Shown one piece after another: positions 1 to 64,000 of a stretch of DNA of 64,000 bases. Location: NCBI GenBank assembly GCA_021432605.1, contig MU271143.1:3481277-3545276 (forward strand). The letters run 5' to 3'. Position numbers and translations under genes: made by a program. The notes beneath the pieces were generated by a model that was given only the letters and a program-made list of their open reading frames with translations, ran no database searches and was not told the origin of the DNA. Each line of letters starts with the position of its first letter. Position 1 is the first letter of the stretch. The DNA is from Coniochaeta sp. PMI_546 (lineage: Eukaryota; Ascomycota; Sordariomycetes; Coniochaetales; Coniochaetaceae).

Positions 1-357
1 GTCTGGCCGGAGGGGCGGGGGTTCTGACAAGTGTCTGTACCTGTCTGATGGCGCCTTATTTAGGCACACTTCAAGTCGGAGGGCTGATGAATCACCCCTG
101 GGAACAGAACATCATCACGTACACGCATTGGAGCAGTTCGGAGCCTCGTCCCAACAATTCTCAACTCATCATCTCCTTCATTTGTTCTTTGGTACCTTTG
201 TCTTCTCTCCGATCTCAGTTTATCCAGCAAACGGCAACAAGATCTGGTAACATTTTTGCAGCAACCTCCCCTACTGCAAGGCTCACTTTCGCTGCCACAA
301 GGCCCTCTGCATTCTTCTGCTTTTCACGCCGAGTTAGCCTGTTTTTTCTAATCCACA
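1..357. other. Intergenic, upstream of first gene
   Basis: No supportable gene is seen. The stretch is pyrimidine-rich towards its right end (many ctt/tct runs just before 358), which fits a fungal promoter and 5' leader for the small gene that follows. Confidence 0.4.
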
Positions 358-681
358 ATGACGGCAAAGGTCTGGTGCTGGAAGGTCAAAGTCACATACC
401 GCTGCGGCTGCAATATCACCGGCAACACCATCCACAACTGCGACAGCACGATGTCCAACTGCAGCACCTGGCTCACGAAGAAGAAGTACAATAGAGAGTG
501 TGAAGACTGCATGTTGGAGGAACACAGCGGCAGGAACCTGGACGGCAAAGCAGACACGTCGGGTCATAGCACGGAGTCGATCGTCGAAGGCGCATTACTC
601 ATCGAGAGCACTGATCAACCGAAAGAGACTATGGTGCCGGTCCACTACACCGAATCTGCTCGGAAGGTCACCACTGGTTGA
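358..681 (+). CDS. Small Cys-rich protein, unknown
   Basis: A 107-residue reading frame with a good start context (cacaATGacg) and no signal peptide. The first half holds closely spaced cysteines (WCW, CGC, then single Cys in HNC, SNC, REC and EDC), a spacing that suggests a small metal-binding or disulfide-bonded fold. The second half is Ser/Thr/Glu-rich and low in structure. Small intracellular Cys-rich proteins of this look are common and lineage-specific in Sordariomycetes. I do not recognise a named family. No neighbour gives a functional hint: it stands alone at the edge of a gene-poor stretch. It could be a real orphan or a chance frame. The regular cysteines favour a real gene. Confidence 0.5.
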   Translation: MTAKVWCWKVKVTYRCGCNITGNTIHNCDSTMSNCSTWLTKKKYNRECEDCMLEEHSGRNLDGKADTSGHSTESIVEGALLIESTDQPKETMVPVHYTESARKVTTG

Positions 682-2615
682 GGTGACGGCTTGTTTTAGA
701 TTGCTTAATGACAGCGAAGTAGGTGCTGTCTTCGTGCCTCTGAAGAATGACGGCTAATCAAGCTAGCTACGGCTAGGTGCTATCACTCTACTCCTCTTAT
801 CCTTGTTTCATGCATGCGAAAGCCAAGCTGCGGAGGCAATTTTCTCTCCCAGTACTGGCATGAGAGCTTCTCCTCTTCTACAGTACGGCATGGATATCAC
901 GAGATCCAGGGGCGGTCACTGGATAGGACAGCTCGAACGGAATGACTTCTTGGGTGCGCGGCACTGCGAACTTGTAAAGCACTAGTCAGTCTAAGACTCT
1001 GGGGGGGACGAGAATGTGTCATCATATATCCTTGCCTTATATGCCCTTAATTCAGATTGTCTTAAAACCCGAAATCCAGACTCTCCACGCACCCAGCCAA
1101 CGTGAACTTGCATCTCTGTCAGAATCGGACATTGCTCCACAACGCCTGTGCGGTCAACCACACGCAATGTTCAGTTAGCTTACGCCTATCGCGCCAGACA
1201 GCTTCACTCACTGGACACATGATTTTGCCTGATTCGGGGATGACAGCACGATAGGTATCAGACACCACTCGTCACGATGCATTCGGTGTATCCCAGGCAT
1301 CGTATGGCGAGGATTATGAGCGTCAGTCGCAGTCTTACTCCTGACCCCAACAGCCACGTCTACCCCAGGAGCAAATCGTGAGGCGACAATAGAGTTCTTG
1401 ATCGTATCGATGTCAGTAAGAACAGCTGCAGCAGTGCCCGCAATGGTGGCTTTTGCCGCAGCCGGTGTCCAAGGAGATCCCTTGGCGGTCGGTACCGAGG
1501 CACTATACTCGACAGCCATAGGGACGGGTTGAGTTAACGATTCCTGCCACGTTGGCCATCACTCGACCTACTGGCGAGTAAGACAGGAAGCTTTATATTC
1601 CTCCACTTCCTAATGCAGTCTAGATACCTCGACCTAACCTTTCGTACCTGACATGTCCCTGATCTCACAATCATTATTGTGTCGGCCGTTCAAGCTCAGT
1701 CGCACCTCTCGTCTTCAACTTCCCACAGCCCATGTGGGTACCTCGATTATAACCTTCTCTGCACGGTTGATTCACTCCTCGCGAACTCCTATGCTAGTGG
1801 CCATCTCGTAACCAAGCTCAAAACTGGCATTTACCAATGTCTTTGCTACCCGTCAATGCATGGAATCGAGGATGGAGCTGAAAAAATGACCAAAATACAG
1901 AATCCTGCAGATGACGGGCTGGGAAGTTTTCCAAACATCAATTTGCAGACTTCCTTACAGAGGTGTATTATAGAGGACATAACTGCATCTCAAAGCGTTG
2001 TTTGCCTGATGTTATAGCATGTGTTTCGAAGAGCCGGCAGTGAGTTTCGGTGGTTTAAAGTGTCCTGGACTAGGCTCGGGGTTCACTCCTCGGAAGCATG
2101 AGCAGTCCACAAAAAGGGCCCCCTTTGTTTCTGTGACTTGAATTTGAAGTTGTGCTCTCATTCACTGTCTGACAAACTCTGCACCAAGAGGCCAGGGAGA
2201 ATACTGTCCAAAGAAACCTCAGGGACACATCTAGAAAGAACAGAAACCTGTGACCGCACATTGTGGATATCGAGGACAAGGGTTTAGATGCAGTCAAAGT
2301 GTATACAAGTACTATGAACACCTTGTTGTTTATGAAGACAAAGATCATACTTATGTCGGACCGGGGCTCACTTTCATGTCATGAGGCATCGCTTCAATGC
2401 CGAGGCCATGTGCGACTACATTAGGAAAGCATAGAACGCTCACATGTAAACACGGTGAATTTGTCTTTTGGGCGAAGCAAGCAAGATTTGGATGTTGCCT
2501 GCTATAGAGAGAGTGACCTTCTAATATGATGAGAGTATCACCATCTTCTTGCCCTGATGCCCCAATAGTCTTATTTTAACCAACATCCTCTTCCTGACTA
2601 GGTGCTGCTAGACTT
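682..2615. other. Gene-poor stretch
   Basis: Nearly 2 kb without a convincing gene apart from the weak candidate on the minus strand at 1208-1519. A 112-codon frame on the plus strand near 1679-2017 lacks an ATG at its head and any recognisable motif, and is not called. No repeats, inverted ends or RNA gene were seen. Confidence 0.4.
1208..1519 (-). CDS. Possible small Ala-rich protein
   Basis: A 103-codon frame opening with ATG at 1519. The first 60 residues are rich in Ala, Val and Thr with a pattern that looks coding (an Ala-rich helix around residues 18-34, then IDTIKNSIVASRF). After about residue 60 the composition changes to His/Arg/Met-rich and looks like read-through. A GTCAGG or GTAAG donor near residue 60 could start an unseen intron. 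I cannot assign a family. It may be a short orphan, a truncated relic or chance. Confidence 0.25.
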   Translation of the reverse strand: MAVEYSASVPTAKGSPWTPAAAKATIAGTAAAVLTDIDTIKNSIVASRFAPGVDVAVGVRSKTATDAHNPRHTMPGIHRMHRDEWCLIPIVLSSPNQAKSCVQ

Positions 2616-2966
2616 CTACAAGTCCTTGTTTCCTTCTGTATTGGTCTCATGAACCTTCTCCGTCTCCAGACGGGCCCTGATGTCTTCGTCGAGGGTCTTG
2701 AGATCTTTCTCCAACTTGCCGATCTCCTCAGCGAGCTCAGCGTTGGGGCCCTCGGCCTCCTGAATATCCAGGGCGGTGCCGAGTTTGGCCAAGATACCCT
2801 CGTAGGCTCCTATAAGCTCTGACGTCTTGATAGCGTGCTGGATGTGTGGTCATTCATGTTAGCGATGGTGATCACTATGCTCAAGTTTTTCACTGCAACG
2901 TACCTTGTCATTTGGGGTGGTAGTGGTGGCCGCCGCGACGGATGCTGACTCCTTGTTGCTAGGCAT
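2616..2966 (-). CDS. Small coiled-coil protein (2 exons)
   Basis: Two exons: 2966-2904 and 2837-2616. They flank a 66-nt intron (2903-2838) with GTACGT donor, GCTAAC branch point and CAG acceptor, phase 0. The product is 94 residues. Residues 1-21 are Ser/Ala/Thr-rich and unstructured. Residues 22-85 form a highly charged amphipathic helix with heptad-like Leu/Ile spacing (for example ELAEEIGKLEKDLKTLDEDI), so a coiled coil is expected. The tail is polar. No signal or membrane segment. A TATA motif lies about 190 nt upstream. The protein resembles in size and layout the single-exon gene at 5417-5695 (both have an ELI-A helix start and a second Glu/Lys/Leu-rich helix), so the two may be old paralogues. 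Function unknown: adaptor or oligomerisation proteins of this type are generic. Confidence 0.65.
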
Positions 2967-3151
2967 TGTGGCTATCGTGTGTGAGTATGTCTAGAGGATA
3001 AGAGGCTTTCCGTGACACGCAACTGACAATGGTGAAGATTTGTGATAATTGTAGCAAAAGTGACTTGGTTGGGTTTCTTTCAGCTGCTGAAATCTGGGGT
3101 TGAGAGGTTGAAGAAGAAGAGTTCAGACTCAAGTTGGTGAAAAGGTAGACG

Positions 3152-3161
3152 TTATATATAG
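3152..3161 (-). promoter_or_regulatory. TATA box of coiled-coil gene
   Basis: On the minus strand this reads TATATATAAC, about 190 nt before the ATG at 2966. The position and the strong match suggest a TATA-driven, possibly inducible, promoter for the small coiled-coil gene. Confidence 0.45.
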
Positions 3162-3664
3162 ACCGCCAAACAATTCACTCAATAAAGATTGCCGATGTTC
3201 AGCCATCGAGAGTAGTTTAGATTCACTCAACCGGTGAGGCTTTACCTCTTTTCCTGCTGCCGATATTTGCCCGACATCATGTCAGTACGCTCAAGATGAT
3301 AGTGAGCAATACACCGAGAGCCTTGTGTGTCTTGCACCACGTAGTTATCCTTAGTCGGCACAGCTTTGTATAGTTCGTGCCTCTCTTTCCTCCGTTGTAG
3401 GAGTATGACTAGCAAACAATGAATGGTACGTATGTGATGTTATTAGAGCATTAACGAGTCTCGTAGGACTTGGGCCAGGAAAGGAGAAGCTTGATCTAAT
3501 TAGGCACTCCCTTCACGGGAGTTCGAGGAGAGAACATTCCAAAGGGTGCCAAATGATCATCCTAGCGATGAGTGAAGACAAAGGCAAATTCAAATGGCGG
3601 ACTTTAAGCCAGCAGGGCGGTGCCAAGGTCGACGAAATCGCAGCCGGTGTTGTTCGGAAGACTG

Positions 3665-3960
3665 GGATCGTGTTACACGCAACGAGGAGGCAGACATACG
3701 CCTTGTCAACAAGCATACAGATGTGCCTGTCCCCGAGCTGATCTCGTCAAATAACTCATGAAAAGGGGTAGGGAACACGGTACTCTGCTTGTAGAGCTGG
3801 TCGACGGCTTCCGGCTTGACACGCTATAGGACGGATTCGATAACGATACGAAGGAGCGCATCTGTCGCGATATTTGGGTGTCATGGAACCCAGCTACTGA
3901 GAGCGACACACCTTTCTTGGTAGCACTTCACAGGATAGGAATGCCAAATGCACGGCAAAG
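3665..3960 (+). pseudogene. APH-like phosphotransferase relic
   Basis: The plus strand carries pieces that resemble fungal aminoglycoside-phosphotransferase (APH, kinase-like) proteins. From 3669 one frame reads RVTRNEEADIRLV followed by NKHTDVPVPELISSNN, the typical N-lobe E...I...T.VPVPE pattern. From about 3762, in a different frame, comes GTLLVELVDGFRLDTL, a stop, then DGFDNDTKERICRDIW, which matches the hinge region with its L-D-x-(W) motif. Thus at least one frameshift and one in-frame stop break it, and I see no catalytic HGD loop downstream. Flanking DNA to about 4200 may hold more eroded sequence. The call rests on motif memory only. APH-like genes are numerous and often decayed in filamentous fungi. 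Confidence 0.4.
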
Positions 3961-5416
3961 TATCCCCTCAACCCCCGATCTAACCAGGACGACACCACGC
4001 GAACCTCGAGACACGATGCGACGAGGTTGAGGCCCACGGTGATGGTCTGCATTTGGGATTTCCCTCGACAAAGCTCTCGAGCTCATCTTCGTTGTCCTCC
4101 AGAAGCTTTGCGACTGTGGTAGGATATTGACTTGGCTGTCACGAACTAGTTCAAGGGCACGGCATGGCGGCTGCCTTCTGTCATGTCTGAACTTTTAGTG
4201 TGTTGTATCCTCTTTTACAACGACTCTGTTACTGAGTGAGCCGAGAGAGCCTTCACCGATGAAGATAGTGGCCGTGGCTGAGACAGACTGTTGCCGGTGG
4301 TCGACTTGACTGAGACGGTGCTTAGATCACGGTGCTTAGATGTCTCGGAGGTTTATCCAGCGGGAACAGACAATTGGTGATAGTGAGGTACAAGTGCAGC
4401 ATGTTATGCGCATCTGGCCCAAGATAATCAGCATGCCAGGGTAGAAGACAAAGACAGGAGGAACAGCAGGAGCGATCAAAATGACTTTTTCTGCAGATTC
4501 GATATCGTTTTCCATGTTCTGTTGGCCTTAATGAGGCCTGACGTCTAGGTTCTTCTAGAACCCCGAAATTTAGAGAGCCTTTGTAGTATATGCGCCAAAG
4601 GATAGTAGTGATTATGATCGTATGATGATCGTGTGCGCTCCTCCAGTCCTCGATTGTGCCATCGTCAGCATATGTGAACCTTACCAATTTACCGACAAGC
4701 CATGCACACATCAAAATTAATCCTGAGCTTAATCACCTTCTGCACGTTAGTCCTGCCATGATCGATCGCTTGATCTCGTCACCTATGTCCTTCCTATCTT
4801 TCGCGTCAATTCTTGGAACTACGCGCTGGTCATGTCTGACAAGTTCAAATGTCTGGGGATGTAAGGGTTGTCTAGTTGATCCGCTGATTGGAAGTGGCGA
4901 TGCGCAGAGGTTGAGATAGGTGGTGATTAGAAAGTGAAAAGTTGGGCGAATATTCAACTTACTTGTATAAAATGCGCGAGGGAACCACAGCTTCATAGAA
5001 TATAAATGAACCTAAAACAGTCAGTAGATGACGCATCAGCAGTTTGCGAATACAGGTTCATATGGGTTTGTAGTCTTATTATCATCATACGGTACGCTAG
5101 CAGCGGCTTTTCTCACAGCTAAATCGACATGGCTTGATGACAAACTTGTGGTGAGTACCAAGTTTCTGTATAGCAATCAAAAGAAGCGGAAGACAAAGGA
5201 CACGCAAGCGAGTAAGAGTAAGTATAAAGTGAAAACTTTGTATTATGGCTCAAGCAGTGATGACAGCATGAGCCTGCTTTCTCCTCCTTCGTTGACTCAT
5301 TCCAAATCCTCCCTCACAACCTATAATATCATTAATAAGTAATCCTGTTTTATGAATTCTATAAAACTCAAAGACGTTGGACACGTACCTGCTTTTGTGT
5401 GTCTGATGGTGGTGTC
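3961..5416. other. Intergenic, possible further decay
   Basis: No gene can be supported. On the minus strand near 4745-4860 a segment with many Asp/Lys/Ile codons (KDRKDIGDEIKRSI) looks as if it could once have coded, but it has no clean start, stop or splice sites. The rest shows no repeats or RNA genes. Confidence 0.35.
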
Positions 5417-5695
5417 CTACTCCTCCGAAGCTCTCTCCTCCAGCTCCTCCTCCAACATCTTGATCTCCGAGCCGAGCTTGTCCATCTCCTTCTGGAGAGT
5501 CTCGGACTCCTTCTGCATAGCGGTGATGTCGGGTTGCGTGCCGTTGATTGCAACGACGACTTGGATTCGTTTCTGAAGCTTCGCATGCTTCTCTTCCAGA
5601 TTTTTGAGATCCATCTCGAAAATGTCGATGGCGGCAATGAGTTCGCAAATCCGGGCTTTGCCACCCTCTCCCGAAAGCTTGGGATGATCGGTCAT
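5417..5695 (-). CDS. Small coiled-coil protein
   Basis: A 92-residue intronless frame with ATG at 5695 (cgatcATGacc on the coding strand reads ACCATGACC, a good fungal context). Residues 1-12 are polar. Residues 13-50 form one charged amphipathic helix (ELIAAIDIFEMDLKNLEEKH) and residues 58-90 a second (LQKEMDKLGSEIKMLEEELE), separated by a short turn containing Asn-Gly-Thr-Gln-Pro. This helix-turn-helix coiled coil recalls prefoldin-like or short tropomyosin-like proteins, but no diagnostic family motif is seen. It sits 2.4 kb from the similar small gene at 2616-2966 on the same strand. No signal peptide or membrane segment. Function unknown. Confidence 0.6.
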   Translation of the reverse strand: MTDHPKLSGEGGKARICELIAAIDIFEMDLKNLEEKHAKLQKRIQVVVAINGTQPDITAMQKESETLQKEMDKLGSEIKMLEEELEERASEE

Positions 5696-6443
5696 GGTGG
5701 AAGTGGTGAATGTGACTGAAATTTTGATGAACTTTTAATGACAAGTATGATGTTTTTCGAGCTGTATGGTTCAGGTGTGGGAAGAAAGAAGTTCACTTGT
5801 TGAGATAGAAGGTTCAAGAGTTCAGGTTATGGTGTGGTTGAGAAATGAATATTTAGGTCTACGTGTAGATTTTTGAACTGATTTTTGAAAACAATGGATC
5901 GATACAGAAGAATAAAACAATAGATTCGAGTTCCTATAAACATTACTATGCGACATAGATAGGTGCTTTAAGTATAGAATACGGCCAAAGTAAGGCAAAG
6001 AGGGCACAATACGTCCGCAAGGACTATTGTTTTCCAGTACAATAGCAAAAGCCAAGTGACAGTATGAAACAGGGGATGACGCGCATTCTTACTTAAGGTA
6101 CTTACTACAGTCCCTATGGTAAGCATTGGCCTGTCATGACTGGGCTGCGTCTGGCTACCTCATTAACCTTGCTCTATGAAGCCTAAGCGAATGCCTCAGC
6201 GCGGGACGACTACCACGTAGAGCGCACCAAAGACGTCATGCAACAGAAGGTATGCCCCAACCCACGTAGAAGCTGGAGCAGTGTAGCCGTCTCTTCAATT
6301 AGAAATATCGCTTGCTTAACAGCAATGGTTCAGGTTGAGTGCTTGCCCTAGAGAACAGTTGCATAGATGACAGGAATGGGAGAACGATATAGGTTAAGAT
6401 ACAGGTTAAGGATCATATGAGCTTATTGTATACATATATAATT
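5696..6443. other. Intergenic
   Basis: Upstream DNA of the coiled-coil gene and downstream DNA of the dehydrogenase-propeller gene. It is relatively AT-rich near 5830-5960. Nothing else is recognised. Confidence 0.4.
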
Positions 6444-8258
6444 TCACCGAGCATATCCAAGTGTGAGACCAGCAAATGCTCCTCCCTCATATATCCTCTT
6501 CCTGCTATCACCATCCATATCGAATCTATACACCGCTCCACCCAAATCAGTCGCGTATATATGCCGGCGCCGTGTATCCAGCTTGATGCCAATGGCCTCA
6601 TGCAGGTCGCGTACAATGAGCTCGTAATCCTTGCCTGGCAAGCTAGTAGTGTTTTCCTCAATCGGCGTGACGGCGCTCAGTTTGGCACGGTTGATGCTGT
6701 TTCCAATTGGAAGCTCGCCCCTATCCGTCCAGTAAAGCACACTCTCTTCCTCATCGATGTCCAGGTCGATCGGCTCCGGGAGGTTCTGGAAGAGGATTTC
6801 GATGTCTGTGCGATTCTTGCTGTTCTCACCGGGGAGGAAATCGATGTTGGCGGAGAAGATACGGCCTTTGTTTCCTTTGGATGGTCCCTTCTGGGTCCAG
6901 TAAAACTTGTTGGTCGAGGCAGAGACTGCGACGCCGACACACCATCTCGTTTGGTCGGTCTTTTCCTCCTCTTTTTGCCAGTCGCCGGCTTCAATGAGTA
7001 CCTCCAGCTCAGAACCATCAAAATTGCACCGCCACACCCTGAGGCCCTCACGGTCTCCGAAGTAGAGTTTGGAGTTTCGATGATCAACGGTCAATTGCTT
7101 TGGGGTATGGATGACACCTCGAGGAACAATCTCCTTGACCTCGGTTCCGTCCAAGTTGGAGCTGAATACAGCTCCGTCACTCTTCGACGGTACACCCATA
7201 CTAGTCCAAAAGAGCTTTCCGGCAGATAGTGATACGTCGATACCGTCTGGCAAGCGCTGGTCTGTCACCAGAGCCTGTAAAGGCTTTGCGTCCGGTGAGC
7301 CCACAAGGACACGTCCCGATTGGTAGACTTCCTTGAGATTGGTCGAAGAAAGCCCGATATCCAGCAAGTACAGTTGAGGAGCATCTGTCGTTCGAGGGGT
7401 CAGATGGGGAGGAAGAAGGCCGCCGCTAGGAGACTTATTCCCCAGCTTGCCTTGATCGATATAGCTTTGGAGGAACTTGACCGGCTTGTCGGGAAATCCG
7501 AATTCCGCAATGTAATGCTGCTCAATGAAGGAGACGGTGTCCAAACCGACCTTTTCCATCATGGCTACCGGTCCCGTGGCGCTACCAAACATCTCGTGCC
7601 ATATTTCGTCGATTTCCGTGGGCGTTGAGACGTCATCGGCAAGAATGTTCAGGACCTCGCGCTTGATGGCAGCCCAAAGACGGTTGAAGATAAAGCCAGT
7701 CGACTCTTTGCGAGCGACGTATGGATGCATGCCGATCTCCTGGAGCTTCTCTACTAGAAAAGGAAATATGCTCTCATCCGTGAAGCCGTCGGTCATCAAC
7801 TCAACCATGCGAGCTTGGGGCGGCATGTAGTAGTGCATATTGAGAACGCGGCGCTTTGTGGTTTCCTGCAGCTCACCAAGCATCTCTCGCGACTTGTAAG
7901 AAGATGAGTTGCTGCAGAGAATAGCGTCCTCCGGTGCGTAGTGTTCCAGGTCGGCGAAGGTGGAGATCTTCAGGGACAGTTTTTCTGGAACGGCTTCGAT
8001 GACGAGCCATGCCTTCGCGACGACTTCGGGTAGAGACTGGAGAGCTTCTACTGTGCCGCGCTTCGCGGATTTCGAATATTGCGACATGCTAGTTTGGCAG
8101 TACTGGACAGCGGCAGTCCTTTGCTCCTGGCTCGGGTCACGAATAAGGACATTGTATCCGCTTGCTGCCCACGCGCAGGCAATGCGGCGGCCAAGCACAC
8201 CTCCGCCGAGCACGGCGACAATACGGTTGTCGGTAGGGGGTAGTGTAAAAGAGGCCAT
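6444..8258 (-). CDS. 3-hydroxyacyl-CoA dehydrogenase/YWTD fusion
   Basis: A 604-residue intronless protein. Residues 10-195 form an NAD-binding 3HCDH_N domain: the dinucleotide loop is LGGGVLG (GxGxxG), followed by an Arg-Asp pair at the end of strand 2. NMHYYMPP supplies the expected catalytic His. Residues 200-290 match the C-terminal 3HCDH dimer domain (GFIFNRLWAAIKREVLNIL and a Gly-Pro-rich turn). Residues 305-604 are a different fold: five or six repeats of LDL-receptor class B/YWTD type (FWTSMG, LYFGDREG, FYWTQKG, LYWTDRG, IYATDLGG, each followed by an NLDGT or FDGSE-like turn), forming a beta-propeller. The first half should oxidise a 3-hydroxyacyl-CoA or similar hydroxy acid with NAD+. 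The propeller may bind a ligand or partner. There is no signal peptide and no peroxisomal SKL-type end (it ends GYAR), so a cytosolic location is likely. The substrate is unknown. Confidence 0.85.
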   Translation of the reverse strand: MASFTLPPTDNRIVAVLGGGVLGRRIACAWAASGYNVLIRDPSQEQRTAAVQYCQTSMSQYSKSAKRGTVEALQSLPEVVAKAWLVIEAVPEKLSLKISTFADLEHYAPEDAILCSNSSSYKSREMLGELQETTKRRVLNMHYYMPPQARMVELMTDGFTDESIFPFLVEKLQEIGMHPYVARKESTGFIFNRLWAAIKREVLNILADDVSTPTEIDEIWHEMFGSATGPVAMMEKVGLDTVSFIEQHYIAEFGFPDKPVKFLQSYIDQGKLGNKSPSGGLLPPHLTPRTTDAPQLYLLDIGLSSTNLKEVYQSGRVLVGSPDAKPLQALVTDQRLPDGIDVSLSAGKLFWTSMGVPSKSDGAVFSSNLDGTEVKEIVPRGVIHTPKQLTVDHRNSKLYFGDREGLRVWRCNFDGSELEVLIEAGDWQKEEEKTDQTRWCVGVAVSASTNKFYWTQKGPSKGNKGRIFSANIDFLPGENSKNRTDIEILFQNLPEPIDLDIDEEESVLYWTDRGELPIGNSINRAKLSAVTPIEENTTSLPGKDYELIVRDLHEAIGIKLDTRRRHIYATDLGGAVYRFDMDGDSRKRIYEGGAFAGLTLGYAR

Positions 8259-9328
8259 TATCTAGATAGGCTCTGGCTATCGAAGAAGTGATGTTGATAG
8301 AGATCTCAAGCTTTACAATGGCCTGACGCAAATGAGAGTCCAGTACGATAGCCACTTGGGCCGGCCTGTGTCCGAAGAGCTGCAGCCATGTTATTATAAG
8401 GTACACGTCTACACGTTGAAACACTCGTAGATGATCGATGCTATCAGTGATGCCGGTAGGACGCCGCACGTCATCATCCCGATAGCGGATGACCTTCTCT
8501 TTTGTTCCGCTAGATCCATGATATATGGAGAGGCCGAGGTCCTATCGGCGTCAAGACAAACCGACTCGCGAGCATCATCATCAGATTCCAGATGAGTTTG
8601 AGCTTGCGTGACTTTCACCCATATCAACATCGTCTGAGGCTCCAGATTCTTAACCCGCCGCCACGACAAGCCTCGGCTACCTGATCCACAATCCACGCCG
8701 TCGTTGCTTGAAATGACCGAGCATGACGGAGAATTATCGCAAATTCTTTATGTGAATCGTCATCTGTTCGAGCTTCCAGAGCTTATCAGACGGGACGACC
8801 CGGACAATCCGGAAGTGACAAGGTGTATCACCGCCTGTCAAATTTGCTACTTACGTAGAGTCATGTTAAGTGGAAATTCCAAGGGGTGGTTTGGTGCCGA
8901 GGAGTGGAGAATTCGGAGACTCTTGCCGAGCGCTAGTCAGTTGAGGCTCAGCTTATACCCTGCTCATGGTGAAGAAGGTACTGCTCGTCCCTGACCTTTC
9001 AGTGGGTACCTACGCAGTCAGGGGCAAACACCGGCACGCCAGCACACGCAGACTGCAGCTTGATCACATCTAGTCGCGTGGATGTGACCCATTTGCCAGA
9101 TAGGGATTTTATGATGTTGACCAGAGCAGGAAGAGATCATATGTCAGGTACAGACTGCAGTTGCACAACTTTCAATTATGGAGGAGAATTGAACTTGTCA
9201 AACTATTCTAGTCTAGGGTAATTAACACGTACAAGATAAAGGCATGTATCCAAAGTTCATCTACCAATACACTGCTGTGACAGTTCGGTTGCCCTCTAAA
9301 CTGCATAACAAATCACTGCTTTCTCGCC
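8259..9328. other. Intergenic
   Basis: About 1.1 kb. One plus-strand frame with an ATG at 8713 (93 codons, two Cys in a TACQICYL segment) might be a tiny gene, but it has no recognisable motif or start context and is left uncalled. Otherwise nothing is seen. Confidence 0.35.
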
Positions 9329-10774
9329 TCAAAAGCAGAAAATCTCGTCCAATGCCTTTGCTGAAGCCCCTGGTTGCTTAAATCCCAAGTTCACGAGCGC
9401 CTTCTTAGCTGCGTTCACCATGCCAGGGGGTCCACAAACCATAATCTTGTTATCCGTGCCCGGTCCAGGCAGTCTCTCAGCCATGATATCTTGCGTGACG
9501 AAGCCAGAGCCGAATGTCCAGTTCGCCGGAGGTTGATCCAACATGTAGTAGACCTTGACGTTCTTGGGATAACGCTTGGCAAAACTGTCGAGTTCCTTTC
9601 TCAGGAGGATATCATCCTCTGTGCGATTTGCGTAGATCAGACTGACTTCAGTCGTATCACGCTCGTTCTCACAAACGGCGCGAATCACCTGGTACATTGG
9701 GGTGATACCGGTGCCGCCAGCGATCATGCCGATCTTCTTGCAGAGACCTGCATGGTATCGCATTGAACCCTTGGGACCCCTGAAAAGTACCTGATCGCCG
9801 GGCGTGAGGTTGGCAAGATAGGTAGTAAGCTTGCCGTTTTGATACACCTTGGTGACGAGCTCGAGAACGCCACGGTCAGAGTTGTTTGACACCGGTGTAT
9901 ATGATCGGGCCACGCTCTCACCACCAATTTCGGCTTTTATGGTAACATGCTGGCCTATTGGCAGACCGAGGACGGTATTTGTTGTCGGGAGAGAAAACGT
10001 AAAGCGATAGACGTTTGGTGCGATAAGAGTCTTGGTCTTGAGAGGAAGCGGTTTGTAGGAGACCGGGTCCAGCAACCCTCTTTCCGACAGAGTATCTTCT
10101 GCGAAGCGCTTGGGAATCTTGACGTGCGCCGGGTAAGTGGTGAAGGACTTGCTGTTCCAAATCTTTGCGGCGAACCGCTTGGCCAGCAAGACGGCAAATA
10201 CTGCAGATACACTGCCTCCAATGAGGGCGCCTTTGAAGAAGCCGAGACCCTGCGGTTGTGATGCCCCGTTTCTAAGATGGGGGATCATCCAACTGGGCAA
10301 CGACAATGACACGGATACACCTTGGCGACGTCCGACGTGGTAGACCGCCGCCACAGCAAGCGAAAGGACGCTGATGCTCGCCAACGTATTCACAGAAGAC
10401 TTTTTTGTTGTTGAGAGGCCGGTTGGTGTGTTAAGCGGCGCGACTTGTTCAATGGGCTTTAACTTCGGCTTCCTCTTTTCGAAGCCCTTGAGCTTTCCCA
10501 CGCAGTATTCTCTCATGAGCTCGAAGGCGTCCTCGGAGTGGCCTGCATTGTCAAACTCTTCGCTGGCATCGCCGCCGGCGGTCTCTATGAGGACGTCGGC
10601 GCCACCAGGATGATCTTCCAGATACTTGGTCACATCGTAAACTATCACAGCGTGTGTCAGTTAATCCGCCTGCATGAAGTGAAAACACGGAAACTTACCA
10701 AGGCCGTGAACGATGATCCACGCATCCTTTGAGCTGTTGTGCTCAAGAATCTGTGTCGGGGATAACTCTTCCAT
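9329..10774 (-). CDS. Cytochrome b5 / NADH-b5 reductase fusion
   Basis: Two exons: 10774-10699 and 10641-9329. The 57-nt intron (10698-10642; GTAAGT donor, ATAG acceptor) splits the Val codon of GLVYDV. The protein is 462 residues. Residues 3-80 are a cytochrome b5 domain with the haem ligand motif HPGG and a second His in AGHSEDA. Two hydrophobic stretches follow (about 110-130 and 155-180), likely membrane anchors. Residues 200-462 are an NAD(P)H-b5 reductase: flavin motif RSYTPVS, flavin/NADH turn [14 protein letters not shown] motif CGPPGM and a C-terminal Phe (FCF). It should pass electrons from NADH through FAD to the fused b5 haem, at the ER or outer mitochondrial membrane, for P450, desaturase or sterol reactions. 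It is divergent from a P450 gene, which suggests that P450 as a partner. No named orthologue is assigned. Confidence 0.9.
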
Positions 10775-11583
10775 TGGATGGTGTACTAGAATATGCTATA
10801 AGGTGGTCTGAATAAACAGTTGCAAGTCCTCAGCCGTAGTTAACGCTGGTGATCGTGATCAATGTTTTCGTAATTTTGATGAGCTTCTTCTTGTCCCCTA
10901 TGAAGTACAAACTCTTGAGGAAATTGGCGATCATTATGTCTTCGGAAGAGTCAGGCAACACTCAGGCGAGCTCTATGAACCTATCTACCATCCATGTTAC
11001 TGTGGAAAAGAGCGATGCCGAGGCGGTTACAGTAGGGCTGAGGACCCATCCGGGATGGATCCGCCTCAACGCCCCGAGGCAGACCCACTACCGGACAAGG
11101 TACAGGATCCACAGCGGCCAAAACGGCGGAACCACAACGGGATATCGAACGCCGAAGCGCCGGCCAGCCAACCAGATACTCCAGGTATTGATGCCGAGGC
11201 TTGGAAATTGCCTCAGGATCCGCATCTTTAACATGGCCAGCTATTACACGTGTATTGAAAACCCGGATGATAAGGGCCCTGTTGAAATGTACTGTTTCAC
11301 CGATACAAGACACGATGCGGCATTTGGCACGTCATTTGACACCCAGATAAGCTTGAACAATGGGACAAGGATCGCCGAGTCGTGTCCCTATGGATTCCGT
11401 AGAACGGACACAGCAACCCTGGCTTCATCCATGCCGATGAGGCGGCTCCAATGTTAGCCTCGGCGTTGGGAGAGAATGCAGACCTATATGATGCTGTTGA
11501 ACCTTGTGATGCTATGCTGGAAGCTCAAGCACAGTCGTCGATGACAGTTCCCCCAGCTCTATGCCTCCCATCCCTTATCAAGC
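10775..11583. promoter_or_regulatory. Divergent promoter, b5R and P450
   Basis: The 809 bp between the two start codons. It must hold promoters for both genes, and just before the P450 start there is a pyrimidine-rich leader (tcccccagctctatgcctcccatccctt). A plus-strand open frame from ATG 10936 to 11457 (173 codons) and an overlapping frame rich in Pro/Asp/Arg look partly coding but match nothing. They could be a decayed gene or a chance GC-rich open frame. Confidence 0.4.
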
Positions 11584-13353
11584 ATGACTTCAAAGCAGTT
11601 TTACCTCTTGGGCGAGGCGCCCTCAACAGCCAGAACCATCGAGTTTCCGCAGTCAACAGACTTTGAAGATTTGCAACACATCGTCGCATCGCATTTCGCC
11701 GTGGTTGAGCCTAACGGTAAGAAAGAACTTGGCATTTCAATCCATAAAGATGCACAGTAACTAAATGGTTTCAGGCGTTGGTTTTGTCTATGATGACTCC
11801 AGGCTCACAGCCGTGTCCGAAGTACTGGAATCAGATGGCCCGATAGCCCTCACCATCGACGGAAAAGCAATACGTGAGGTACCAGGGCCAGCCGGCATCC
11901 CGTACTTCGGCAACTATCTCGAGATCTTCCCCGACCATCTCGGCAATCACCAAAGACTGTTTGAGAAGTACGGTCCCCTAATCGTGACAAACAACATGGG
12001 AAGCAAAATCTATCAAACCAACGACCCCAAGCTCTCCCAGATAGTCTTCTCGGAGGACCACTATTTCACCAAACACATCGTCCCCGGCCATCCGCTGCAC
12101 CCCATCAAGTCACAAGAAGCTGGCGTCTTCCTAGGCGACACCGACACGGAGGAATGGCGCCAGGCACACAAGTTCCTCCCGCCAGCTCTAGGACCAAAGG
12201 CCGTCAGACACTATGCCCCCACGATGCAGAGGTCGGTTGAGGATGCGTTCAAGGTCTTTGACAAGTTGGACGAGCAGGAAGAAGCTTTCAACGTCTACCA
12301 GTACATGTTGAAGCTCGGGTCACAGGCAGTTGGAAAGCTCGTCCTAGGAATGGACTTTGAGCACTTCACTTCTGTTGATGCTCCTCTGCACGAGATGGTC
12401 CTCCAGATTGCGCATACTCTGGAGCTGAACAAGCGGATTTCTTCCATGGGGGCATGGTATGCAAAGATGCCGTTTGGGGACCCCAAGAAATTGCGCCAAT
12501 CAAAAGCGAGGATAGAGGAGTTGATGGGGGAGTCGATCGCCAGGGCGGCCAAAGGCAAAGGAGGTGACCTGGAACTCCAGGATGCTGCTCTCAAGGCCGA
12601 AAATGTCGTTGGTATGTATTATTCTTACGCCCGGGCTCCATGGGTGGGATGCTAACACTATGATAAGACTATTTCCTTCGGGCGACGGACAACAAAGGCA
12701 ATAAGCTGGCTCCAGCGCAGTTTGCTCCGGCGCTACTAGTGGCCACCGGCGCTGGCTTCACAACCACATCTTCCCTGCTATCCTGGCTTATCTACAGCCT
12801 GGTCAAATATCCAGGCAACCAAGAACGCCTCTTCCAGGAATTAATTGATCACGACTGGGATGAGAACACCCAAGTCACCGCGGACCGCACGAACGAGCTC
12901 TCCTTCCTGGACAAGTTCATCAAGGAGACGCAGCGCCGCCACAACCCGTCCTACCAGCCTGCCCGGACCTCTAAAGTCGATATGATCCTGCCGGGCGGCT
13001 ATAAGCTTCCGAAGGGCTCGGTCGTCATCCCCGCTCTGCACCACATCCACAACAATCCGGAGCTGTGGGATAACCCTGCCCGGTTCGACCCTGATCGCTG
13101 GGACACGGAGCAGGTCAAGAACAGGCCGGCCGGGTCATACATCCCGTTCGCGATGGGGCCACGCATGTGCGTGGGTTTCAATTTCGCCCTCCAAGAAATC
13201 AAGGTCTTCTTGCCGAAGCTCGTCTATCGGTATAAGTTCACCTTGGCGCAGGAGGGTCCAGTCGAGTACGATCCCTACTTCCAGTTGATCCGTCCAAATA
13301 ACCTCTATGTCCGAGCAGAGAGGAGGGTTAAATGGCCTCCGAAGTCAGAGTAG
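11584..13353 (+). CDS. Cytochrome P450, soluble N-terminus
   Basis: Three exons: 11584-11716, 11775-12611 and 12668-13353. The introns are 58 and 56 nt (GTAAGA..CAG, GTATGT..AAG; the second has a GCTAAC branch). The protein is 551 residues. P450 landmarks: proline hinge VPGPAGIP (about residue 84), I-helix AGFTTT, K-helix ExxR as ETQR, meander PARFDPDRW, and haem loop FAMGPRMCVG with its Cys ligand. The first 80 residues are not a membrane anchor: they hold a mixed strand/helix segment (FYLLG, DFEDLQHIVASHF, GPIALTIDGKAIREV) that looks like a small beta-grasp-type domain. Without an anchor the enzyme may be soluble, as in the CYP505 and BM3 class, though no fused reductase follows. Start chosen at 11584 because it extends the open frame through the first intron. 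It is divergent from a b5/b5-reductase gene, a plausible redox partner. Substrate unknown. Confidence 0.88.
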
Positions 13354-15331
13354 AGGAGATGTAAATGTTTGGCTTGGATAGAGGATAATAATAATCAACG
13401 TTAGACATGATGATCTCGCCCCTTTGACTCGTAGGTCGATTCTTTCATGCTAATCTTGACTCTCGTTCGGCATTCTTGCCAGTCCGCCTGCTCAGATGAG
13501 AAAAGAAAATTAACGACTTATCGCGCCGTTCTTCGGAAAAACTCCATATGCGTCTGGTAGGTTCATAGCACATTTGGGCGACGCAGAACTAGATCCGCTG
13601 CCATTGGACAATCCGTTTGCCGTGATGAGACAAATATTATGTTCGCGACACTTTCATGATGACAAGCTATAGATGTGGCCATGGTATCCTAGACGAGATA
13701 CCAATCGCTCCTGCCGTTCCAACTCCCATCCTCCCAGATTTACCCTGCGTCAAGACTCACGAGGGACAACGCAGAGGTCGCACTGGTATTATGGTCTCAA
13801 AAGGGTTTAGTGATGCTTCAAAAGTGTAGATTAATGCTTTCAAAATGTATGGCGTGAGACGTATCAGTGTTAGTGTTGTTTGTGGTGCTAATTAGTGCGA
13901 ACTTTGCTAGAAGAACAATTAGTCGGTATCTGTTCGAGTCACGCGCGTCCATAGGAACAGTAATGAGGATTTCCAACATGAGCCTTTAAGGTAACAGTTT
14001 TCCACCCAGAGGCCTTTGAAACAGTCAATGCCAACTCATCACAGCCACAGTCCAACGCGATATCAGACACGACACTAGCCTACTGCTGGACATAGACACA
14101 ATGCACATCCTCAACCTAACTTCTCTATCCACTACACAGGGCATGGACGCTGATTTCCGACATTTCATCATAGAAGAGGCGCTAGCTCACACAATCACGC
14201 AGCTGAGCACTTTATGGATCGATGGGGAGTGAACTAATACAAGCCGTGGTCTATATTTACTCTTGTACTTCAATAGACTCATCAGCAGATAGGTTCATCG
14301 GAGACAACCATTGTTTGCACAAGCGACTAGATCATATATACACAGGCATTGTCACCGTAGTAAGGACAATTCAGTTCTGCCTAACACGACAGCTTTGATC
14401 TGGTCCGGCAGACGAGATGCTTCTTGAAGCGCCATCCTGAACCCCGGCTTCAGGTTTTACCGTGCCTCAAGTCTCACATGCACCAAGCCTGGTCAAAGTG
14501 AATAGACAACAAATCTTCGATGGCACCAATCTAAAAATATCCTCAATTTTCTAGAGGCATGCAGGATGGATTTCGGATTCTATCTTGAACGCCAAGCTTG
14601 AGCTAGTCTTGTCTAGAGCTCGTAGAGGTCAAGAGACTGAATTCCATGCCAGCCCAGTGCCAAGCCTGGCTGAGCATGTCTTCCGGCCAGGCACATCTCA
14701 ACATTGAAAATCAGATGTTCGCAAGTTTGCTTGACACCAAAACAGGCGAAGTCTCTTGCAACAATGCTGCCCATTTGCGGATGGCGTCAAAGATATGCCC
14801 CGATTGAGCCTCGAAAGGCATTTCGAGTAATGGCAACCAATTACGTACCTAGAGTGCTCGGGAGATCAACCGGACCGTGGATCATGGGGTCGGGCAGGCA
14901 GGGCTGGACTGCAAGAAGCTCCGATATGATGCCTGGGGGCAGAAATAACGTCCTTTCCTGGCGTTAATTGGACGCCTGTCGGGCAGTGTCTATCCAACAA
15001 CAAGACTAGGAGACAGCCTCAACTCCGAACATATTCCGACCAGAAAGGGCTGAGATTTTTGATATCTCGCTCGCCCAAAGAGTGAAATAGTAGTATCAAA
15101 GTCGAAGGCATATAAAGTGTCTGAGGAAATCTGGTACGGAGGTGACTGAACTGAGAGTCACTGCACCGCATCTAGTCAGCTTATAGTTTGTGCCCTCTGC
15201 TATTGGAACTCTTTGATACTTAAGGAAAGCAATCTGCTCTTCATCTCCCTGTTGTCTCTGTAGTTTTCGCTAAGTCAGTCTTCACCTTGTCGTGACTGCA
15301 CCCTCTCTCATACTTGGGCTTAGTCCATAAA
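13354..15331. other. Long intergenic stretch
   Basis: About 2 kb with no supportable gene. An 87-codon frame at 14704-14967 has no motif. The last 250 bp are pyrimidine-rich and lead into the tyrosinase-like gene, so they probably carry its promoter and leader. No repeat ends or RNA genes were found. Confidence 0.4.
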
Positions 15332-18300
15332 ATGGTTCAGATGATCCGGACTTCAGCCAACCGGACGGGATGGGCTCGCACCCTCCTTGTTGCATTCTGC
15401 GTGCAGCTGTCTCTGTGGCCCAGTCCTGCTGTCGCTGATCCTGACCATGTGACTGATACGGCAAACTGGCTTCAGCTGCCGGTCTCTTCCATTGACGGCT
15501 TCTTCCCGACGCCATGGGCGTGCGGCGACCCGGCACCGAACCCGCAGAGCATACTGCAATTCCACAGGAACTGGCATTGCACCAACCCTGACCGGGGAAC
15601 AAGCGACTGGGGCCGTCGCTTCTTCGGCTTCCACAGGCAGTTCCTGCAGGGATATGACAGGTATCTCGCGTCGATAGGCGAGGCCTACATCCAGACCTGG
15701 GCCGCCGGACAGGGCGCGCAAATCCCAGTGCAGCACGGCACCCGACCCAAGAACGCGCTTTGCTCGACCTGCTTAGATCTTGATAACAGCTTCAAGGTGC
15801 CCGCCGTCGGGGGAACGCTCAACACGTTCACATCGGTCGCTGACATTGGGGCAGCGATTGTCGGCTGGCACAACTCCAACCACGGACGCATCGCTACCTC
15901 CAGCTGTGCCGGTGCATGTGGCTCCGACACTACCTTGCAGTGCGGCGACATGAATTGTCCCCGGACCTCCCCTCGGGATCCGATCTTCTACCGCTACCAC
16001 CACATCTTTGACGATGTGCAGAACGCTTGGTACACGCTGCAGCCTGTGGACATTGCTATTGTCCTCGATCGCTCAGGCAGCATGTCATCTCCAGCCACGG
16101 CCAACGGCCCCATCAGCAAACTAGACGCTGCCAAAGCCGCCGCCAGTCTGTTTTCCGACTTGCTTGAAGATGGGTCTTCCCACAAAATGGGCATGGTGTC
16201 TTTTTCCACCACGGCAACTGATCCGCCCGATATGCCCCTGACAGACGTCTCAGGGGCTCCTGCAGCTTTGTCGGCGGCATTGGCTGGTGTCCAGGCTGCC
16301 GGGTTAACGAGCATCGGTGATGGGTTGAAGAAAGCCCAGACTCTGATCAGTAGTGGAGCACAGCAGAGGAAGGCCATACTCCTCTTGACGGATGGAATAG
16401 AGAATACTGGCCCATTCATTGCAGATGTCAAGCAGGCTTTGGGTGATACACACGTCTGTTCAGTCGGGTTTGGAGCACCCTGGGACCTGGACGGTGCGAA
16501 GCTGCAAGCACTGAGTGAGAGCCAAGGCGGCATTTACAGCAGTACTGTGAACGATTTGGAACTGAAGAAATTCTTCGTGTTCTGCTTCGCTAACATTTTC
16601 GACACCTTCGTCGGGGAGGACCCCTTTCACACGCTGCCAGCACACGATCTGTCCTCGGCTCCACTAGTCCACCATGCCTTGCTGGATGAGAAGATCACCT
16701 TTGTCTTGAGCTGGAACAGCACGAATCCAGCGGCAAACCTCCGGCTCGCGATCACGACCCCTTCAGGTAGCACCCTCCATTTGGACTCACCAGGAGTGCA
16801 GAGCAAGTTCGGGCCTTCCTGGCACGTGGTGAAGGTGACCAAGTTGCCCGTCTATGGTGAAAGAGACGGCGACTGGACAGCTCGTGCCGTCCGGCCCTTT
16901 GACACATACGTCAATGGCTTCACTTCACGTTCTTTCGCCAACGCATCGCAAGGAGTCAAGTTGGTGCAGAACGAGATCGCTGCGCTCTGTCCGCAGGGGT
17001 GTAATCGAACTCTGTACTACGAGGACTTTTGCGAAAGCGATGAGACTTTTGAGGCAATGACGTCCATCTATGCGTCTGCTGTTTTCGGACAGACCAATCT
17101 GGGCACCATCACCCGCCCAGCTAATGCCACCGCCTTTGCAGAGGCTTTGGACCGCGGTAACTTCGATCTCCTGGTGTACAGCTCCCAATACAACGACACT
17201 GTGCAACCGTACGATGGCGTTCTGACTAGCTTGCTGTGCGGCGGAAGTTTCAAGGCTATCATCAGTGAAGGTCGCAGCGTCAGCAGCGCAGCCTCTATCC
17301 TGCGCTGCGCAGGCGCTGTGAAGAGTGGAGGATATATTAGCGGAAACTACACGGGCAATTTCACGCGCATCTTCCCATCGACATCGCAGCTCTTGGACGG
17401 TCCAGCCACCCTGCAAGCGCCTCTGTCATGCGTCATAAAGTCCTCTTATGGCCTCCAACCTGCCAAGCCGGGCAACTCCTCAATCGAAGCGACCTTTGAC
17501 AACGGGACCCCTGCCGTGATCGCCACCGGAAAGGCAGGGATCGCAGAGGATTACTTCATCACTGTCCTCGCGCGCTCGACGGGATACCTCAAGCCGTTCC
17601 TCTACCGCAATAACAGCTATACCCTCGAGCCGCTTACTCCAACCTTCCACATCCCGTTCACGCACTGGCCCGACTGCGGCTACTCTCGCATCAACGCCAC
17701 CGTGGACGTCACGCGTCCCCTCACGAGCCTCGCCAAGATCCTCTCCCAGTCCCAAAAGTACGCAAACACCACGTCCGGGACCGTCGACCCCGACGCCGGC
17801 CCTCGCGCCCAACTCATCGCCGGTCTCCCCGGCGGCGCCCCTACCATCCCGACCGAGACCACGACCTTCCCGCTGTACGACGACGGCACGCACGGCGACA
17901 CGACGGCGGACGACCACTACTGGAGCATCACCCTGCCGGCCAACTACACCGCCGTCGACGGCGACTACCAGCTGCACGCTCATTTCACCCTGTGCCAGAC
18001 GAGCCCGTGCGGTAAGGAGACGTGCGTGCGCCGCGAGGCGCAGCAGACCATCACAGTCATCACGTCGATCGACAGTGGCGGTACGAAAGTCTCGGTGGTG
18101 GACGTCACGGAGGGGTATGGATCGTCGAAGCGGACGAAGCTGATCAGGATCCGACCGCTTGATGCCAACGGGACGCCTCTAGGTCCAGGCCTAGGGGGCC
18201 ATTTGGTTGTGACTCCCGAGGGCGGTGTGGTGGTTGAGAGTGTGACGGATTATGATCACAAGGGAACATATGAGATCAAGGTTAGCTACGATACGACTGG

Positions 18301-18373
18301 ATATAACAGTCCGGCGGTGACGGTGGGCTTGTATGGGCGTATAACCAAGGGGGTGAGGATTCCCTTAGCCTGA
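15332..18373 (+). CDS. Secreted tyrosinase-like/VWA fusion
   Basis: A 1013-residue intronless protein starting at the ATG in cataaaATGg. Residues 1-35 are a signal peptide (hydrophobic core TLLVAFCVQLSL, cut near AVA-DPD). Residues 70-235 resemble the tyrosinase/haemocyanin di-copper domain: FFGFHRQFL (copper-A helix), GWHNSNH (copper-B HxxxH) and DPIFYRYHH (last copper-B His). The second copper-A His, nine residues before His101, is replaced by Asp92. Residues 240-425 are a von Willebrand A domain with MIDAS residues Asp246-x-Ser-x-Ser and a LLTDG strand. A beta-sandwich follows (about 440-530). Later regions contain a YDDGTHGDTTADDHYWS segment, a motif known from VWA proteins with a choice-of-anchor-type domain. 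Many N-x-S/T sites agree with secretion. There is no clear GPI or membrane end. Role unknown: a wall or extracellular oxidase, an adhesion scaffold, or a metal-binding pseudoenzyme. Confidence 0.82.
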   Translation: MVQMIRTSANRTGWARTLLVAFCVQLSLWPSPAVADPDHVTDTANWLQLPVSSIDGFFPTPWACGDPAPNPQSILQFHRNWHCTNPDRGTSDWGRRFFGFHRQFLQGYDRYLASIGEAYIQTWAAGQGAQIPVQHGTRPKNALCSTCLDLDNSFKVPAVGGTLNTFTSVADIGAAIVGWHNSNHGRIATSSCAGACGSDTTLQCGDMNCPRTSPRDPIFYRYHHIFDDVQNAWYTLQPVDIAIVLDRSGSMSSPATANGPISKLDAAKAAASLFSDLLEDGSSHKMGMVSFSTTATDPPDMPLTDVSGAPAALSAALAGVQAAGLTSIGDGLKKAQTLISSGAQQRKAILLLTDGIENTGPFIADVKQALGDTHVCSVGFGAPWDLDGAKLQALSESQGGIYSSTVNDLELKKFFVFCFANIFDTFVGEDPFHTLPAHDLSSAPLVHHALLDEKITFVLSWNSTNPAANLRLAITTPSGSTLHLDSPGVQSKFGPSWHVVKVTKLPVYGERDGDWTARAVRPFDTYVNGFTSRSFANASQGVKLVQNEIAALCPQGCNRTLYYEDFCESDETFEAMTSIYASAVFGQTNLGTITRPANATAFAEALDRGNFDLLVYSSQYNDTVQPYDGVLTSLLCGGSFKAIISEGRSVSSAASILRCAGAVKSGGYISGNYTGNFTRIFPSTSQLLDGPATLQAPLSCVIKSSYGLQPAKPGNSSIEATFDNGTPAVIATGKAGIAEDYFITVLARSTGYLKPFLYRNNSYTLEPLTPTFHIPFTHWPDCGYSRINATVDVTRPLTSLAKILSQSQKYANTTSGTVDPDAGPRAQLIAGLPGGAPTIPTETTTFPLYDDGTHGDTTADDHYWSITLPANYTAVDGDYQLHAHFTLCQTSPCGKETCVRREAQQTITVITSIDSGGTKVSVVDVTEGYGSSKRTKLIRIRPLDANGTPLGPGLGGHLVVTPEGGVVVESVTDYDHKGTYEIKVSYDTTGYNSPAVTVGLYGRITKGVRIPLA

Positions 18374-18871
18374 GAACCGTGAGATGCAGGGGTGGGAAGG
18401 ATGCTGAGATGGCTCAAGCTACTTGGCCTGGAAAGAAACACTAGTTTACGTCTTGGTGATGCGCTAGTCCACAGCGTCAATCTCCGTTAGCTTACTCGTT
18501 TAGTTCGTATCCATAGCACTATCTGTACCGCTATTGATGGACTCCACTAAGTGCAGCAAATGTGTTGGCCCGTTTACTGAACATTTGCTGGTGCTAGACC
18601 GGAAAGAATGAATGGATCTCGAAAAACACAGCTGAATTATCGAAAAAAAATCCTTCCAGAATGGCGACAGCGTGGGTGACATTGTATGGCCTAGGCCTTA
18701 GCCTGATCGGTATAAACACTCGATCGTATATGAATGCGATGCATGCCATTCTTTGCTTATGTGTTGTTGTGGTTACATCTAATTTCTCGATTTCGTGATT
18801 GTTGAGTTTGTGTACTAATTACTGTCATTTTTGATTGACATTCCGTTCGTTCAAAGATTCTAAATCTCATC
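18374..18871. other. Intergenic
   Basis: A 3' flank and promoter of about 500 bp between the two secreted-protein genes. The end is AT-rich with a pyrimidine-rich leader. No other feature is seen. Confidence 0.4.
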
Positions 18872-20056
18872 ATGTATTCGAAGCGACTGTTGTCTGCATT
18901 CGGATTGGCAGCCTTCGTCTCTGCTGCCGAAGCCGGTTCCTGTAACGCCGATAATTGCTTGCGAGGTACGTCAATTCAATTGGAAGAACTCAAAGTACAC
19001 TGAATTGCGACGATCAACATATCGACATCGAAAGCCACAAGTAATATTTATATGAAACTCATTCTCACTCACTCCTCACAGCAATCCGAGCAACCACACG
19101 CCTCGCACAGGCATCCATTGACTGTGCAGCAGTCTTCGACGTCACTGTCACACCCAGCACAGTGTAGGTCTGATCCGAACGAATTTCGTTTCTGATCAGT
19201 GGTGATTGACCTGATTTATAGCACCGTTACCGAGTACTCGACCGTGTCGGAAATCGACACCGTGACGATCCCTACCACTCTTGTCCAGACCGTTCATGAT
19301 ACCCTCACTACCGTGGTGCGCGTCACGTCGACCGTGGAAGCCTCGGAAACCGTGACCATTCAGCCAGCAAAGAGAGCTGTATCGTCCGACGTCCCGGCCT
19401 ATGCCTCCCCATGCTCCGGTGTTGCTCGCTTCTCCACTGCGTGCTCGTGCATCGGCGTCACAGCCAAGACGGTCACTGCTGCCGCTCCTTCAACCACTCT
19501 GACCCTCCCCGCCACAAGCACCATCTTTACAAGCATCATTGAGCCCGTCGAGACCGCCTGCGATGTCTTCGAAGATGCCACAGTCACCGAGTCAACCGTT
19601 GCCGCCACCGTGACGAGCACGGTGCTGACAACAGTGACACCCGTACCCCAGTCCGTCACTGGTGTCCTGCAGTTCACAGCCACCGGACAGTCATACTACG
19701 TCACCCATTACGACTCCAGCGGCATCTCGTACGCCACCGCATCGACCAACGTCGCCGACGCCATCCAAATCACCCTCGACGCGAGCGGCCAGCTCTGGTA
19801 CGGCAGCAAGGTAGCCAAGGGCAACCCCCCAGGAACCTCCACCCTGCAGCTGTTCTTCGTCGACCCGTCGGTGGCGACCACCACCCGCACGCCTCTCACC
19901 TGCTCCAGGGACTCGACCAATGCCCTGACGTGCGGATTCGGCGACCCGACGGTGGACTTTGTCTTCTCGCTCCGGTCGAATAACTTCATTTACGGCGGGA
20001 CGCGGGCCAACTTGCAGGCTGCGGGATATCCGATCATCACTTTGATTCTGACTTAA
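18872..20056 (+). CDS. Secreted Ser/Thr/Val-rich wall protein
   Basis: Three exons: 18872-18965, 19082-19163 and 19222-20056. Introns are 116 and 58 nt. The protein is 336 residues. Residues 1-21 are a signal peptide (ending AAEA). A short Cys-containing segment (SCNADNCLRAI ... DCAAVF) resembles the start of many fungal secreted proteins. Then come long runs of Thr/Val-rich sequence with repeated TVT or TVTEY-like motifs (about residues 48-110 and 145-190), expected to be O-glycosylated and extended. The last 130 residues are a compact domain rich in Gly, Tyr and Ser (FTATGQSYYVTHYDSSG, DASGQLWYG). No GPI-attachment tail is evident. It lies 0.5 kb from the tyrosinase-like gene on the same strand, so both encode secreted surface proteins, though co-regulation is only a guess. 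Confidence 0.8.
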
Positions 20057-21099
20057 ATTGCCGTTGCTGGGTGGCGCGCTTCTCAACGATGGATGGCGTC
20101 TTTTGACGTGGGTTGGCTGCTTACTCTTCCAAGCAGACGACTGTGTCATAGTTTAGCAAGCACCTTTCAATCTCATGAGAATATTGTTCTTTTTTTCGCA
20201 CCTGTCTTCGTATACACGTTTCTTTTTGTTTATTCTGCCGTCTTTGAATTTTTGATCCTTGCTATCATCGAGTAGAGGCGGTGGCAAGGAGCTCAACTTT
20301 ACATGCAATATTCGTTTTGTTCCAAATGCTACCGGCATCGAGCGTAGGAATGAGCTACACATAGGCCATACCTGCGGCTTCTCTGTCTGCCCCAGTCGTA
20401 GCTTGGGCCTCTGGGAAATTCGCGTTCAACGAGCACTATGCCCAAGGCGACACTGTAGCTCCGCCGGGCAATTCGGGTGGGTTCGGTACATATTGGACGC
20501 CCCTGGTCTATGCATATAATAGACCGAGATATTGAACCTTGTTGGCATTTTGAACGACCAATCATGAATGTATATCTCTATCAAGTACCCTTTTGGAACG
20601 AGGTTGAGTGGCGTTTCCTTCTTGTTTGAGCATCCTATCTCGGAGTGTTATTTCTGCTACCTGTGGCATACTGTGCGGTTCTGATTCTATTATACTAGAC
20701 ATGTTTTGGTGTTTCACAGTTTTATGATCCGATGTATATGTAGCTTTGCGATCCATTGAATTCGTTTCAGTCGGAGGCACCGGATATCCTGTGAGGAGGC
20801 TCCTCTTCGTCTAACTATAATTAAAGATCACGATAGCAGTGCAACTTGTTCGAGCGATGCCACTAATCTTGTAAAGTTGGCTACAATACAATGCTAGGGA
20901 GCTATAGGGCTTCCTACTATGTGTCAACCGCATCAACTTGGGAAACGCCGGTGGTGATAAATGTGGCGACCAAATGCAAAGCACCTATGTGATCCTAGTT
21001 GCACTAGAGATGTTTTTTATAACAAATATGAGTGGGTCGTCGGCCGAGACAATATGTCTTAGTAGTCTCATGCAGTATTCGTGGTGTCCATTTCCCATC
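20057..21099. other. Intergenic between convergent genes
   Basis: About 1 kb holding the 3' flanks of the wall-protein gene (plus) and the helicase gene (minus). Only short open frames without motifs are present. Confidence 0.4.
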
Positions 21100-23145
21100 T
21101 CAAGCTTCCAAAGGCCCGACAGAAACAATCTCATTCAGCCTCCGCATCCTCGCCTGCTCCAACACAAGCTCCTGGCGCTCCTTGCGTCGCTTATCCGCCT
21201 CAATGCCGGCGAAGCGGCCGCGGGCTCCGTGCTTGATCTTGGTGATCATGTCAGACGCTTTGCCCTTGTTGATATCCTCCGCCGTCAGTTTGTCGTCTTC
21301 GCTTCGGATCTTGTTAAGAAACTTCAGCTGTCCATCTGTGGGAGGACCGTCTCGCCACCGCTGCTTTCGCGAGATGAAGGTATGTGGAAATATCTCTTCT
21401 GCGTACTTATCGCAGCCATGAACGGCATCGGCAAGTGTTGTGGATTGGAGAAGTTCTCTTGGGGCAGCGAAGGGAGCTTTTGAAAGACCAGCTGGCAGTG
21501 CTCGGACCTCCCAAGCCACAAATTTGACATTCCCTGGGCCTTCTCTCTCGGCTCTCTCGATTCTCAGGTAAGTACCAGTCGGGCCGGAGAGAACATAGCG
21601 GTCAGGACCGATTTGCACCCAGGCATATTGGCTGATAGACCGTATATGCTTCTCCCCGGACGTATCAGATATTAGATCGAATACCGAGTCGTACTCGGTG
21701 AAAGTTACTTTCCTAGGAGCGGGATCGAGGCCCGTGGGAGGATGGGTAGTGTAAGCATGGTCTTTTCTCTGCTTTTCAGCTTCCCTTTTCTCCTTCAATG
21801 AGCGCATGTCATCCGTAGATGTCTCATTGACCAGCTCGTTGGGATCCAGCCCAAACAAAGTCGGTGTAGTGACAATACCAGTTTCGAGACTTGACACCAT
21901 ATCTATGATGTGGCAGTTTTTCTTTCCCGGATGCAGCCGCATTCCTCTACCAATCATCTGCACCAGGAGGTTGCGGGACTGAGTCGGCCTGCCGAGTAGG
22001 ATACAGTCAATGTTCGGGATATCTGTTCCTTCCGTAAATACTCCACAGTTCACCAGTACTGGGAACACGCCATTGCGGAAGTCGTCCAGGATCTGGCTCC
22101 TTTCGATGTCCGGGGTATCGCCTGTGACGAATCGGGCATCAACGCCATATTGGCGGAACTTTTGAGTCAGGCTCGCGACGTGGTTCAGGTCCACACAGAA
22201 GACCAGGGTTGACTTTCGTCCAGAAGCCTTTGCAAACCACGTCCGCACAGTGAGATCGTTGTTCTGATCAGTATTGACGGCCTTGGATAGGGATGGCACT
22301 TGAAAGTCGCCACTAGCATTTCGCTTGACTTTGGACAAGTCTGTGGACGTCTCCACCGTGGTGAACAGCACATCGGACAACCATTTGTCGCCTATCATGT
22401 CGACATAATCCTTGTGATACACAATCTCATCGATGGCAGCGCCAAGCTTGAGGCCATCGAACCGCGAGAAGGTGGCGGAGACGCCAACCAGAGCCGGCGA
22501 GTCCTCACGCTTATGCGCTAGACCAAGGTGGGCAAGAACCCTCAGGTATCCAGGGGCAACGATATGGTGGGCCTCATCTACGAGGACCAACTTGAACCGA
22601 GCCTTGTCAAACTTCGCAAGTCGATCATCGCCGACAATGCTCTGCAGACTGGCTATGGTGATGTCGGCAGTTCCCGAGGCATGCAGCTTGCCCATCTCGA
22701 TCTCGATTGTCTTGCCAGGATAGGCTCTGGTACAGTGCCGCGCGGCCTGCTCAACAAGCTCCCGACGATGCGCCACAATTAGAGTCTGAGTCGCAAGTTC
22801 TGACGGCGATGGAATTCTATCGATGAGCTGCGTGAAGATAACTGTTTTCCCGCTACCGGTGGCCAAGGATATGCCCACTCTTTTGTGACCATTTTCCAGA
22901 GCTGACAGCACAGACTGAATGCATTCTTCTTGGTAGCTGCGGAGCTGAATAGGATCTGGTGGACCGACTACGCTCGGCGCATGGTGGTGTACTGGTGGTT
23001 TCCTCCGGGCCGGTCGCGCGGCAGAGCTAGAAAAGAGTCTTACACGAGAGGATGATGGACCTGCATATTGACTGCGGTAGATAGGGCGGGCTGCAGTGAC
23101 GGTTTGAAGACCACTTCTGACAGCTACCACACGTATTGGTCGCAT
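21100..23145 (-). CDS. IRC3: Irc3-type mitochondrial helicase
   Basis: A 681-residue superfamily-2 helicase. ATG at 23145 is chosen because it opens an Arg-rich, acid-poor leader (MRPIRVVAVRSG ... RLFSSSAARPARRK) typical of a mitochondrial presequence. Motifs in order: Q-like LRSYQEECI, Walker A ATGSGKT, motif Ia AHRRELVEQ, Walker B DEAH (DEAHHIVAP), motif III GVSATF, motif IV TLVFCVDLNHV, motif V GTDIPNID and motif VI QMIGRGMRLHPGK. The C-terminal part (after about 480) is charged and family-specific. In yeast, Irc3 is a double-stranded-DNA-stimulated ATPase that remodels branched DNA and maintains mitochondrial DNA. The order of motifs and the presequence support orthology. It shares a 326-bp divergent promoter with RRN5. 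Confidence 0.85.
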   Translation of the reverse strand: MRPIRVVAVRSGLQTVTAARPIYRSQYAGPSSSRVRLFSSSAARPARRKPPVHHHAPSVVGPPDPIQLRSYQEECIQSVLSALENGHKRVGISLATGSGKTVIFTQLIDRIPSPSELATQTLIVAHRRELVEQAARHCTRAYPGKTIEIEMGKLHASGTADITIASLQSIVGDDRLAKFDKARFKLVLVDEAHHIVAPGYLRVLAHLGLAHKREDSPALVGVSATFSRFDGLKLGAAIDEIVYHKDYVDMIGDKWLSDVLFTTVETSTDLSKVKRNASGDFQVPSLSKAVNTDQNNDLTVRTWFAKASGRKSTLVFCVDLNHVASLTQKFRQYGVDARFVTGDTPDIERSQILDDFRNGVFPVLVNCGVFTEGTDIPNIDCILLGRPTQSRNLLVQMIGRGMRLHPGKKNCHIIDMVSSLETGIVTTPTLFGLDPNELVNETSTDDMRSLKEKREAEKQRKDHAYTTHPPTGLDPAPRKVTFTEYDSVFDLISDTSGEKHIRSISQYAWVQIGPDRYVLSGPTGTYLRIERAEREGPGNVKFVAWEVRALPAGLSKAPFAAPRELLQSTTLADAVHGCDKYAEEIFPHTFISRKQRWRDGPPTDGQLKFLNKIRSEDDKLTAEDINKGKASDMITKIKHGARGRFAGIEADKRRKERQELVLEQARMRRLNEIVSVGPLEA

Positions 23146-23471
23146 TGAGCTCAAACGTACCCGCGCATTGAGGCAGCGAGGTATTGATGTTTGAGATTCT
23201 GATGGTGAATGAGGTCAAGATAATGTTGAGGCTCACGAATCTTCGATGACTAAGTGGAGGGCCCCGCAGATTAAGCTCATATTGCACACGCTAGCAAACC
23301 CCACTGAAAGTGACGTCCATAAAAACTGCAGCTTCAGTTCGTACCCACCCTCGTCAACATTCTAAGCCGCATCCTCTGCTGACTCTGTCGAAGTCTATGT
23401 CGCAAGGTTGACCATGGTCCCGCGACTCTACCTCAAGAAGACCCTGATGTTTGGAAGTGAGGTGGATCGTG
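23146..23471. promoter_or_regulatory. Divergent promoter IRC3/RRN5
   Basis: 326 bp separate the start codons of two divergent genes, so both core promoters must lie here. No TATA box is obvious. Pyrimidine-rich tracts occur on both strands. Confidence 0.5.
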
Positions 23472-25370
23472 ATGGATTCAGACGGATCGTCAAACGGCCA
23501 TGAGCAGGGCCAACGCGACGACAGTGATGGGTCAATTCTGCCGAACGCGCCTCTACCGGAGATAGTACCAGAGGTAGAATCAGCAGCAGGTGTGAGAGAT
23601 GTGGCTGAGGAGTCAAGCAGTGATGGCATGGGGTTCCTGAACGAACCGCTGCCTCCTTCGCCTCTGAACAGCTCTGACGACGATTTGTATGAGCCAGAGT
23701 CGCTAGATGAGGACGAGGGACTCGAGGACCAGGATGATGTGATCAAACCGGAATATGACGAAGACGATGTCAATTTGGGCAGGACGCCGTCTCCCTGGGC
23801 ACCTCTCAAGCGGCAAGCTGATGAGACCGGACTCGGTGATCGGCCATACAAAAAGGCTAAAGGCACTGCTTTCAATCACGGTTATCTCGCCATTCTCAAC
23901 ACCGACATCGAGGATGCAGCAGCCCAGTATGCCCCTCATGAAGGACAGCATCTACCTGCCTCACAAATCGGCATGACGAACTGGACCTCCGTGGAGAAAG
24001 AGCTCTTCTTCGAAGCCCTTTCACGGTTAGGCAAAGATGATATCCGAGGCATTGCTCGCCGGGTCCGGACCAAAGGAGAGTTGGAAGTGCGGCAGTACAT
24101 CCAGCTACTACAGTGTACCGCCTCAAGACAGATGAGAGAGCGGAAGCTTATGCCCACTTGTCCGGAAGATGTACCTGCTGCCATCGAGATAGGTCCTCAA
24201 TGCAGTGCTGCTTTGGAAGAAGCAGCAGACGCTATAGCTTCGAGACAAGAAACCTACGAAAAATCACTTGAGCGCAGGCGATGGGGCGACAACTGGCTCA
24301 TCACGCCCTTCAACTACAGGAGGATAGAGGCAGCAGCAGCAGGCGACATGCCGTCTCTTGAACTCTTCGAAGTCTCGTCTTGGCTCCAATTACCCGAAAG
24401 GGTTTTCATGAACGCTAACTTTCCCGAGAACAACTGGCAGTTTGTCTCAGAAGAGAATCCGTCCATCAGGGCTACGGCGCTGGAGGACTTTCACTCCTTG
24501 GCTGTGTCCATTACCAAGCGTCTCGTGGCTGCCACGATTTATGTCGCACAGTCGCGCATACGCGCTAAGAAGGACTTGTATTTCAAGCACGAGGCAAGGA
24601 ATCTTGTATGGCGCCAGGATGTCGAGGCTGCGGCGCTGTCTATCGGGCTCAAGACTGACAGCAAAAGGTTCTGGGCGGGATGCGCCAGACGTCTAAGGCT
24701 GGATGTTCACGATGACGATGATCACGACGACGATAATGATGCAGACGCCGAGGGCGATGCAAATAGTGGAGCTGACTACGAGCCCATGACGTATGATGAG
24801 GTGGAAGCAGCGCTCGGTGGCGCTAAGGAGAAAGATGCATTATCTCGACCTACAGATGACAGCGAAGATGAAGAACTGATGTCACTATCCGACACACCGT
24901 CCTTAGACGAGCTCTCCGACCTTGAGGATCAACCTTCTCCTGCACACCCGCAGTACGAACCCACATCTGCACAGGTGCCCCTCGAGGAGGATGAGCCGGA
25001 GCTAGACATCAACGAGGAAGCCGTGCGCACAGAGACAAGAGAGCTGCTGCTGTACACCGCTCTGGACAACCCGCCAACCACCCGAGCTAGACAAGCGGCA
25101 GAGTACAGGATCAGAAACGAGCTGCGGCACGTCGAGTACGCGGATGCCCTCGATGCTAGGGCAAGACAGCGAGAGGAGAGACGGCTGTGGGAGATGCTGG
25201 GTCGAGATCCTCCGGATGATATTGTTAAGGTGAAGGTGCCGGAGCGCGCTCCGCGCCGATTGTGGCATAATGTGGATGACATGTACCCTTCGAATGGCGA
25301 TTGGAGGGACCGTGTGAAATATGCGAGCGAGTGGGAGAGGACACTGAACGATGGGAAAGAGGGGAGGTGA
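23472..25370 (+). CDS. RRN5: Pol I upstream factor subunit Rrn5
   Basis: A 632-residue protein; the ATG at 23472 is the first in frame. Residues 1-130 are acidic and disordered. Residues 165-225 hold a SANT/Myb-like segment (NWTSVEKELFFEALSRLGKD, then DIRGIARRVRTKGELEVRQY), the hallmark of Rrn5. A mid region (about 265-420) is family-conserved with Trp and Arg residues. Asp/Glu-rich patches follow (DDDDHDDDNDADAEGD) and then a charged C-terminus. In yeast, Rrn5 is part of the upstream activation factor that, with Rrn9, Rrn10, Uaf30 and histones, recruits core factor to rDNA promoters in the nucleolus. The acidic flanks agree with a nucleolar chromatin protein. The call rests on the SANT-like segment and layout. 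Confidence 0.7.
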   Translation: MDSDGSSNGHEQGQRDDSDGSILPNAPLPEIVPEVESAAGVRDVAEESSSDGMGFLNEPLPPSPLNSSDDDLYEPESLDEDEGLEDQDDVIKPEYDEDDVNLGRTPSPWAPLKRQADETGLGDRPYKKAKGTAFNHGYLAILNTDIEDAAAQYAPHEGQHLPASQIGMTNWTSVEKELFFEALSRLGKDDIRGIARRVRTKGELEVRQYIQLLQCTASRQMRERKLMPTCPEDVPAAIEIGPQCSAALEEAADAIASRQETYEKSLERRRWGDNWLITPFNYRRIEAAAAGDMPSLELFEVSSWLQLPERVFMNANFPENNWQFVSEENPSIRATALEDFHSLAVSITKRLVAATIYVAQSRIRAKKDLYFKHEARNLVWRQDVEAAALSIGLKTDSKRFWAGCARRLRLDVHDDDDHDDDNDADAEGDANSGADYEPMTYDEVEAALGGAKEKDALSRPTDDSEDEELMSLSDTPSLDELSDLEDQPSPAHPQYEPTSAQVPLEEDEPELDINEEAVRTETRELLLYTALDNPPTTRARQAAEYRIRNELRHVEYADALDARARQREERRLWEMLGRDPPDDIVKVKVPERAPRRLWHNVDDMYPSNGDWRDRVKYASEWERTLNDGKEGR

Positions 25371-25659
25371 AGGAAACGGATCGCACATTACAATTATTGA
25401 TACCCCTGAATTGCGTTAGATTGGTGGTTCGTATACTGAAAACAAGAATCGGACGTTTCAGCTTCGAGTTCTTGAAGGAATGAATCAACAGTGTCGCAGT
25501 ACTGGAATCGTCTTGTGATCGAGATCCACTAGAGACACTCGATATAGGACACACGTTGCAGCGAAGGTCATGAGTAGCGCGTGAGGAAGAAGATGAGAGA
25601 CGGGGAAGGATGGATTCAGCATTCGCACGTATGTTTTACATACTCGGAGCACGAAAAAC

Positions 25660-28600
25660 CTAGACACCACTCCCAAAGACCTCATCCTTTCGCGTCCGCC
25701 GTTCCCAAACCACAACCCCATCACTCTTACGCTTGAAGTACAGAATGCGATGCTGCGGTATGAACTCCTCATCCGTCTGCTCGCTCTTCCACGTATCAAG
25801 CGCCTTCTCACGCGCCCCTACGAACCGATCCTCATACCCAACAATGAAGTCCGCGCTGTCCATGCCCGGGTCCCACCGCAACCGGTTCATCACGTCCGCC
25901 GCAGTGCGGAACTTCTTCCCTGGTTCCAGCTTCGGCACGATGACTGTCTCCACAGTAGTTTTGCCCTTCTTCTTCCTCGCAGCCTGCTCTTCGTCAGCCT
26001 CAACCCCGCCCAGATCTTGCTCCTCTTCCTGCTCCTCATCTTCATCCTCCTCCTCTTCGCCAGCCGTATACTCTCCCCACTCCCTCGTATCAGCCACCAA
26101 CTCCAACTTCGCAATCTCAGCACCCGAGACAACAGACGCACTCATCCAGCAGCTCTTGCTGTCAAAGTACTTCCCGTCGCCCCGGATCTGTTCCTCGAAC
26201 CGTCTCAGCACGCTCTGCAGCGCCCCTAACGCATCGCGCATCTCGTCCTTCCCCAGCTGGACGTCATCCACCCTCCCAAGACCGACGAGGTAGCATCCTT
26301 GATAATCACGTGGGCCTGCTCCATCCACTTCCTCCACTTCAGCAGCGGAAACACCCTCGACGAACCTCGCAGGCCATATCCGCGCATGCAGCACACCCGC
26401 CAAGCGCCGATCAATGTCAACTAGCACATTGACGAACCTTGACTCCAGCCACCCGACGAACTGCGCTCCTTTAGAGAGCGATAAGCCCCAGTACTGCAGG
26501 TCGATCTTGACATAGCTCTTATACATGCCAAGAAAGTCCTTTGCGCCGGCGCTTGCGAGACTGTCGGAGAGCTTGGGAGTGGGCTCATCACCAGGACCGG
26601 AAAGGAAAGCGGTCCAGCTCATTCCACTGGTATCCAGGAGCCGGGCAGCGCGCTCAAACTCCTGTGCTATGGTACGTACAGACGGCAACGATGCTGCCTG
26701 GCTGGTGTTGAGGACGGGGGGGAAGTAGCCAAGTATGGCGAGCGGCTCGCGGGAGGTGCGGGTGTAGTTCAGCCGCTGTTTGTGGAAGAAAGGGTCGAAG
26801 ACGAGCTTGGTCTTCCAGTCGAAAGTGGCGTAGTGGCGGAAGAATGCTAGGAGGATCTCGGGCACGGATACGGATGGGTTGTCACGGGCGAGGAGCTTGT
26901 GCACCCGGACGAGCAGTATGGATATCTGGATCCCGCCCAGGTATCCGAATCTGGCGGAGAAGATGCCGCGGGACTTGGCCCAGGTCTTGATGTAGCGGTA
27001 GGCGACTCGGAACTTGGCGATGTCGGGCATGGATCGCCGCACGTAGTCGAGGTCGCGAATGGCTTTTAGCTTGGAAAGGGTCTGCATTGGCAGCGTCCAC
27101 ACAACGTCTGTAGGCGGAGCCCGAAGAACCTGCGGCCAGTTCTCAGCAATGTACGTTGCTGGGCAGTATTGCAGGTCCATCTTGATGCCTTGGACCTCAA
27201 GTTCCAGCATGGTGCCGGAGTTGGCTTTTACTCTTCGCAAAATTCTGATAGTTTCGTCCGCGCCTTGCCTTAGCCGCTGGGTGGCTAGAGCGAAGAAGGT
27301 TTTCGAGCTGAAGGGACCGATGCACAGAACGTCAATGTCGGAGGAGGAGGTCCATACCCCTAGTCCGTAGGAACCAACTGGAATGATTATGACAGGTGAT
27401 CGCGATTTGTGATAGGAAGTGGAGGAACTGGATCGTGTGTCAGTGTCGAGGAGAACCTTCTTCAGGAGATCGAGGGCCGACTGTCGCTTCTGGACACCCT
27501 CGTGCGATGGAAGAACCCCGAGCTCCTCCAGACAATCCTTGACCGATGTCGGGTCTGAAAGGCTGTCCGGTGCTGTGTAGGGTTGAACAGGAACAACCAG
27601 CTTGGCAATCTCATCCGAGGTCTTCTCCGGCTCCTGCGATCCTGTTCTCAGTACACATCTAACCCCCCAGTGGTCACTGGCATAAGTAGGTTCCGCATCT
27701 GGATCATCGCCAATTCTGCTTTTGAGAAAGCCGAACTTGTTGAACTTTGCGATCGACAACGCACCCTCGCCGCGGACCAGTATCCGGTCATATCTCTGTG
27801 GCCGCATATTGAACCCACTACCCACAATATTTGCCGCAACTTCGTTCGCAAGTGGATCGTAGGTCGCGCCTTGCTCTCCCTCAACGAGTTCCTCTGCCGC
27901 ATCTTGTTCGGTATCTGAAGCCTCTCCGAGTTTGAAGCGAGACGTCTTCCAGGCATCCGCTAGCTTTGCTTCCTCAAATATTCTGTCGAAGCTCTCGAGG
28001 TAGCTGGCGCTTTGAGCGGAGAGACAGCCCTTCTTTATAGCGGCGTTGATCGAGAAAGAGGAAGTGGAGATATTGAAGTCGCCTGCCAGAACCCATGGGG
28101 GCTCGTCGTAGTTTCGAGATAAGTAACCCAGGATATTCTGGATGTCAACCTTCTTGGCAGTCACCGCTCCATCGGTAAGACCACAGTTGAGATGAACAGC
28201 AGCAACTACAGTCGGCAGGAAACGACCGTTGTCGGATTTCCCAATGTCCTCGAACTTGGCGACAACGGCACCCTTGTGCTTGCGGCTGAAGGGTACCCAT
28301 TCCCAGTTGAAAGCCCATTTGCTTAAGACGACGATATTCAACAAGCTTGGAAGCGGCTCAATGTCAGATTGTTCCGGAGGCCCGTGAGAGGTAAAAGGAT
28401 AAAGGTCACGAATATGCTCGTCTCGGAGGAGGTAGGATAGAAAGTCGTCCGTGACTTCCTGCAGGACGAGGATGTCGGCAACTGCCTGACGTGATAGGAT
28501 ATTCTTGACAACCAAGGAATACCGCGCTCGTGACGGAGGCCAATCGAATTCCCCGAGGACATTGTAGCTTGACACCGCAAGACTCTGGGGTATGTCTTCT

Positions 28601-29367
28601 CGATCTGCGGAAGAGTCCCGGTGTGGCAGCCACAGTAACATTTCGTCGTCAAAGTAATATGAACACCGGCTCTGCAAGGGATCCTTTTTGGGTACGTCGT
28701 CTTCTTCGGTGGGCGCCATGCGATACCTCGCGACCTCGCTCTCACCATAACAATCCTTTGGTGTGTCGTATCGAGTAAGCAACCCGGTCGCCAAACTTAA
28801 TGTGCCCCATACTCTCATCCGGCTCGTTGCCTTGCCGCCCATATGCAGCTGTTCCCTCTCGAGGATATGTAGCTCCTCCACCTCCCATTCTACCTTCGGC
28901 AGCAAGCCGACTTTGTGTTGTAAGAACTTGTGCGTGCTGGAAGTGATATCCTCACTCTGTGCCACAGTCATGTGCATTCGATACGCACTTTCTCGCTGTC
29001 CTAGTGCCTTCAAGATATTGCTTCGCAGGCCATTGAGTCGAGAAATACGTTCTTCGTCGCTATCATGAATAAAAATGGTGTTGTCATGCTTGTGAGGAAA
29101 TACGTCCACCGCATCCAGTGAAACTCGAAGCGGAGGCTCACCGGCTTCGGCTCGAAGTTCAAGAGCAGCTTGGATGATTTCTGCCGCTCGTGGAAGAGAA
29201 TCAGGGGAAACAAAGGGGTAAATCAAGTTGATGTGCGGTGGCCATTTCTCAAATGCCTTGTCGTAGAGCGCCCTGATGCGGTCAAGTGAAGGCCAGAGAC
29301 GCCTTGGAGGTACGAGGCACAACGCTGTATGATGAGAACCACCGTTCATGGTCTCGGCAGTAGCCAT
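25660..29367 (-). CDS. 2H/EEP/nucleotidyltransferase/MJ1316 fusion
   Basis: A 1235-residue intronless protein combining four RNA-related modules. (1) Residues 12-195: 2H phosphoesterase, with His motifs PHINLIYPF (His45) and RMHMTVAQ (His132). (2) Residues 262-575: endonuclease/exonuclease/phosphatase domain with SYNVLG (Asn269), VLQEV (Glu304), GDFNIS (Asp430, Asn432), YDRIL and SDHWGV (Asp565, His566). (3) Residues 625-980: poly(A)-polymerase-like nucleotidyltransferase with VGSYGLG and SSDIDVL (Asp677, Asp679) and third Asp731 (KMDLQY), so its catalytic triad is complete. (4) Residues 1150-1235: MJ1316/DUF504 domain (RTAADVMNRLRWDPGMDSADFI ending VWERRTRKDEVFG form), linked to recognition of cyclic RNA ends. 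An acidic, low-complexity linker lies before the last module. Such a set could open 2',3'-cyclic ends, trim and re-tail RNA. Substrate and compartment are unknown: no targeting signal is seen. Confidence 0.88.
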   Translation of the reverse strand: MATAETMNGGSHHTALCLVPPRRLWPSLDRIRALYDKAFEKWPPHINLIYPFVSPDSLPRAAEIIQAALELRAEAGEPPLRVSLDAVDVFPHKHDNTIFIHDSDEERISRLNGLRSNILKALGQRESAYRMHMTVAQSEDITSSTHKFLQHKVGLLPKVEWEVEELHILEREQLHMGGKATSRMRVWGTLSLATGLLTRYDTPKDCYGESEVARYRMAPTEEDDVPKKDPLQSRCSYYFDDEMLLWLPHRDSSADREDIPQSLAVSSYNVLGEFDWPPSRARYSLVVKNILSRQAVADILVLQEVTDDFLSYLLRDEHIRDLYPFTSHGPPEQSDIEPLPSLLNIVVLSKWAFNWEWVPFSRKHKGAVVAKFEDIGKSDNGRFLPTVVAAVHLNCGLTDGAVTAKKVDIQNILGYLSRNYDEPPWVLAGDFNISTSSFSINAAIKKGCLSAQSASYLESFDRIFEEAKLADAWKTSRFKLGEASDTEQDAAEELVEGEQGATYDPLANEVAANIVGSGFNMRPQRYDRILVRGEGALSIAKFNKFGFLKSRIGDDPDAEPTYASDHWGVRCVLRTGSQEPEKTSDEIAKLVVPVQPYTAPDSLSDPTSVKDCLEELGVLPSHEGVQKRQSALDLLKKVLLDTDTRSSSSTSYHKSRSPVIIIPVGSYGLGVWTSSSDIDVLCIGPFSSKTFFALATQRLRQGADETIRILRRVKANSGTMLELEVQGIKMDLQYCPATYIAENWPQVLRAPPTDVVWTLPMQTLSKLKAIRDLDYVRRSMPDIAKFRVAYRYIKTWAKSRGIFSARFGYLGGIQISILLVRVHKLLARDNPSVSVPEILLAFFRHYATFDWKTKLVFDPFFHKQRLNYTRTSREPLAILGYFPPVLNTSQAASLPSVRTIAQEFERAARLLDTSGMSWTAFLSGPGDEPTPKLSDSLASAGAKDFLGMYKSYVKIDLQYWGLSLSKGAQFVGWLESRFVNVLVDIDRRLAGVLHARIWPARFVEGVSAAEVEEVDGAGPRDYQGCYLVGLGRVDDVQLGKDEMRDALGALQSVLRRFEEQIRGDGKYFDSKSCWMSASVVSGAEIAKLELVADTREWGEYTAGEEEEDEDEEQEEEQDLGGVEADEEQAARKKKGKTTVETVIVPKLEPGKKFRTAADVMNRLRWDPGMDSADFIVGYEDRFVGAREKALDTWKSEQTDEEFIPQHRILYFKRKSDGVVVWERRTRKDEVFGSGV

Positions 29368-30439
29368 GACCGAGAGACTTTGCTGTTCCTCTTACTTGAC
29401 TTATATCACGGTACCTTGTAGTAAGGTTGGTATAATTGTGGTCCCAGCAAAAGGGGGAGAGGTTGAAGTTAATGCTATTTGGACAATCGGGTATGGTGGC
29501 CTAGTATTGCTTAAAATCGGTATTCGCACGCCGAATTCACCGGAGTGATGGCAAACAAGAGCCATCACTATATAGAGAGAAGCCTACCAAAATGCATCAT
29601 GTAAACTCAACGGGCAATGCTCAGCATGTGATGGTCTTGTCTATGGGATGGATGACTCTTCAATCCTATCATTAGGCTTAGACTTAAGTCTAGACTTGGT
29701 GCGTGCATCGGCCTGAGTCACCAAATTCGAATCACTAAACGCCCCGCCAAGTACTACAGTGACTGCCAGTGAGCCTTGTGGCGGGGCACATCTACCAGAC
29801 AAGGGGATCCAACCGCATTTACCACTGCGTATAGACTTAGCCTTGGCCGTGGTTAGTCACAGGAAGCCTCAGGACAAATCTGTGGATTTTGCTCAATAGA
29901 AGTGTTTTGATCAATGTTACTGCAGGCAGCCAAACCAGCTGTAGGAATCTGAGGCAACCTATGGCATTGTCACCTTGTCCAGAAACCTGGTCGAGGCCCT
30001 ACCGAGCGCTGCATACGTGAAACCCGCGTCACTTTCCCCATGAACGGCCGGTCCCAGGAAGAATTATTTGGACAGGGTCATCATACAGCCTTCTTTTTGA
30101 TGTGATAGCCGCTGTTCACTGCTCAGAAGCCGATGCTTCTGCTGCATAAAGCCGATGAGAATGGAAAGAAGATGGGCTCCTCGTGTTAGACTTACTGAAC
30201 CCCCATCAGCGACAAGTTTCCGCGTAGATTCCAAGCATGCTGATGCAAACTAGTTGTGGCTTGATTAAAGGAGAAACTTCCCTGGGACTCTACAATGTCC
30301 CAAAGACTTGGCTCATATCATTCGCAAGAGCTTGCCTGTAGCGCATCTTTCGACATGCGTGGACATGCCGCGCTCTCAAACCCAGCACGGCGGGCACCGT
30401 TTTACTTCAACAAATAGCTGACGGGACAAGGGAGATAAT
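29368..30439. other. Intergenic
   Basis: About 1.1 kb upstream of the RNA-processing gene and downstream of the HAD gene. Apart from the short hairpin at 29544-29569 nothing is recognised. Confidence 0.4.
29544..29569. repeat. Perfect 9-bp inverted repeat (hairpin)
   Basis: AGTGATGGC and GCCATCACT face each other across an 8-nt loop (aaacaaga), followed at once by a TATATAG stretch. It could be a dyad binding site for a regulator of the minus-strand gene 180 bp away, or chance. Confidence 0.5.
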
Positions 30440-31210
30440 TCAAGTATCAAACCGATGACTGGAAATACCTAGATGTACAGTAAGCTGATGCATCTCCTGA
30501 ATCACAGGCACTTCACGGCCAAACAAAACACGCCTAGATTCCCGCGCCGTAGGCGAGTAAAGGATGGCGCTCAATCCGGCGCCGAGAGCGCCTTTGATGT
30601 CCGATTCAATCGAATCGCCCACCATGAGCGTGGAACGCGGCGACGCCTCCATCTCACACATGGCGAGTTGGAATATGCGATGGTCAGGTTTGGTGTAGCC
30701 CGCCTCTTCAGAGGTGAAGATGCGGTCGACGAGGTGAAGAACACCAATGCGTTCGGCTTTGGCTGCCTGGTCTTCTTTCTGGCCGTTTGTGACGATGGCC
30801 AGACGATAGCCTGCGTCACGCAACCTGACCAAAGTCTCGATGCTTCCTGGCGTGGCCCTCCTGCTCGCCCGGTATGCGGGCTTGTAGACAGCTCGGAATT
30901 CCGTTATTTCCTCGGGTGTCGGTTCCGGCAGGCCCAGCTCTGTCAAGAATAGTCGGACTTTCAGACCATCGGTCTCGTCATAGGTGATGGACTTGGCAAG
31001 ATATTGGTCGTAGGCTCGCTGCAGGACGTCGTTGTATTTGGCAACAAGTTCTTTCATGGTGTAACCGGTCAGAGATGGGTATTTCTCTTGAACAGCAGAG
31101 ATGGCAGATCTTAGCGAATGATGGTGGTCGAAAAGCGTGTTGTCCAGATCGAACAGGACAACCTTGGTCGATGAAGCTGCTGAGTTGATCGGCCTTGCAT
31201 GGGTCGCCAT
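30440..31210 (-). CDS. HAD-family phosphatase (YjjG-like)
   Basis: A 256-residue haloacid-dehalogenase hydrolase. The ATG at 31210 is the first methionine in frame. The four HAD motifs are complete: I VVLFDLDNTLFD (nucleophile and acid/base Asp), II AIVTNGQ, III the Lys in AGYTKPD, IV MVGDSIESDIKGA. An alpha-helical cap of about 90 residues lies between motif I and II, as in the YjjG / pyrimidine 5'-nucleotidase class. It should dephosphorylate a small nucleotide or sugar phosphate in the cytosol. The exact substrate cannot be read from the sequence. It is a single gene with no operon-like context. Confidence 0.85.
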   Translation of the reverse strand: MATHARPINSAASSTKVVLFDLDNTLFDHHHSLRSAISAVQEKYPSLTGYTMKELVAKYNDVLQRAYDQYLAKSITYDETDGLKVRLFLTELGLPEPTPEEITEFRAVYKPAYRASRRATPGSIETLVRLRDAGYRLAIVTNGQKEDQAAKAERIGVLHLVDRIFTSEEAGYTKPDHRIFQLAMCEMEASPRSTLMVGDSIESDIKGALGAGLSAILYSPTARESRRVLFGREVPVIQEMHQLTVHLGISSHRFDT

Positions 31211-32281
31211 TCTATCCACAAGTTACAGTTGAGTGACATCGGTTCCTCAGATATCAATCAGTGAGCTACACGTGATCGACTTTCTCTTTAGGCACAATTG
31301 CTGATGGTTGCCAAATTGTATGGCGCTGAGGTGACTTGTATGGTCAGTGTAGCTATGCCGATTCGGTTTCATCGCCGAGGCTTTGCCTAATATGCATGAG
31401 GCGATATGTAAGGCGTCATTTTACGAACGCAGGTCTGACACCGCACCGGAAACTCGGGTCAGTGGATGCAAAGGCACATTGGTCGTTTGGAGAAGTTATT
31501 TAGAGACCTGAATGGGATGTGACGTCTTGCAATGGTCTCGAGCATCAATGCAAGCTTCGCTTGGCTGCATAATAACCGCCTGTTTTCCCAGTACTACATC
31601 CTCTGCTCATACCTATGAAGTTTCGTTCTAGTACTTCTTTATATTTTAGCCGTTGCCGTAAGATACAAGTCAGTACCAGGGTTCAGTAGGCGCTCGATCA
31701 CTGTGCTCAGCATCTTGTGGCATAAGATGTGCTCATTGTAATCGAAACTTCACTCGCCGCGTGTGCTAATCGTCAAGTACGACGCGTCCTGAATTGGACA
31801 GAGCGAGGAAAGCACTAGGAGCCAGCGTATATGGTCTTTTGAATCGTGCCCCTCTTCTTCGGTGACACAACAATGCAGTTGCTCGGGATATACCACAACT
31901 ATGTCTGTGTACTTAGTCTTCTACCTGCGGAGACTGGGCAACTGCCAGCTCAGATAAGTTCTGGAGCGATAACCTTGTCGACCGGGAATCTGCAGACGTC
32001 TGGATGGACCTCGACAGCACGAGTCCACATGTTATGCCTGGTTGGCGCATCGCATAGGGCCACCAGTTGAGCGGATGCGTAAGGCCGAATCAACGAGCTC
32101 TGGGTCGAAGATCTCCCGGTCGTAGAGGGTAATACATTGCCAGAGGTGAACTTTACTCCATAGAGCCGGAACTGAAGTAGACTCAAGCCAGAAACGACTT
32201 CGTTGGCTGCTGGATATGACGGGAGACCGTCAAAGAACAGCTTAACCCCATAACAGAGCGCTGTGATCGACTGACAGAGGA
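31211..32281. other. Intergenic
   Basis: About 1.1 kb, mostly upstream of the HAD gene and downstream of CWC26. Only short frames without motifs occur. Confidence 0.4.
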
Positions 32282-33382
32282 CTACTCATCCATCTGCCAC
32301 GCGTATTCTAGCCCTTTGTTCCTCTCTCGCCTATTCAGAGCCTTGAACCGTTCCGCCTCAAAGCCGTTGCCCCTGTCAACCCCATCCCACCGATACCCAG
32401 GCCGTATTCCATACCGATTAGGCGGCGCAGCCCCCTTGTAGACAGGTCTCCTACTGTTAATCTTGCCGCCCGTCTTCGCTTTCCCACTCGCCGCAGGTGT
32501 CCGATCATCATCCCCGAGGAACTGCGCCATGGGGTCATTCCACCTCCTCGCAGCCTTCATCTCCGCATTCAGCTCCTCGTCATCCTTCCCCCTCGCAAGC
32601 GGCATCAGCGCCGCATCCTCGAGCGCCTCCTTCCTCCTCCTCGCCTCCTCAAGCTGCACATCGCCCTTGAGCGCCCTCTTCCTCGCCTCCTCGTCCCGCC
32701 TAGCCTTCTCCTCCGCCTCAGCAGCAGCCCGCCGCGCCTCCGCCCTCGCCATGGACACATCGACCCGTCGACCAGTAGCATCGCGCAGCACAACCTGATC
32801 CTCCTCGTCATCATCCTCATCCGCACCCTCCTTCCTCTTCTTCCTCCTCCTCCTCTCCTTCTTCTCCCTCTCCATCGCCTCCAGCTCAGCCATCTCCTCC
32901 TCCCGCCTCCTCGCAAGCTGAGCCGATATAGCCTTCGCGCTCTGCAGTCCCGCAAACGTGCCGTCCGACATGCGCAAGTCGCCGTCCCCATCCGCTACCG
33001 CCGGCGCCTCATCCGCCTCCGTTCGGCCCGCCGCCGCCGCGCTCTCGGCCGCGGCCGAGGCCAGTATGGCGTCTGCTGCCGCATCCGCGTCGTCGTCCTT
33101 ATTCTTCTTCGGTGGTGCGCGGCCGTTCCCGATGGTCTTCCAGGCTGACTTCTTGGCCCGCCGGAACTCGGCCGAGGTGCCGGCCACGGCGGTCTGGAGC
33201 TCCGGGTCGTCGTCGTCCTCCTCGTCGCCTGAGCCTTTGGGCTTGGTCCAGCCTGGCTCGTCGTCGTCTGCTATGAGGAGCCCGCTCGGTTCGGATTTTG
33301 GCGCCTTGCGTTTCCGCTTTTTGGAGGGCTTGGGGTCGGCTGTTAGGTAGTGCGCTGCTAGGTAGGAGTTTAGGTCGGGCAT
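32282..33382 (-). CDS. CWC26: Pre-mRNA splicing factor Cwc26/Bud13
   Basis: A 366-residue intronless protein. It opens [13 protein letters not shown], the conserved start of fungal Cwc26/Bud13, followed by basic KKRKRKAPK signals. The middle is low-complexity and strongly charged (Arg/Glu/Ala repeats, predicted single helix). The last 90 residues are the conserved Bud13 core: [48 protein letters not shown] and a tail ending EYAWQMDE. Bud13 joins Snu17 and Pml1 in the RES complex, which binds the spliceosome before activation and helps splicing and nuclear retention of pre-mRNA. All key core segments are present. Confidence 0.92.
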
Positions 33383-34389
33383 GGTTGCAGGTTGATGGCG
33401 GCTTTTTGGATGGCGAGGATTGTCTCTTGTAAATCGTCAGAGCAGCGAGGGTTCTAAAGCTTAACACCTGTTCTTTGCCGCCGCTAAGACGCAGAAGTGC
33501 AACTGTATAGATTTTGTTTGATGGTACCAAACAGCAAGGCTTGGATTACTTTGCCGACGTCGACAGCCTTATCGCCATTGGCGGCTTGTTCCGCAAATTG
33601 ACCGGGGCCCTTGCCAAATTACATGCCGTTAGCGGATCAAGTGAGTGGGTCAAGGCGCTATCGATGCATGACATCACGGCCTGGTTCTCGAGCGCCAAAC
33701 GCGTCTGCTTACAGAGTTGCCCAACACTGGGACGGAATGAGACGAGAGAACGCGTGTCAGGCGTACTTTTGTCTCGTTGAGCGTCTGGAGTTTGCATTAG
33801 AGCCTACCTAGTCTATCGCGGATGTAAACGAGTCCCGTATTTGAGGCAGCATGTTGCGTTATGATGAGCATCTAATATCGTAAGTTGGCAAGCATCCTGC
33901 ATAATGGCGTGCTGGGACAAATCCAGCATCGTGTAAGGGTCACTCACTATATCAGGTCTTCTTTCAAGAACGTTCTCAGGAATACGGATTGAAAGGTGTG
34001 AATGTGTATGTCCACAACACAAAAAGTGTCGCGGGGGTTTATTTATACTGTCTTTAAAATAATTCAATGACGACAAAGTTCTGTCGTGCCTCAGTGTAGG
34101 GATCGCACTCGTCCATGCAACAACGGCTCGTTCCAACGAAGCCTCAAACGCCAACCCAGTTCGTAATGCATCCAGTCCTGCATGAGCGGTATAATGCACC
34201 TCAAAACCAATAATGTCCCAAGACCAGAGAAAGGTAACGTCTGCCAAAACTCCAAGCCTGCCCAAAAAAACCATGCTGTCCAACCAACAGCAGTAAAAAC
34301 AGGTGATGCAGAAGAAGTAATTACAAACAAAAGACTCGCAAACTGCGAGTCACGAAAAGAATCAAATGTCGAAGATGATCGGCCCCAGA
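33383..34389. other. Intergenic
   Basis: About 1 kb between CWC26 (upstream side) and the 3' end of the next minus-strand gene. Several overlapping open frames exist on both strands but none has motifs. They probably reflect promoter and 3' UTR sequence. Confidence 0.4.
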
Positions 34390-34992
34390 CTAGACCAGCT
34401 CAAAGCCATCATCAACAGACTTCTCGGCAGCAAGGTTCGAGCTCGACTTGCGCAGGTTGCGCTTCGCCTCCCGACCCTTCAGTGCCTGGCCGTTCTCGTC
34501 GACAACCTCGTACTCCTTCTCGACCAACTTCTCCGTGTCACGAGCAGTAGGTGCCTTGACGAAGACATCAAGAGTAAGCGGCTGTCCAGGGGTGACAGAG
34601 CGGTCGAAGCTGTACAGAAAGGGGTCGTTGGCAATGCCGGGGCTAGGCAGCTCGGAAGCCAGTAGATCGCCGGACCGGCTGGCCTCCAGCTCCTCGTGGA
34701 TGCCCATCCTGGACTTGACCCGGACCTGCGAAAGTCCGTGGTTGCCGCGGTTCAGCTTCACCATGTTGTGGTGCTCCTTCCAGGGGTCTGGTCCCGCGGG
34801 TGTGTTGGGACGGACCTTCCTCTGCTGGGCCTCGCTGCCTCCCATGGGGCCGTTGGTCATCAAGTCCCAGCTGACGCCGGCCGAGGGCACCTCGCCTAGT
34901 CGCCACTTGCGTGTTGAGTCCTTATAGCGCTTCCACTCTTGGTGCGCGCCGCGGATGTCGCGCTCGTATTGGGTTGGCGAGTCAAACTCCAT
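34390..34992 (-). CDS. Conserved-looking unknown protein
   Basis: A 200-residue protein starting at ATG 34992 (ACCATGGAG, a strong context). An in-frame stretch upstream (47 codons, to 35133) is basic and of leader composition, so I exclude it. The product is polar with Trp-rich spots (AHQEWKRYKDSTRKWRLGEV, GPDPWKEHHNMVKLNRGNHG), a central strand-rich part (LTLDVFVKAPTARD) and a Lys/Arg/Glu-rich C-terminal third. No signal peptide or membrane helix. I do not recognise the family. The long pyrimidine-free leader and the TATA box about 200 nt upstream suggest strong or inducible transcription. Confidence 0.7.
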   Translation of the reverse strand: MEFDSPTQYERDIRGAHQEWKRYKDSTRKWRLGEVPSAGVSWDLMTNGPMGGSEAQQRKVRPNTPAGPDPWKEHHNMVKLNRGNHGLSQVRVKSRMGIHEELEASRSGDLLASELPSPGIANDPFLYSFDRSVTPGQPLTLDVFVKAPTARDTEKLVEKEYEVVDENGQALKGREAKRNLRKSSSNLAAEKSVDDGFELV

Positions 34993-36573
34993 GGTGTGTG
35001 TTGTTGGTATGTTTACTAGACGAATAGAGAGTAGAACGACGGGACGATGGCTTCCGTAGCAGAAGTTGTCTGAAGCGAGGCGAAGTCTGCGCGGAGGCAG
35101 ACAAGAAGGTTTCAGGACAAGTGAGGTATGCAAAGGTGTGAGGATAAGTGTGAATATGATGAGTTGAAGTGGCGTCTAGAGGCCCAAGCCGATTATATAT
35201 AGGTAATGCGGATGCCAATTGTAAGATGCAGTTTACAAAGAAACCAGAGCAGAGAAAGAGTTGGATGTAGAAAGAGCTCAGGAGAGAAGTAGATGCACTT
35301 GCTCAAAGAAGCCGCATCTAACACCGGATGACTCAACGATTGCCGGCTGACACTAATAAGTGATGCGCCACACTAACAACGAAATATGATAAAAGAGTCT
35401 GGGAGATGCGAGAAGATTCGCCACAAAGAAGATTGTTATATGTCAGCGAAGTTCCTTTCTTGCTTATTGTTTGTTTGTTTGTGTTGGTTGTTGAGAAGAA
35501 GAGTTGCCAGGAACAGCGCGAGAGGCAGGCGCGACTGGGACTGTATATAGGTCGGGGCGAAACGGGTTCGATAGCTTGGATGGCCTCCCAACATTCAGTG
35601 CGACTGCCTTATCTTGACGTTTTGGGGATGCCGGATGACCGACGATAAAGCTTGGGGGGTGGCTGCTAGCGTGGGCCTTGGGGCGTGTGTGTTTCAGCGG
35701 CATGTGGGTTGAGCCTGCCTACCTGTAAGCTCCATCCAGCCACGTGCGGTGCCTTCGTGATGCAATGTAATGAAAGCGAGACGCCCAGAAGTCACCTTGC
35801 ACTAGAACTGCCCGAGGAGTGACTTGCCGGGACCCGAGGGTATTCGCTGCGCCATTCCAGGACGCATCATTGATACCATGCCGCAGGCAGCGCCTGATCG
35901 ATGACCACACCTCAGCTCTCCATGATTATCGTCCAGTTGAGCTGTCTCTGCTTACCGTCACCGCGGATGTCAGACTAGGAATTAGAGGTAATGACCTAGG
36001 AGATGAAATCAGACGCCATCAGCAAGTTCCTAGGGCTTTGGCAGGGGCCGCATCAAGTTCGTTCCTGTTTTTGTTATGACGCATCCCATTACCTTAGGCA
36101 TAGATAGTACTGTGTAGGCACATGGATGACGGATAGGCTTTGAAACGCGGAACAAAGAACCAACAAAGGACATACACTGGCCAGGTCGGGGGCCTGTAGC
36201 CTTGGTTCTCAGCGCCGCGTGCCATCATCGGCTCAATGCCATTTGCTGACTTCCAGACAGCCGCCCTGCTGTGTGCCGACTGTCGTCACGCATGGAAATG
36301 CATTGCCGTGGAGTGGAAGACGGAAGTTGGCAGTTTGAACCTGACAGGGTGCAGGTAACAATAGAACCTGACCCGGATGATTGAAAACTGGGCTTCCTCC
36401 ACCCCGCAGCTTCCGCTTCGTAGTGTTGGACAATCGCGTGTTATGGATTCAATGTCTCGGACCATCTCAGGTACAACCTAGAACCTCTGAGCTACAACAG
36501 TAAGATAGGTACCTTGAAGGTTACTCGGGAAGGGATTGATTAGGTATGTACAATGGCAACCACCTATGCCAGC
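34993..36573. other. Long upstream region
   Basis: About 1.6 kb upstream of the minus-strand gene. It holds the TATA motif at 35192-35202 and a second TATATA near 35540, plus a CAAA-rich run on the minus strand around 35470 resembling a fungal 5' leader. No gene is supported. The right end abuts a hAT-type element. Confidence 0.4.
35192..35202 (-). promoter_or_regulatory. TATA box, unknown gene
   Basis: The minus strand reads CTATATATAAT here, about 200 nt before ATG 34992, a suitable distance for a leader of ordinary length. Confidence 0.45.
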
Positions 36574-36581
36574 CACGTATT
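36574..36581. repeat. Left 8-bp target-site duplication
   Basis: CACGTATT, identical to the copy at 37393-37400 on the other side of the hAT-type element. Confidence 0.85.
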
Positions 36582-37392
36582 CAGGGTTGTTAATTAGTAA
36601 CTATTAGTATAGTATCGACCTTTACTAATACTAACTAGTATAGTATCGACCCTTACTAATACTAGTCTAGTATAGTAAGACCATTTACTAATACTACCCT
36701 AGTATATTAATAGTAACTAATTAGTTACTAATTAATATTAAAATGTTACGTAATTAAATAATTAAATAATAAAATAATAATAAAAAATATATAAGAAATA
36801 AGTAAAAAATAAAGAAAAATAAAGAAAAGTTATTAATAATCTCGATCAATTTTAATAATTATATACATTTTTTATATAACTTAAAAATAATAGAAATAGG
36901 TAAAAACTTATTAAACTTCTTAGAAATTTCTTATAATTTAATTTGTAATTAATAAACTTACGAGAATATTTAATTATAATATTATTAATATTAATTATAA
37001 AAGAAAGTATTAATAATTCAAGTGATTTTCTCGTAATATATAAATATATTAATATTTTATAAATAATAAATATATATAATTCTAATATTAAAACCTGTTT
37101 TTTATTTTGATTTAAAATCTATTATTAAATATATTATATTTAAACTATTTATAATATTCTTTATTTTATTATACTATTAATATTTAATATTTTAAAAAGA
37201 TATAAATATATATTATATAATATTTAATATTAATTAGTAACTATTAGTTACTAGTTAGTATACTAAATTAATATTAGTATAGTATTAAGTATTACTAATA
37301 CTAGACTAGTATGAAAAAATCGTTACTATAGTTACTATACTATTAGTTACTAATACTAATACTAAATACTAGTACTAATTTTAACAACCCTG
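36582..37392. mobile_element. Non-autonomous hAT-type transposon (MITE-like)
   Basis: An 811-bp element, strikingly AT-rich against GC-rich flanks. Its ends are perfect 12-bp inverted repeats, CAGGGTTGTTAA, and similarity continues inwards as TTAGTA-rich subterminal sequence on both sides. It is flanked by an exact 8-bp direct repeat CACGTATT (36574-36581 and 37393-37400). An 8-bp target duplication with ends beginning CAGGG is the signature of the hAT superfamily. Inside, the left end has tandem copies of a roughly 35-bp unit (TAGTATAGTATCGACC..TTACTAATACTA). No open frame of note, so it cannot encode its own transposase and would need one in trans. The very low GC of the interior may reflect repeat-induced point mutation or original composition. 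Perfect ends and target repeats suggest a fairly recent insertion. Confidence 0.88.
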
Positions 37393-37400
37393 CACGTATT
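37393..37400. repeat. Right 8-bp target-site duplication
   Basis: CACGTATT, identical to the copy at 36574-36581. Confidence 0.85.
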
Positions 37401-38213
37401 ACCTGCTGACTCGCCTCGGTTGCGGGCATCCAACAACCAAGGGGCGTGTCCTGAGCCAGTGCCGGCCAAGAGTCATTCTCCCCACGCCTTCCGCCATCCC
37501 TGGCTTCCGCTTTTAGATGGAGGTGCATGCAGCGCTACAGAATGCGAGATTCAGTGGCCCCTCCCGGCTTATTATCTCAACCTCCTATGGGAGTCGCAAT
37601 CTGACTCTCTCCCTGGCCTCGCAACTTGTGCCTGAATTATGCCGAGTAGGTTGCAAACGAGCCTACAGCTAACTCAGGAACCATTACTGTAGCAATCTCC
37701 AGGCTGGCTGAGCAATGATGGAGGGGTAAGGTGGCTATCGCGATAAGACCGTGATAAGGCGTTATCTTCAGCTGTAAGGTAAGGTAACATCCCCGAGTTC
37801 CGACCGGGAGGTCAGCTTGCTGACAGCAAGTAAAATGGCCCCCGTTATTCGTACCGTCTTGTGTCACAAGAACCTATGACCTGTGAACCTGACTCGGAAC
37901 CTGGAAAGACGCGATACGTGCTAATAATTGTAACAATTGTCATCACGTTTCAGGTGATCCTAGTTCCTGTTCCATGGTCTAACTTCGTCTTCATTTCCCT
38001 GATATCCATCTATGTAGACCTGAATCTTCGAACCATTCATGTGAAATGACAGCTTGCGGCATAGGTAAAGAATAGCTCAAACTCCCAAACTCCAGAATGC
38101 AGATGTCCCACCATCCATTCATGGCATTCCCTCAGTCACACAAACCAGCAAGGCCGTAGTGAGCTTGCCTTCATCCAGTGTCAACATAATCCACTCCTTC
38201 AGTCCCAAAACGC
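37401..38213. other. Intergenic
   Basis: About 0.8 kb between the transposon and the 3' end of the quinate-repressor-like gene. A 62-codon frame near 37861-38049 has one hydrophobic helix but no start context or homology that I can recognise, and is not called. Confidence 0.4.
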
Positions 38214-40714
38214 TCAGAAAGCCGACGACGCGTCCCGCTGCTGCTGCTCCCAAGTCTTCCTGCACACCTGGGTCATCAGCGTCTTCGGCGCCGGCCGGCC
38301 AGTCATCAGCTCAAACGCCTCGATGGCCATCTCGCTGACCAGATCGAGCCCGTCGACAACAACCCACGACGGCGACACCGTGTCGCGGAAGGCCTGCATT
38401 TGCGCCACTAGCGGCGTGACGAGCGGTTCGTAGGCGAGCTATTATCCGTCAGCACATATCGCATCAGTTAATGGTGTACTAGAAAGGGCACAGAACGTAC
38501 CTCAACAACAACACCCCCAGTAGGACTCCGCAACCACTGCAGCGGCATCTCGAAATCCGCCGGCGGGCTGCCGTCGGCACTCGTAGCAGGGACACAGCTG
38601 ATAACCATCGTAGGCGGGGCATACTTCTCCGGCCACGGCTGTGCGGTGGAGGAGATGACGTGACACAGTTGGTGCCGCCCGTCCACGGACCCATTCGTCT
38701 CCCCGGACGTGATCCCCTGCCCAGCAGCCCACTGGGTAAAGTGCGTTGCCACATCAACCGCGTTCGCCACGGTGCGGTTGTAGATGAAGATATTCCTGCA
38801 GCCCAGCTGCACGAGCGCGTAGATCGCTGCGCGCGCCATGCCGCCCGCGCCGACAACCAAGGCGGTGGTGCGGGACGGTTGCACGCTGTTGCGTGGACTG
38901 ACGGCGCGCTGGAGACAGGTGTGTATGGCGCGCCAGTCGGTGTTGTCGCCGTAGAACTCGGCTGCGGGACCGGCCTTGTGGCGACTGTTTGCGTGGTCGA
39001 GGATGAAATTGGTGGTGCCTCTGAGGGGTAGCACGACGTTCACTGCGCCAATGACGGAGGCGTGGTGCGACTTGATCTTGAGGTGCGGCATGATGGCTAC
39101 CTTGAAGGGGGCTGTCAGGTTGGCGCCGCCGAATGTTGGCTCGGTGCATATGGCGTTTAGTTCGTCCAGGGTCGTGCAAGTGGCGGGCTGGTAAGTGTGC
39201 GGCATGCCGGAGAAATCGTAGGCGGCGTGGTGCATTGTAGGGGACAGGGAGTAGGACACATTTGCGCCGACGACGTAGAACTGAAGCGGGTCGAGGATGA
39301 AGGAGCGGAATAGGTTCATGAAAGCGCTCGGATAGGTGCTAACCGTGGCTAGGTGGTCGCGCTCGTTCTCTGTGTCGGGGTGCTTGACCGGGTTGAGAAT
39401 GCGGGATTGGAGAGGTAGACGGACACCCAAGACGGAGTAGTCGTAGCCCACGAAGGGAGGCTTGGGGTCTGGGATCGTGGCGTTGAGTTTGTTCTTGAAT
39501 TCCTCGAGTTTCTCCGGCGGACTGTCGGCCGTGCAGAAGCGGGCCATTCGGACGATGTCGCACCCAAGCGCCTGCGCGCGGCGGTAATGCTCCATCGTGC
39601 GCTCGTCGTTCCAGTGGATGGCGCCGAAGCCGGTGAAGGTGAAGTTGCCGATTATCTTGGTCCGGCCTTTGTGGGCAAGGACGAAGTCGGACATATCTGG
39701 CGGTCGCAGGAGGTCTAGGCTGAGATAGTCTACGCCGAGGCGCAGACCGATGTTCAGGAGCTCCATGTCCATTGTCTCTTTCTCCTCGACTGACCTTCGC
39801 CTCTCCCCTCGTGGATTTTCCTCGACGTGGTAGATGATAGGGACCCGTAATTTTCGACGTATCAGTGCTACTTGTGTTGCGACTATGTTTAGTAAGTCCT
39901 TCGGCCAGGTGTCAATGATCAACTCGACGCAGTCAGCTCGCGCCTCGAAATCTTCCCACTCGAGATTCATATCCAGAACATATGATAGCCGTAATCTGAG
40001 TGCGTACGAGTATGACCTGTATTCTGGCGGAATGGCGCTGACGGAAAAGGGGCTCTCGAGCCATGTCCGCGTGACGCCTTTGCCGGTTATGAGATCCAGA
40101 AACCTAGTAAAATCTTCTCTGGCACTCAGCAGCTTAGAGGAACGACTGGATGGTTGATATTCCGATGGAGTTGCTGATCCTGATATGGGATCCTGGCGGC
40201 CACCCGATGAGTCGTAGAGATTAAAGTACTCCAGATTTGAGCAATCCCTGTGACTCTTATCCATCTCCAAGAGCTGCTCTGCCTCGTTACTATCGAGCTG
40301 CTGCCGGATCCATTTCTCTTCCCTGTGCACATAGACTACGGGATTCGTCTTGGAGAATTTCCGCAGGGCGTCCTGGGCCTCTTTGGTCAGGCTGGTCATA
40401 CCACATTCAATTATGCATTTGGTCCTGTTGCTGTCCAGCATTTCCTTGAAGACCTCGATGATCCGACGAGCAAAGGCTTCCTTGCCGTGCCTGCTGAGGA
40501 ACTTGCCGCGGGTAAGACCAGTGACCTTCTCAAAGTAGTGATCCTCCGTGACCAACTTTCTCCTCAGGTGCAATGCGCCCATGAACCCCAGCGAGCGTTT
40601 CCCAGCACCGCGGCATCCGACCAGGACTATCGACGCAGAAGGCTCAAAAAGCATCTCATTCTTAGGTGGCTTGACGTCTGCCCCGTACGGCACCGAGGCC
40701 GGGGCGAAATCCAT
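38214..40714 (-). CDS. Quinate-repressor-like (QutR/qa-1S)
   Basis: Two exons, 40714-38501 and 38438-38214, flanking a 62-nt intron (GTACGT..ATAG); 812 residues. The layout equals the last three domains of AROM, as in the repressors QutR (Aspergillus) and qa-1S (Neurospora). Residues 24-215 are shikimate-kinase-like, with P-loop GCRGAGKRS. Residues 235-455 are type I dehydroquinase-like, but the Schiff-base Lys position reads DIVRMARF (Arg) and the usual SxHDF motif is changed (GNFTFTGF), so catalysis is unlikely. Residues 485-812 are shikimate-dehydrogenase-like, with SYSLSPTMHH, NLTAPFK, GDNTDW, GAGGMARAA and NRT kept. The dead dehydroquinase suits a regulator that senses a shikimate-pathway ligand and binds the activator. 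A Zn2Cys6 gene lies divergent. The N-terminus is uncertain: upstream DNA has a second coding-like frame. Confidence 0.85.
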
Positions 40715-41113
40715 CGTAGGCCGGCGTCCGGGCGTTCGACGCAAAAAGGCGGGCCAGTGATTCTCCGGAGTCCCCAATCTTCAGCTTCACCTGCGGGGTT
40801 GACGGCGTTGGAGTGAGAGTGAGAGCCTCATTTGTGACTTGATGAACAAATACGTCTTGTTGTTGGCTGGAGTTCAGTCGTGTTGCCTCAGAAAATGAAC
40901 TTGATATGGTCGTCGTAAATGTGGTTCATGGATCAACAGTTTGTCTCGTGTCTTGTCTTGACCGGCAGATGATTCGGCGTGGTTACTCGGGAAAATCGTA
41001 GACCCATTTGCAGCTGCCGTAACAGCGGGCGAATGTGCGGAGAGATCTCCAACAAATTCCTGGGTCAGTCAAGTTCTAGGCCCACATTTGCCTTAATCGG
41101 ACGACAGTCCATT

Positions 41114-41149
41114 CAACTGACGAGAATCCAGCAACTGACGAGAATCCAG
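41114..41149. repeat. 18-bp direct tandem repeat, two copies
   Basis: CAACTGACGAGAATCCAG twice head to tail, exact. Could be a duplicated regulator site. Confidence 0.85.
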
Positions 41150-41405
41150 CTGTTTCGTAGACATTGATCGAGGCATTATATGGAGTAAGGCATTTATATT
41201 CTTGCTCCACATACCAAGGTGTCTTCCTACGGCATTGTAAAATCATAAAGACCATGGGGAAACTTTGTCCGCCAGCTTCAATCAAGGCTCTCGGGCCTGC
41301 ACCACGCTGCACCGAGTTCGCCAGCATTTTCTGGGCTCCTAAGTATTCAGAATATCACCCAAGGCAACGTGACTGGTCTTTACCCACACAGATCCGCTAC
41401 CTCAA

Positions 41406-41440
41406 GTCTATGTCTATGTCTCTGTCTATGTCTATGTCTA
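41406..41440. repeat. Hexamer microsatellite (GTCTAT)n
   Basis: About six copies of GTCTAT with one variant unit (GTCTCT). Confidence 0.85.
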
Positions 41441-41799
41441 GCGATCCCTTAAGGATCTTGCTGTTGGCATGAATTACTGTGTTAAAATATCAAAAGTGTG
41501 AATGATACCTCGCTACAGTATAGAACCTGTTATCAACCCCGCAAAGGGACTAGACTTTAGGCCTAAATCCGGACCACTCCGCCTTCTCCAATTCCCGCAT
41601 TTGGCCAATCACACGCGTAAACATTCTCGCTTTCATTCACTTCGACTCCTCACACCGGGCGACGTCACTTAACACCGACAGTCCGACCTTTGACTCTTTT
41701 GCTTTTGCCGCCCAAGAATTGATGCAGCATTCGGCACCGAAGTCTGATTATCTAATTGTCTAGTCATGGAGGTCTGACCATCGGTAACGAACAGATGTA

Positions 41800-43015
41800 A
41801 TGGATGGCCGCCCCGCAGATCAATCGGCAGGAGACCGGATGAAGTTCGATCCCCTCAACACCATCCGAGCACCGGCCCCGCCCTCCATGAGTGACACCGG
41901 AGCCGACGCCGGGAGCGAGCCTCCAGCGAACCCGCGCAAGAGGAAGAAGGCATCGCGCGCGTATGTTACACCTGTCAATGATGCTCACCCTTGCCCCGCC
42001 TTCTCCTCCCTCAGACTTCTTACCATGAGCCTCATCATCCTCACTCACCTCGCTTACTCACGTCCACAAACATACTTATCGGCTTGTACAAAACAAAGCA
42101 AAAAAATGATCATATACTGACACCGTGTACAGATGCGACTACTGTCATGTCAACCACCAGCCATGCGACAATGGCAAGCCCCGCTGCAGCGTCTGCGAAA
42201 AGCACAACAAAGAGTGCAACTACCTCCGGCCTACCAAGCGGCGCGGCCCTCAGAAGGGCTATCGGACTGCTCTCAATACTTACAAGGAGAGTGCTGCAGC
42301 CTGGGGTGCCGTTCTAGGCGCCATTCCCGGCCTCGATGCTCTCATAGAGGGCCACCTACGGACCGACAGCGGCCGCGCACTCCTCAAGACTATCAAGGAT
42401 GCGTCTCAGCAAGATACCCTGATCAGTCGTTGGCAGCAGAGCACTGTCTTCAAGACGTTCTTTCCTAACAGTGGCGAGGGAGGTAGCACGGTGGCGGGGA
42501 GTGTAGCTGGCGGCGAAGATGGAGAGGACGACGATGCCCAGCTGGATACCTTCGCCAGCATGGGCGGCGCCTTGAGCAAGCACACAACGCAGCAGCCGCA
42601 GCAACAGACATTTTCGCCCGCATTACCTTTTTGCTTCCCTAACTCAGGGCCGAGTCAGAACTTCATGGCTCAGCCTCAGCCAAACCATAAATCTCCTGCG
42701 GAGAGAGAAGCGACCTCACTCTCAGATATCGTGGCCAAAGACGCTGCGAGATCGTACGTCTCACCTCACTCTTTCCCCATTTATAGAACTACTATCTAAC
42801 AGTGTCACAGCATGTCTCATGCCTTTCAGACCCTAGCACCCCTCGGTTTCGCGCCAAACGAGACCATTGCCGACTTTTACGACATGGGCTCCAACCCGGA
42901 TACCAACCAGTCCAACAACGACTTCGGCCTCGACCTAGGCACCGATGCCGACCAGAGGGTCTATTACGAGTTGCTCATGGGCCGATCATTCGGTGATTCT
43001 CCGCATCAGCCCTGA
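41800..43015 (+). CDS. Zn2Cys6 transcription factor
   Basis: Three exons: 41800-41960, 42133-42753 and 42811-43015. Introns are 172 nt (GTATGT..CAG) and 57 nt (GTACGT..CAG, CTAAC branch). The protein is 328 residues. A basic stretch (NPRKRKKASRA) precedes the zinc cluster at residues 55-81: Cys-x2-Cys-x6-Cys-x6-Cys-x2-Cys-x6-Cys, followed by basic linker PTKRRGPQKGYRTAL. After it a conserved-looking helix (AAWGAVLGAIPGLDALIEGH) leads to Gly/Ser- and Gln-rich low-complexity sequence. The C-terminus ends in an acidic segment (FYDMGSNPD, GLDLGTDADQRVYYELLM) that could activate transcription. It lacks the long fungal-specific middle homology domain of Gal4-type factors, so it is shorter than qa-1F. 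Position next to the quinate-repressor-like gene invites a regulatory link, but targets are unknown. Confidence 0.88.
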
Positions 43016-43836
43016 AATCAAATAAAGAGGACCATCATTGTCTCTACAGACTAGCTTGGTCTCATGCATAGGATTGTCTCGACGAGAGGACGCGAAACGA
43101 TCTTCTAGGACATCTTGAGTGTCTACTATCCGTTCCAGGTCACATTTGCGGGAATGTGTGAGTAGACGGCTGTACGATATTATGCAATCGATTCAACGCC
43201 TGGTTGCCACAGGGTCCCACAGGGTCGCACACCAAGGCGAAGTTCAGTTTTCATATCAGCACTGAGGTAGGAGATTTCCACGTCGTCGTCAGCAACACTG
43301 GCTAACACGAAGCCGCACAGCATGGCATGTAACGTCGAATTGGAGGAGATACCCGCCGGGGAACGGCAAAATAGTTGTGTCATGCTGGAGATTAAGCAAG
43401 CCTGCAGTAGGCACAAGGGGGTTAATTGTGTAAATAGAGACACAGCCATAGGCATATGGCATCTTGAAGGTAGTAACACGTTCGACTTGTTACCAACTCC
43501 ATTGTTCTCCACGGTCGATGTCCTCAGACCTCGAAGATGGTAGTGGCTCGCGTCCCTCATCCCAGCGCTGTATGATGATAGAAGTGATGTTTGAACACGC
43601 GTGTGTAAACAATGTATTACGATGATAATTATGTGCCATGTATTTCCATGCCAAAGCCCCCAAAACCGAGTTCAGTGGAGATGCTGCCCATGAGGCCGAG
43701 ACCACACGCAACCAAAGCCGACCCCGTGAACGCCAACGCTAAGAGAGTCCTACCGTAATTCCTAACCCCAACGCACCCTCGCGTAGTCTACGTCCCACCC
43801 ATACTGTGATACCTCAGCAGCCCATACAAGCACCCC
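43016..43836. other. Intergenic between convergent genes
   Basis: 0.8 kb of 3' flanks of the Zn2Cys6 gene and the next minus-strand gene. No motif-bearing frame. Confidence 0.4.
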
Positions 43837-44970
43837 TCAGTACTCCGGGCCCCAATCCACAGTCCCAACCCCCTTCCCCACGCCCTCCATGATAACCTCC
43901 AGCTTATCCTCGTTCGTGACCCACCCATGCCGCTTTGTCGCAATGCTATAGCGGATAGGATCCTTCCACTCCCTCCACCACGTCTCCTCGCTCTGCACCA
44001 CACACCTCCGGCCCGGCTCGCCATTCTTATGCGTCGCAAACGGCCACACGGCCTTGACGACCTCATACCTCCTCTTGCCGGCAAACAGCGTCGCAACCGA
44101 CGTAAAAAACCTATTCACCCGGTCCGGGTTCTGCACCACCACCTTGGCGTGCGTCACGGGAAAGTTCACCGCCACCACCCCCCTGTACCCCGTCCCGGCC
44201 ACCAGGCTGCGGATCTGGCCCTCCAGCCACTCCACGTCCATGTTGGCCACCACGCGCTCGAGGGTGAAGGTCTTGACCCCGGCCTGGTCCTCGACGAAGC
44301 GGCGAGCCCACTCCTCCAGCCCGCCGTCGCCGACCTCGGGCTCGAGGCTGGGCTTGGGCCCGCCGCGCAGGGCGGGCTCGCCAGAACCGACGCACCGGAT
44401 GTAGTCCATCCGCTTGCGCGGGTCGTCCGGCACCAGGAGGGACATGAGGTTGAGCTTGACGGCGAAGTCGACCTTGCTGCCGCGCTTGCCGGTGATGTGC
44501 ACTTGGGGCTTGGGGGGCACGGTGGACTGGGCCCTGACGAGGGAGACGAGGGCGGTGGCGTTGGCGGAGAGGTAGGGGGCTGTGGATTTTATGGTGGTGC
44601 AGTCCGAGGACAGCTCGAAGAGGGGCGGGGAGTAGAGGCGGTAGTCTAGTTGGGGCAGGCCGGGGTATCTCTGGGGGCCTTTCGGGGCCGACCGCGGAGC
44701 ACGGTTGTCGTGTGGCGAGGAAGGGCCGGAATAAGGGGGTGGTGTCTGTGGGCGGGTGAAGCCATTGTGGTAGGTGGAATCCTCGTCGTCGACGGCTTCG
44801 GGGGCGTCGGTGCCGTCGACTGCGTTGCTGAGAGGGTTGCTGCTGCTGGAGGGACCGGCGGATGGGGTTATGCCTGACTGTTGCTGTTCGTTCTGCTGCC
44901 GCTCGGCGTTGTCGTAGTGTTGTTGCAAGATGGCTTTCTCGGCTACGGCTGGCGGTCTTGGGGGGTCCAT
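43837..44970 (-). CDS. Unknown protein, likely conserved in fungi
   Basis: A 377-residue intronless protein starting at ATG 44970. Residues 1-95 are low-complexity (Gln-, Ser- and Pro-rich). From about residue 100 a compact region begins (YPGLPQLDYRLYSPPLFELS, VHITGKRGSKVDFAVKLNLM, VPDDPRKRMDYIRCVG), then a Gly/Glu-rich loop and a second strand/helix region (TFTLERVVANMDVEWLEGQI, GYRGVVAVNFPVTHAKVVVQ, EETWWREWKDPIRYSIATKR). No signal peptide, membrane helix or known catalytic motif. The structured part has many Trp and Val and looks like a real domain. I cannot name it. Confidence 0.75.
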   Translation of the reverse strand: MDPPRPPAVAEKAILQQHYDNAERQQNEQQQSGITPSAGPSSSSNPLSNAVDGTDAPEAVDDEDSTYHNGFTRPQTPPPYSGPSSPHDNRAPRSAPKGPQRYPGLPQLDYRLYSPPLFELSSDCTTIKSTAPYLSANATALVSLVRAQSTVPPKPQVHITGKRGSKVDFAVKLNLMSLLVPDDPRKRMDYIRCVGSGEPALRGGPKPSLEPEVGDGGLEEWARRFVEDQAGVKTFTLERVVANMDVEWLEGQIRSLVAGTGYRGVVAVNFPVTHAKVVVQNPDRVNRFFTSVATLFAGKRRYEVVKAVWPFATHKNGEPGRRCVVQSEETWWREWKDPIRYSIATKRHGWVTNEDKLEVIMEGVGKGVGTVDWGPEY

Positions 44971-46419
44971 TGCTGGCTGTTTTTTTTTGAATGCTGAAGG
45001 GAGGTAGGGAATGATCGAGAGACAGTTAGATGTGAATGCTGCTGTGTCTTGCTCTTATCGCGGGGTCTTGGATGACGATGAAGTCCAGGATGATTGAGTC
45101 ACTTGAAACCGAAACAGCAAGCTTCCGAGTCACAGAAGATTGAATACTGAAGAAGAGACCACCACTTGGTCTTGGTCTGAGGAGGAAAGTAAGAAAAAGA
45201 TATCGGATTGACTTGACCTTGCAGAGGAGACCTAAACCTAGTGCTGCACTTGGATGGCTCGATTGACGTTGATGCGTGGCGCAGCTCACCAGCACCAGTT
45301 GCTACTTGCCCCCCCGTCCGGCCGCTAGTATTAGTGGATCGTAGAGCGCTGCCTAGCGCTGTTCGCTGCATCTCACCCTATTCGGCAATGGGCACAGTCT
45401 GTTGGTGCACTGCGGGCTCGGAGTCTCGGACGGCGGCCAATGATGGCGTGCCAAATACAGTCCGACCCGGCACCCCGACCGGCGCGGCGAGGCCGCCGAT
45501 GACGACGACCGTTGATCCGGAAGTCATGTCCGGACTCTCGAGCGTGACGACGTTGATGACTGTATCGCTTCTGTCTGTGATCCAGCCGTGCGATACTTGA
45601 CTTCATACCAGCTACGCGGCACGCGCGTCTTTCCCACGCAACATACCGCTTCTGTATTCCATGCTTAATCACCACTACGAACTCGGAGGGTTATTGTTTA
45701 TCGAAGTAATGGTCGAGGCAACAATCGAGTACCTTACCTATCGCTACAAGCTTTTCTGGACCCCGAGACGCGGAATTGACGCGACATGGAGTCGAAATAA
45801 AGTTAAATGCTTGGTTGAGCAGGCTGTTACCTGTCGCGCCTCTACTTCTTCAACATGTCTCGATCAATTGTCCCGCAACACACCTTGATTCGAGCTTGGT
45901 GTCATTTTTCTATCTCTTCTTTCATCTGTACGTTTAATCTCTGACGATGTCTCACGATTGCGTATGCTCAAAAGGGTTACCAACCAGGGGAGGTGCTTCG
46001 ACCAGTTTGAGTTCAAACCACTCTAGACACAGCGGCAGCACCCGCAGAACGCTCTGACAACCGTCGCGCCTCAGACTGCATTCGTTACTTCATGATTGAA
46101 GTTAGGGCTGTGGCCTTGGCTGGTCTACATTTCCTTTGATTTGCCCATGTTCACAGCGTGGCTTGCATAGTCGCGACCACAGCATTGGATCCAGGTCGTC
46201 CAGGGGTTCAGCCGCAAAGCGCCCCGAATCTGGACGTGTCTGGGACTCGAGTGGCAGACGAAATGATCTATCGTAGCCATCTTCTTCTTCTTTCTCTTCC
46301 TCTTCTCTCAGTCTTTCCTGTAAACATGAGCACATTTTCCCTCTGAGCTTGACCGACAAGCTAGGAATTCAACGAGCTGTGACTCTAGTTGTCGCCTTTT
46401 CCGCTGCTCGCTGCTCAAG
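44971..46419. other. Intergenic
   Basis: About 1.4 kb of divergent upstream region. Open frames at 45241-45600 (plus) and 45026-45371 (minus) overlap each other, lack motifs and are not called. No RNA gene or repeat was found. Confidence 0.4.
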
Positions 46420-47640
46420 ATGTTGTCCCGAAAGTGCACAACTATACCCCGGTCCTTCAGCTGGGTGCTTCCGGCCCAGAGCCTCGTCACAGGTGTCGCC
46501 ATCTACTCGACTGTTTTTGTTTTCAAAGTTGGATCAAAACCGTTCATTTTGGCTGTTGCTGCGGTAAGATGGCTACCCACGGCTATATTCCGTTTATTGA
46601 CTCTCTCTACGGTGCGTCTTAGGCCGGACTCCAGTTCATCCTCGGTCTTTACTGTTGCTTCACGGCCAATCGACCCGGCATCCACCACAGAGTTGTGATT
46701 CCGACTTTCCTGGTTGGCATCGGCGGAGTATGGTGCGGACCAGTCTACTACTTCGCCAAAATCGCCGATGTATACTTGAAGATCCAGCAAGCATCGCCTG
46801 CTGGGAGCGACACTCCCCCAGCCGCCACCTGGAGCTATGTCGGGCTAGCAACGTCATGTCTTGATGTGTATGGGACATAATCTCTTCTCCCCTACCACGA
46901 CTCCAACTAACGCTCCCACCAGCATCATCGCCCTAGCCCTCGTAACTATCTTCCTGGTCGAGGGCCTGCGACCACCAAAACCTCCCCTTATCCACCACAC
47001 CCCCGGCGGCTACGTCTCAACCCCAGTCTATGGCCCGCCTGTCGGCCAGCCCGTCACATACCAGTACCAGCAGCAGCAGCAGCCGTATCAATACCAACAA
47101 CAGCATTCCCAACCCGTCATGACCAGCGCCCAACCCTTCCCACCTCAATATACCAACCCCACCGCACTAGACAACAAGTACACACCCACAACCTCCACAA
47201 CTCCGATATCCCCCATAGCCTCCCCCGTGTCAGCACCCACCACCTCTCCCTCCCCCATCCAGGCCCCAATCTCACAACCTCCCTATCAGCCCTACGACCG
47301 CACGAACCGCATCGACGTAATCCGACGCATCTGCACCCTCCAGAACCCCAACGGCAGCTGGAGCTACTCCCCCGAGCTGGCCGACCTGGTCCGGCAGTGG
47401 AGCGGCGGCGGTGGCGGCGGCGGCAGGGAGATCCGACCCGGCGACGACCGCGCACTCACCCTGGCCGTGCACGCCTGCCTCAAGGACCTGTGCGGCTACG
47501 TCTGGGCCGCCCAGCGCGACAGGGCGGAGGAGACGCGCCTCGCTCCGGGCGAGATGGCGAGCTTCCGCGCCGTGAATTGGGATCTGGGGTTTGCTAGGGG
47601 TGCGATCGATAGGGCTTTGCGGTGGGCGAGGCCGTTTTAG
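46420..47640 (+). CDS. Four-helix membrane protein with Q/P-rich linker
   Basis: Three exons: 46420-46563, 46623-46867 and 46923-47640. Introns are 59 nt (GTAAGA..TTAG) and 55 nt (GTATGG..CAG, CTAAC branch). The protein is 368 residues. The first 145 residues hold about four hydrophobic helices (around LVTGVAIYSTVFVF, FILAVAAAGLQFILGLYCCF, IPTFLVGIGGVWCGPVYYFA, and VIIALALVTIFLVEGL). Next is a long Gln/Tyr/Pro/Thr-rich linker (about 150-255) with a QQQQ run. The last 110 residues are a soluble domain beginning IDVIRRICTLQNPNGSWSYS followed by helices. The LQ..NGSW....LADL pattern recalls the C-terminal tail of VWA5A/PARP4-type proteins, here without a VWA domain. Start chosen at 46420 because it makes all three exon joins keep frame. 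Role unknown. Confidence 0.72.
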
Positions 47641-48288
47641 GTTCCAGACGTGGCAAGGAGGTTGGGGAGGGCAGGAGAGATATCAGGGCCGTTGAGAGTT
47701 TGAGTTTATATCAATGTATCATGGTGATCGTGGATCTAGCGTGTGGCGTTTTAGGATTCTAGGATAAGGGATACATATAATACGGATGGCTTTGGTTGAT
47801 ACAGATATGTTGTCTTGCTAATATACCTTCTTCAGTCGCCAACTGTGCCATACCGAACTTGAAAGACACCATGAATTTATGGATGGCTACCTAGGCCGCT
47901 ACTTGAACGGTATCTTTCAACACGGTTGTGTAAACCCAAGAGCCTGCAGTAATCAACCCTTTGCATGCATATTATATGTAACTCGCAGGACTATTACCCT
48001 GTCCTGATTCCGCCTCTCGGTCTATGCATAGGCACCAAATATGGCCAGCTTCGATCGCACGATCGCAACCAGTGCCAACCAGCTCAAAGCACACATGATG
48101 CCCCAAGCATCACCTTATACCTGTTAACCAATCCCCACCACTTTCAGCAGACCTCAAGAGCACATCTCGAGCCTCACCTCTCCTCCCTCCGTTCAGCCAT
48201 GCTCACTGCCCCTTTCACATCCTTCAACCATCAACCACCCCTCGTACCCAAGAAGGCACACACACACACACCCAACCTCCTTCCTTTT
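47641..48288. other. Intergenic, CA repeat near the right end
   Basis: 3' flanks of two convergent genes, with a short (CA)7 run at 48257-48271. No gene is supported. Confidence 0.4.
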
Positions 48289-50478
48289 TCACCCCTCAGC
48301 AGGCGCAGCAGCAGCAGCCCTAGCCGGCTTCGGCCTCAACATCTTATCCTTATCATACACGGCATGATTCTTGACCAGCTTGACCCAGTCCGCCTTGAGC
48401 ATCTGCCCAGGCTTGTCGCCCACACGGCCCTTAAACCGCTTCAGCAGCTCCTGGATGCTAATCGCCCCGCCATTGCTGACGATGAGCCCCACAATCTCGT
48501 CGCCCGTGATCGGCTTCGCGTCCACCGCCTTGGCAGCGGGAGCGGAAGCGGAAGCAGAAGGACCAGGCGAGCCGGCCGCCTGCGCCTGCCTGGCCGCCGC
48601 GAAGTCGTTGGTCGCCACGCCCGCCGCCTTGCCGGCCTGACCCTGGGGAGCTGGACTGCCCGCCCTCGAGCCCGCGGGCGTCCCGGTCGCCGTGCCGGAC
48701 ACGAGCTTGATCTTCTTGGGCCTGGGCTTGCCGCCGTCCGACCCTTCGTTGGCCGTGCCCTCGCCGTCGCTGGCGGCGGTGGCGCCGCCGGGTCGTCGGG
48801 GCAGGGGCGTGCCCGACCGGGAGGCGTTGGCTGACCCCGCCGCCGCCCCGGGGAGTGTCTTCTTGATCTTCTTCAACTTCCGCGTGGACTCGTTTCCGCT
48901 AGACTCCGAGGCGTTCGGGGAAGCTGGACGCTTGAGAGACTTGACTTTCTTGGTGAGGTCGGGGGCCTTCTGCTTGCCCGAGGGGGTCGTGTTGCCCTTG
49001 GTATTGCTGCCGGAGGCTAGCTTGTCCTTCTGGTCGGCGGCCTTCTTGTCTTCGTCTTTCTTGTCCTCGCCGCCTTCCTTGTCCTTGTCCTTGTCCTTTT
49101 CGTCTTCCGAGTCCGACTCGCTCGACGACTGGAATGGGTTGTCCGAGGACGAGTCGCTGGCATAATTGTAATTATGGTCGTACTTGGTGAGTTTCTTGCG
49201 TAGCTTCTTGCCCTGAACCTTCTCTCGCAGCTTCTCGCGCTTCTCCTCCTTTTCTTCCTTCTCGACCTCGTCCTCCTTCACCTCGTCGAAAATGCTGGCT
49301 CCGAGATGGTCACGGCGCAGCCGCTCTTTCGTATCCTTGGTGTCTTCGTCATCGGCGTCGAAGCCCGGATTCTCGTCGTCATCCTGGAACTCATCGCCAG
49401 ACAGATCGAGGTCGTTATCGTCGCGCCGCTCAGCCTTAGGAATGGCACGCGAGGTGTCGCTCTCCATCTTGACCTTGGCACCTCCACCCAGAAACTTCCT
49501 GGTCTCGGCAAGCTGTTGTTTCTCTTCCAGACGTTTCTGATCCTGCAACACCCACCGGTCGGCACCGGTCTCACGTTTGGCTATCTCCTTCTCTGCCTCC
49601 TCCAGGGACTTGATGTTCTGAGGGCGCTTGTGGTTGAACTTATAGTATCGTTCCAGTGGGATCATGCGGAAGCCTCCGCCGCTGATGACGAGCGCCACGT
49701 TGACCTCGGAGAGAGCGGCGACATATGAGCCTACCCAGACGTTCTTGCCGTCTACATCTTCCAGATGCCACGGCAGTGTCTCCTCGTAGCGCAGACCGGA
49801 CGCTTTCTTCGCCTCCTCTGTGTGCTTCGGGTAGTAGGTCGACAGGGTCTTTCCCTTCTTGTCGAGCTTGGTCGGTTTGGCCGGCTCGTCCTTCTTGAGC
49901 ACGGGTGCAATCTGAGCTTGGTTGGCAGCACGCTGGGCCTCTTGCTGCTCCTTCCACAATCGCTGCCTCTCAGCCTCGGCCTCGTCGACAGGATTCTCCG
50001 GTTTATCATCTTCATCCTTGACGATGCTTCTGCCGAACTGCAGTGCTCGGGCATCTCGGCGGTGCAGCGAGACGGGACGAGGGAACTGCTCCTGATCGGT
50101 AGGATCTACCGGATCCTCGCTCTTGGACCGGTTGAAGCGCATGACGTGGTAGCGGATACCTTCCTTCATCTCTCGCTTGGTCGTGAACAGCGGATAGTCC
50201 TTGTATTGGGCCGGGGGCGTCTCGGACCAGCCTCCATTGGCGGCGCGCTTGGCTTTGAGCTCCTGCCATCGCTTAGCCGCGTCCTCGCGCTCCTTGAGGC
50301 CCTGGGCCTTCGGTGGGGGGCGGAATGATGTTGGTCTGGTTGGACCAGTTCTTCGGGGCACCAGGGCGATATTCTTGGGCCTGGGTTTGAGCACGCGGTT
50401 AGGATTCAGAGGTCGTGCGCCTGGAGGAGGTGGGTCGCGCTTCTGGCCGTTTGGCTGAGCTGGTGGTAGGGCGCTCAT
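48289..50478 (-). CDS. TFG1: TFIIF subunit alpha (Tfg1/RAP74)
   Basis: A 729-residue intronless protein. Residues 90-285 form the N-terminal dimerisation part: DYPLFTTKREMKEGIRYHVM, RRDARALQFGRS and, after an insert, the strands EVNVALVISGGGFRMIPLERYYKFNHKR that pair with TFIIF beta. Residues 290-660 are highly charged and disordered, with Asp/Glu/Lys repeats (DKDKDKEGGEDKKDEDKK) and Ser/Thr sites, as in all RAP74 proteins. Residues 660-722 are the winged-helix C-terminal domain (ITGDEIVGLIVSNGGAISIQ, ELLKRFKGRVGDK), which in yeast and human binds the CTD phosphatase Fcp1. TFIIF escorts RNA polymerase II to promoters, stabilises the initiation complex and aids elongation. Length compares with 735 residues for yeast Tfg1. 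Confidence 0.92.
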   Translation of the reverse strand: MSALPPAQPNGQKRDPPPPGARPLNPNRVLKPRPKNIALVPRRTGPTRPTSFRPPPKAQGLKEREDAAKRWQELKAKRAANGGWSETPPAQYKDYPLFTTKREMKEGIRYHVMRFNRSKSEDPVDPTDQEQFPRPVSLHRRDARALQFGRSIVKDEDDKPENPVDEAEAERQRLWKEQQEAQRAANQAQIAPVLKKDEPAKPTKLDKKGKTLSTYYPKHTEEAKKASGLRYEETLPWHLEDVDGKNVWVGSYVAALSEVNVALVISGGGFRMIPLERYYKFNHKRPQNIKSLEEAEKEIAKRETGADRWVLQDQKRLEEKQQLAETRKFLGGGAKVKMESDTSRAIPKAERRDDNDLDLSGDEFQDDDENPGFDADDEDTKDTKERLRRDHLGASIFDEVKEDEVEKEEKEEKREKLREKVQGKKLRKKLTKYDHNYNYASDSSSDNPFQSSSESDSEDEKDKDKDKEGGEDKKDEDKKAADQKDKLASGSNTKGNTTPSGKQKAPDLTKKVKSLKRPASPNASESSGNESTRKLKKIKKTLPGAAAGSANASRSGTPLPRRPGGATAASDGEGTANEGSDGGKPRPKKIKLVSGTATGTPAGSRAGSPAPQGQAGKAAGVATNDFAAARQAQAAGSPGPSASASAPAAKAVDAKPITGDEIVGLIVSNGGAISIQELLKRFKGRVGDKPGQMLKADWVKLVKNHAVYDKDKMLRPKPARAAAAAPAEG

Positions 50479-52242
50479 GATGTTTGATGTGATGTCGGTC
50501 CCAATGTCTCACAGAGAAGTCGAGGATTGCGGCAGCGGTAAGCTTGTCGCGGGTGTTGTTGTTGCCTATGGAAGTACGCGAGGAAGGCACGTCATGGAGG
50601 ATGAGGGGCGACGCCTGCGAGTACTAGATGTAGATCGTAGTAGGGGAGTTGTGCCGCAGAGATGCAAATCCTGAATTGTGTCTAGGTTGGAATAAACTGC
50701 CCTCACTTTCTTGCGTGTTGCGAGGTGCGAGAAGTTGAGCGATGAGAAAGAGTTTGGGGCCTAGGCAAGGGACTGCATTCGGAGTCGACTTGTCGACAAA
50801 GAGGCCGGAGAGAGGGTTGAAGTCAGCCACAGGCAGAGGACGCACGGACCTGTTGGTGGATCTGGGGACAAAGCAACAAGCGACGTCACATTTACTGCAG
50901 TCCCCAATTCATAGAGGTAGGTACTCTCTGTACGGTTGCATGTCAAACAGGTACTTACCTGAACCGGTGAGAGGAAAATGAACTAGATTGCGAAAGAGAA
51001 GAAACAAACACACACTGGATTATCGACTTGAAAGAACTTGATGTACGCGCTTCCGGGTAGTAGGTGGTGATATACGGTATATATCTTCTTTGTCTGAGTT
51101 AGAATTACCTATCCTGATGGGAGGTACGCCACCATATGGTGCTAGACTGCTCTTTGACAAGAGCTACAAAGGAGATTATGTCTAGATTACTCTCAGTGGG
51201 TATGCAACGTTGTGATGTTAGAACTCTATACCTGGGGATGAAGCTTTCTTTTTTGAAACAGTCTCTATTCAGAGGTACCTGTGAAGTCCAGCTCAAGGTT
51301 TAGGCACCTCACTTTATTAGGCGGACGTCCGGTACATTACTTAGTCGCTTGGCAGCTGGCTGTCAAGTGTCGAATTACGTCCCGAGAATCTGGTCTACCC
51401 CCACTGGATAGGTACCTACCTTAGGTATCGCTAAGGTATACTCAAGTTTTGTGAGGCCCAAGCTCCTCCCACAGCTTCGTTGACTACATCAAAAGTCAAT
51501 TCTAACAACCCTCATCCTCAGCTTTCTATAATGGTGTGATTTTCGACTGCCTATGTCTTGTCTGCTACCGGGGTGTCATTTTTTCTGAGGGTTTCCTGAG
51601 TAGTCCTCGGTCTTGACGCTACAAGTATGTCTGGGTGAAGCCTTCGCTCTTTTCTCCACGTTTCGGTACCTCGCTGCAAAGGGGGTAACTTGGTGGTGCG
51701 AGCCCTGCAACTTCATATCAACATTCTGCTGAGCTAGCCAACTAAGCCAGAGTATGCTTGTGCTGGTTCCTCACAAGTCCGATTTGCTTGGTGGAACTGT
51801 CTCGGGTGGGTGTTGAACGACTGATCACTCAGACAGTCTGACCATTTAAATACAATTCATACACTCGACACCTCTCTGCGGTCTATTCTATCTGTGTGGT
51901 TTTCAACTGGTCTCATGGATTACGGTGCGATTCATTTATTTACCTCAACTGCAAAGTCATCGACATCTGGTCGTTGACCCGAGTTTCTCCCCTCCATATC
52001 ACCTCAACCGTCATCAGTTCGACTTCACAAGACTTTGTGCGCCCGGACATCAGACGCGGATATAGAAAGACCACGGACGACCTAGAATAGTCCAACAAGC
52101 CTCACCTTTCTCACCTTGTCCTCACGATCAGTGGCCCTTCATCTCGCCCGCCACCGACTTATCTCGCTCCACAACACTATCGCCACAGGCTGTGTGACGG
52201 TGTTCAGTCCATTACTCGAGACCTTCTATCCATCTCAGCAGG
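50479..52242. other. Long intergenic stretch between divergent genes
   Basis: 1.76 kb between TFG1 and the nucleotidyltransferase gene. The last 200 bp are CT-rich (tcacctttctcaccttgtcc), a typical fungal core promoter and leader for the plus-strand gene. A small open frame at 50742-50981 has no motif. Confidence 0.45.
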
Positions 52243-55200
52243 ATGGAGAGTCATACTAATCAAGACAGTGGTCTTGAAAACCGTCTTCGGGGCCTCATCC
52301 TTGCCAACTCGGACGATGGCAACAAGGACTTGCTGCCGTCTGGCGTTGTGCATGGAAATGTCCAGTCAGCTGAGAATTCTCATGGTTACCGGCATGCCTC
52401 AGCCTCCCGTGGCGGATCGGATGGTCCTCACAAGGCAACTAAGCGACGCCCGAACCAAGCCGAGCGCCGTCAGATGGCGGCAGAGCTGTCCATTCCCGTT
52501 GATCCGCGTCCCCAACCGCTCGATACTGCTCGTCAGCATGCCAACTATCCTAGACATGGCGGTCAGCATTACGGTCCAGCAAATCGTGGAGGAGGTCGCC
52601 GAGAGTACGGCCACCAGTCTACCGATTCACAGCCTCCTTATCGCGGCCCTGCAATGCAGAACCGCCCTCTGGCTCACCAGCAGCATCGTCAATCGTTGTC
52701 ACAAGATGGTCCTCGCTCTCCGGATGGCGTTGAGAACTGGCGTCAGGGGCCCCGGCAACACACCCAATCCCTGCGTGGTCAGGGCCGTCTGTACACCCCT
52801 CGCCTGTATCAGCCTGGCGAAGAGCAGCTCAATGCCCAGGCTGCCATGCTTGAGAAGCTCAGTGTTTCCATTCTTGCCAACGCAGAAATCAGCATAGATG
52901 ATTTGATGGAGAACGAAAACTTCCGAATCAGACTCGAGCAGATCTGTCGTGCGGTTGTGACTGAGCACGAGTTCACCGTCAACAGGATACAGATCCCTCC
53001 TCACACTGTTGAACTCAAATGCTTCGGCAGTCTCGCCTCCGGCTTCGCAACGAAGGCTTCGGACATGGACCTCGCATTATTGTCGCCATATTCGGCTATT
53101 CAACCAGATGCTCCGGGCTCGCCCATACCCAGGCTGCTGGAAAAGGCATTCCTGGAAATGGGAATTGGTGCTCGTCTTCTTACTCGCACTCGTGTTCCCA
53201 TCATCAAGGTATGCGAGCGCCCACCGGAGAAGCTCAGAGCAGATCTCATTGCTGCACGACTCAAGTGGGAAGCCGGCGAAAGTGAGGCCGTCGATGGTCC
53301 TGATGAGGAGCTACCGGATGAGCCAACTATTACCGCCGCCCATGAGGAGCATCATGACGACTTCCCTGCTCTCCCAGGTGCGGAGAGGCAAGGCGGCGAC
53401 GGTGTGGAAATTCCACAAGAAAAGAAGCATTCTGTCGCAGTGATAGACGAAAGAGCGGACTTTGCCGCGAAGCTAGCGACCTTGAAGCAGTCTAGTCATA
53501 GCCTCAGCACCTACTATGGTATGGCGAAGACTATATTGCGCAAGGTTGGATGTTTTGATATAACTCAATCCAATGCGGCCACATATCTTCCCGAAAATCG
53601 CGTCAAGTTGGGCGATGTCTGTCACGCCTTCGTCAGTGGTCTTGCAGACAGTGAGTTGAAGAAGCGCCTCTTCGGTTACTACTCTCTCTCCAGTATGCAT
53701 GGTCACTACCGTACTCTTGCAGGAGTTCTTCTCCAGGTGGAGGGGGAGAAGTTGGCCATGGGCTGGATGCACCGTCCCTTGCCCGAGAAAGATGAGCACC
53801 AAGAGCATCTTGCCCAACAAGCACTTGCAGCCTGGGTTCAGATTCAGAACAAAGAGGACTTCCACATCGATGCAATAGCATATCAGAAGCAGTTGCAAAT
53901 GGGGCTTGAGCGGCTCAGGCGCATCCCATCGTTGCAAATTATTGATTTCCAGCAGTCCGAGTTCGAATCCGCTGCTGCATATCACCTCAGAGCCATCGAA
54001 CTTATGATCGAACTCGGGGGTGTTGATGATCCTGTGCCTACAAACAGGGTACTACCGGTCATCATCAGTCGCTACGTTGCGGGTATCTACAACCCGGATA
54101 TCCGGTCAGGTGTAAAGGCGTTCGCAACGGCCAGAGGTGCTCAAACGCTGAGGGCCATTGCCAGACGCCACAAAAGTCTGCAACTGGCCCACGACTTCCA
54201 GAAGGCGCTCGGTAAAGGTTACTACCAGGATTCGGATGCAGAGATCGTTCGCTTCTACGTAGCCTGCCTACGGAATCCGATGAAGCCACACAAGGACGCC
54301 TACAAACACTTCGACTGCGTTGTTCCAAAGACGAAGTACGTCGCCGAGGAGATACTACCAGCCATTTTACGCCTGTCGAACCCTGCCAACTTGGCTATGA
54401 ACCAGCCTCGCGACCCTTACCAGGATCGACTTGAGTTCCCAAAGACGGGCGCCGGCGTGCAGTGCGATGTCAACTTCTCAGCTCATCTCGCACTACATAA
54501 CACTGCCCTACTGCGCTGCTATTCCTACACAGATCCACGCGTCAAGCCCCTGATCCTGTTCGTCAAGCACTGGGCTAAGGTTCGAGGTATCAATAATCCA
54601 TACCGTGGAACTCTGAGCAGCTACGGTTATGTCCTCATGGTCCTTCACTACCTCGTCAACGTCGTTCAGCCCTTTGTCTGCCCAAACCTCCAGCTGCTAG
54701 CGCCGCCTGATGATCCTAATATGCCCCCAGAATATACCGTCTGTAAAGGCTACAATGTCCGCTTCTGGCGAGACGAGGCTACCATCAAGCGCCTCGCATC
54801 CGAGAACCAGCTTAACCAAAACCGCGACTCCCTCGGTTACCTCCTGCGCGGCTTCTTCGAGTACTACGCATACAACGGCACAATGAGCTCCTACCCCGGC
54901 ATCCGCGGCTTCGACTGGGGTCGCGACACCCTCAGCCTCCGCACCCCTCGCGGCATCCTTAGTAAGCTGGAGAAAGGCTGGACAGGTGCCAAGACTGTGA
55001 CCGAGGTCAAGACTGTCGCTGCCCCGCCCGTTGTTGCCCCCGAGGGGAAGACGTTGCCAGTGACCAAAGAACTACCTACCACGCAGGAGGTCAAGGAGGT
55101 GCGACACCGGTACCTCTTTGCTCTCGAGGACCCGTTCGAGCTGGATCATAACGTTGCGAGGACGGTCACGCATAACGGGATCGTGGCTATCCGCGACGAG

Positions 55201-55365
55201 TTCCGGCGTGCCTGGCGGATCATCAAAGACGTTGGCCGAGCAGAAGCACAGGAGGACTTGCTGGAGGATGTTGCGAAGGCGGAGGAGGAGAAGAACCGCA
55301 AATCCTTCGAGCAGCTGCTGTGGGAGATTCATGGAGATGAGGTGTTCGATGACACATCGGTTTAG
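52243..55365 (+). CDS. Cid1-type nucleotidyltransferase with large insert
   Basis: A 1040-residue intronless protein. Residues 1-195 are Arg/Gln/Gly-rich and disordered. Residues 205-335 start a nucleotidyltransferase: VELKCFGSLASGFATKASDM with Gly262-Ser263, then DMDLALLSP giving Asp274 and Asp276. The third catalytic Asp is only reached at 742 (GVQCDVNFS), so about 400 residues are inserted where Cid1 has under 60. The insert is acidic at first, then helix-rich (SLSTYYGMAKTILRKVGCFD, FGYYSLSSMHGHYRTLAGVL). The core resumes with HNTALLRCYSYTDPRVKPLI and LFVKHWAK, then the PAP-associated part with LSSYGYVLMVLHYLV and LGYLLRGFFEYYAYNG. The enzyme should add U or A residues to RNA 3' ends in cytoplasm or nucleus. 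The nucleotide is not decided by sequence alone. Confidence 0.88.
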   Translation: MESHTNQDSGLENRLRGLILANSDDGNKDLLPSGVVHGNVQSAENSHGYRHASASRGGSDGPHKATKRRPNQAERRQMAAELSIPVDPRPQPLDTARQHANYPRHGGQHYGPANRGGGRREYGHQSTDSQPPYRGPAMQNRPLAHQQHRQSLSQDGPRSPDGVENWRQGPRQHTQSLRGQGRLYTPRLYQPGEEQLNAQAAMLEKLSVSILANAEISIDDLMENENFRIRLEQICRAVVTEHEFTVNRIQIPPHTVELKCFGSLASGFATKASDMDLALLSPYSAIQPDAPGSPIPRLLEKAFLEMGIGARLLTRTRVPIIKVCERPPEKLRADLIAARLKWEAGESEAVDGPDEELPDEPTITAAHEEHHDDFPALPGAERQGGDGVEIPQEKKHSVAVIDERADFAAKLATLKQSSHSLSTYYGMAKTILRKVGCFDITQSNAATYLPENRVKLGDVCHAFVSGLADSELKKRLFGYYSLSSMHGHYRTLAGVLLQVEGEKLAMGWMHRPLPEKDEHQEHLAQQALAAWVQIQNKEDFHIDAIAYQKQLQMGLERLRRIPSLQIIDFQQSEFESAAAYHLRAIELMIELGGVDDPVPTNRVLPVIISRYVAGIYNPDIRSGVKAFATARGAQTLRAIARRHKSLQLAHDFQKALGKGYYQDSDAEIVRFYVACLRNPMKPHKDAYKHFDCVVPKTKYVAEEILPAILRLSNPANLAMNQPRDPYQDRLEFPKTGAGVQCDVNFSAHLALHNTALLRCYSYTDPRVKPLILFVKHWAKVRGINNPYRGTLSSYGYVLMVLHYLVNVVQPFVCPNLQLLAPPDDPNMPPEYTVCKGYNVRFWRDEATIKRLASENQLNQNRDSLGYLLRGFFEYYAYNGTMSSYPGIRGFDWGRDTLSLRTPRGILSKLEKGWTGAKTVTEVKTVAAPPVVAPEGKTLPVTKELPTTQEVKEVRHRYLFALEDPFELDHNVARTVTHNGIVAIRDEFRRAWRIIKDVGRAEAQEDLLEDVAKAEEEKNRKSFEQLLWEIHGDEVFDDTSV

Positions 55366-56348
55366 GGACCTGCTCTATGGTTGTAAAACTCCATGTCTGA
55401 ACGGAAAAGCGGCATATGATTACGATGGCTGGAAAATGCGTTGCTTTTTTGTTGTATTTGCTAGGCTTGGGGGGGAAGGGAGATTATGTCTGCCATGCAA
55501 CTTAAATGCATTGCTATTACACCTTTCCTCAAGGCCATAAGCAGCAAGCAGAAATCTGTTCACTTAATGTCCCATAGGCAGGTCCAGTCTCAATGAAGTC
55601 TGGTTCCTTTCGAGGGCTTGACCAGCCTTGTCTAGCTGCTATTGTGAATCATAAGAGGAGACCTACCATTTCCGATAGTCATGCTGTGCAGGTGTCCTCC
55701 GGCTCACTGCAGTATATCTACCCCGGATATGAAGGCATTCTAGTCGTCTCCCACTCCTATCCCATGCATATGCCCTATCTCTTGCAAACCTCTCAATAGC
55801 GTGAGCGGCCCTGTTCTTTAACCTACTGAGTCCCACAGCACAACACAAAGAGAGAGGCCACACAACCACCAACCAGACTATTGTCCAAAGGTATAAATAT
55901 AACACATCGACTTTCTTTCTCTTTGGCGCCCGAATTCCTGGCCAATGGCATAACATGAATACTCCAACCTATTTGGGTTCAAGTCTCCTGCCGGATGCGG
56001 TATTGTACTCCATTGCCTTTGTCCCCCTATTCTACACCCCCTTACGAAATATCAAGCGAAGAGCTTTGCGCCTTTGACCGCACTAGGTAGCTTAGATATG
56101 TGGCAGTCAAAGAATAAAACTGTTCTCTTTCCTTGCAGGTCCTGTGATGAGAATGTCTCGAGGTTCAAAACTTCAAACCAATTCCAGAGCTCTATCAACG
56201 AGAGGATATCTTGAGATTCAGGACGTGTTACCTCTTTCAGTGAGCTCAAAGCAGCTCCTTTCTGGAACCTGTGTCAATCCAAGGCTCGAACAGCATTCTA
56301 GCCCCCACTCCCTTAGACGCAGTTAGCCCAGCATTGAGCACCACAAGC
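55366..56348. other. Intergenic
   Basis: About 1 kb between two plus-strand genes. The right end (56244-56348) is open in frame with the OTU-like gene and may be leader or the end of an unseen exon. Nothing else is seen. Confidence 0.4.
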
Positions 56349-59300
56349 ATGGGCCCAAACGACCCGAACAGACGTACCCAACGCCGCGGCTGGCGAGCTC
56401 CCAGCCGCGGAGGTATACATTCTCAAAGCGTTGGGCGTGATCCGCAACAGGTGTCTAGCCCAGCCGCACCGGTCGATCCTTACGGAGGAGGCGGCAGTCA
56501 ACGTCCCGGCGGCACAGGTAGTAATTTGACAATCGACCCTGGAGCCGGATACGGGAGCCTTCGGGCTGCACGTGCGCGGTTGCCGCAGGCACGAGAGAAT
56601 GTACCGCCTCAAAGCACAGCTCGAGCAGTTTCGAGCCCTTTCAGGCCTGCCACAAGAGAGCCTCTGCCTTCTTCCTATTTCACCCCTCGACAGCCCTCAC
56701 AGTTTTTCAGCCCAAACCCCCGACCTCCTCGACGGGACACGCCTGAGCACGTTAAGAAGAGTCCAAGCCCAGAATTTGAGACTCCTCAAGCCCACATCGG
56801 CAAACAACGTAAAGCCGTGCCTTCGTCCAGAGGCTCTCCCCAAAAACAACGAAAGCCCATCAGGCCAAATCCAGCTTCCATGTCACAACCAACAGGATCT
56901 ACGCCTGCTCCAGCGGCGCCAGCCCCAGCGAGACCAGCTGGGCAGAGCCCCCTGTCTCTAGACCAAGCCGGCGCCAAGCATTTTGTCGACGAAAGGTTGA
57001 CCGCAGAGTCACGAAGGAACGTGAGAAAAGTCCTCTACTATGAGGAACTGGAGACAATCAGACGCGACGAGCCTCTCCTCCCCAAAGACACACCGGTCGT
57101 GACTCTCGAAGTGTACCGCCCAAGCGACGCTCCGACACAGGGAGGAAAGCGTGTCGATCCGAAAACCGTGGGGAGCTCGGCGGATAAGCCAGTGATGATA
57201 GCCAGCGATGAAGACGACGACGACGACGACGATTTTGAGAAGAAGTTTGGTGGGGAGGGAGATCCTTGGGAAGATCCCGAGTATGGAGACAAGAAGGACA
57301 AGGACAGATCTTACCGCTACCTCAAGAGCAGCGACCATCACTTCGAGTGGCCCTGTCCCAGCAGCGGCATGCGGTTCAACCTAGACCGCTTTCGCCGTGA
57401 TTTTGGGTGGCCCGCCAAGGACGCGAGGGAATTATTCGAGGCCGAGTTCGCCGAAGGCGGCAAGGACTTCTACGCAGACCCCTTCGCCGACCAGGATGCG
57501 GGATTGGCCAGGGATCTCGTTGAGACGGGCTGGCAGCTCAACAACGGCAAGAAGTGCGACTTGATCCGCGGCCTTCCTCTCGTCGAGGATGTTGTGTTCG
57601 TCAGACATAACAACCACTGCGGCAAGAGGGGCATCGCGGCCGGTACGTGCTACTGGACCGCCATGGCAACACATCTGTATGGCGACGCCCGGTTCTGGCT
57701 ACGAGTCAAGGCTGAGCACCTTGAGCACTTCGCCCATGTGCTCACGAACAGGGACCATCCGCGCCACCAACTCTATGAAAAGCTGAACAACCATTGGTAT
57801 GTGGCTGCGGCCTCTCCAGGACCAGGTAAAGAAATAGCGGGCAGCAATCGGGGACCGATATCGGTGACTTTGTGGCAAGTACTCAACTTGCCAGGCGTGT
57901 ACACTCCAATGGCCATGTTGGACGTCACGGCAGATCTGTACGGGTTGTACCTCGTGGTGTACAGCTACCACCTTGACCCCGAGGGCGGCCAGGACGTGGG
58001 ACCGTACACGAACAAGGTGTACAAGACCATTGCGAGAGGCGCGTACAATGCCCGCCACCTGGGCCTGATCTTCGTGAACGGAAACCATTTCCAGCCCATC
58101 ATCCCAAACGACTTTATCCACTGGGAGTTCATATTTCCCAGGTTCACACAGGCCGCAACAGCGGGATTTCCCAGCGCCGGCAAGTTTGACGGGATTTGGC
58201 ACACCTGGCGATCAGAATATGGAAAGAACTCTGAGGGGTATGGCGGCCAGCGGGCCCCGGCCATTGTCGACCACGGTTTCGATCAGAACGTCGCGGCCAT
58301 GGCTGTGAATTATCCACCTCCGGCCAAGCCCGAGGGCGAGGAAGAAGAGGGTAAGAAGAGTGGTGACGACGCCCCTGGCCCTGGCGGAAACGGAGGCGGC
58401 GGGGGAACTGGACGCGGGAATGGAGGAACAGGCGACAACGGTCTTGATGACGAAGACTCGGACTCCTCCTCCTCCTGGGAACAGTCGAGTATCGCCACGT
58501 CGGGCCGGACTAATGCTTCGAGCAGCAGCAGTGACTCAGGCACTTGGAGGCGTTGGGACGAAGGTATTGATTGGACCAAGCATTCAGGGTTCAGTGGCAA
58601 TATACACTTTCCACGTGCTAGTGACCAGCGTCTTCCACCTCCACAAATAAATTATGAGGCTTTCCGTGGCTTCTTGAGACCCAGCTCGGACGACTCAGAT
58701 GACTCAGATGGGGAAGGAGACGAGAGTGAGAATGAAGAGGAGGAGGAGGAGGAGGAGGAGGAAACAGAAAGCGAAGTGTCGAGCTCGGATGACGGGGAAT
58801 GGGACGAATCGAGTACGGACTCGGATTCGGACTCAGACGGAGGCTCAAACAGGCCACTGACCTCGGCACCGCCCCAGGCACCTTCAACCCAGAAGTCACA
58901 AGCTCCGGCACCAAAGTCTCCGGCACAAAAGCAGAGCACCACTAGCGACAAAGGAACGCAGACAACGCCGAGAATGTCTCATAAGGCACTTGCAAAGCAG
59001 AGCCAGACCAAGGATCGCCTTAGCGAGGAGCCTGACTATCAGCAACACACGGCAGAGGTCGAAGGGCATGACGAACAAGTCAGGAAGGAGTATGAGGAGA
59101 GCCAACGGAGCTCGCCATCGACCGAGGCCGAGACTGCAGGGCTGCGTGACACGACCGAAGGAGCCATCCGGCAGAACCTGGAGGAGGATTTGGCAAGAGC
59201 TCGGCGGCAACGTGACGATATCCAGCACAAGCTTGTCGACTATGACCACAGGCAACAGGGCCTTTCTCAACAAAATTCAAGTCTCCAGAGAAAGATCACC

Positions 59301-60080
59301 ACCCTCGTCACGGAGGGTGACGTGAAATCGCAAGAGAGGGCCGAGCAGCAGCGACAGATGGACGAAATTCAACGAGAGAGAGACCAGCTCCGACAAGACC
59401 TAGCCCAGCTCCGCCAACAACCCGATCCAGCGCCCGTCCAGCCGGATCCCGAAGCGACAGATCAAGACAAAGACGACGGGGAAGGTTCCGACCCATCCCC
59501 AAAACGCCAGAACAAAAAGTCGGCAGCATCGCGAGGGGGCATGCGAGGGGGCATGCGAGGGGGCATGCGAGGGGGCAAAAAGCCAGCCGGAAAAAAGCAG
59601 AACCAGAAGCCTGCTTCATCGACCGCCAAGACTACTGGTGGGAGGGGCAGAAAGAGGAAGGCACCTAAAACCGACGAGCCTGAGGAGGAAACACAATCTA
59701 AACGCCCCAAAGTTGCTGCCCGCAACAAGACCAATGCGGCTATTTCGGAGGAAGATGTTGACTCTGCCACGGCCCCAGCTTCTGGGTCAGCTGTTGTGGA
59801 GGAAGGGGACGATGCTGCGGAAGAGGGAGAGGCTGCTGTAGACGACGGGCAGGACGACGGGCAGGAGAAAAGTCATGACAAGGCCCGGGTCCAGAGACCG
59901 GCCCCGCCTCCTTCACCACCTTCTTCTCCGCCTTCAGGTGTTAGGCGCAGCGTGAGGATCCGCGAGAAGAAGAAACGCGAGGAGGAGGAAAGCAAGAAGT
60001 TGAAGGAGAGAAGTGACACGGTCAAGAAGGAGACACGCGTCCGCGAGAAACGTGGCAAGGTTAAGAAGCTCGGCTCTTGA
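56349..60080 (+). CDS. Large OTU-like multidomain protein
   Basis: A 1243-residue intronless protein. ATG 56349 is the first in an open frame that starts after a stop at 56241. Residues 1-280 are Pro/Arg/Ser-rich and disordered, with one acidic run (DEDDDDDDDFEKK, about 287-299). Residues 325-630 form the only compact part: GIAAGTCYWTAMATHLYGDA with a possible nucleophile Cys434, then helix FWLRVKAEHLEHFAHVL, and NGNHFQPI with His580. This Cys..LYGD..VR..His layout is like OTU cysteine proteases (deubiquitinases), but the usual DGNC is GTC, so activity is uncertain. Residues 640-880 are Gly/Ser-rich and very acidic (ten-Glu run). Residues 970-1060 form a Gln/Arg-rich coiled coil (IQHKLVDYDHRQQGLSQQNS). 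The C-terminus is basic with an RGGM tandem and KKR/RVREKR signals, suggesting the nucleus or nucleolus. Not in a family I can name. Confidence 0.78.
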   Translation: MGPNDPNRRTQRRGWRAPSRGGIHSQSVGRDPQQVSSPAAPVDPYGGGGSQRPGGTGSNLTIDPGAGYGSLRAARARLPQARENVPPQSTARAVSSPFRPATREPLPSSYFTPRQPSQFFSPNPRPPRRDTPEHVKKSPSPEFETPQAHIGKQRKAVPSSRGSPQKQRKPIRPNPASMSQPTGSTPAPAAPAPARPAGQSPLSLDQAGAKHFVDERLTAESRRNVRKVLYYEELETIRRDEPLLPKDTPVVTLEVYRPSDAPTQGGKRVDPKTVGSSADKPVMIASDEDDDDDDDFEKKFGGEGDPWEDPEYGDKKDKDRSYRYLKSSDHHFEWPCPSSGMRFNLDRFRRDFGWPAKDARELFEAEFAEGGKDFYADPFADQDAGLARDLVETGWQLNNGKKCDLIRGLPLVEDVVFVRHNNHCGKRGIAAGTCYWTAMATHLYGDARFWLRVKAEHLEHFAHVLTNRDHPRHQLYEKLNNHWYVAAASPGPGKEIAGSNRGPISVTLWQVLNLPGVYTPMAMLDVTADLYGLYLVVYSYHLDPEGGQDVGPYTNKVYKTIARGAYNARHLGLIFVNGNHFQPIIPNDFIHWEFIFPRFTQAATAGFPSAGKFDGIWHTWRSEYGKNSEGYGGQRAPAIVDHGFDQNVAAMAVNYPPPAKPEGEEEEGKKSGDDAPGPGGNGGGGGTGRGNGGTGDNGLDDEDSDSSSSWEQSSIATSGRTNASSSSSDSGTWRRWDEGIDWTKHSGFSGNIHFPRASDQRLPPPQINYEAFRGFLRPSSDDSDDSDGEGDESENEEEEEEEEEETESEVSSSDDGEWDESSTDSDSDSDGGSNRPLTSAPPQAPSTQKSQAPAPKSPAQKQSTTSDKGTQTTPRMSHKALAKQSQTKDRLSEEPDYQQHTAEVEGHDEQVRKEYEESQRSSPSTEAETAGLRDTTEGAIRQNLEEDLARARRQRDDIQHKLVDYDHRQQGLSQQNSSLQRKITTLVTEGDVKSQERAEQQRQMDEIQRERDQLRQDLAQLRQQPDPAPVQPDPEATDQDKDDGEGSDPSPKRQNKKSAASRGGMRGGMRGGMRGGKKPAGKKQNQKPASSTAKTTGGRGRKRKAPKTDEPEEETQSKRPKVAARNKTNAAISEEDVDSATAPASGSAVVEEGDDAAEEGEAAVDDGQDDGQEKSHDKARVQRPAPPPSPPSSPPSGVRRSVRIREKKKREEEESKKLKERSDTVKKETRVREKRGKVKKLGS
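59531..59578 (+). repeat. 12-bp coding tandem repeat, four copies
   Basis: GCGAGGGGGCAT repeated four times (last copy GCGAGGGGGCAA), lying in the OTU-like gene and encoding RGGM units. Nearly identical copies suggest recent expansion by slippage. Confidence 0.9.
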
Positions 60081-60939
60081 ACGGAGGAGTGTGTTATTTG
60101 ACATATTGAGTGATAACGTGGCGTTGGTCTGGTGCTATCGGCAGTTTTTTGTATGGCTTGACGGTTGTGGCACACCTACCTTAGAAGACGTTTTCGGGGC
60201 ACGAAGATGCCACCTGTGTAATCTAGTTCACTGATTCAAGGTAATTTTGACTTTGCGTACAAGATGAGGCCGCATAGGAACAAGACACCGGTAAAGAGCC
60301 TGACTAAAGCAAATACTGTGCTTGAAAGTATAATTACTCGATATTCCCTAATACGAGCAGCAAGTCTGTGAAGATGTGACCTGCGTGGTCAATGATCCCG
60401 CAAAGGAACAGCTATGAATGACATGTTCATGAGATAAAAAATGTTTCGAAGGGTTCTCTTGCCTAGAGTCCATCGACCTGAAGGAAGTGTCCCCAAGAGA
60501 GGGACTGGACAATCGGCCTTCTATAATCGAAAAGCCCCGGAGGGCAAATAATCTTCCAACGCTCCGTTAAGAGCCAATCCTGGGATGGATTTAGCTCCTG
60601 CTGTCCCGAAGTGGACAGCACCGCTGGGTGTGTTTGTTCAGGACACCTCTGAGTCTGAGTGTCTGGTGGACGTGTCTGTCCTCAGTCACAACGGCAATGC
60701 AGGCCGGGTCAATTGATAAAGTGTCAAATTGGTATCGACTGATCTGGTCACACTTGTCTAGCATCAACCCCGAAATCAATGCGCCCCCTACCTGTACCTG
60801 GTAAGACCTGCCTCATCACCTGACGCCGTGCTCGTAATTGGAGCACCTCACATACCTGTTGTCATAATAGTCGTACAATAAACATATCTGCGTTGGGAAA
60901 GGAAATCCCTGACGAGACAGGTCGTATCATTAAAGTCCT
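60081..60939. other. Intergenic between convergent genes
   Basis: 0.86 kb of 3' flanks. No gene or repeat is seen. Confidence 0.4.
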
Positions 60940-62629
60940 TCAGTCCACAATATGTTGGAACAGGGGCGAGATTGACTCGCCATAATGGTTGCGACGGATG
61001 GCCTCGCCGAGCAGGAATGAAAGGTCAAGCAGCACCAGCTTGCTTGAGGCCCGCTGCCTGCTCTCGGGCACAGGATAGCTGTTGGTAACAACAATCGTGT
61101 CGATGCAATCGCAGGCCTGCATCTGCTCGAGACAGTCTCCTCCAAAGATGCCGTGGGTAGCGATGCAGTACACCTTCTTGGCCAAACCTCGCTTGACGAC
61201 AGTCTCGGCAGCGGCAATCCACGATCCGGGCTTGTCAATCATGTCATCGACAATCAAGACGGTACGATTCTTGACATCTCCTACCAAAGTGATCATGTGT
61301 TCCACTTTGGAGTTGGTGATGATCTCTTCGTCATCGTCCGAGTTGTCGCCTTCCTCGCCCGAACCGCCAAGTGCGTGAGGTTCTGGCTGGAAGAACGAAG
61401 ATGCATGTGACATGGTCATGGGATCTTCTTCAGGAACGCTCGCATCAGCTGCTGACGTAGCCGGGGACGGGAAATCGTCAGGCACGATGTGACCATGGAC
61501 CAGTCGGCCGTGTGTAACATCATGAGCTCGCTGGTCATTGAACTCGGCATCGTCGGTCTCGGTCTCCTCGTCCAGTTCGCCAATGGCCGAGGTCTGAGAC
61601 GTGGCCGTACGGGGCCTCACATAAGGAGATCTGGGAGGAATTGTGGTGCGCACGGGCAGATTCATCCGCCTCGGTGAGCCTTGAGAGTCGGCCACAATCC
61701 TGGAAGCCCTGTCCTTAGCAGGACCCGCCTGAGGAAGTTCGCTCTCAACACCGACGCCTTGTGCGTTCTGGCTATTCCCGTCCAGCATGCTCTGTACCGG
61801 TATCTCGTCATTTAAGATCATGCTCGCAGTCATGGCCGTGCCTCTCCTCTTGTCCGTCGTGACCATACCGAAGTTCAGCTTAAGAGCATCGGCTAGTGAT
61901 GTGACTCGCTTTGTGCCTCCAGCATTCTTGGACACAACGACAGCCTCCCGCCAATTGGGGACGTTATGCCGGATCCAACGCGCGATCAGCGGCTCGGCGT
62001 GGAGGTTATCGACTGGGCATTGGAAGAAGCCTTGCATCTGGGATGCGTGCAGGTCCACCGTGACAACGTGCTTGACACCGGCAACATGGAGAAGGTTGGC
62101 AAGCATCCGAGCAGTGATGGCGCCACGGTGGGACTTCTTCTTGGACTGCCGGCTGTACGGGAAGTACGGGAGTACGGCTAACATCTTGTTAATTTTCCGT
62201 CATTCTTGGTGAGTAGCCAGATTCTAGGCGGATAGTACCAGTGATCTTGTTGGCAGACCCGCCCTTGCAGGCAGAGATCATGATCAGAAGCTCCATGATG
62301 GTGTCATTGATGTTGGGGCTGCCCGACTGCACGATGAACACATCTTTCTCTCGAACGCTCGTCAGTATTCGAACGCTCGTTTCGCCCTAGAGGAGGGGCA
62401 CGACGTCAGTGAGAATGTCCAATTGTTGCAGCAATGTGCTCGTGGCCCGAACTGGTGGTGCTTCGAAGCGAGGACGATTGTAGGGCCGAGGCAAGCACAT
62501 GCGAGGGGAATTACTGACATTTGAGAACTGGGTGAGCTCGGCCTGAGCCGGCATCATACCCAGATTCTCACATATTTTAGCTGTGAGGCCTGGGCACGAA
62601 TTGCCCGGGAAGATGAGTGTGTTGCGCAT
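60940..62629 (-). CDS. PRPP synthetase subunit, Prs1/Prs5 type
   Basis: Three exons: 62629-62519, 62386-62239 and 62177-60940. Introns are 132 nt (GTCAGT..TAG) and 61 nt (GTACTA..TTAG). The protein is 498 residues. It keeps the phosphoribosyl pyrophosphate synthetase frame: [20 protein letters not shown] start, [38 protein letters not shown] and [15 protein letters not shown], then [17 protein letters not shown], and [20 protein letters not shown] for the PRPP loop. Between TTDKRR and VGDVKNRT sits an insert of about 170 residues, Ser/Pro- and acid-rich ([14 protein letters not shown]-like runs). The catalytic loop reads KNAGG instead of the usual PDAGG, and the PRPP loop DKPGS instead of DTCGT, as in the yeast Prs1/Prs5 group. 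PRPP feeds nucleotide, His and Trp synthesis. In yeast the inserted forms also link to cell-wall integrity signalling. It is probably one subunit of a hetero-oligomer. Confidence 0.88.
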
Positions 62630-63021
62630 CTCGAGAACCGTGGGCGAAAAGTTTTGAGGCGGAGGTTGGGAGAGCTTTTATTTCACGTTCGACGTTGTGG
62701 TGGTCATAGCGGTACAAGGGTGGAGACGGGAAGCACAAACCCATGGAGTGGGGGCTTGGAATGTCCCCACGCTCGGACCTTGCAGGTCGGCAGGCACGCT
62801 GTGGTATATTATCGGATGTGTGTTTCTACTATGTACACATGTAAGGTACATATGTCTTCCCCGATCGGCCGTATCTTCTTGGTAAAGACGAGGTAACACA
62901 TCAGATCAGGCTCCCAACGAGTTGAAGTCTGAGAATTGAGATCACAGAGGAAATGGCTATCGGAGATTATATTCTCCAACCACACAGACTCCGAATCCAA
63001 CACGTCTGACAGCCGAAGAGC
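62630..63021. promoter_or_regulatory. Divergent promoter, PRS and nuclease
   Basis: 392 bp separate the two start codons, so it serves both genes. No TATA box is clear, and the sequence has several CACA/TGTG stretches. Confidence 0.5.
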
Positions 63022-64000
63022 ATGGGGATTCCACGCCTAAGACAGCTGCTCGAACCATTTTCTGAGCAAGTCGACCTCAAAACCCGGGACATAGTCATTG
63101 ATGGTCCAGCACTAGTGTACCATATCCTTTATCAGTGCCAGAGGCACGCCACGAGCTTGTTCGACCTCCCGTCGTATGATCTCCTCGGGCACACAGCTGT
63201 AAGATGGCTTGATGAGCTGTCCAAATCGGGTGCAAACGTGTAAGCATGTCTTCCTGCTCATGTCAGGCACGATACTGATATCTTTGCCAAGAGCGGCAAT
63301 ATACTTCGATGGCTACCTGCCATCAGCCAAGGAACCGGAGCGCAAGAGGAGGCTCTGCGATCTTTCGAAAGGCCTGCGCTCTTACTATTCTCTCCACCCC
63401 TCCGGCGTGCCAAAAGGGAGTCCTACTGTCAAAGCGCAAACGCCGGTATCTGTGTCATTTTCTTCAGCAGTAGGAGGCTCCAGCAAGAAACTACCCACGC
63501 CAGCCTTCCTTGTGCCGGCCGTCTTGGAAGCGCTGTGTGCGTCCGAGACATACGCGCCCGTCATAAAACTTGTGCCAGGGGAGGCTGACATTTTCTGTGC
63601 TCGTCATGTCAGTTCGACGGGTGGTATGATCATCACCTCTGACTCGGACCTGCTCGTTCACGACCTCGGTACCGAAGGCTGCGTATCGTTCTTCAGCAGC
63701 GTTGAATTTAAGTCACATGCCGGCGTAGAAGTTGCGACTGCCGCCGAGTATTCCAGTTCGCGCATATGTGAGAGACTCTCTTGTCCTCTCGACATGGGTC
63801 TCTCGTCTCTCGCCTTCCAGGTGAGCATCGACCCGCAAGTCAGTCTCCAGCGAGCCATACCGCTCGCCAAGGAACAGGCGAACTCGGAAGCCAATGCGTC
63901 GGAATATGCAAGCTTCATGGCACAGTACTTGACTCCTGAAACTATGGAGTATGTCTCACTAAAACCAATTTCTGGACGTGTTCTCGATCCACGCATCTCG
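63022..64000 (+). CDS. Asteroid/XPG-type nuclease, partial
   Basis: Exon 1 63022-63239, intron of 52 nt (63240-63291; GTAAGC..AAG), exon 2 from 63292 open to the window end. At least 308 residues are visible. The start MGIPRLRQLLEPFSEQVDLK is that of XPG/FEN-like proteins. DIVIDGPALVYHIL gives the first acidic residue, IYFDGYLPSAKEPER the second strand, and VPGEADIFCARH followed by MIITSDSDLLVHDLG gives the acidic pair plus the DxD motif of the XPG I region. After the first strand pair is a 90-residue spacer rich in Ser/Pro/Val. The pattern matches the asteroid family, whose RNA or DNA substrate is not well established. It is divergent from the PRPP synthetase gene. The intron acceptor (AAG) is less usual, so the join is less certain. 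Confidence 0.8.

Follow-up and report, generated by a model that had tools for sequence, protein, structure and literature searches.

The blood pigments of arthropods and the prophenoloxidases that form melanin are traced back to a copper protein that arose in the animal, fungal and amoebal lineage. In the animal chloride channel regulators (CLCA), an enzyme-like N-terminal domain of the HExxH metalloprotease type is followed by a von Willebrand A (VWA) domain and then by beta domains. In type-3 copper proteins, the last His of either copper site is preceded by a Phe at position −4, and the last CuB His is followed by an Asp at position +4; members of the arthropod-type beta subclass are described as having no signal peptide, and the bacterial genomes examined in a 2013 survey gave only alpha-type copper proteins (PMC3658974). 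Two actinobacterial LodA-like quinoproteins with a VWA domain have also been reported (PMC4417212). Here we analyzed a window of 64,000 nucleotides, the whole stretch taken from contig MU271143.1 of Coniochaeta sp. PMI_546, which holds a gene with the predicted domain order of short type-3 copper core, VWA, and beta modules with an insert, matching an Acidobacteriota protein. We consider it probable that the fungus acquired this gene from bacteria and that its product is a secreted-type mosaic protein with a bacterial architecture.

The features of the gene are listed in Table 1. A preliminary description of this DNA had reported an intronless 1013-residue frame, whose coordinates proved exact, and a signal peptide, with which the hydrophobic stretch at residues ~17–29 followed by AVA-DP is compatible, as judged by hydropathy only. 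Its limits for a tyrosinase/haemocyanin-like di-copper domain (70–235) and a MIDAS-bearing VWA domain (240–425) agree with those from Pfam and the alignments, and its proposal of beta modules with an anchor-type segment is borne out by a choice_anch_X match, although this falls below the NCBIfam cut-off. The inserted domain and a full-length bacterial homologue are additions to that description. We rejected the possibility that two genes had been joined by error; such an artefact appears very unlikely because the Acidobacteriota locus L151 (genome G1340) encodes a colinear 1183-aa homologue with the same order in one frame (L151:3735-7286).

Table 1. Positions of the gene and its predicted features in the window
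Feature	Residues	Position	Strand	Basis
Whole ORF	1–1013	15332..18373	+	1013 aa + stop, intronless, no internal stop; ATG 15332, final sense codon ends 18370, stop through 18373; colinear one-piece L151 homologue
Probable signal peptide	1–35	15332..15436	+	Hydropathy scan
Short type-3 di-copper domain	60–238	15509..16045	+	Pfam Tyrosinase, bacterial-only profile, alignment A7
CuA ligands (H-x3-H)	H78, H82	15563..15577	+	A7; alignment to shrimp prophenoloxidase CuA
CuA ligand (FGFHRQF; Phe four upstream)	H101	15632..15634	+	Sequence context, A7
CuB ligands (WHNSNH)	H180, H184	15869..15883	+	Sequence context, A7
CuB ligand (DPIFYRYH-x3-D)	H223	15998..16000	+	Aligned with H271 of L151
VWA domain	239–425	16046..16606	+	Pfam, AlphaFold2, Foldseek
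MIDAS DxSxS	D246, S248, S250	16067..16081	+	Conserved in L151
MIDAS Thr	T326	16307-16309	+	Conserved in L151
MIDAS Asp	D354	16391-16393	+	Conserved in L151
Beta-sandwich 1	426–527	16607..16912	+	Colinear with trypsin-VWA proteins and L151
Inserted domain of unknown function	~528–735	16913..17536	+	L151, L126, L131
Beta module 2	736–840	17537..17851	+	AlphaFold2, trypsin-VWA and L151 alignments
Choice-of-anchor-X-like segment (YDDGTHGDTTADDHYWS)	846–883	17867..17980	+	NCBIfam NF041940
C-terminal beta module	916–1013	18077..18370	+	AlphaFold2, L151 alignment

When the whole protein was scanned, Pfam Tyrosinase (PF00264) matched residues 173–234 (E 3e-5), and the 24.9 bits obtained clear the curated cut-off of 22.6 bits, yet the best-scoring region is confined to the CuB half. 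Scanned alone, the N-domain gave an E value of 2.9e-7. The L151 protein passes the same cut-off with 23.9 bits, and three scanned proteins of the planctomycete genome G729 score under it. Against a bacterial-only profile, whose rows had been retrieved with the fungal query, the fungal copper domain scored 40.2 bits, and of 2000 shuffled sequences the highest scorer reached 3.7. The six histidines expected of type-3 copper proteins, three in each of two sites (H78, H82 and H101 in CuA; H180, H184 and H223 in CuB), are present in L151 and in 9/9 rows of alignment A7, which was built without the degenerate L148. H223 aligns with H271 of L151, and the adjacent H224 with a Lys. The hallmark residues are also found, F97 and F219 lying four positions ahead of H101 and H223, respectively, and D227 four positions past H223. 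Some members of the copper-core family may be inactive, because L148, a G729 paralogue, is without the CuB ligands. In the full-length AlphaFold2 model, which is good across the VWA domain and the beta modules, residues 1–231 have a pLDDT <50, and both the copper core and the insert are poor. Modeled alone as a single sequence, the core reached a mean pLDDT of 33.9, with the six histidines on four helices at a confidence too low to prove anything; the geometry of the copper site therefore cannot be read from these models.

The predicted copper domain is a short core with a CuA spacing of H-x3-H...H, unlike that of an ordinary bacterial tyrosinase, and by profile it is nearer to arthropod prophenoloxidase and hemocyanin than to tyrosinases. 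When the family profile was searched against the PDB, shrimp prophenoloxidase (3wky) ranked first at E 4.1e-9, whereas tyrosinases matched weakly at about 1e-3; the bacterial rows alone, used as a profile, matched prophenoloxidase at E 1.7e-7. A control profile built from true bacterial tyrosinases found solved bacterial tyrosinases at about 1e-50, with none of the arthropod chains matched by the family profile among its best 60 of 62 matches. An ordinary alpha-type tyrosinase was rejected on these profile searches. A counterpoint is that long multi-domain hemocyanin chains, which are molluscan (alpha-type), also score and rank second in the copper-core search; in the two such chains with alignments, the score adds up eight weak matches. 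The second CuA histidine is shifted as in the beta, arthropod-type subclass: H78 and H82 align with the CuA of shrimp prophenoloxidase in a weak match and again in the PDB profile search. The N terminus, hydrophobic and with an AVA-D site by hydropathy only, departs from the absence of a signal peptide described for this subclass.

Downstream of the copper core, Pfam VWA_2 (residues 242–355, E 9e-12) and VWA (residues 240–410, E 2e-11) matched above cut-off, all five MIDAS residues (DxSxS, T, D) are in place, and Foldseek returned VWA matches for a domain modeled at a pLDDT of mostly 77–94. The inserted domain is absent from four trypsin-VWA relatives in the alignment; it is present in L151 (34% identity) and in the planctomycete proteins L126 and L131. 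The match of residues 846–883 to choice_anch_X (NF041940; E 4.5e-4) reached 19.9 bits, short of the curated cut-off of 25, and residues 841–915 are 46% identical to L151.

Over their length, the fungal and L151 proteins share 31% identity across 1016 columns (385 bits, E 3e-120, residues 67–984). Each of the seven regions compared outscores all 300 shuffles, and the copper histidines and MIDAS residues are all retained. This was the only full-length bacterial homologue found (1/103 genomes sampled); upstream of its gene lie a sigma-70 factor, a TrmO-like frame and a carboxymuconolactone-decarboxylase-family frame. The occurrence of a protein of the same build in Acidobacteriota points to a transfer of the gene between bacteria and fungi, likely in the direction from bacteria to fungus. 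In a 26-row tree of the VWA domain and beta-sandwich 1, the fungal row pairs with L151 with moderate support (85/82); L151 sits on a long branch, and raw identity over the tree columns puts the fungal row closest to the trypsin protein L004, at 43%. The preliminary description had suspected transfer and had pointed to the lack of introns: the suspicion gains from the full-length colinear homologue, while intron absence, like GC, is uninformative when compared with other frames in the window. Codon use resembles that of these frames, taken as plain open frames that may contain introns. We propose that the fungus would have taken the gene from bacteria and retained it until its codon use matched the fungus's own.

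No prokaryotic relative was found by single-sequence search of genome contigs. Plasmids yielded one chance match (E 6) with the copper domain alone as a single-sequence query and none with L151, and viral contigs yielded none by single sequence or by profile. At E<=0.1, single-sequence copper-domain searches matched 31/282 Myxococcota genomes (best E 0.0017) and 38/396 Actinomycetota genomes (best E 0.0011), mostly with short or stop-containing matches; the longest, L089, was the one read and revealed no copper pattern, and the remainder were treated as chance. Profile A6 matched 0/100 Myxococcota, an empty result that itself carries no evidential weight. Among the open-licence papers listed for tyrosinase-VWA proteins of fungi or Acidobacteria, trypsin-VWA fusions, short tyrosinases, gene transfer, bacterial homologues of CLCA, fungal hemocyanin and bacterial relatives of arthropod hemocyanin, none described the protein.

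The joining of a copper oxidase to a VWA domain had also been called unusual, a view that our scan did not support. Among the 24 chassis loci scanned, of 80 kept, 21 carry N-terminal enzymes and four carry tyrosinases, of canonical type, on related VWA chassis; tyrosinase-VWA proteins also occur as plasmid proteins of Microvirga and Haloarcula and as the planctomycete L125. Because the prokaryotic chassis is modular, with exchangeable N-terminal enzymes in so many loci, an enzyme-VWA fusion is, to judge by these sequences, not strange in bacteria. What is new is the fungal copy, its small hemocyanin-like core and the inserted domain. The N-terminal place is held in the relatives by proteases, lysine-oxidase-like quinoproteins or ordinary tyrosinases, and because such diverse enzymes occupy the same place, the chassis seems to serve as an all-purpose frame for extracellular docking. 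Its spread is patchy: at E<=1e-15, it was found in 4/246 Planctomycetota, one via the inserted domain only. It occurs in at least 1/198 genomes of the Mangrovicoccus family and at least 1/201 of the Nocardia family, in each case the seed genome itself, both counts being lower bounds with at most 4–5 candidates scored per genome. In favor of a bacterial build, the modules are also found apart from one another in bacteria: the copper core at eight places in G729, the inserted domain in genomes G780 and G719, and the VWA-beta frame in four trypsin-VWA proteins.

As to function, the copper core would bind two copper ions and dioxygen and would oxidize phenolic groups, the likeliest targets being polyphenols or the tyrosyl side chains of proteins outside the cell; the VWA domain, through metal-dependent docking, and the beta modules would keep the enzyme attached to such a polymer or to the cell surface. 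Alternatively, the core may bind oxygen or copper without oxidizing phenols, as a hemocyanin-like carrier, sensor or copper store, in a protein that is chiefly an adhesin. The place of hemocyanins beside prophenoloxidase among the best profile matches, the small size of the core and the loss of CuB ligands in L148 are consistent with such a role. We nevertheless think it unlikely, given the enzymes (four of them canonical tyrosinases) that chassis relatives hold at this position in 21 of the 24 scanned loci and the retention of all six ligands throughout A7, L148 being left out.

Less probable again is an ancient eukaryotic or fungal gene, vertical in fungi, from which the Acidobacteriota copy was taken: in the prokaryotic genomes searched, copper core, insert and chassis are variously combined in different bacterial phyla, and L151 is surrounded by bacterial genes. 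The Pfam label of Tyrosinase would suit a further alternative, in which a normal secreted tyrosinase of the fungus has gained an unrelated VWA tail by chance fusion or annotation, but the whole architecture is repeated in L151, the family profile favors shrimp prophenoloxidase (E 4e-9) over tyrosinases (about 1e-3), and the control profile, at ~1e-50 for bacterial tyrosinases, has none of the arthropod chains of the family-profile search in its best 60/62; we regard this explanation as highly improbable. The gene would clearly exemplify an entire mosaic enzyme common to bacteria and a fungus. The chassis offers a natural kit that pairs docking domains with many enzymes. A broader and more doubtful idea is that bacteria possess an as yet undescribed family of di-copper domains, small, secreted and arthropod-hemocyanin-like, a pool for entry into eukaryotes of which the fungal gene is one example. 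If true, the beta-type core would predate the animal, fungal and amoebal lineage or have been imported into it, instead of having been born there. If confirmed, the small bacterial version would offer a testable outgroup for arthropod copper-protein history and a compact copper core of arthropod-like shape to study.

Compared with known systems, the fungal protein resembles CLCA in running from an enzyme-like domain to VWA to beta domains; the NCBIfam hCaCC model matches the fungal VWA domain (E 1e-8), and the CLCA1 VWA structure 6pyo is among its Foldseek matches. Fungal residues 1–245 contain no CLCA-type HExxH, nor any His-Glu pair among their histidines. The LodA-like quinoproteins are reported likewise to combine an oxidase domain and VWA in one protein (PMC4417212), but the enzyme is of the lysine-oxidase family, and the chassis in the loci found here is more distant in the tree. 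The trypsin-VWA proteins L004, L005, L006 and L021 share the VWA-beta 1 frame at 37–41% identity, and in L004 and L006 the colinearity extends to the C-terminal modules, whereas a serine protease replaces the copper core and the insert is absent. Microvirga WP_099514959.1, Haloarcula QIO24726.1 and L125 also have a related VWA chassis preceded by a type-3 copper domain, only about 67 residues separating the Pfam limits of tyrosinase and VWA in L125; theirs is, however, a canonical alpha-type tyrosinase by sequence, with an H-x8-H CuA, and the matched stretches are 25–33% identical to the fungal protein. With the arthropod-type proteins 3wky and 4yzw, the fungal core shares the CuA H-x3-H...H spacing, the CuB HNxxH and the DPxFYRxH-x3-D pattern, but it spans ~170 residues without flanking hemocyanin domains, in a protein with a signal-peptide-like start and a VWA fusion. 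The L151 protein differs in its 31% identity, longer copper-core loops, extra VWA residues and about 145 further C-terminal residues, and it matches the fungal protein in a signal-peptide-like start, copper core, VWA, beta 1, insert, beta 2 and anchor-X segment, all in the same order.

Pfam recognised in the product of the fungal frame a VWA domain (E 2e-11) and a Tyrosinase domain that scored above its curated cut-off (E 3e-5, or 2.9e-7 when the N-domain alone was the query), while the choice-of-anchor-X segment was an NCBIfam match below the model's cut-off. Together with the open frame itself, these matches bear out the anatomy proposed in the preliminary description, namely one long frame with a tyrosinase-like domain, a VWA domain and an anchor-type segment. 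AlphaFold2, run with 14 rows, modelled the VWA domain and beta modules confidently, and Foldseek confirmed the VWA fold; pLDDT was below 50 at residues 1-231 and across almost all of the insert. Modelling of the copper core alone gave no usable model, and because the models of this region are poor, the predicted di-copper site rests on sequence only.

Features of the window and of bacterial loci carrying related domains
Feature	Location	Strand	Remarks
Fungal copper-VWA frame	window 15332-18373	+	1013 codons without a stop, ATG start
Next gene downstream	window 18872-20056	+	by eye, secreted threonine-rich fungal protein; apparent intron, TVTE-like repeats
Fusion frame	window 25660-29391	-	2'-5' RNA ligase-like, endonuclease/phosphatase-like, poly(A)-polymerase-type nucleotidyltransferase and MJ1316 RNA-end recognition domains; possible RNA end repair fusion
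Low-G+C stretch	window 36001-38000		G+C 0.37 against ~0.53 in surroundings; reading offered, AT-rich island or old repeat-mutated element
Presumed quinate-repressor-like frame	window 38468-40780	-	match to AROM polypeptides, presumably of fungal origin; one example of the gene content by which the window is taken to be fungal
Bacterial homologue	L151:3735-7286		1183 aa
Frame 36 bases 3' of the homologue	L151:7323-8936	+	537 aa; no Pfam match at E<=1; possible operon partner
Short copper domain L148 (G729)	C174:5652-6113		lacks CuB histidines; possible pseudo-enzyme; same contig carries a copy with all six
Planctomycete locus	L134:1-2832		two short copper domains, then proprotein-convertase P-domain

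Single-sequence searches for the copper core in Myxococcota (282 genomes) and Actinomycetota (396 genomes) returned weak matches only, which we take for chance. A single Planctomycetota genome of 199, G729, contained four matches, with E values from 1.2e-7 to 4e-4; a profile search found the core in eight places in G729 and in none of 11 other genomes of its class. A profile made solely from five of these bacterial copper domains scored 40.2 bits against the fungal protein, the best of 2000 shuffles reaching 3.7. This score confirms the fungal-bacterial likeness of the core, and is not an independent discovery, because it was the fungal query that had led to the five domains. All six copper-ligand histidines are kept in each of the nine rows (fungal and eight bacterial) of the alignment A7, from which L148, having lost its CuB histidines, was left out.

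The CuA histidines of the core are spaced H-x3-H...H, a pattern that differs from H(n)-H(8)-H. In the bacterial genomes covered by a 2013 survey (PMC3658974), all copper proteins reported were alpha-type. When A7 was searched against the PDB, shrimp prophenoloxidase b ranked top (E 4.1e-9). Next, at about 1e-6 to 1e-5, came hemocyanins and one mosquito protein, which we take to be a prophenoloxidase; tyrosinases followed at ~1.5e-3. The long, multi-domain hemocyanins 3j32, 6r83, 8trz and 4yd9 among these matches are presumably molluscan and therefore alpha-type. For the two long multi-domain hemocyanins whose A7 alignments were inspected, the score is the sum of eight weak matches; the alignments to arthropod chains span both copper sites. 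With the eight bacterial rows alone the shrimp chain (3wky) led again (E 1.7e-7), the best mushroom polyphenol oxidase standing at 0.004 and bacterial tyrosinases at 0.016 and worse. Four bacterial tyrosinases that belong to VWA proteins served to build a control profile. It retrieved solved bacterial tyrosinases with E values of about 1e-47 to 1e-55, as well as multi-domain hemocyanins (E down to 4e-133), and the arthropod chains retrieved with A7 were absent from the best 60 of its 62 matches. In a profile-profile comparison of the core family with bacterial tyrosinases, no more than 29 columns aligned, those at the last CuB helix. A smaller profile built before A7, A5, gave a less clear order: it placed a multi-domain hemocyanin first (E 5.6e-5), a mosquito chain at 9e-5 and tyrosinases at 0.0045 and worse. 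Searches of open-licence papers turned up no description of a hemocyanin-like copper-VWA protein.

A full-length bacterial homologue was found when profile A6 was run over 103 genomes of Acidobacteriota, the phylum of G007 (source of L025, Thermoanaerobaculia): a single genome, G1340, matched, twice within one 1187-codon open frame (locus L151). Its protein aligns with fungal residues 67 to 984 in a single alignment (31% identity, 385 bits), with identities of 37% in the copper region, 46% in VWA, 29% in beta 1, 34% in the insert, 24% in beta 2, 46% in the anchor region and 33% at the C-terminus, and each regional score exceeded all of 300 shuffles. The adjacent genes are bacterial (a sigma-70 factor, a TrmO-like protein and a carboxymuconolactone-decarboxylase family member). 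In a 26-row tree of VWA plus beta 1 the fungal row paired with L151 (support 85/82), and the pair grouped with trypsin-VWA proteins and the planctomycete L125; the L151 branch is long, and by raw identity over the same columns the trypsin-VWA protein L004 is closest to the fungal row (43%). We consider it probable that the gene moved from bacteria to the fungus.

The insert (~528-735) is missing from the trypsin-VWA group and has no named Pfam family in our scan. Insert-like stretches (31-40% identity) occur in two planctomycete proteins, L126 and L131. In L126, Pfam matches that stay under their cut-offs point to an alpha/beta-hydrolase-like N-terminus and to EF-hand/dockerin-like parts; L131 resembles it by eye and gave no Pfam match at E<=0.001.

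We scanned one genome per prokaryote species with a VWA-region alignment and kept 80 of at least 235 confirmed loci bearing the chassis of VWA and beta modules. Among the matches listed, four were 37-41% identical to fungal VWA plus beta 1, all with a trypsin-like domain in the position of the copper core; two also align to fungal residues 738-1003, L005 stops at a contig end and L021 apparently exits frame. N-terminal parts were scanned in 24 of the 80 loci (these four plus 20 picked by rank and long N-terminal part). An enzyme domain was present in 21: LodA-like in five (one truncated by a contig end), trypsin and tyrosinase in four each, M64 in three, subtilase in two, and M14, M10 and M43 in one each. 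The other three had none. L125 joins an alpha-type tyrosinase to a chassis that shares 33% identity with that of the fungal protein (E 7.5e-36). Given this variety, the chassis is a modular extracellular frame. Its distribution is patchy: at least 4 of 246 Planctomycetota genomes matched at E<=1e-15 (one via the inserted domain only), and in two families the seed genome alone matched (at least 1 of 198 and at least 1 of 201), all lower bounds because at most 4-5 candidates were scored per genome. A tblastn search of plasmids returned three records: two tyrosinase-VWA proteins, one from Microvirga and one from Haloarcula, and a VWA protein of Caballeronia that carries a carboxypeptidase (M14) domain.

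Dioxygen binds at type-3 copper sites, many of which oxidise phenols, and VWA domains bind ligands via a metal ion. The fungal protein is demonstrably, at the level of its predicted features, of secreted type, with conserved copper ligands and a MIDAS. The VWA domain would dock it on a surface bearing phenolic groups, perhaps tyrosyl residues, which the predicted copper core would oxidise; on balance we lean towards phenol oxidation as its putative activity. That proteases, tyrosinases and lysine-oxidase-like enzymes all occur on this chassis suggests that extracellular proteins may be a common substrate class of chassis enzymes.

The LodA-like (lysine oxidase family) fusions among the matches listed come from Bacteroidetes (L015), Sinosporangium (L019), Kribbella (L020), Aquabacterium (L022) and Deltaproteobacteria (L029), and so span more groups than the two actinobacteria for which PMC4417212 describes LodA-like proteins bearing a VWA domain.
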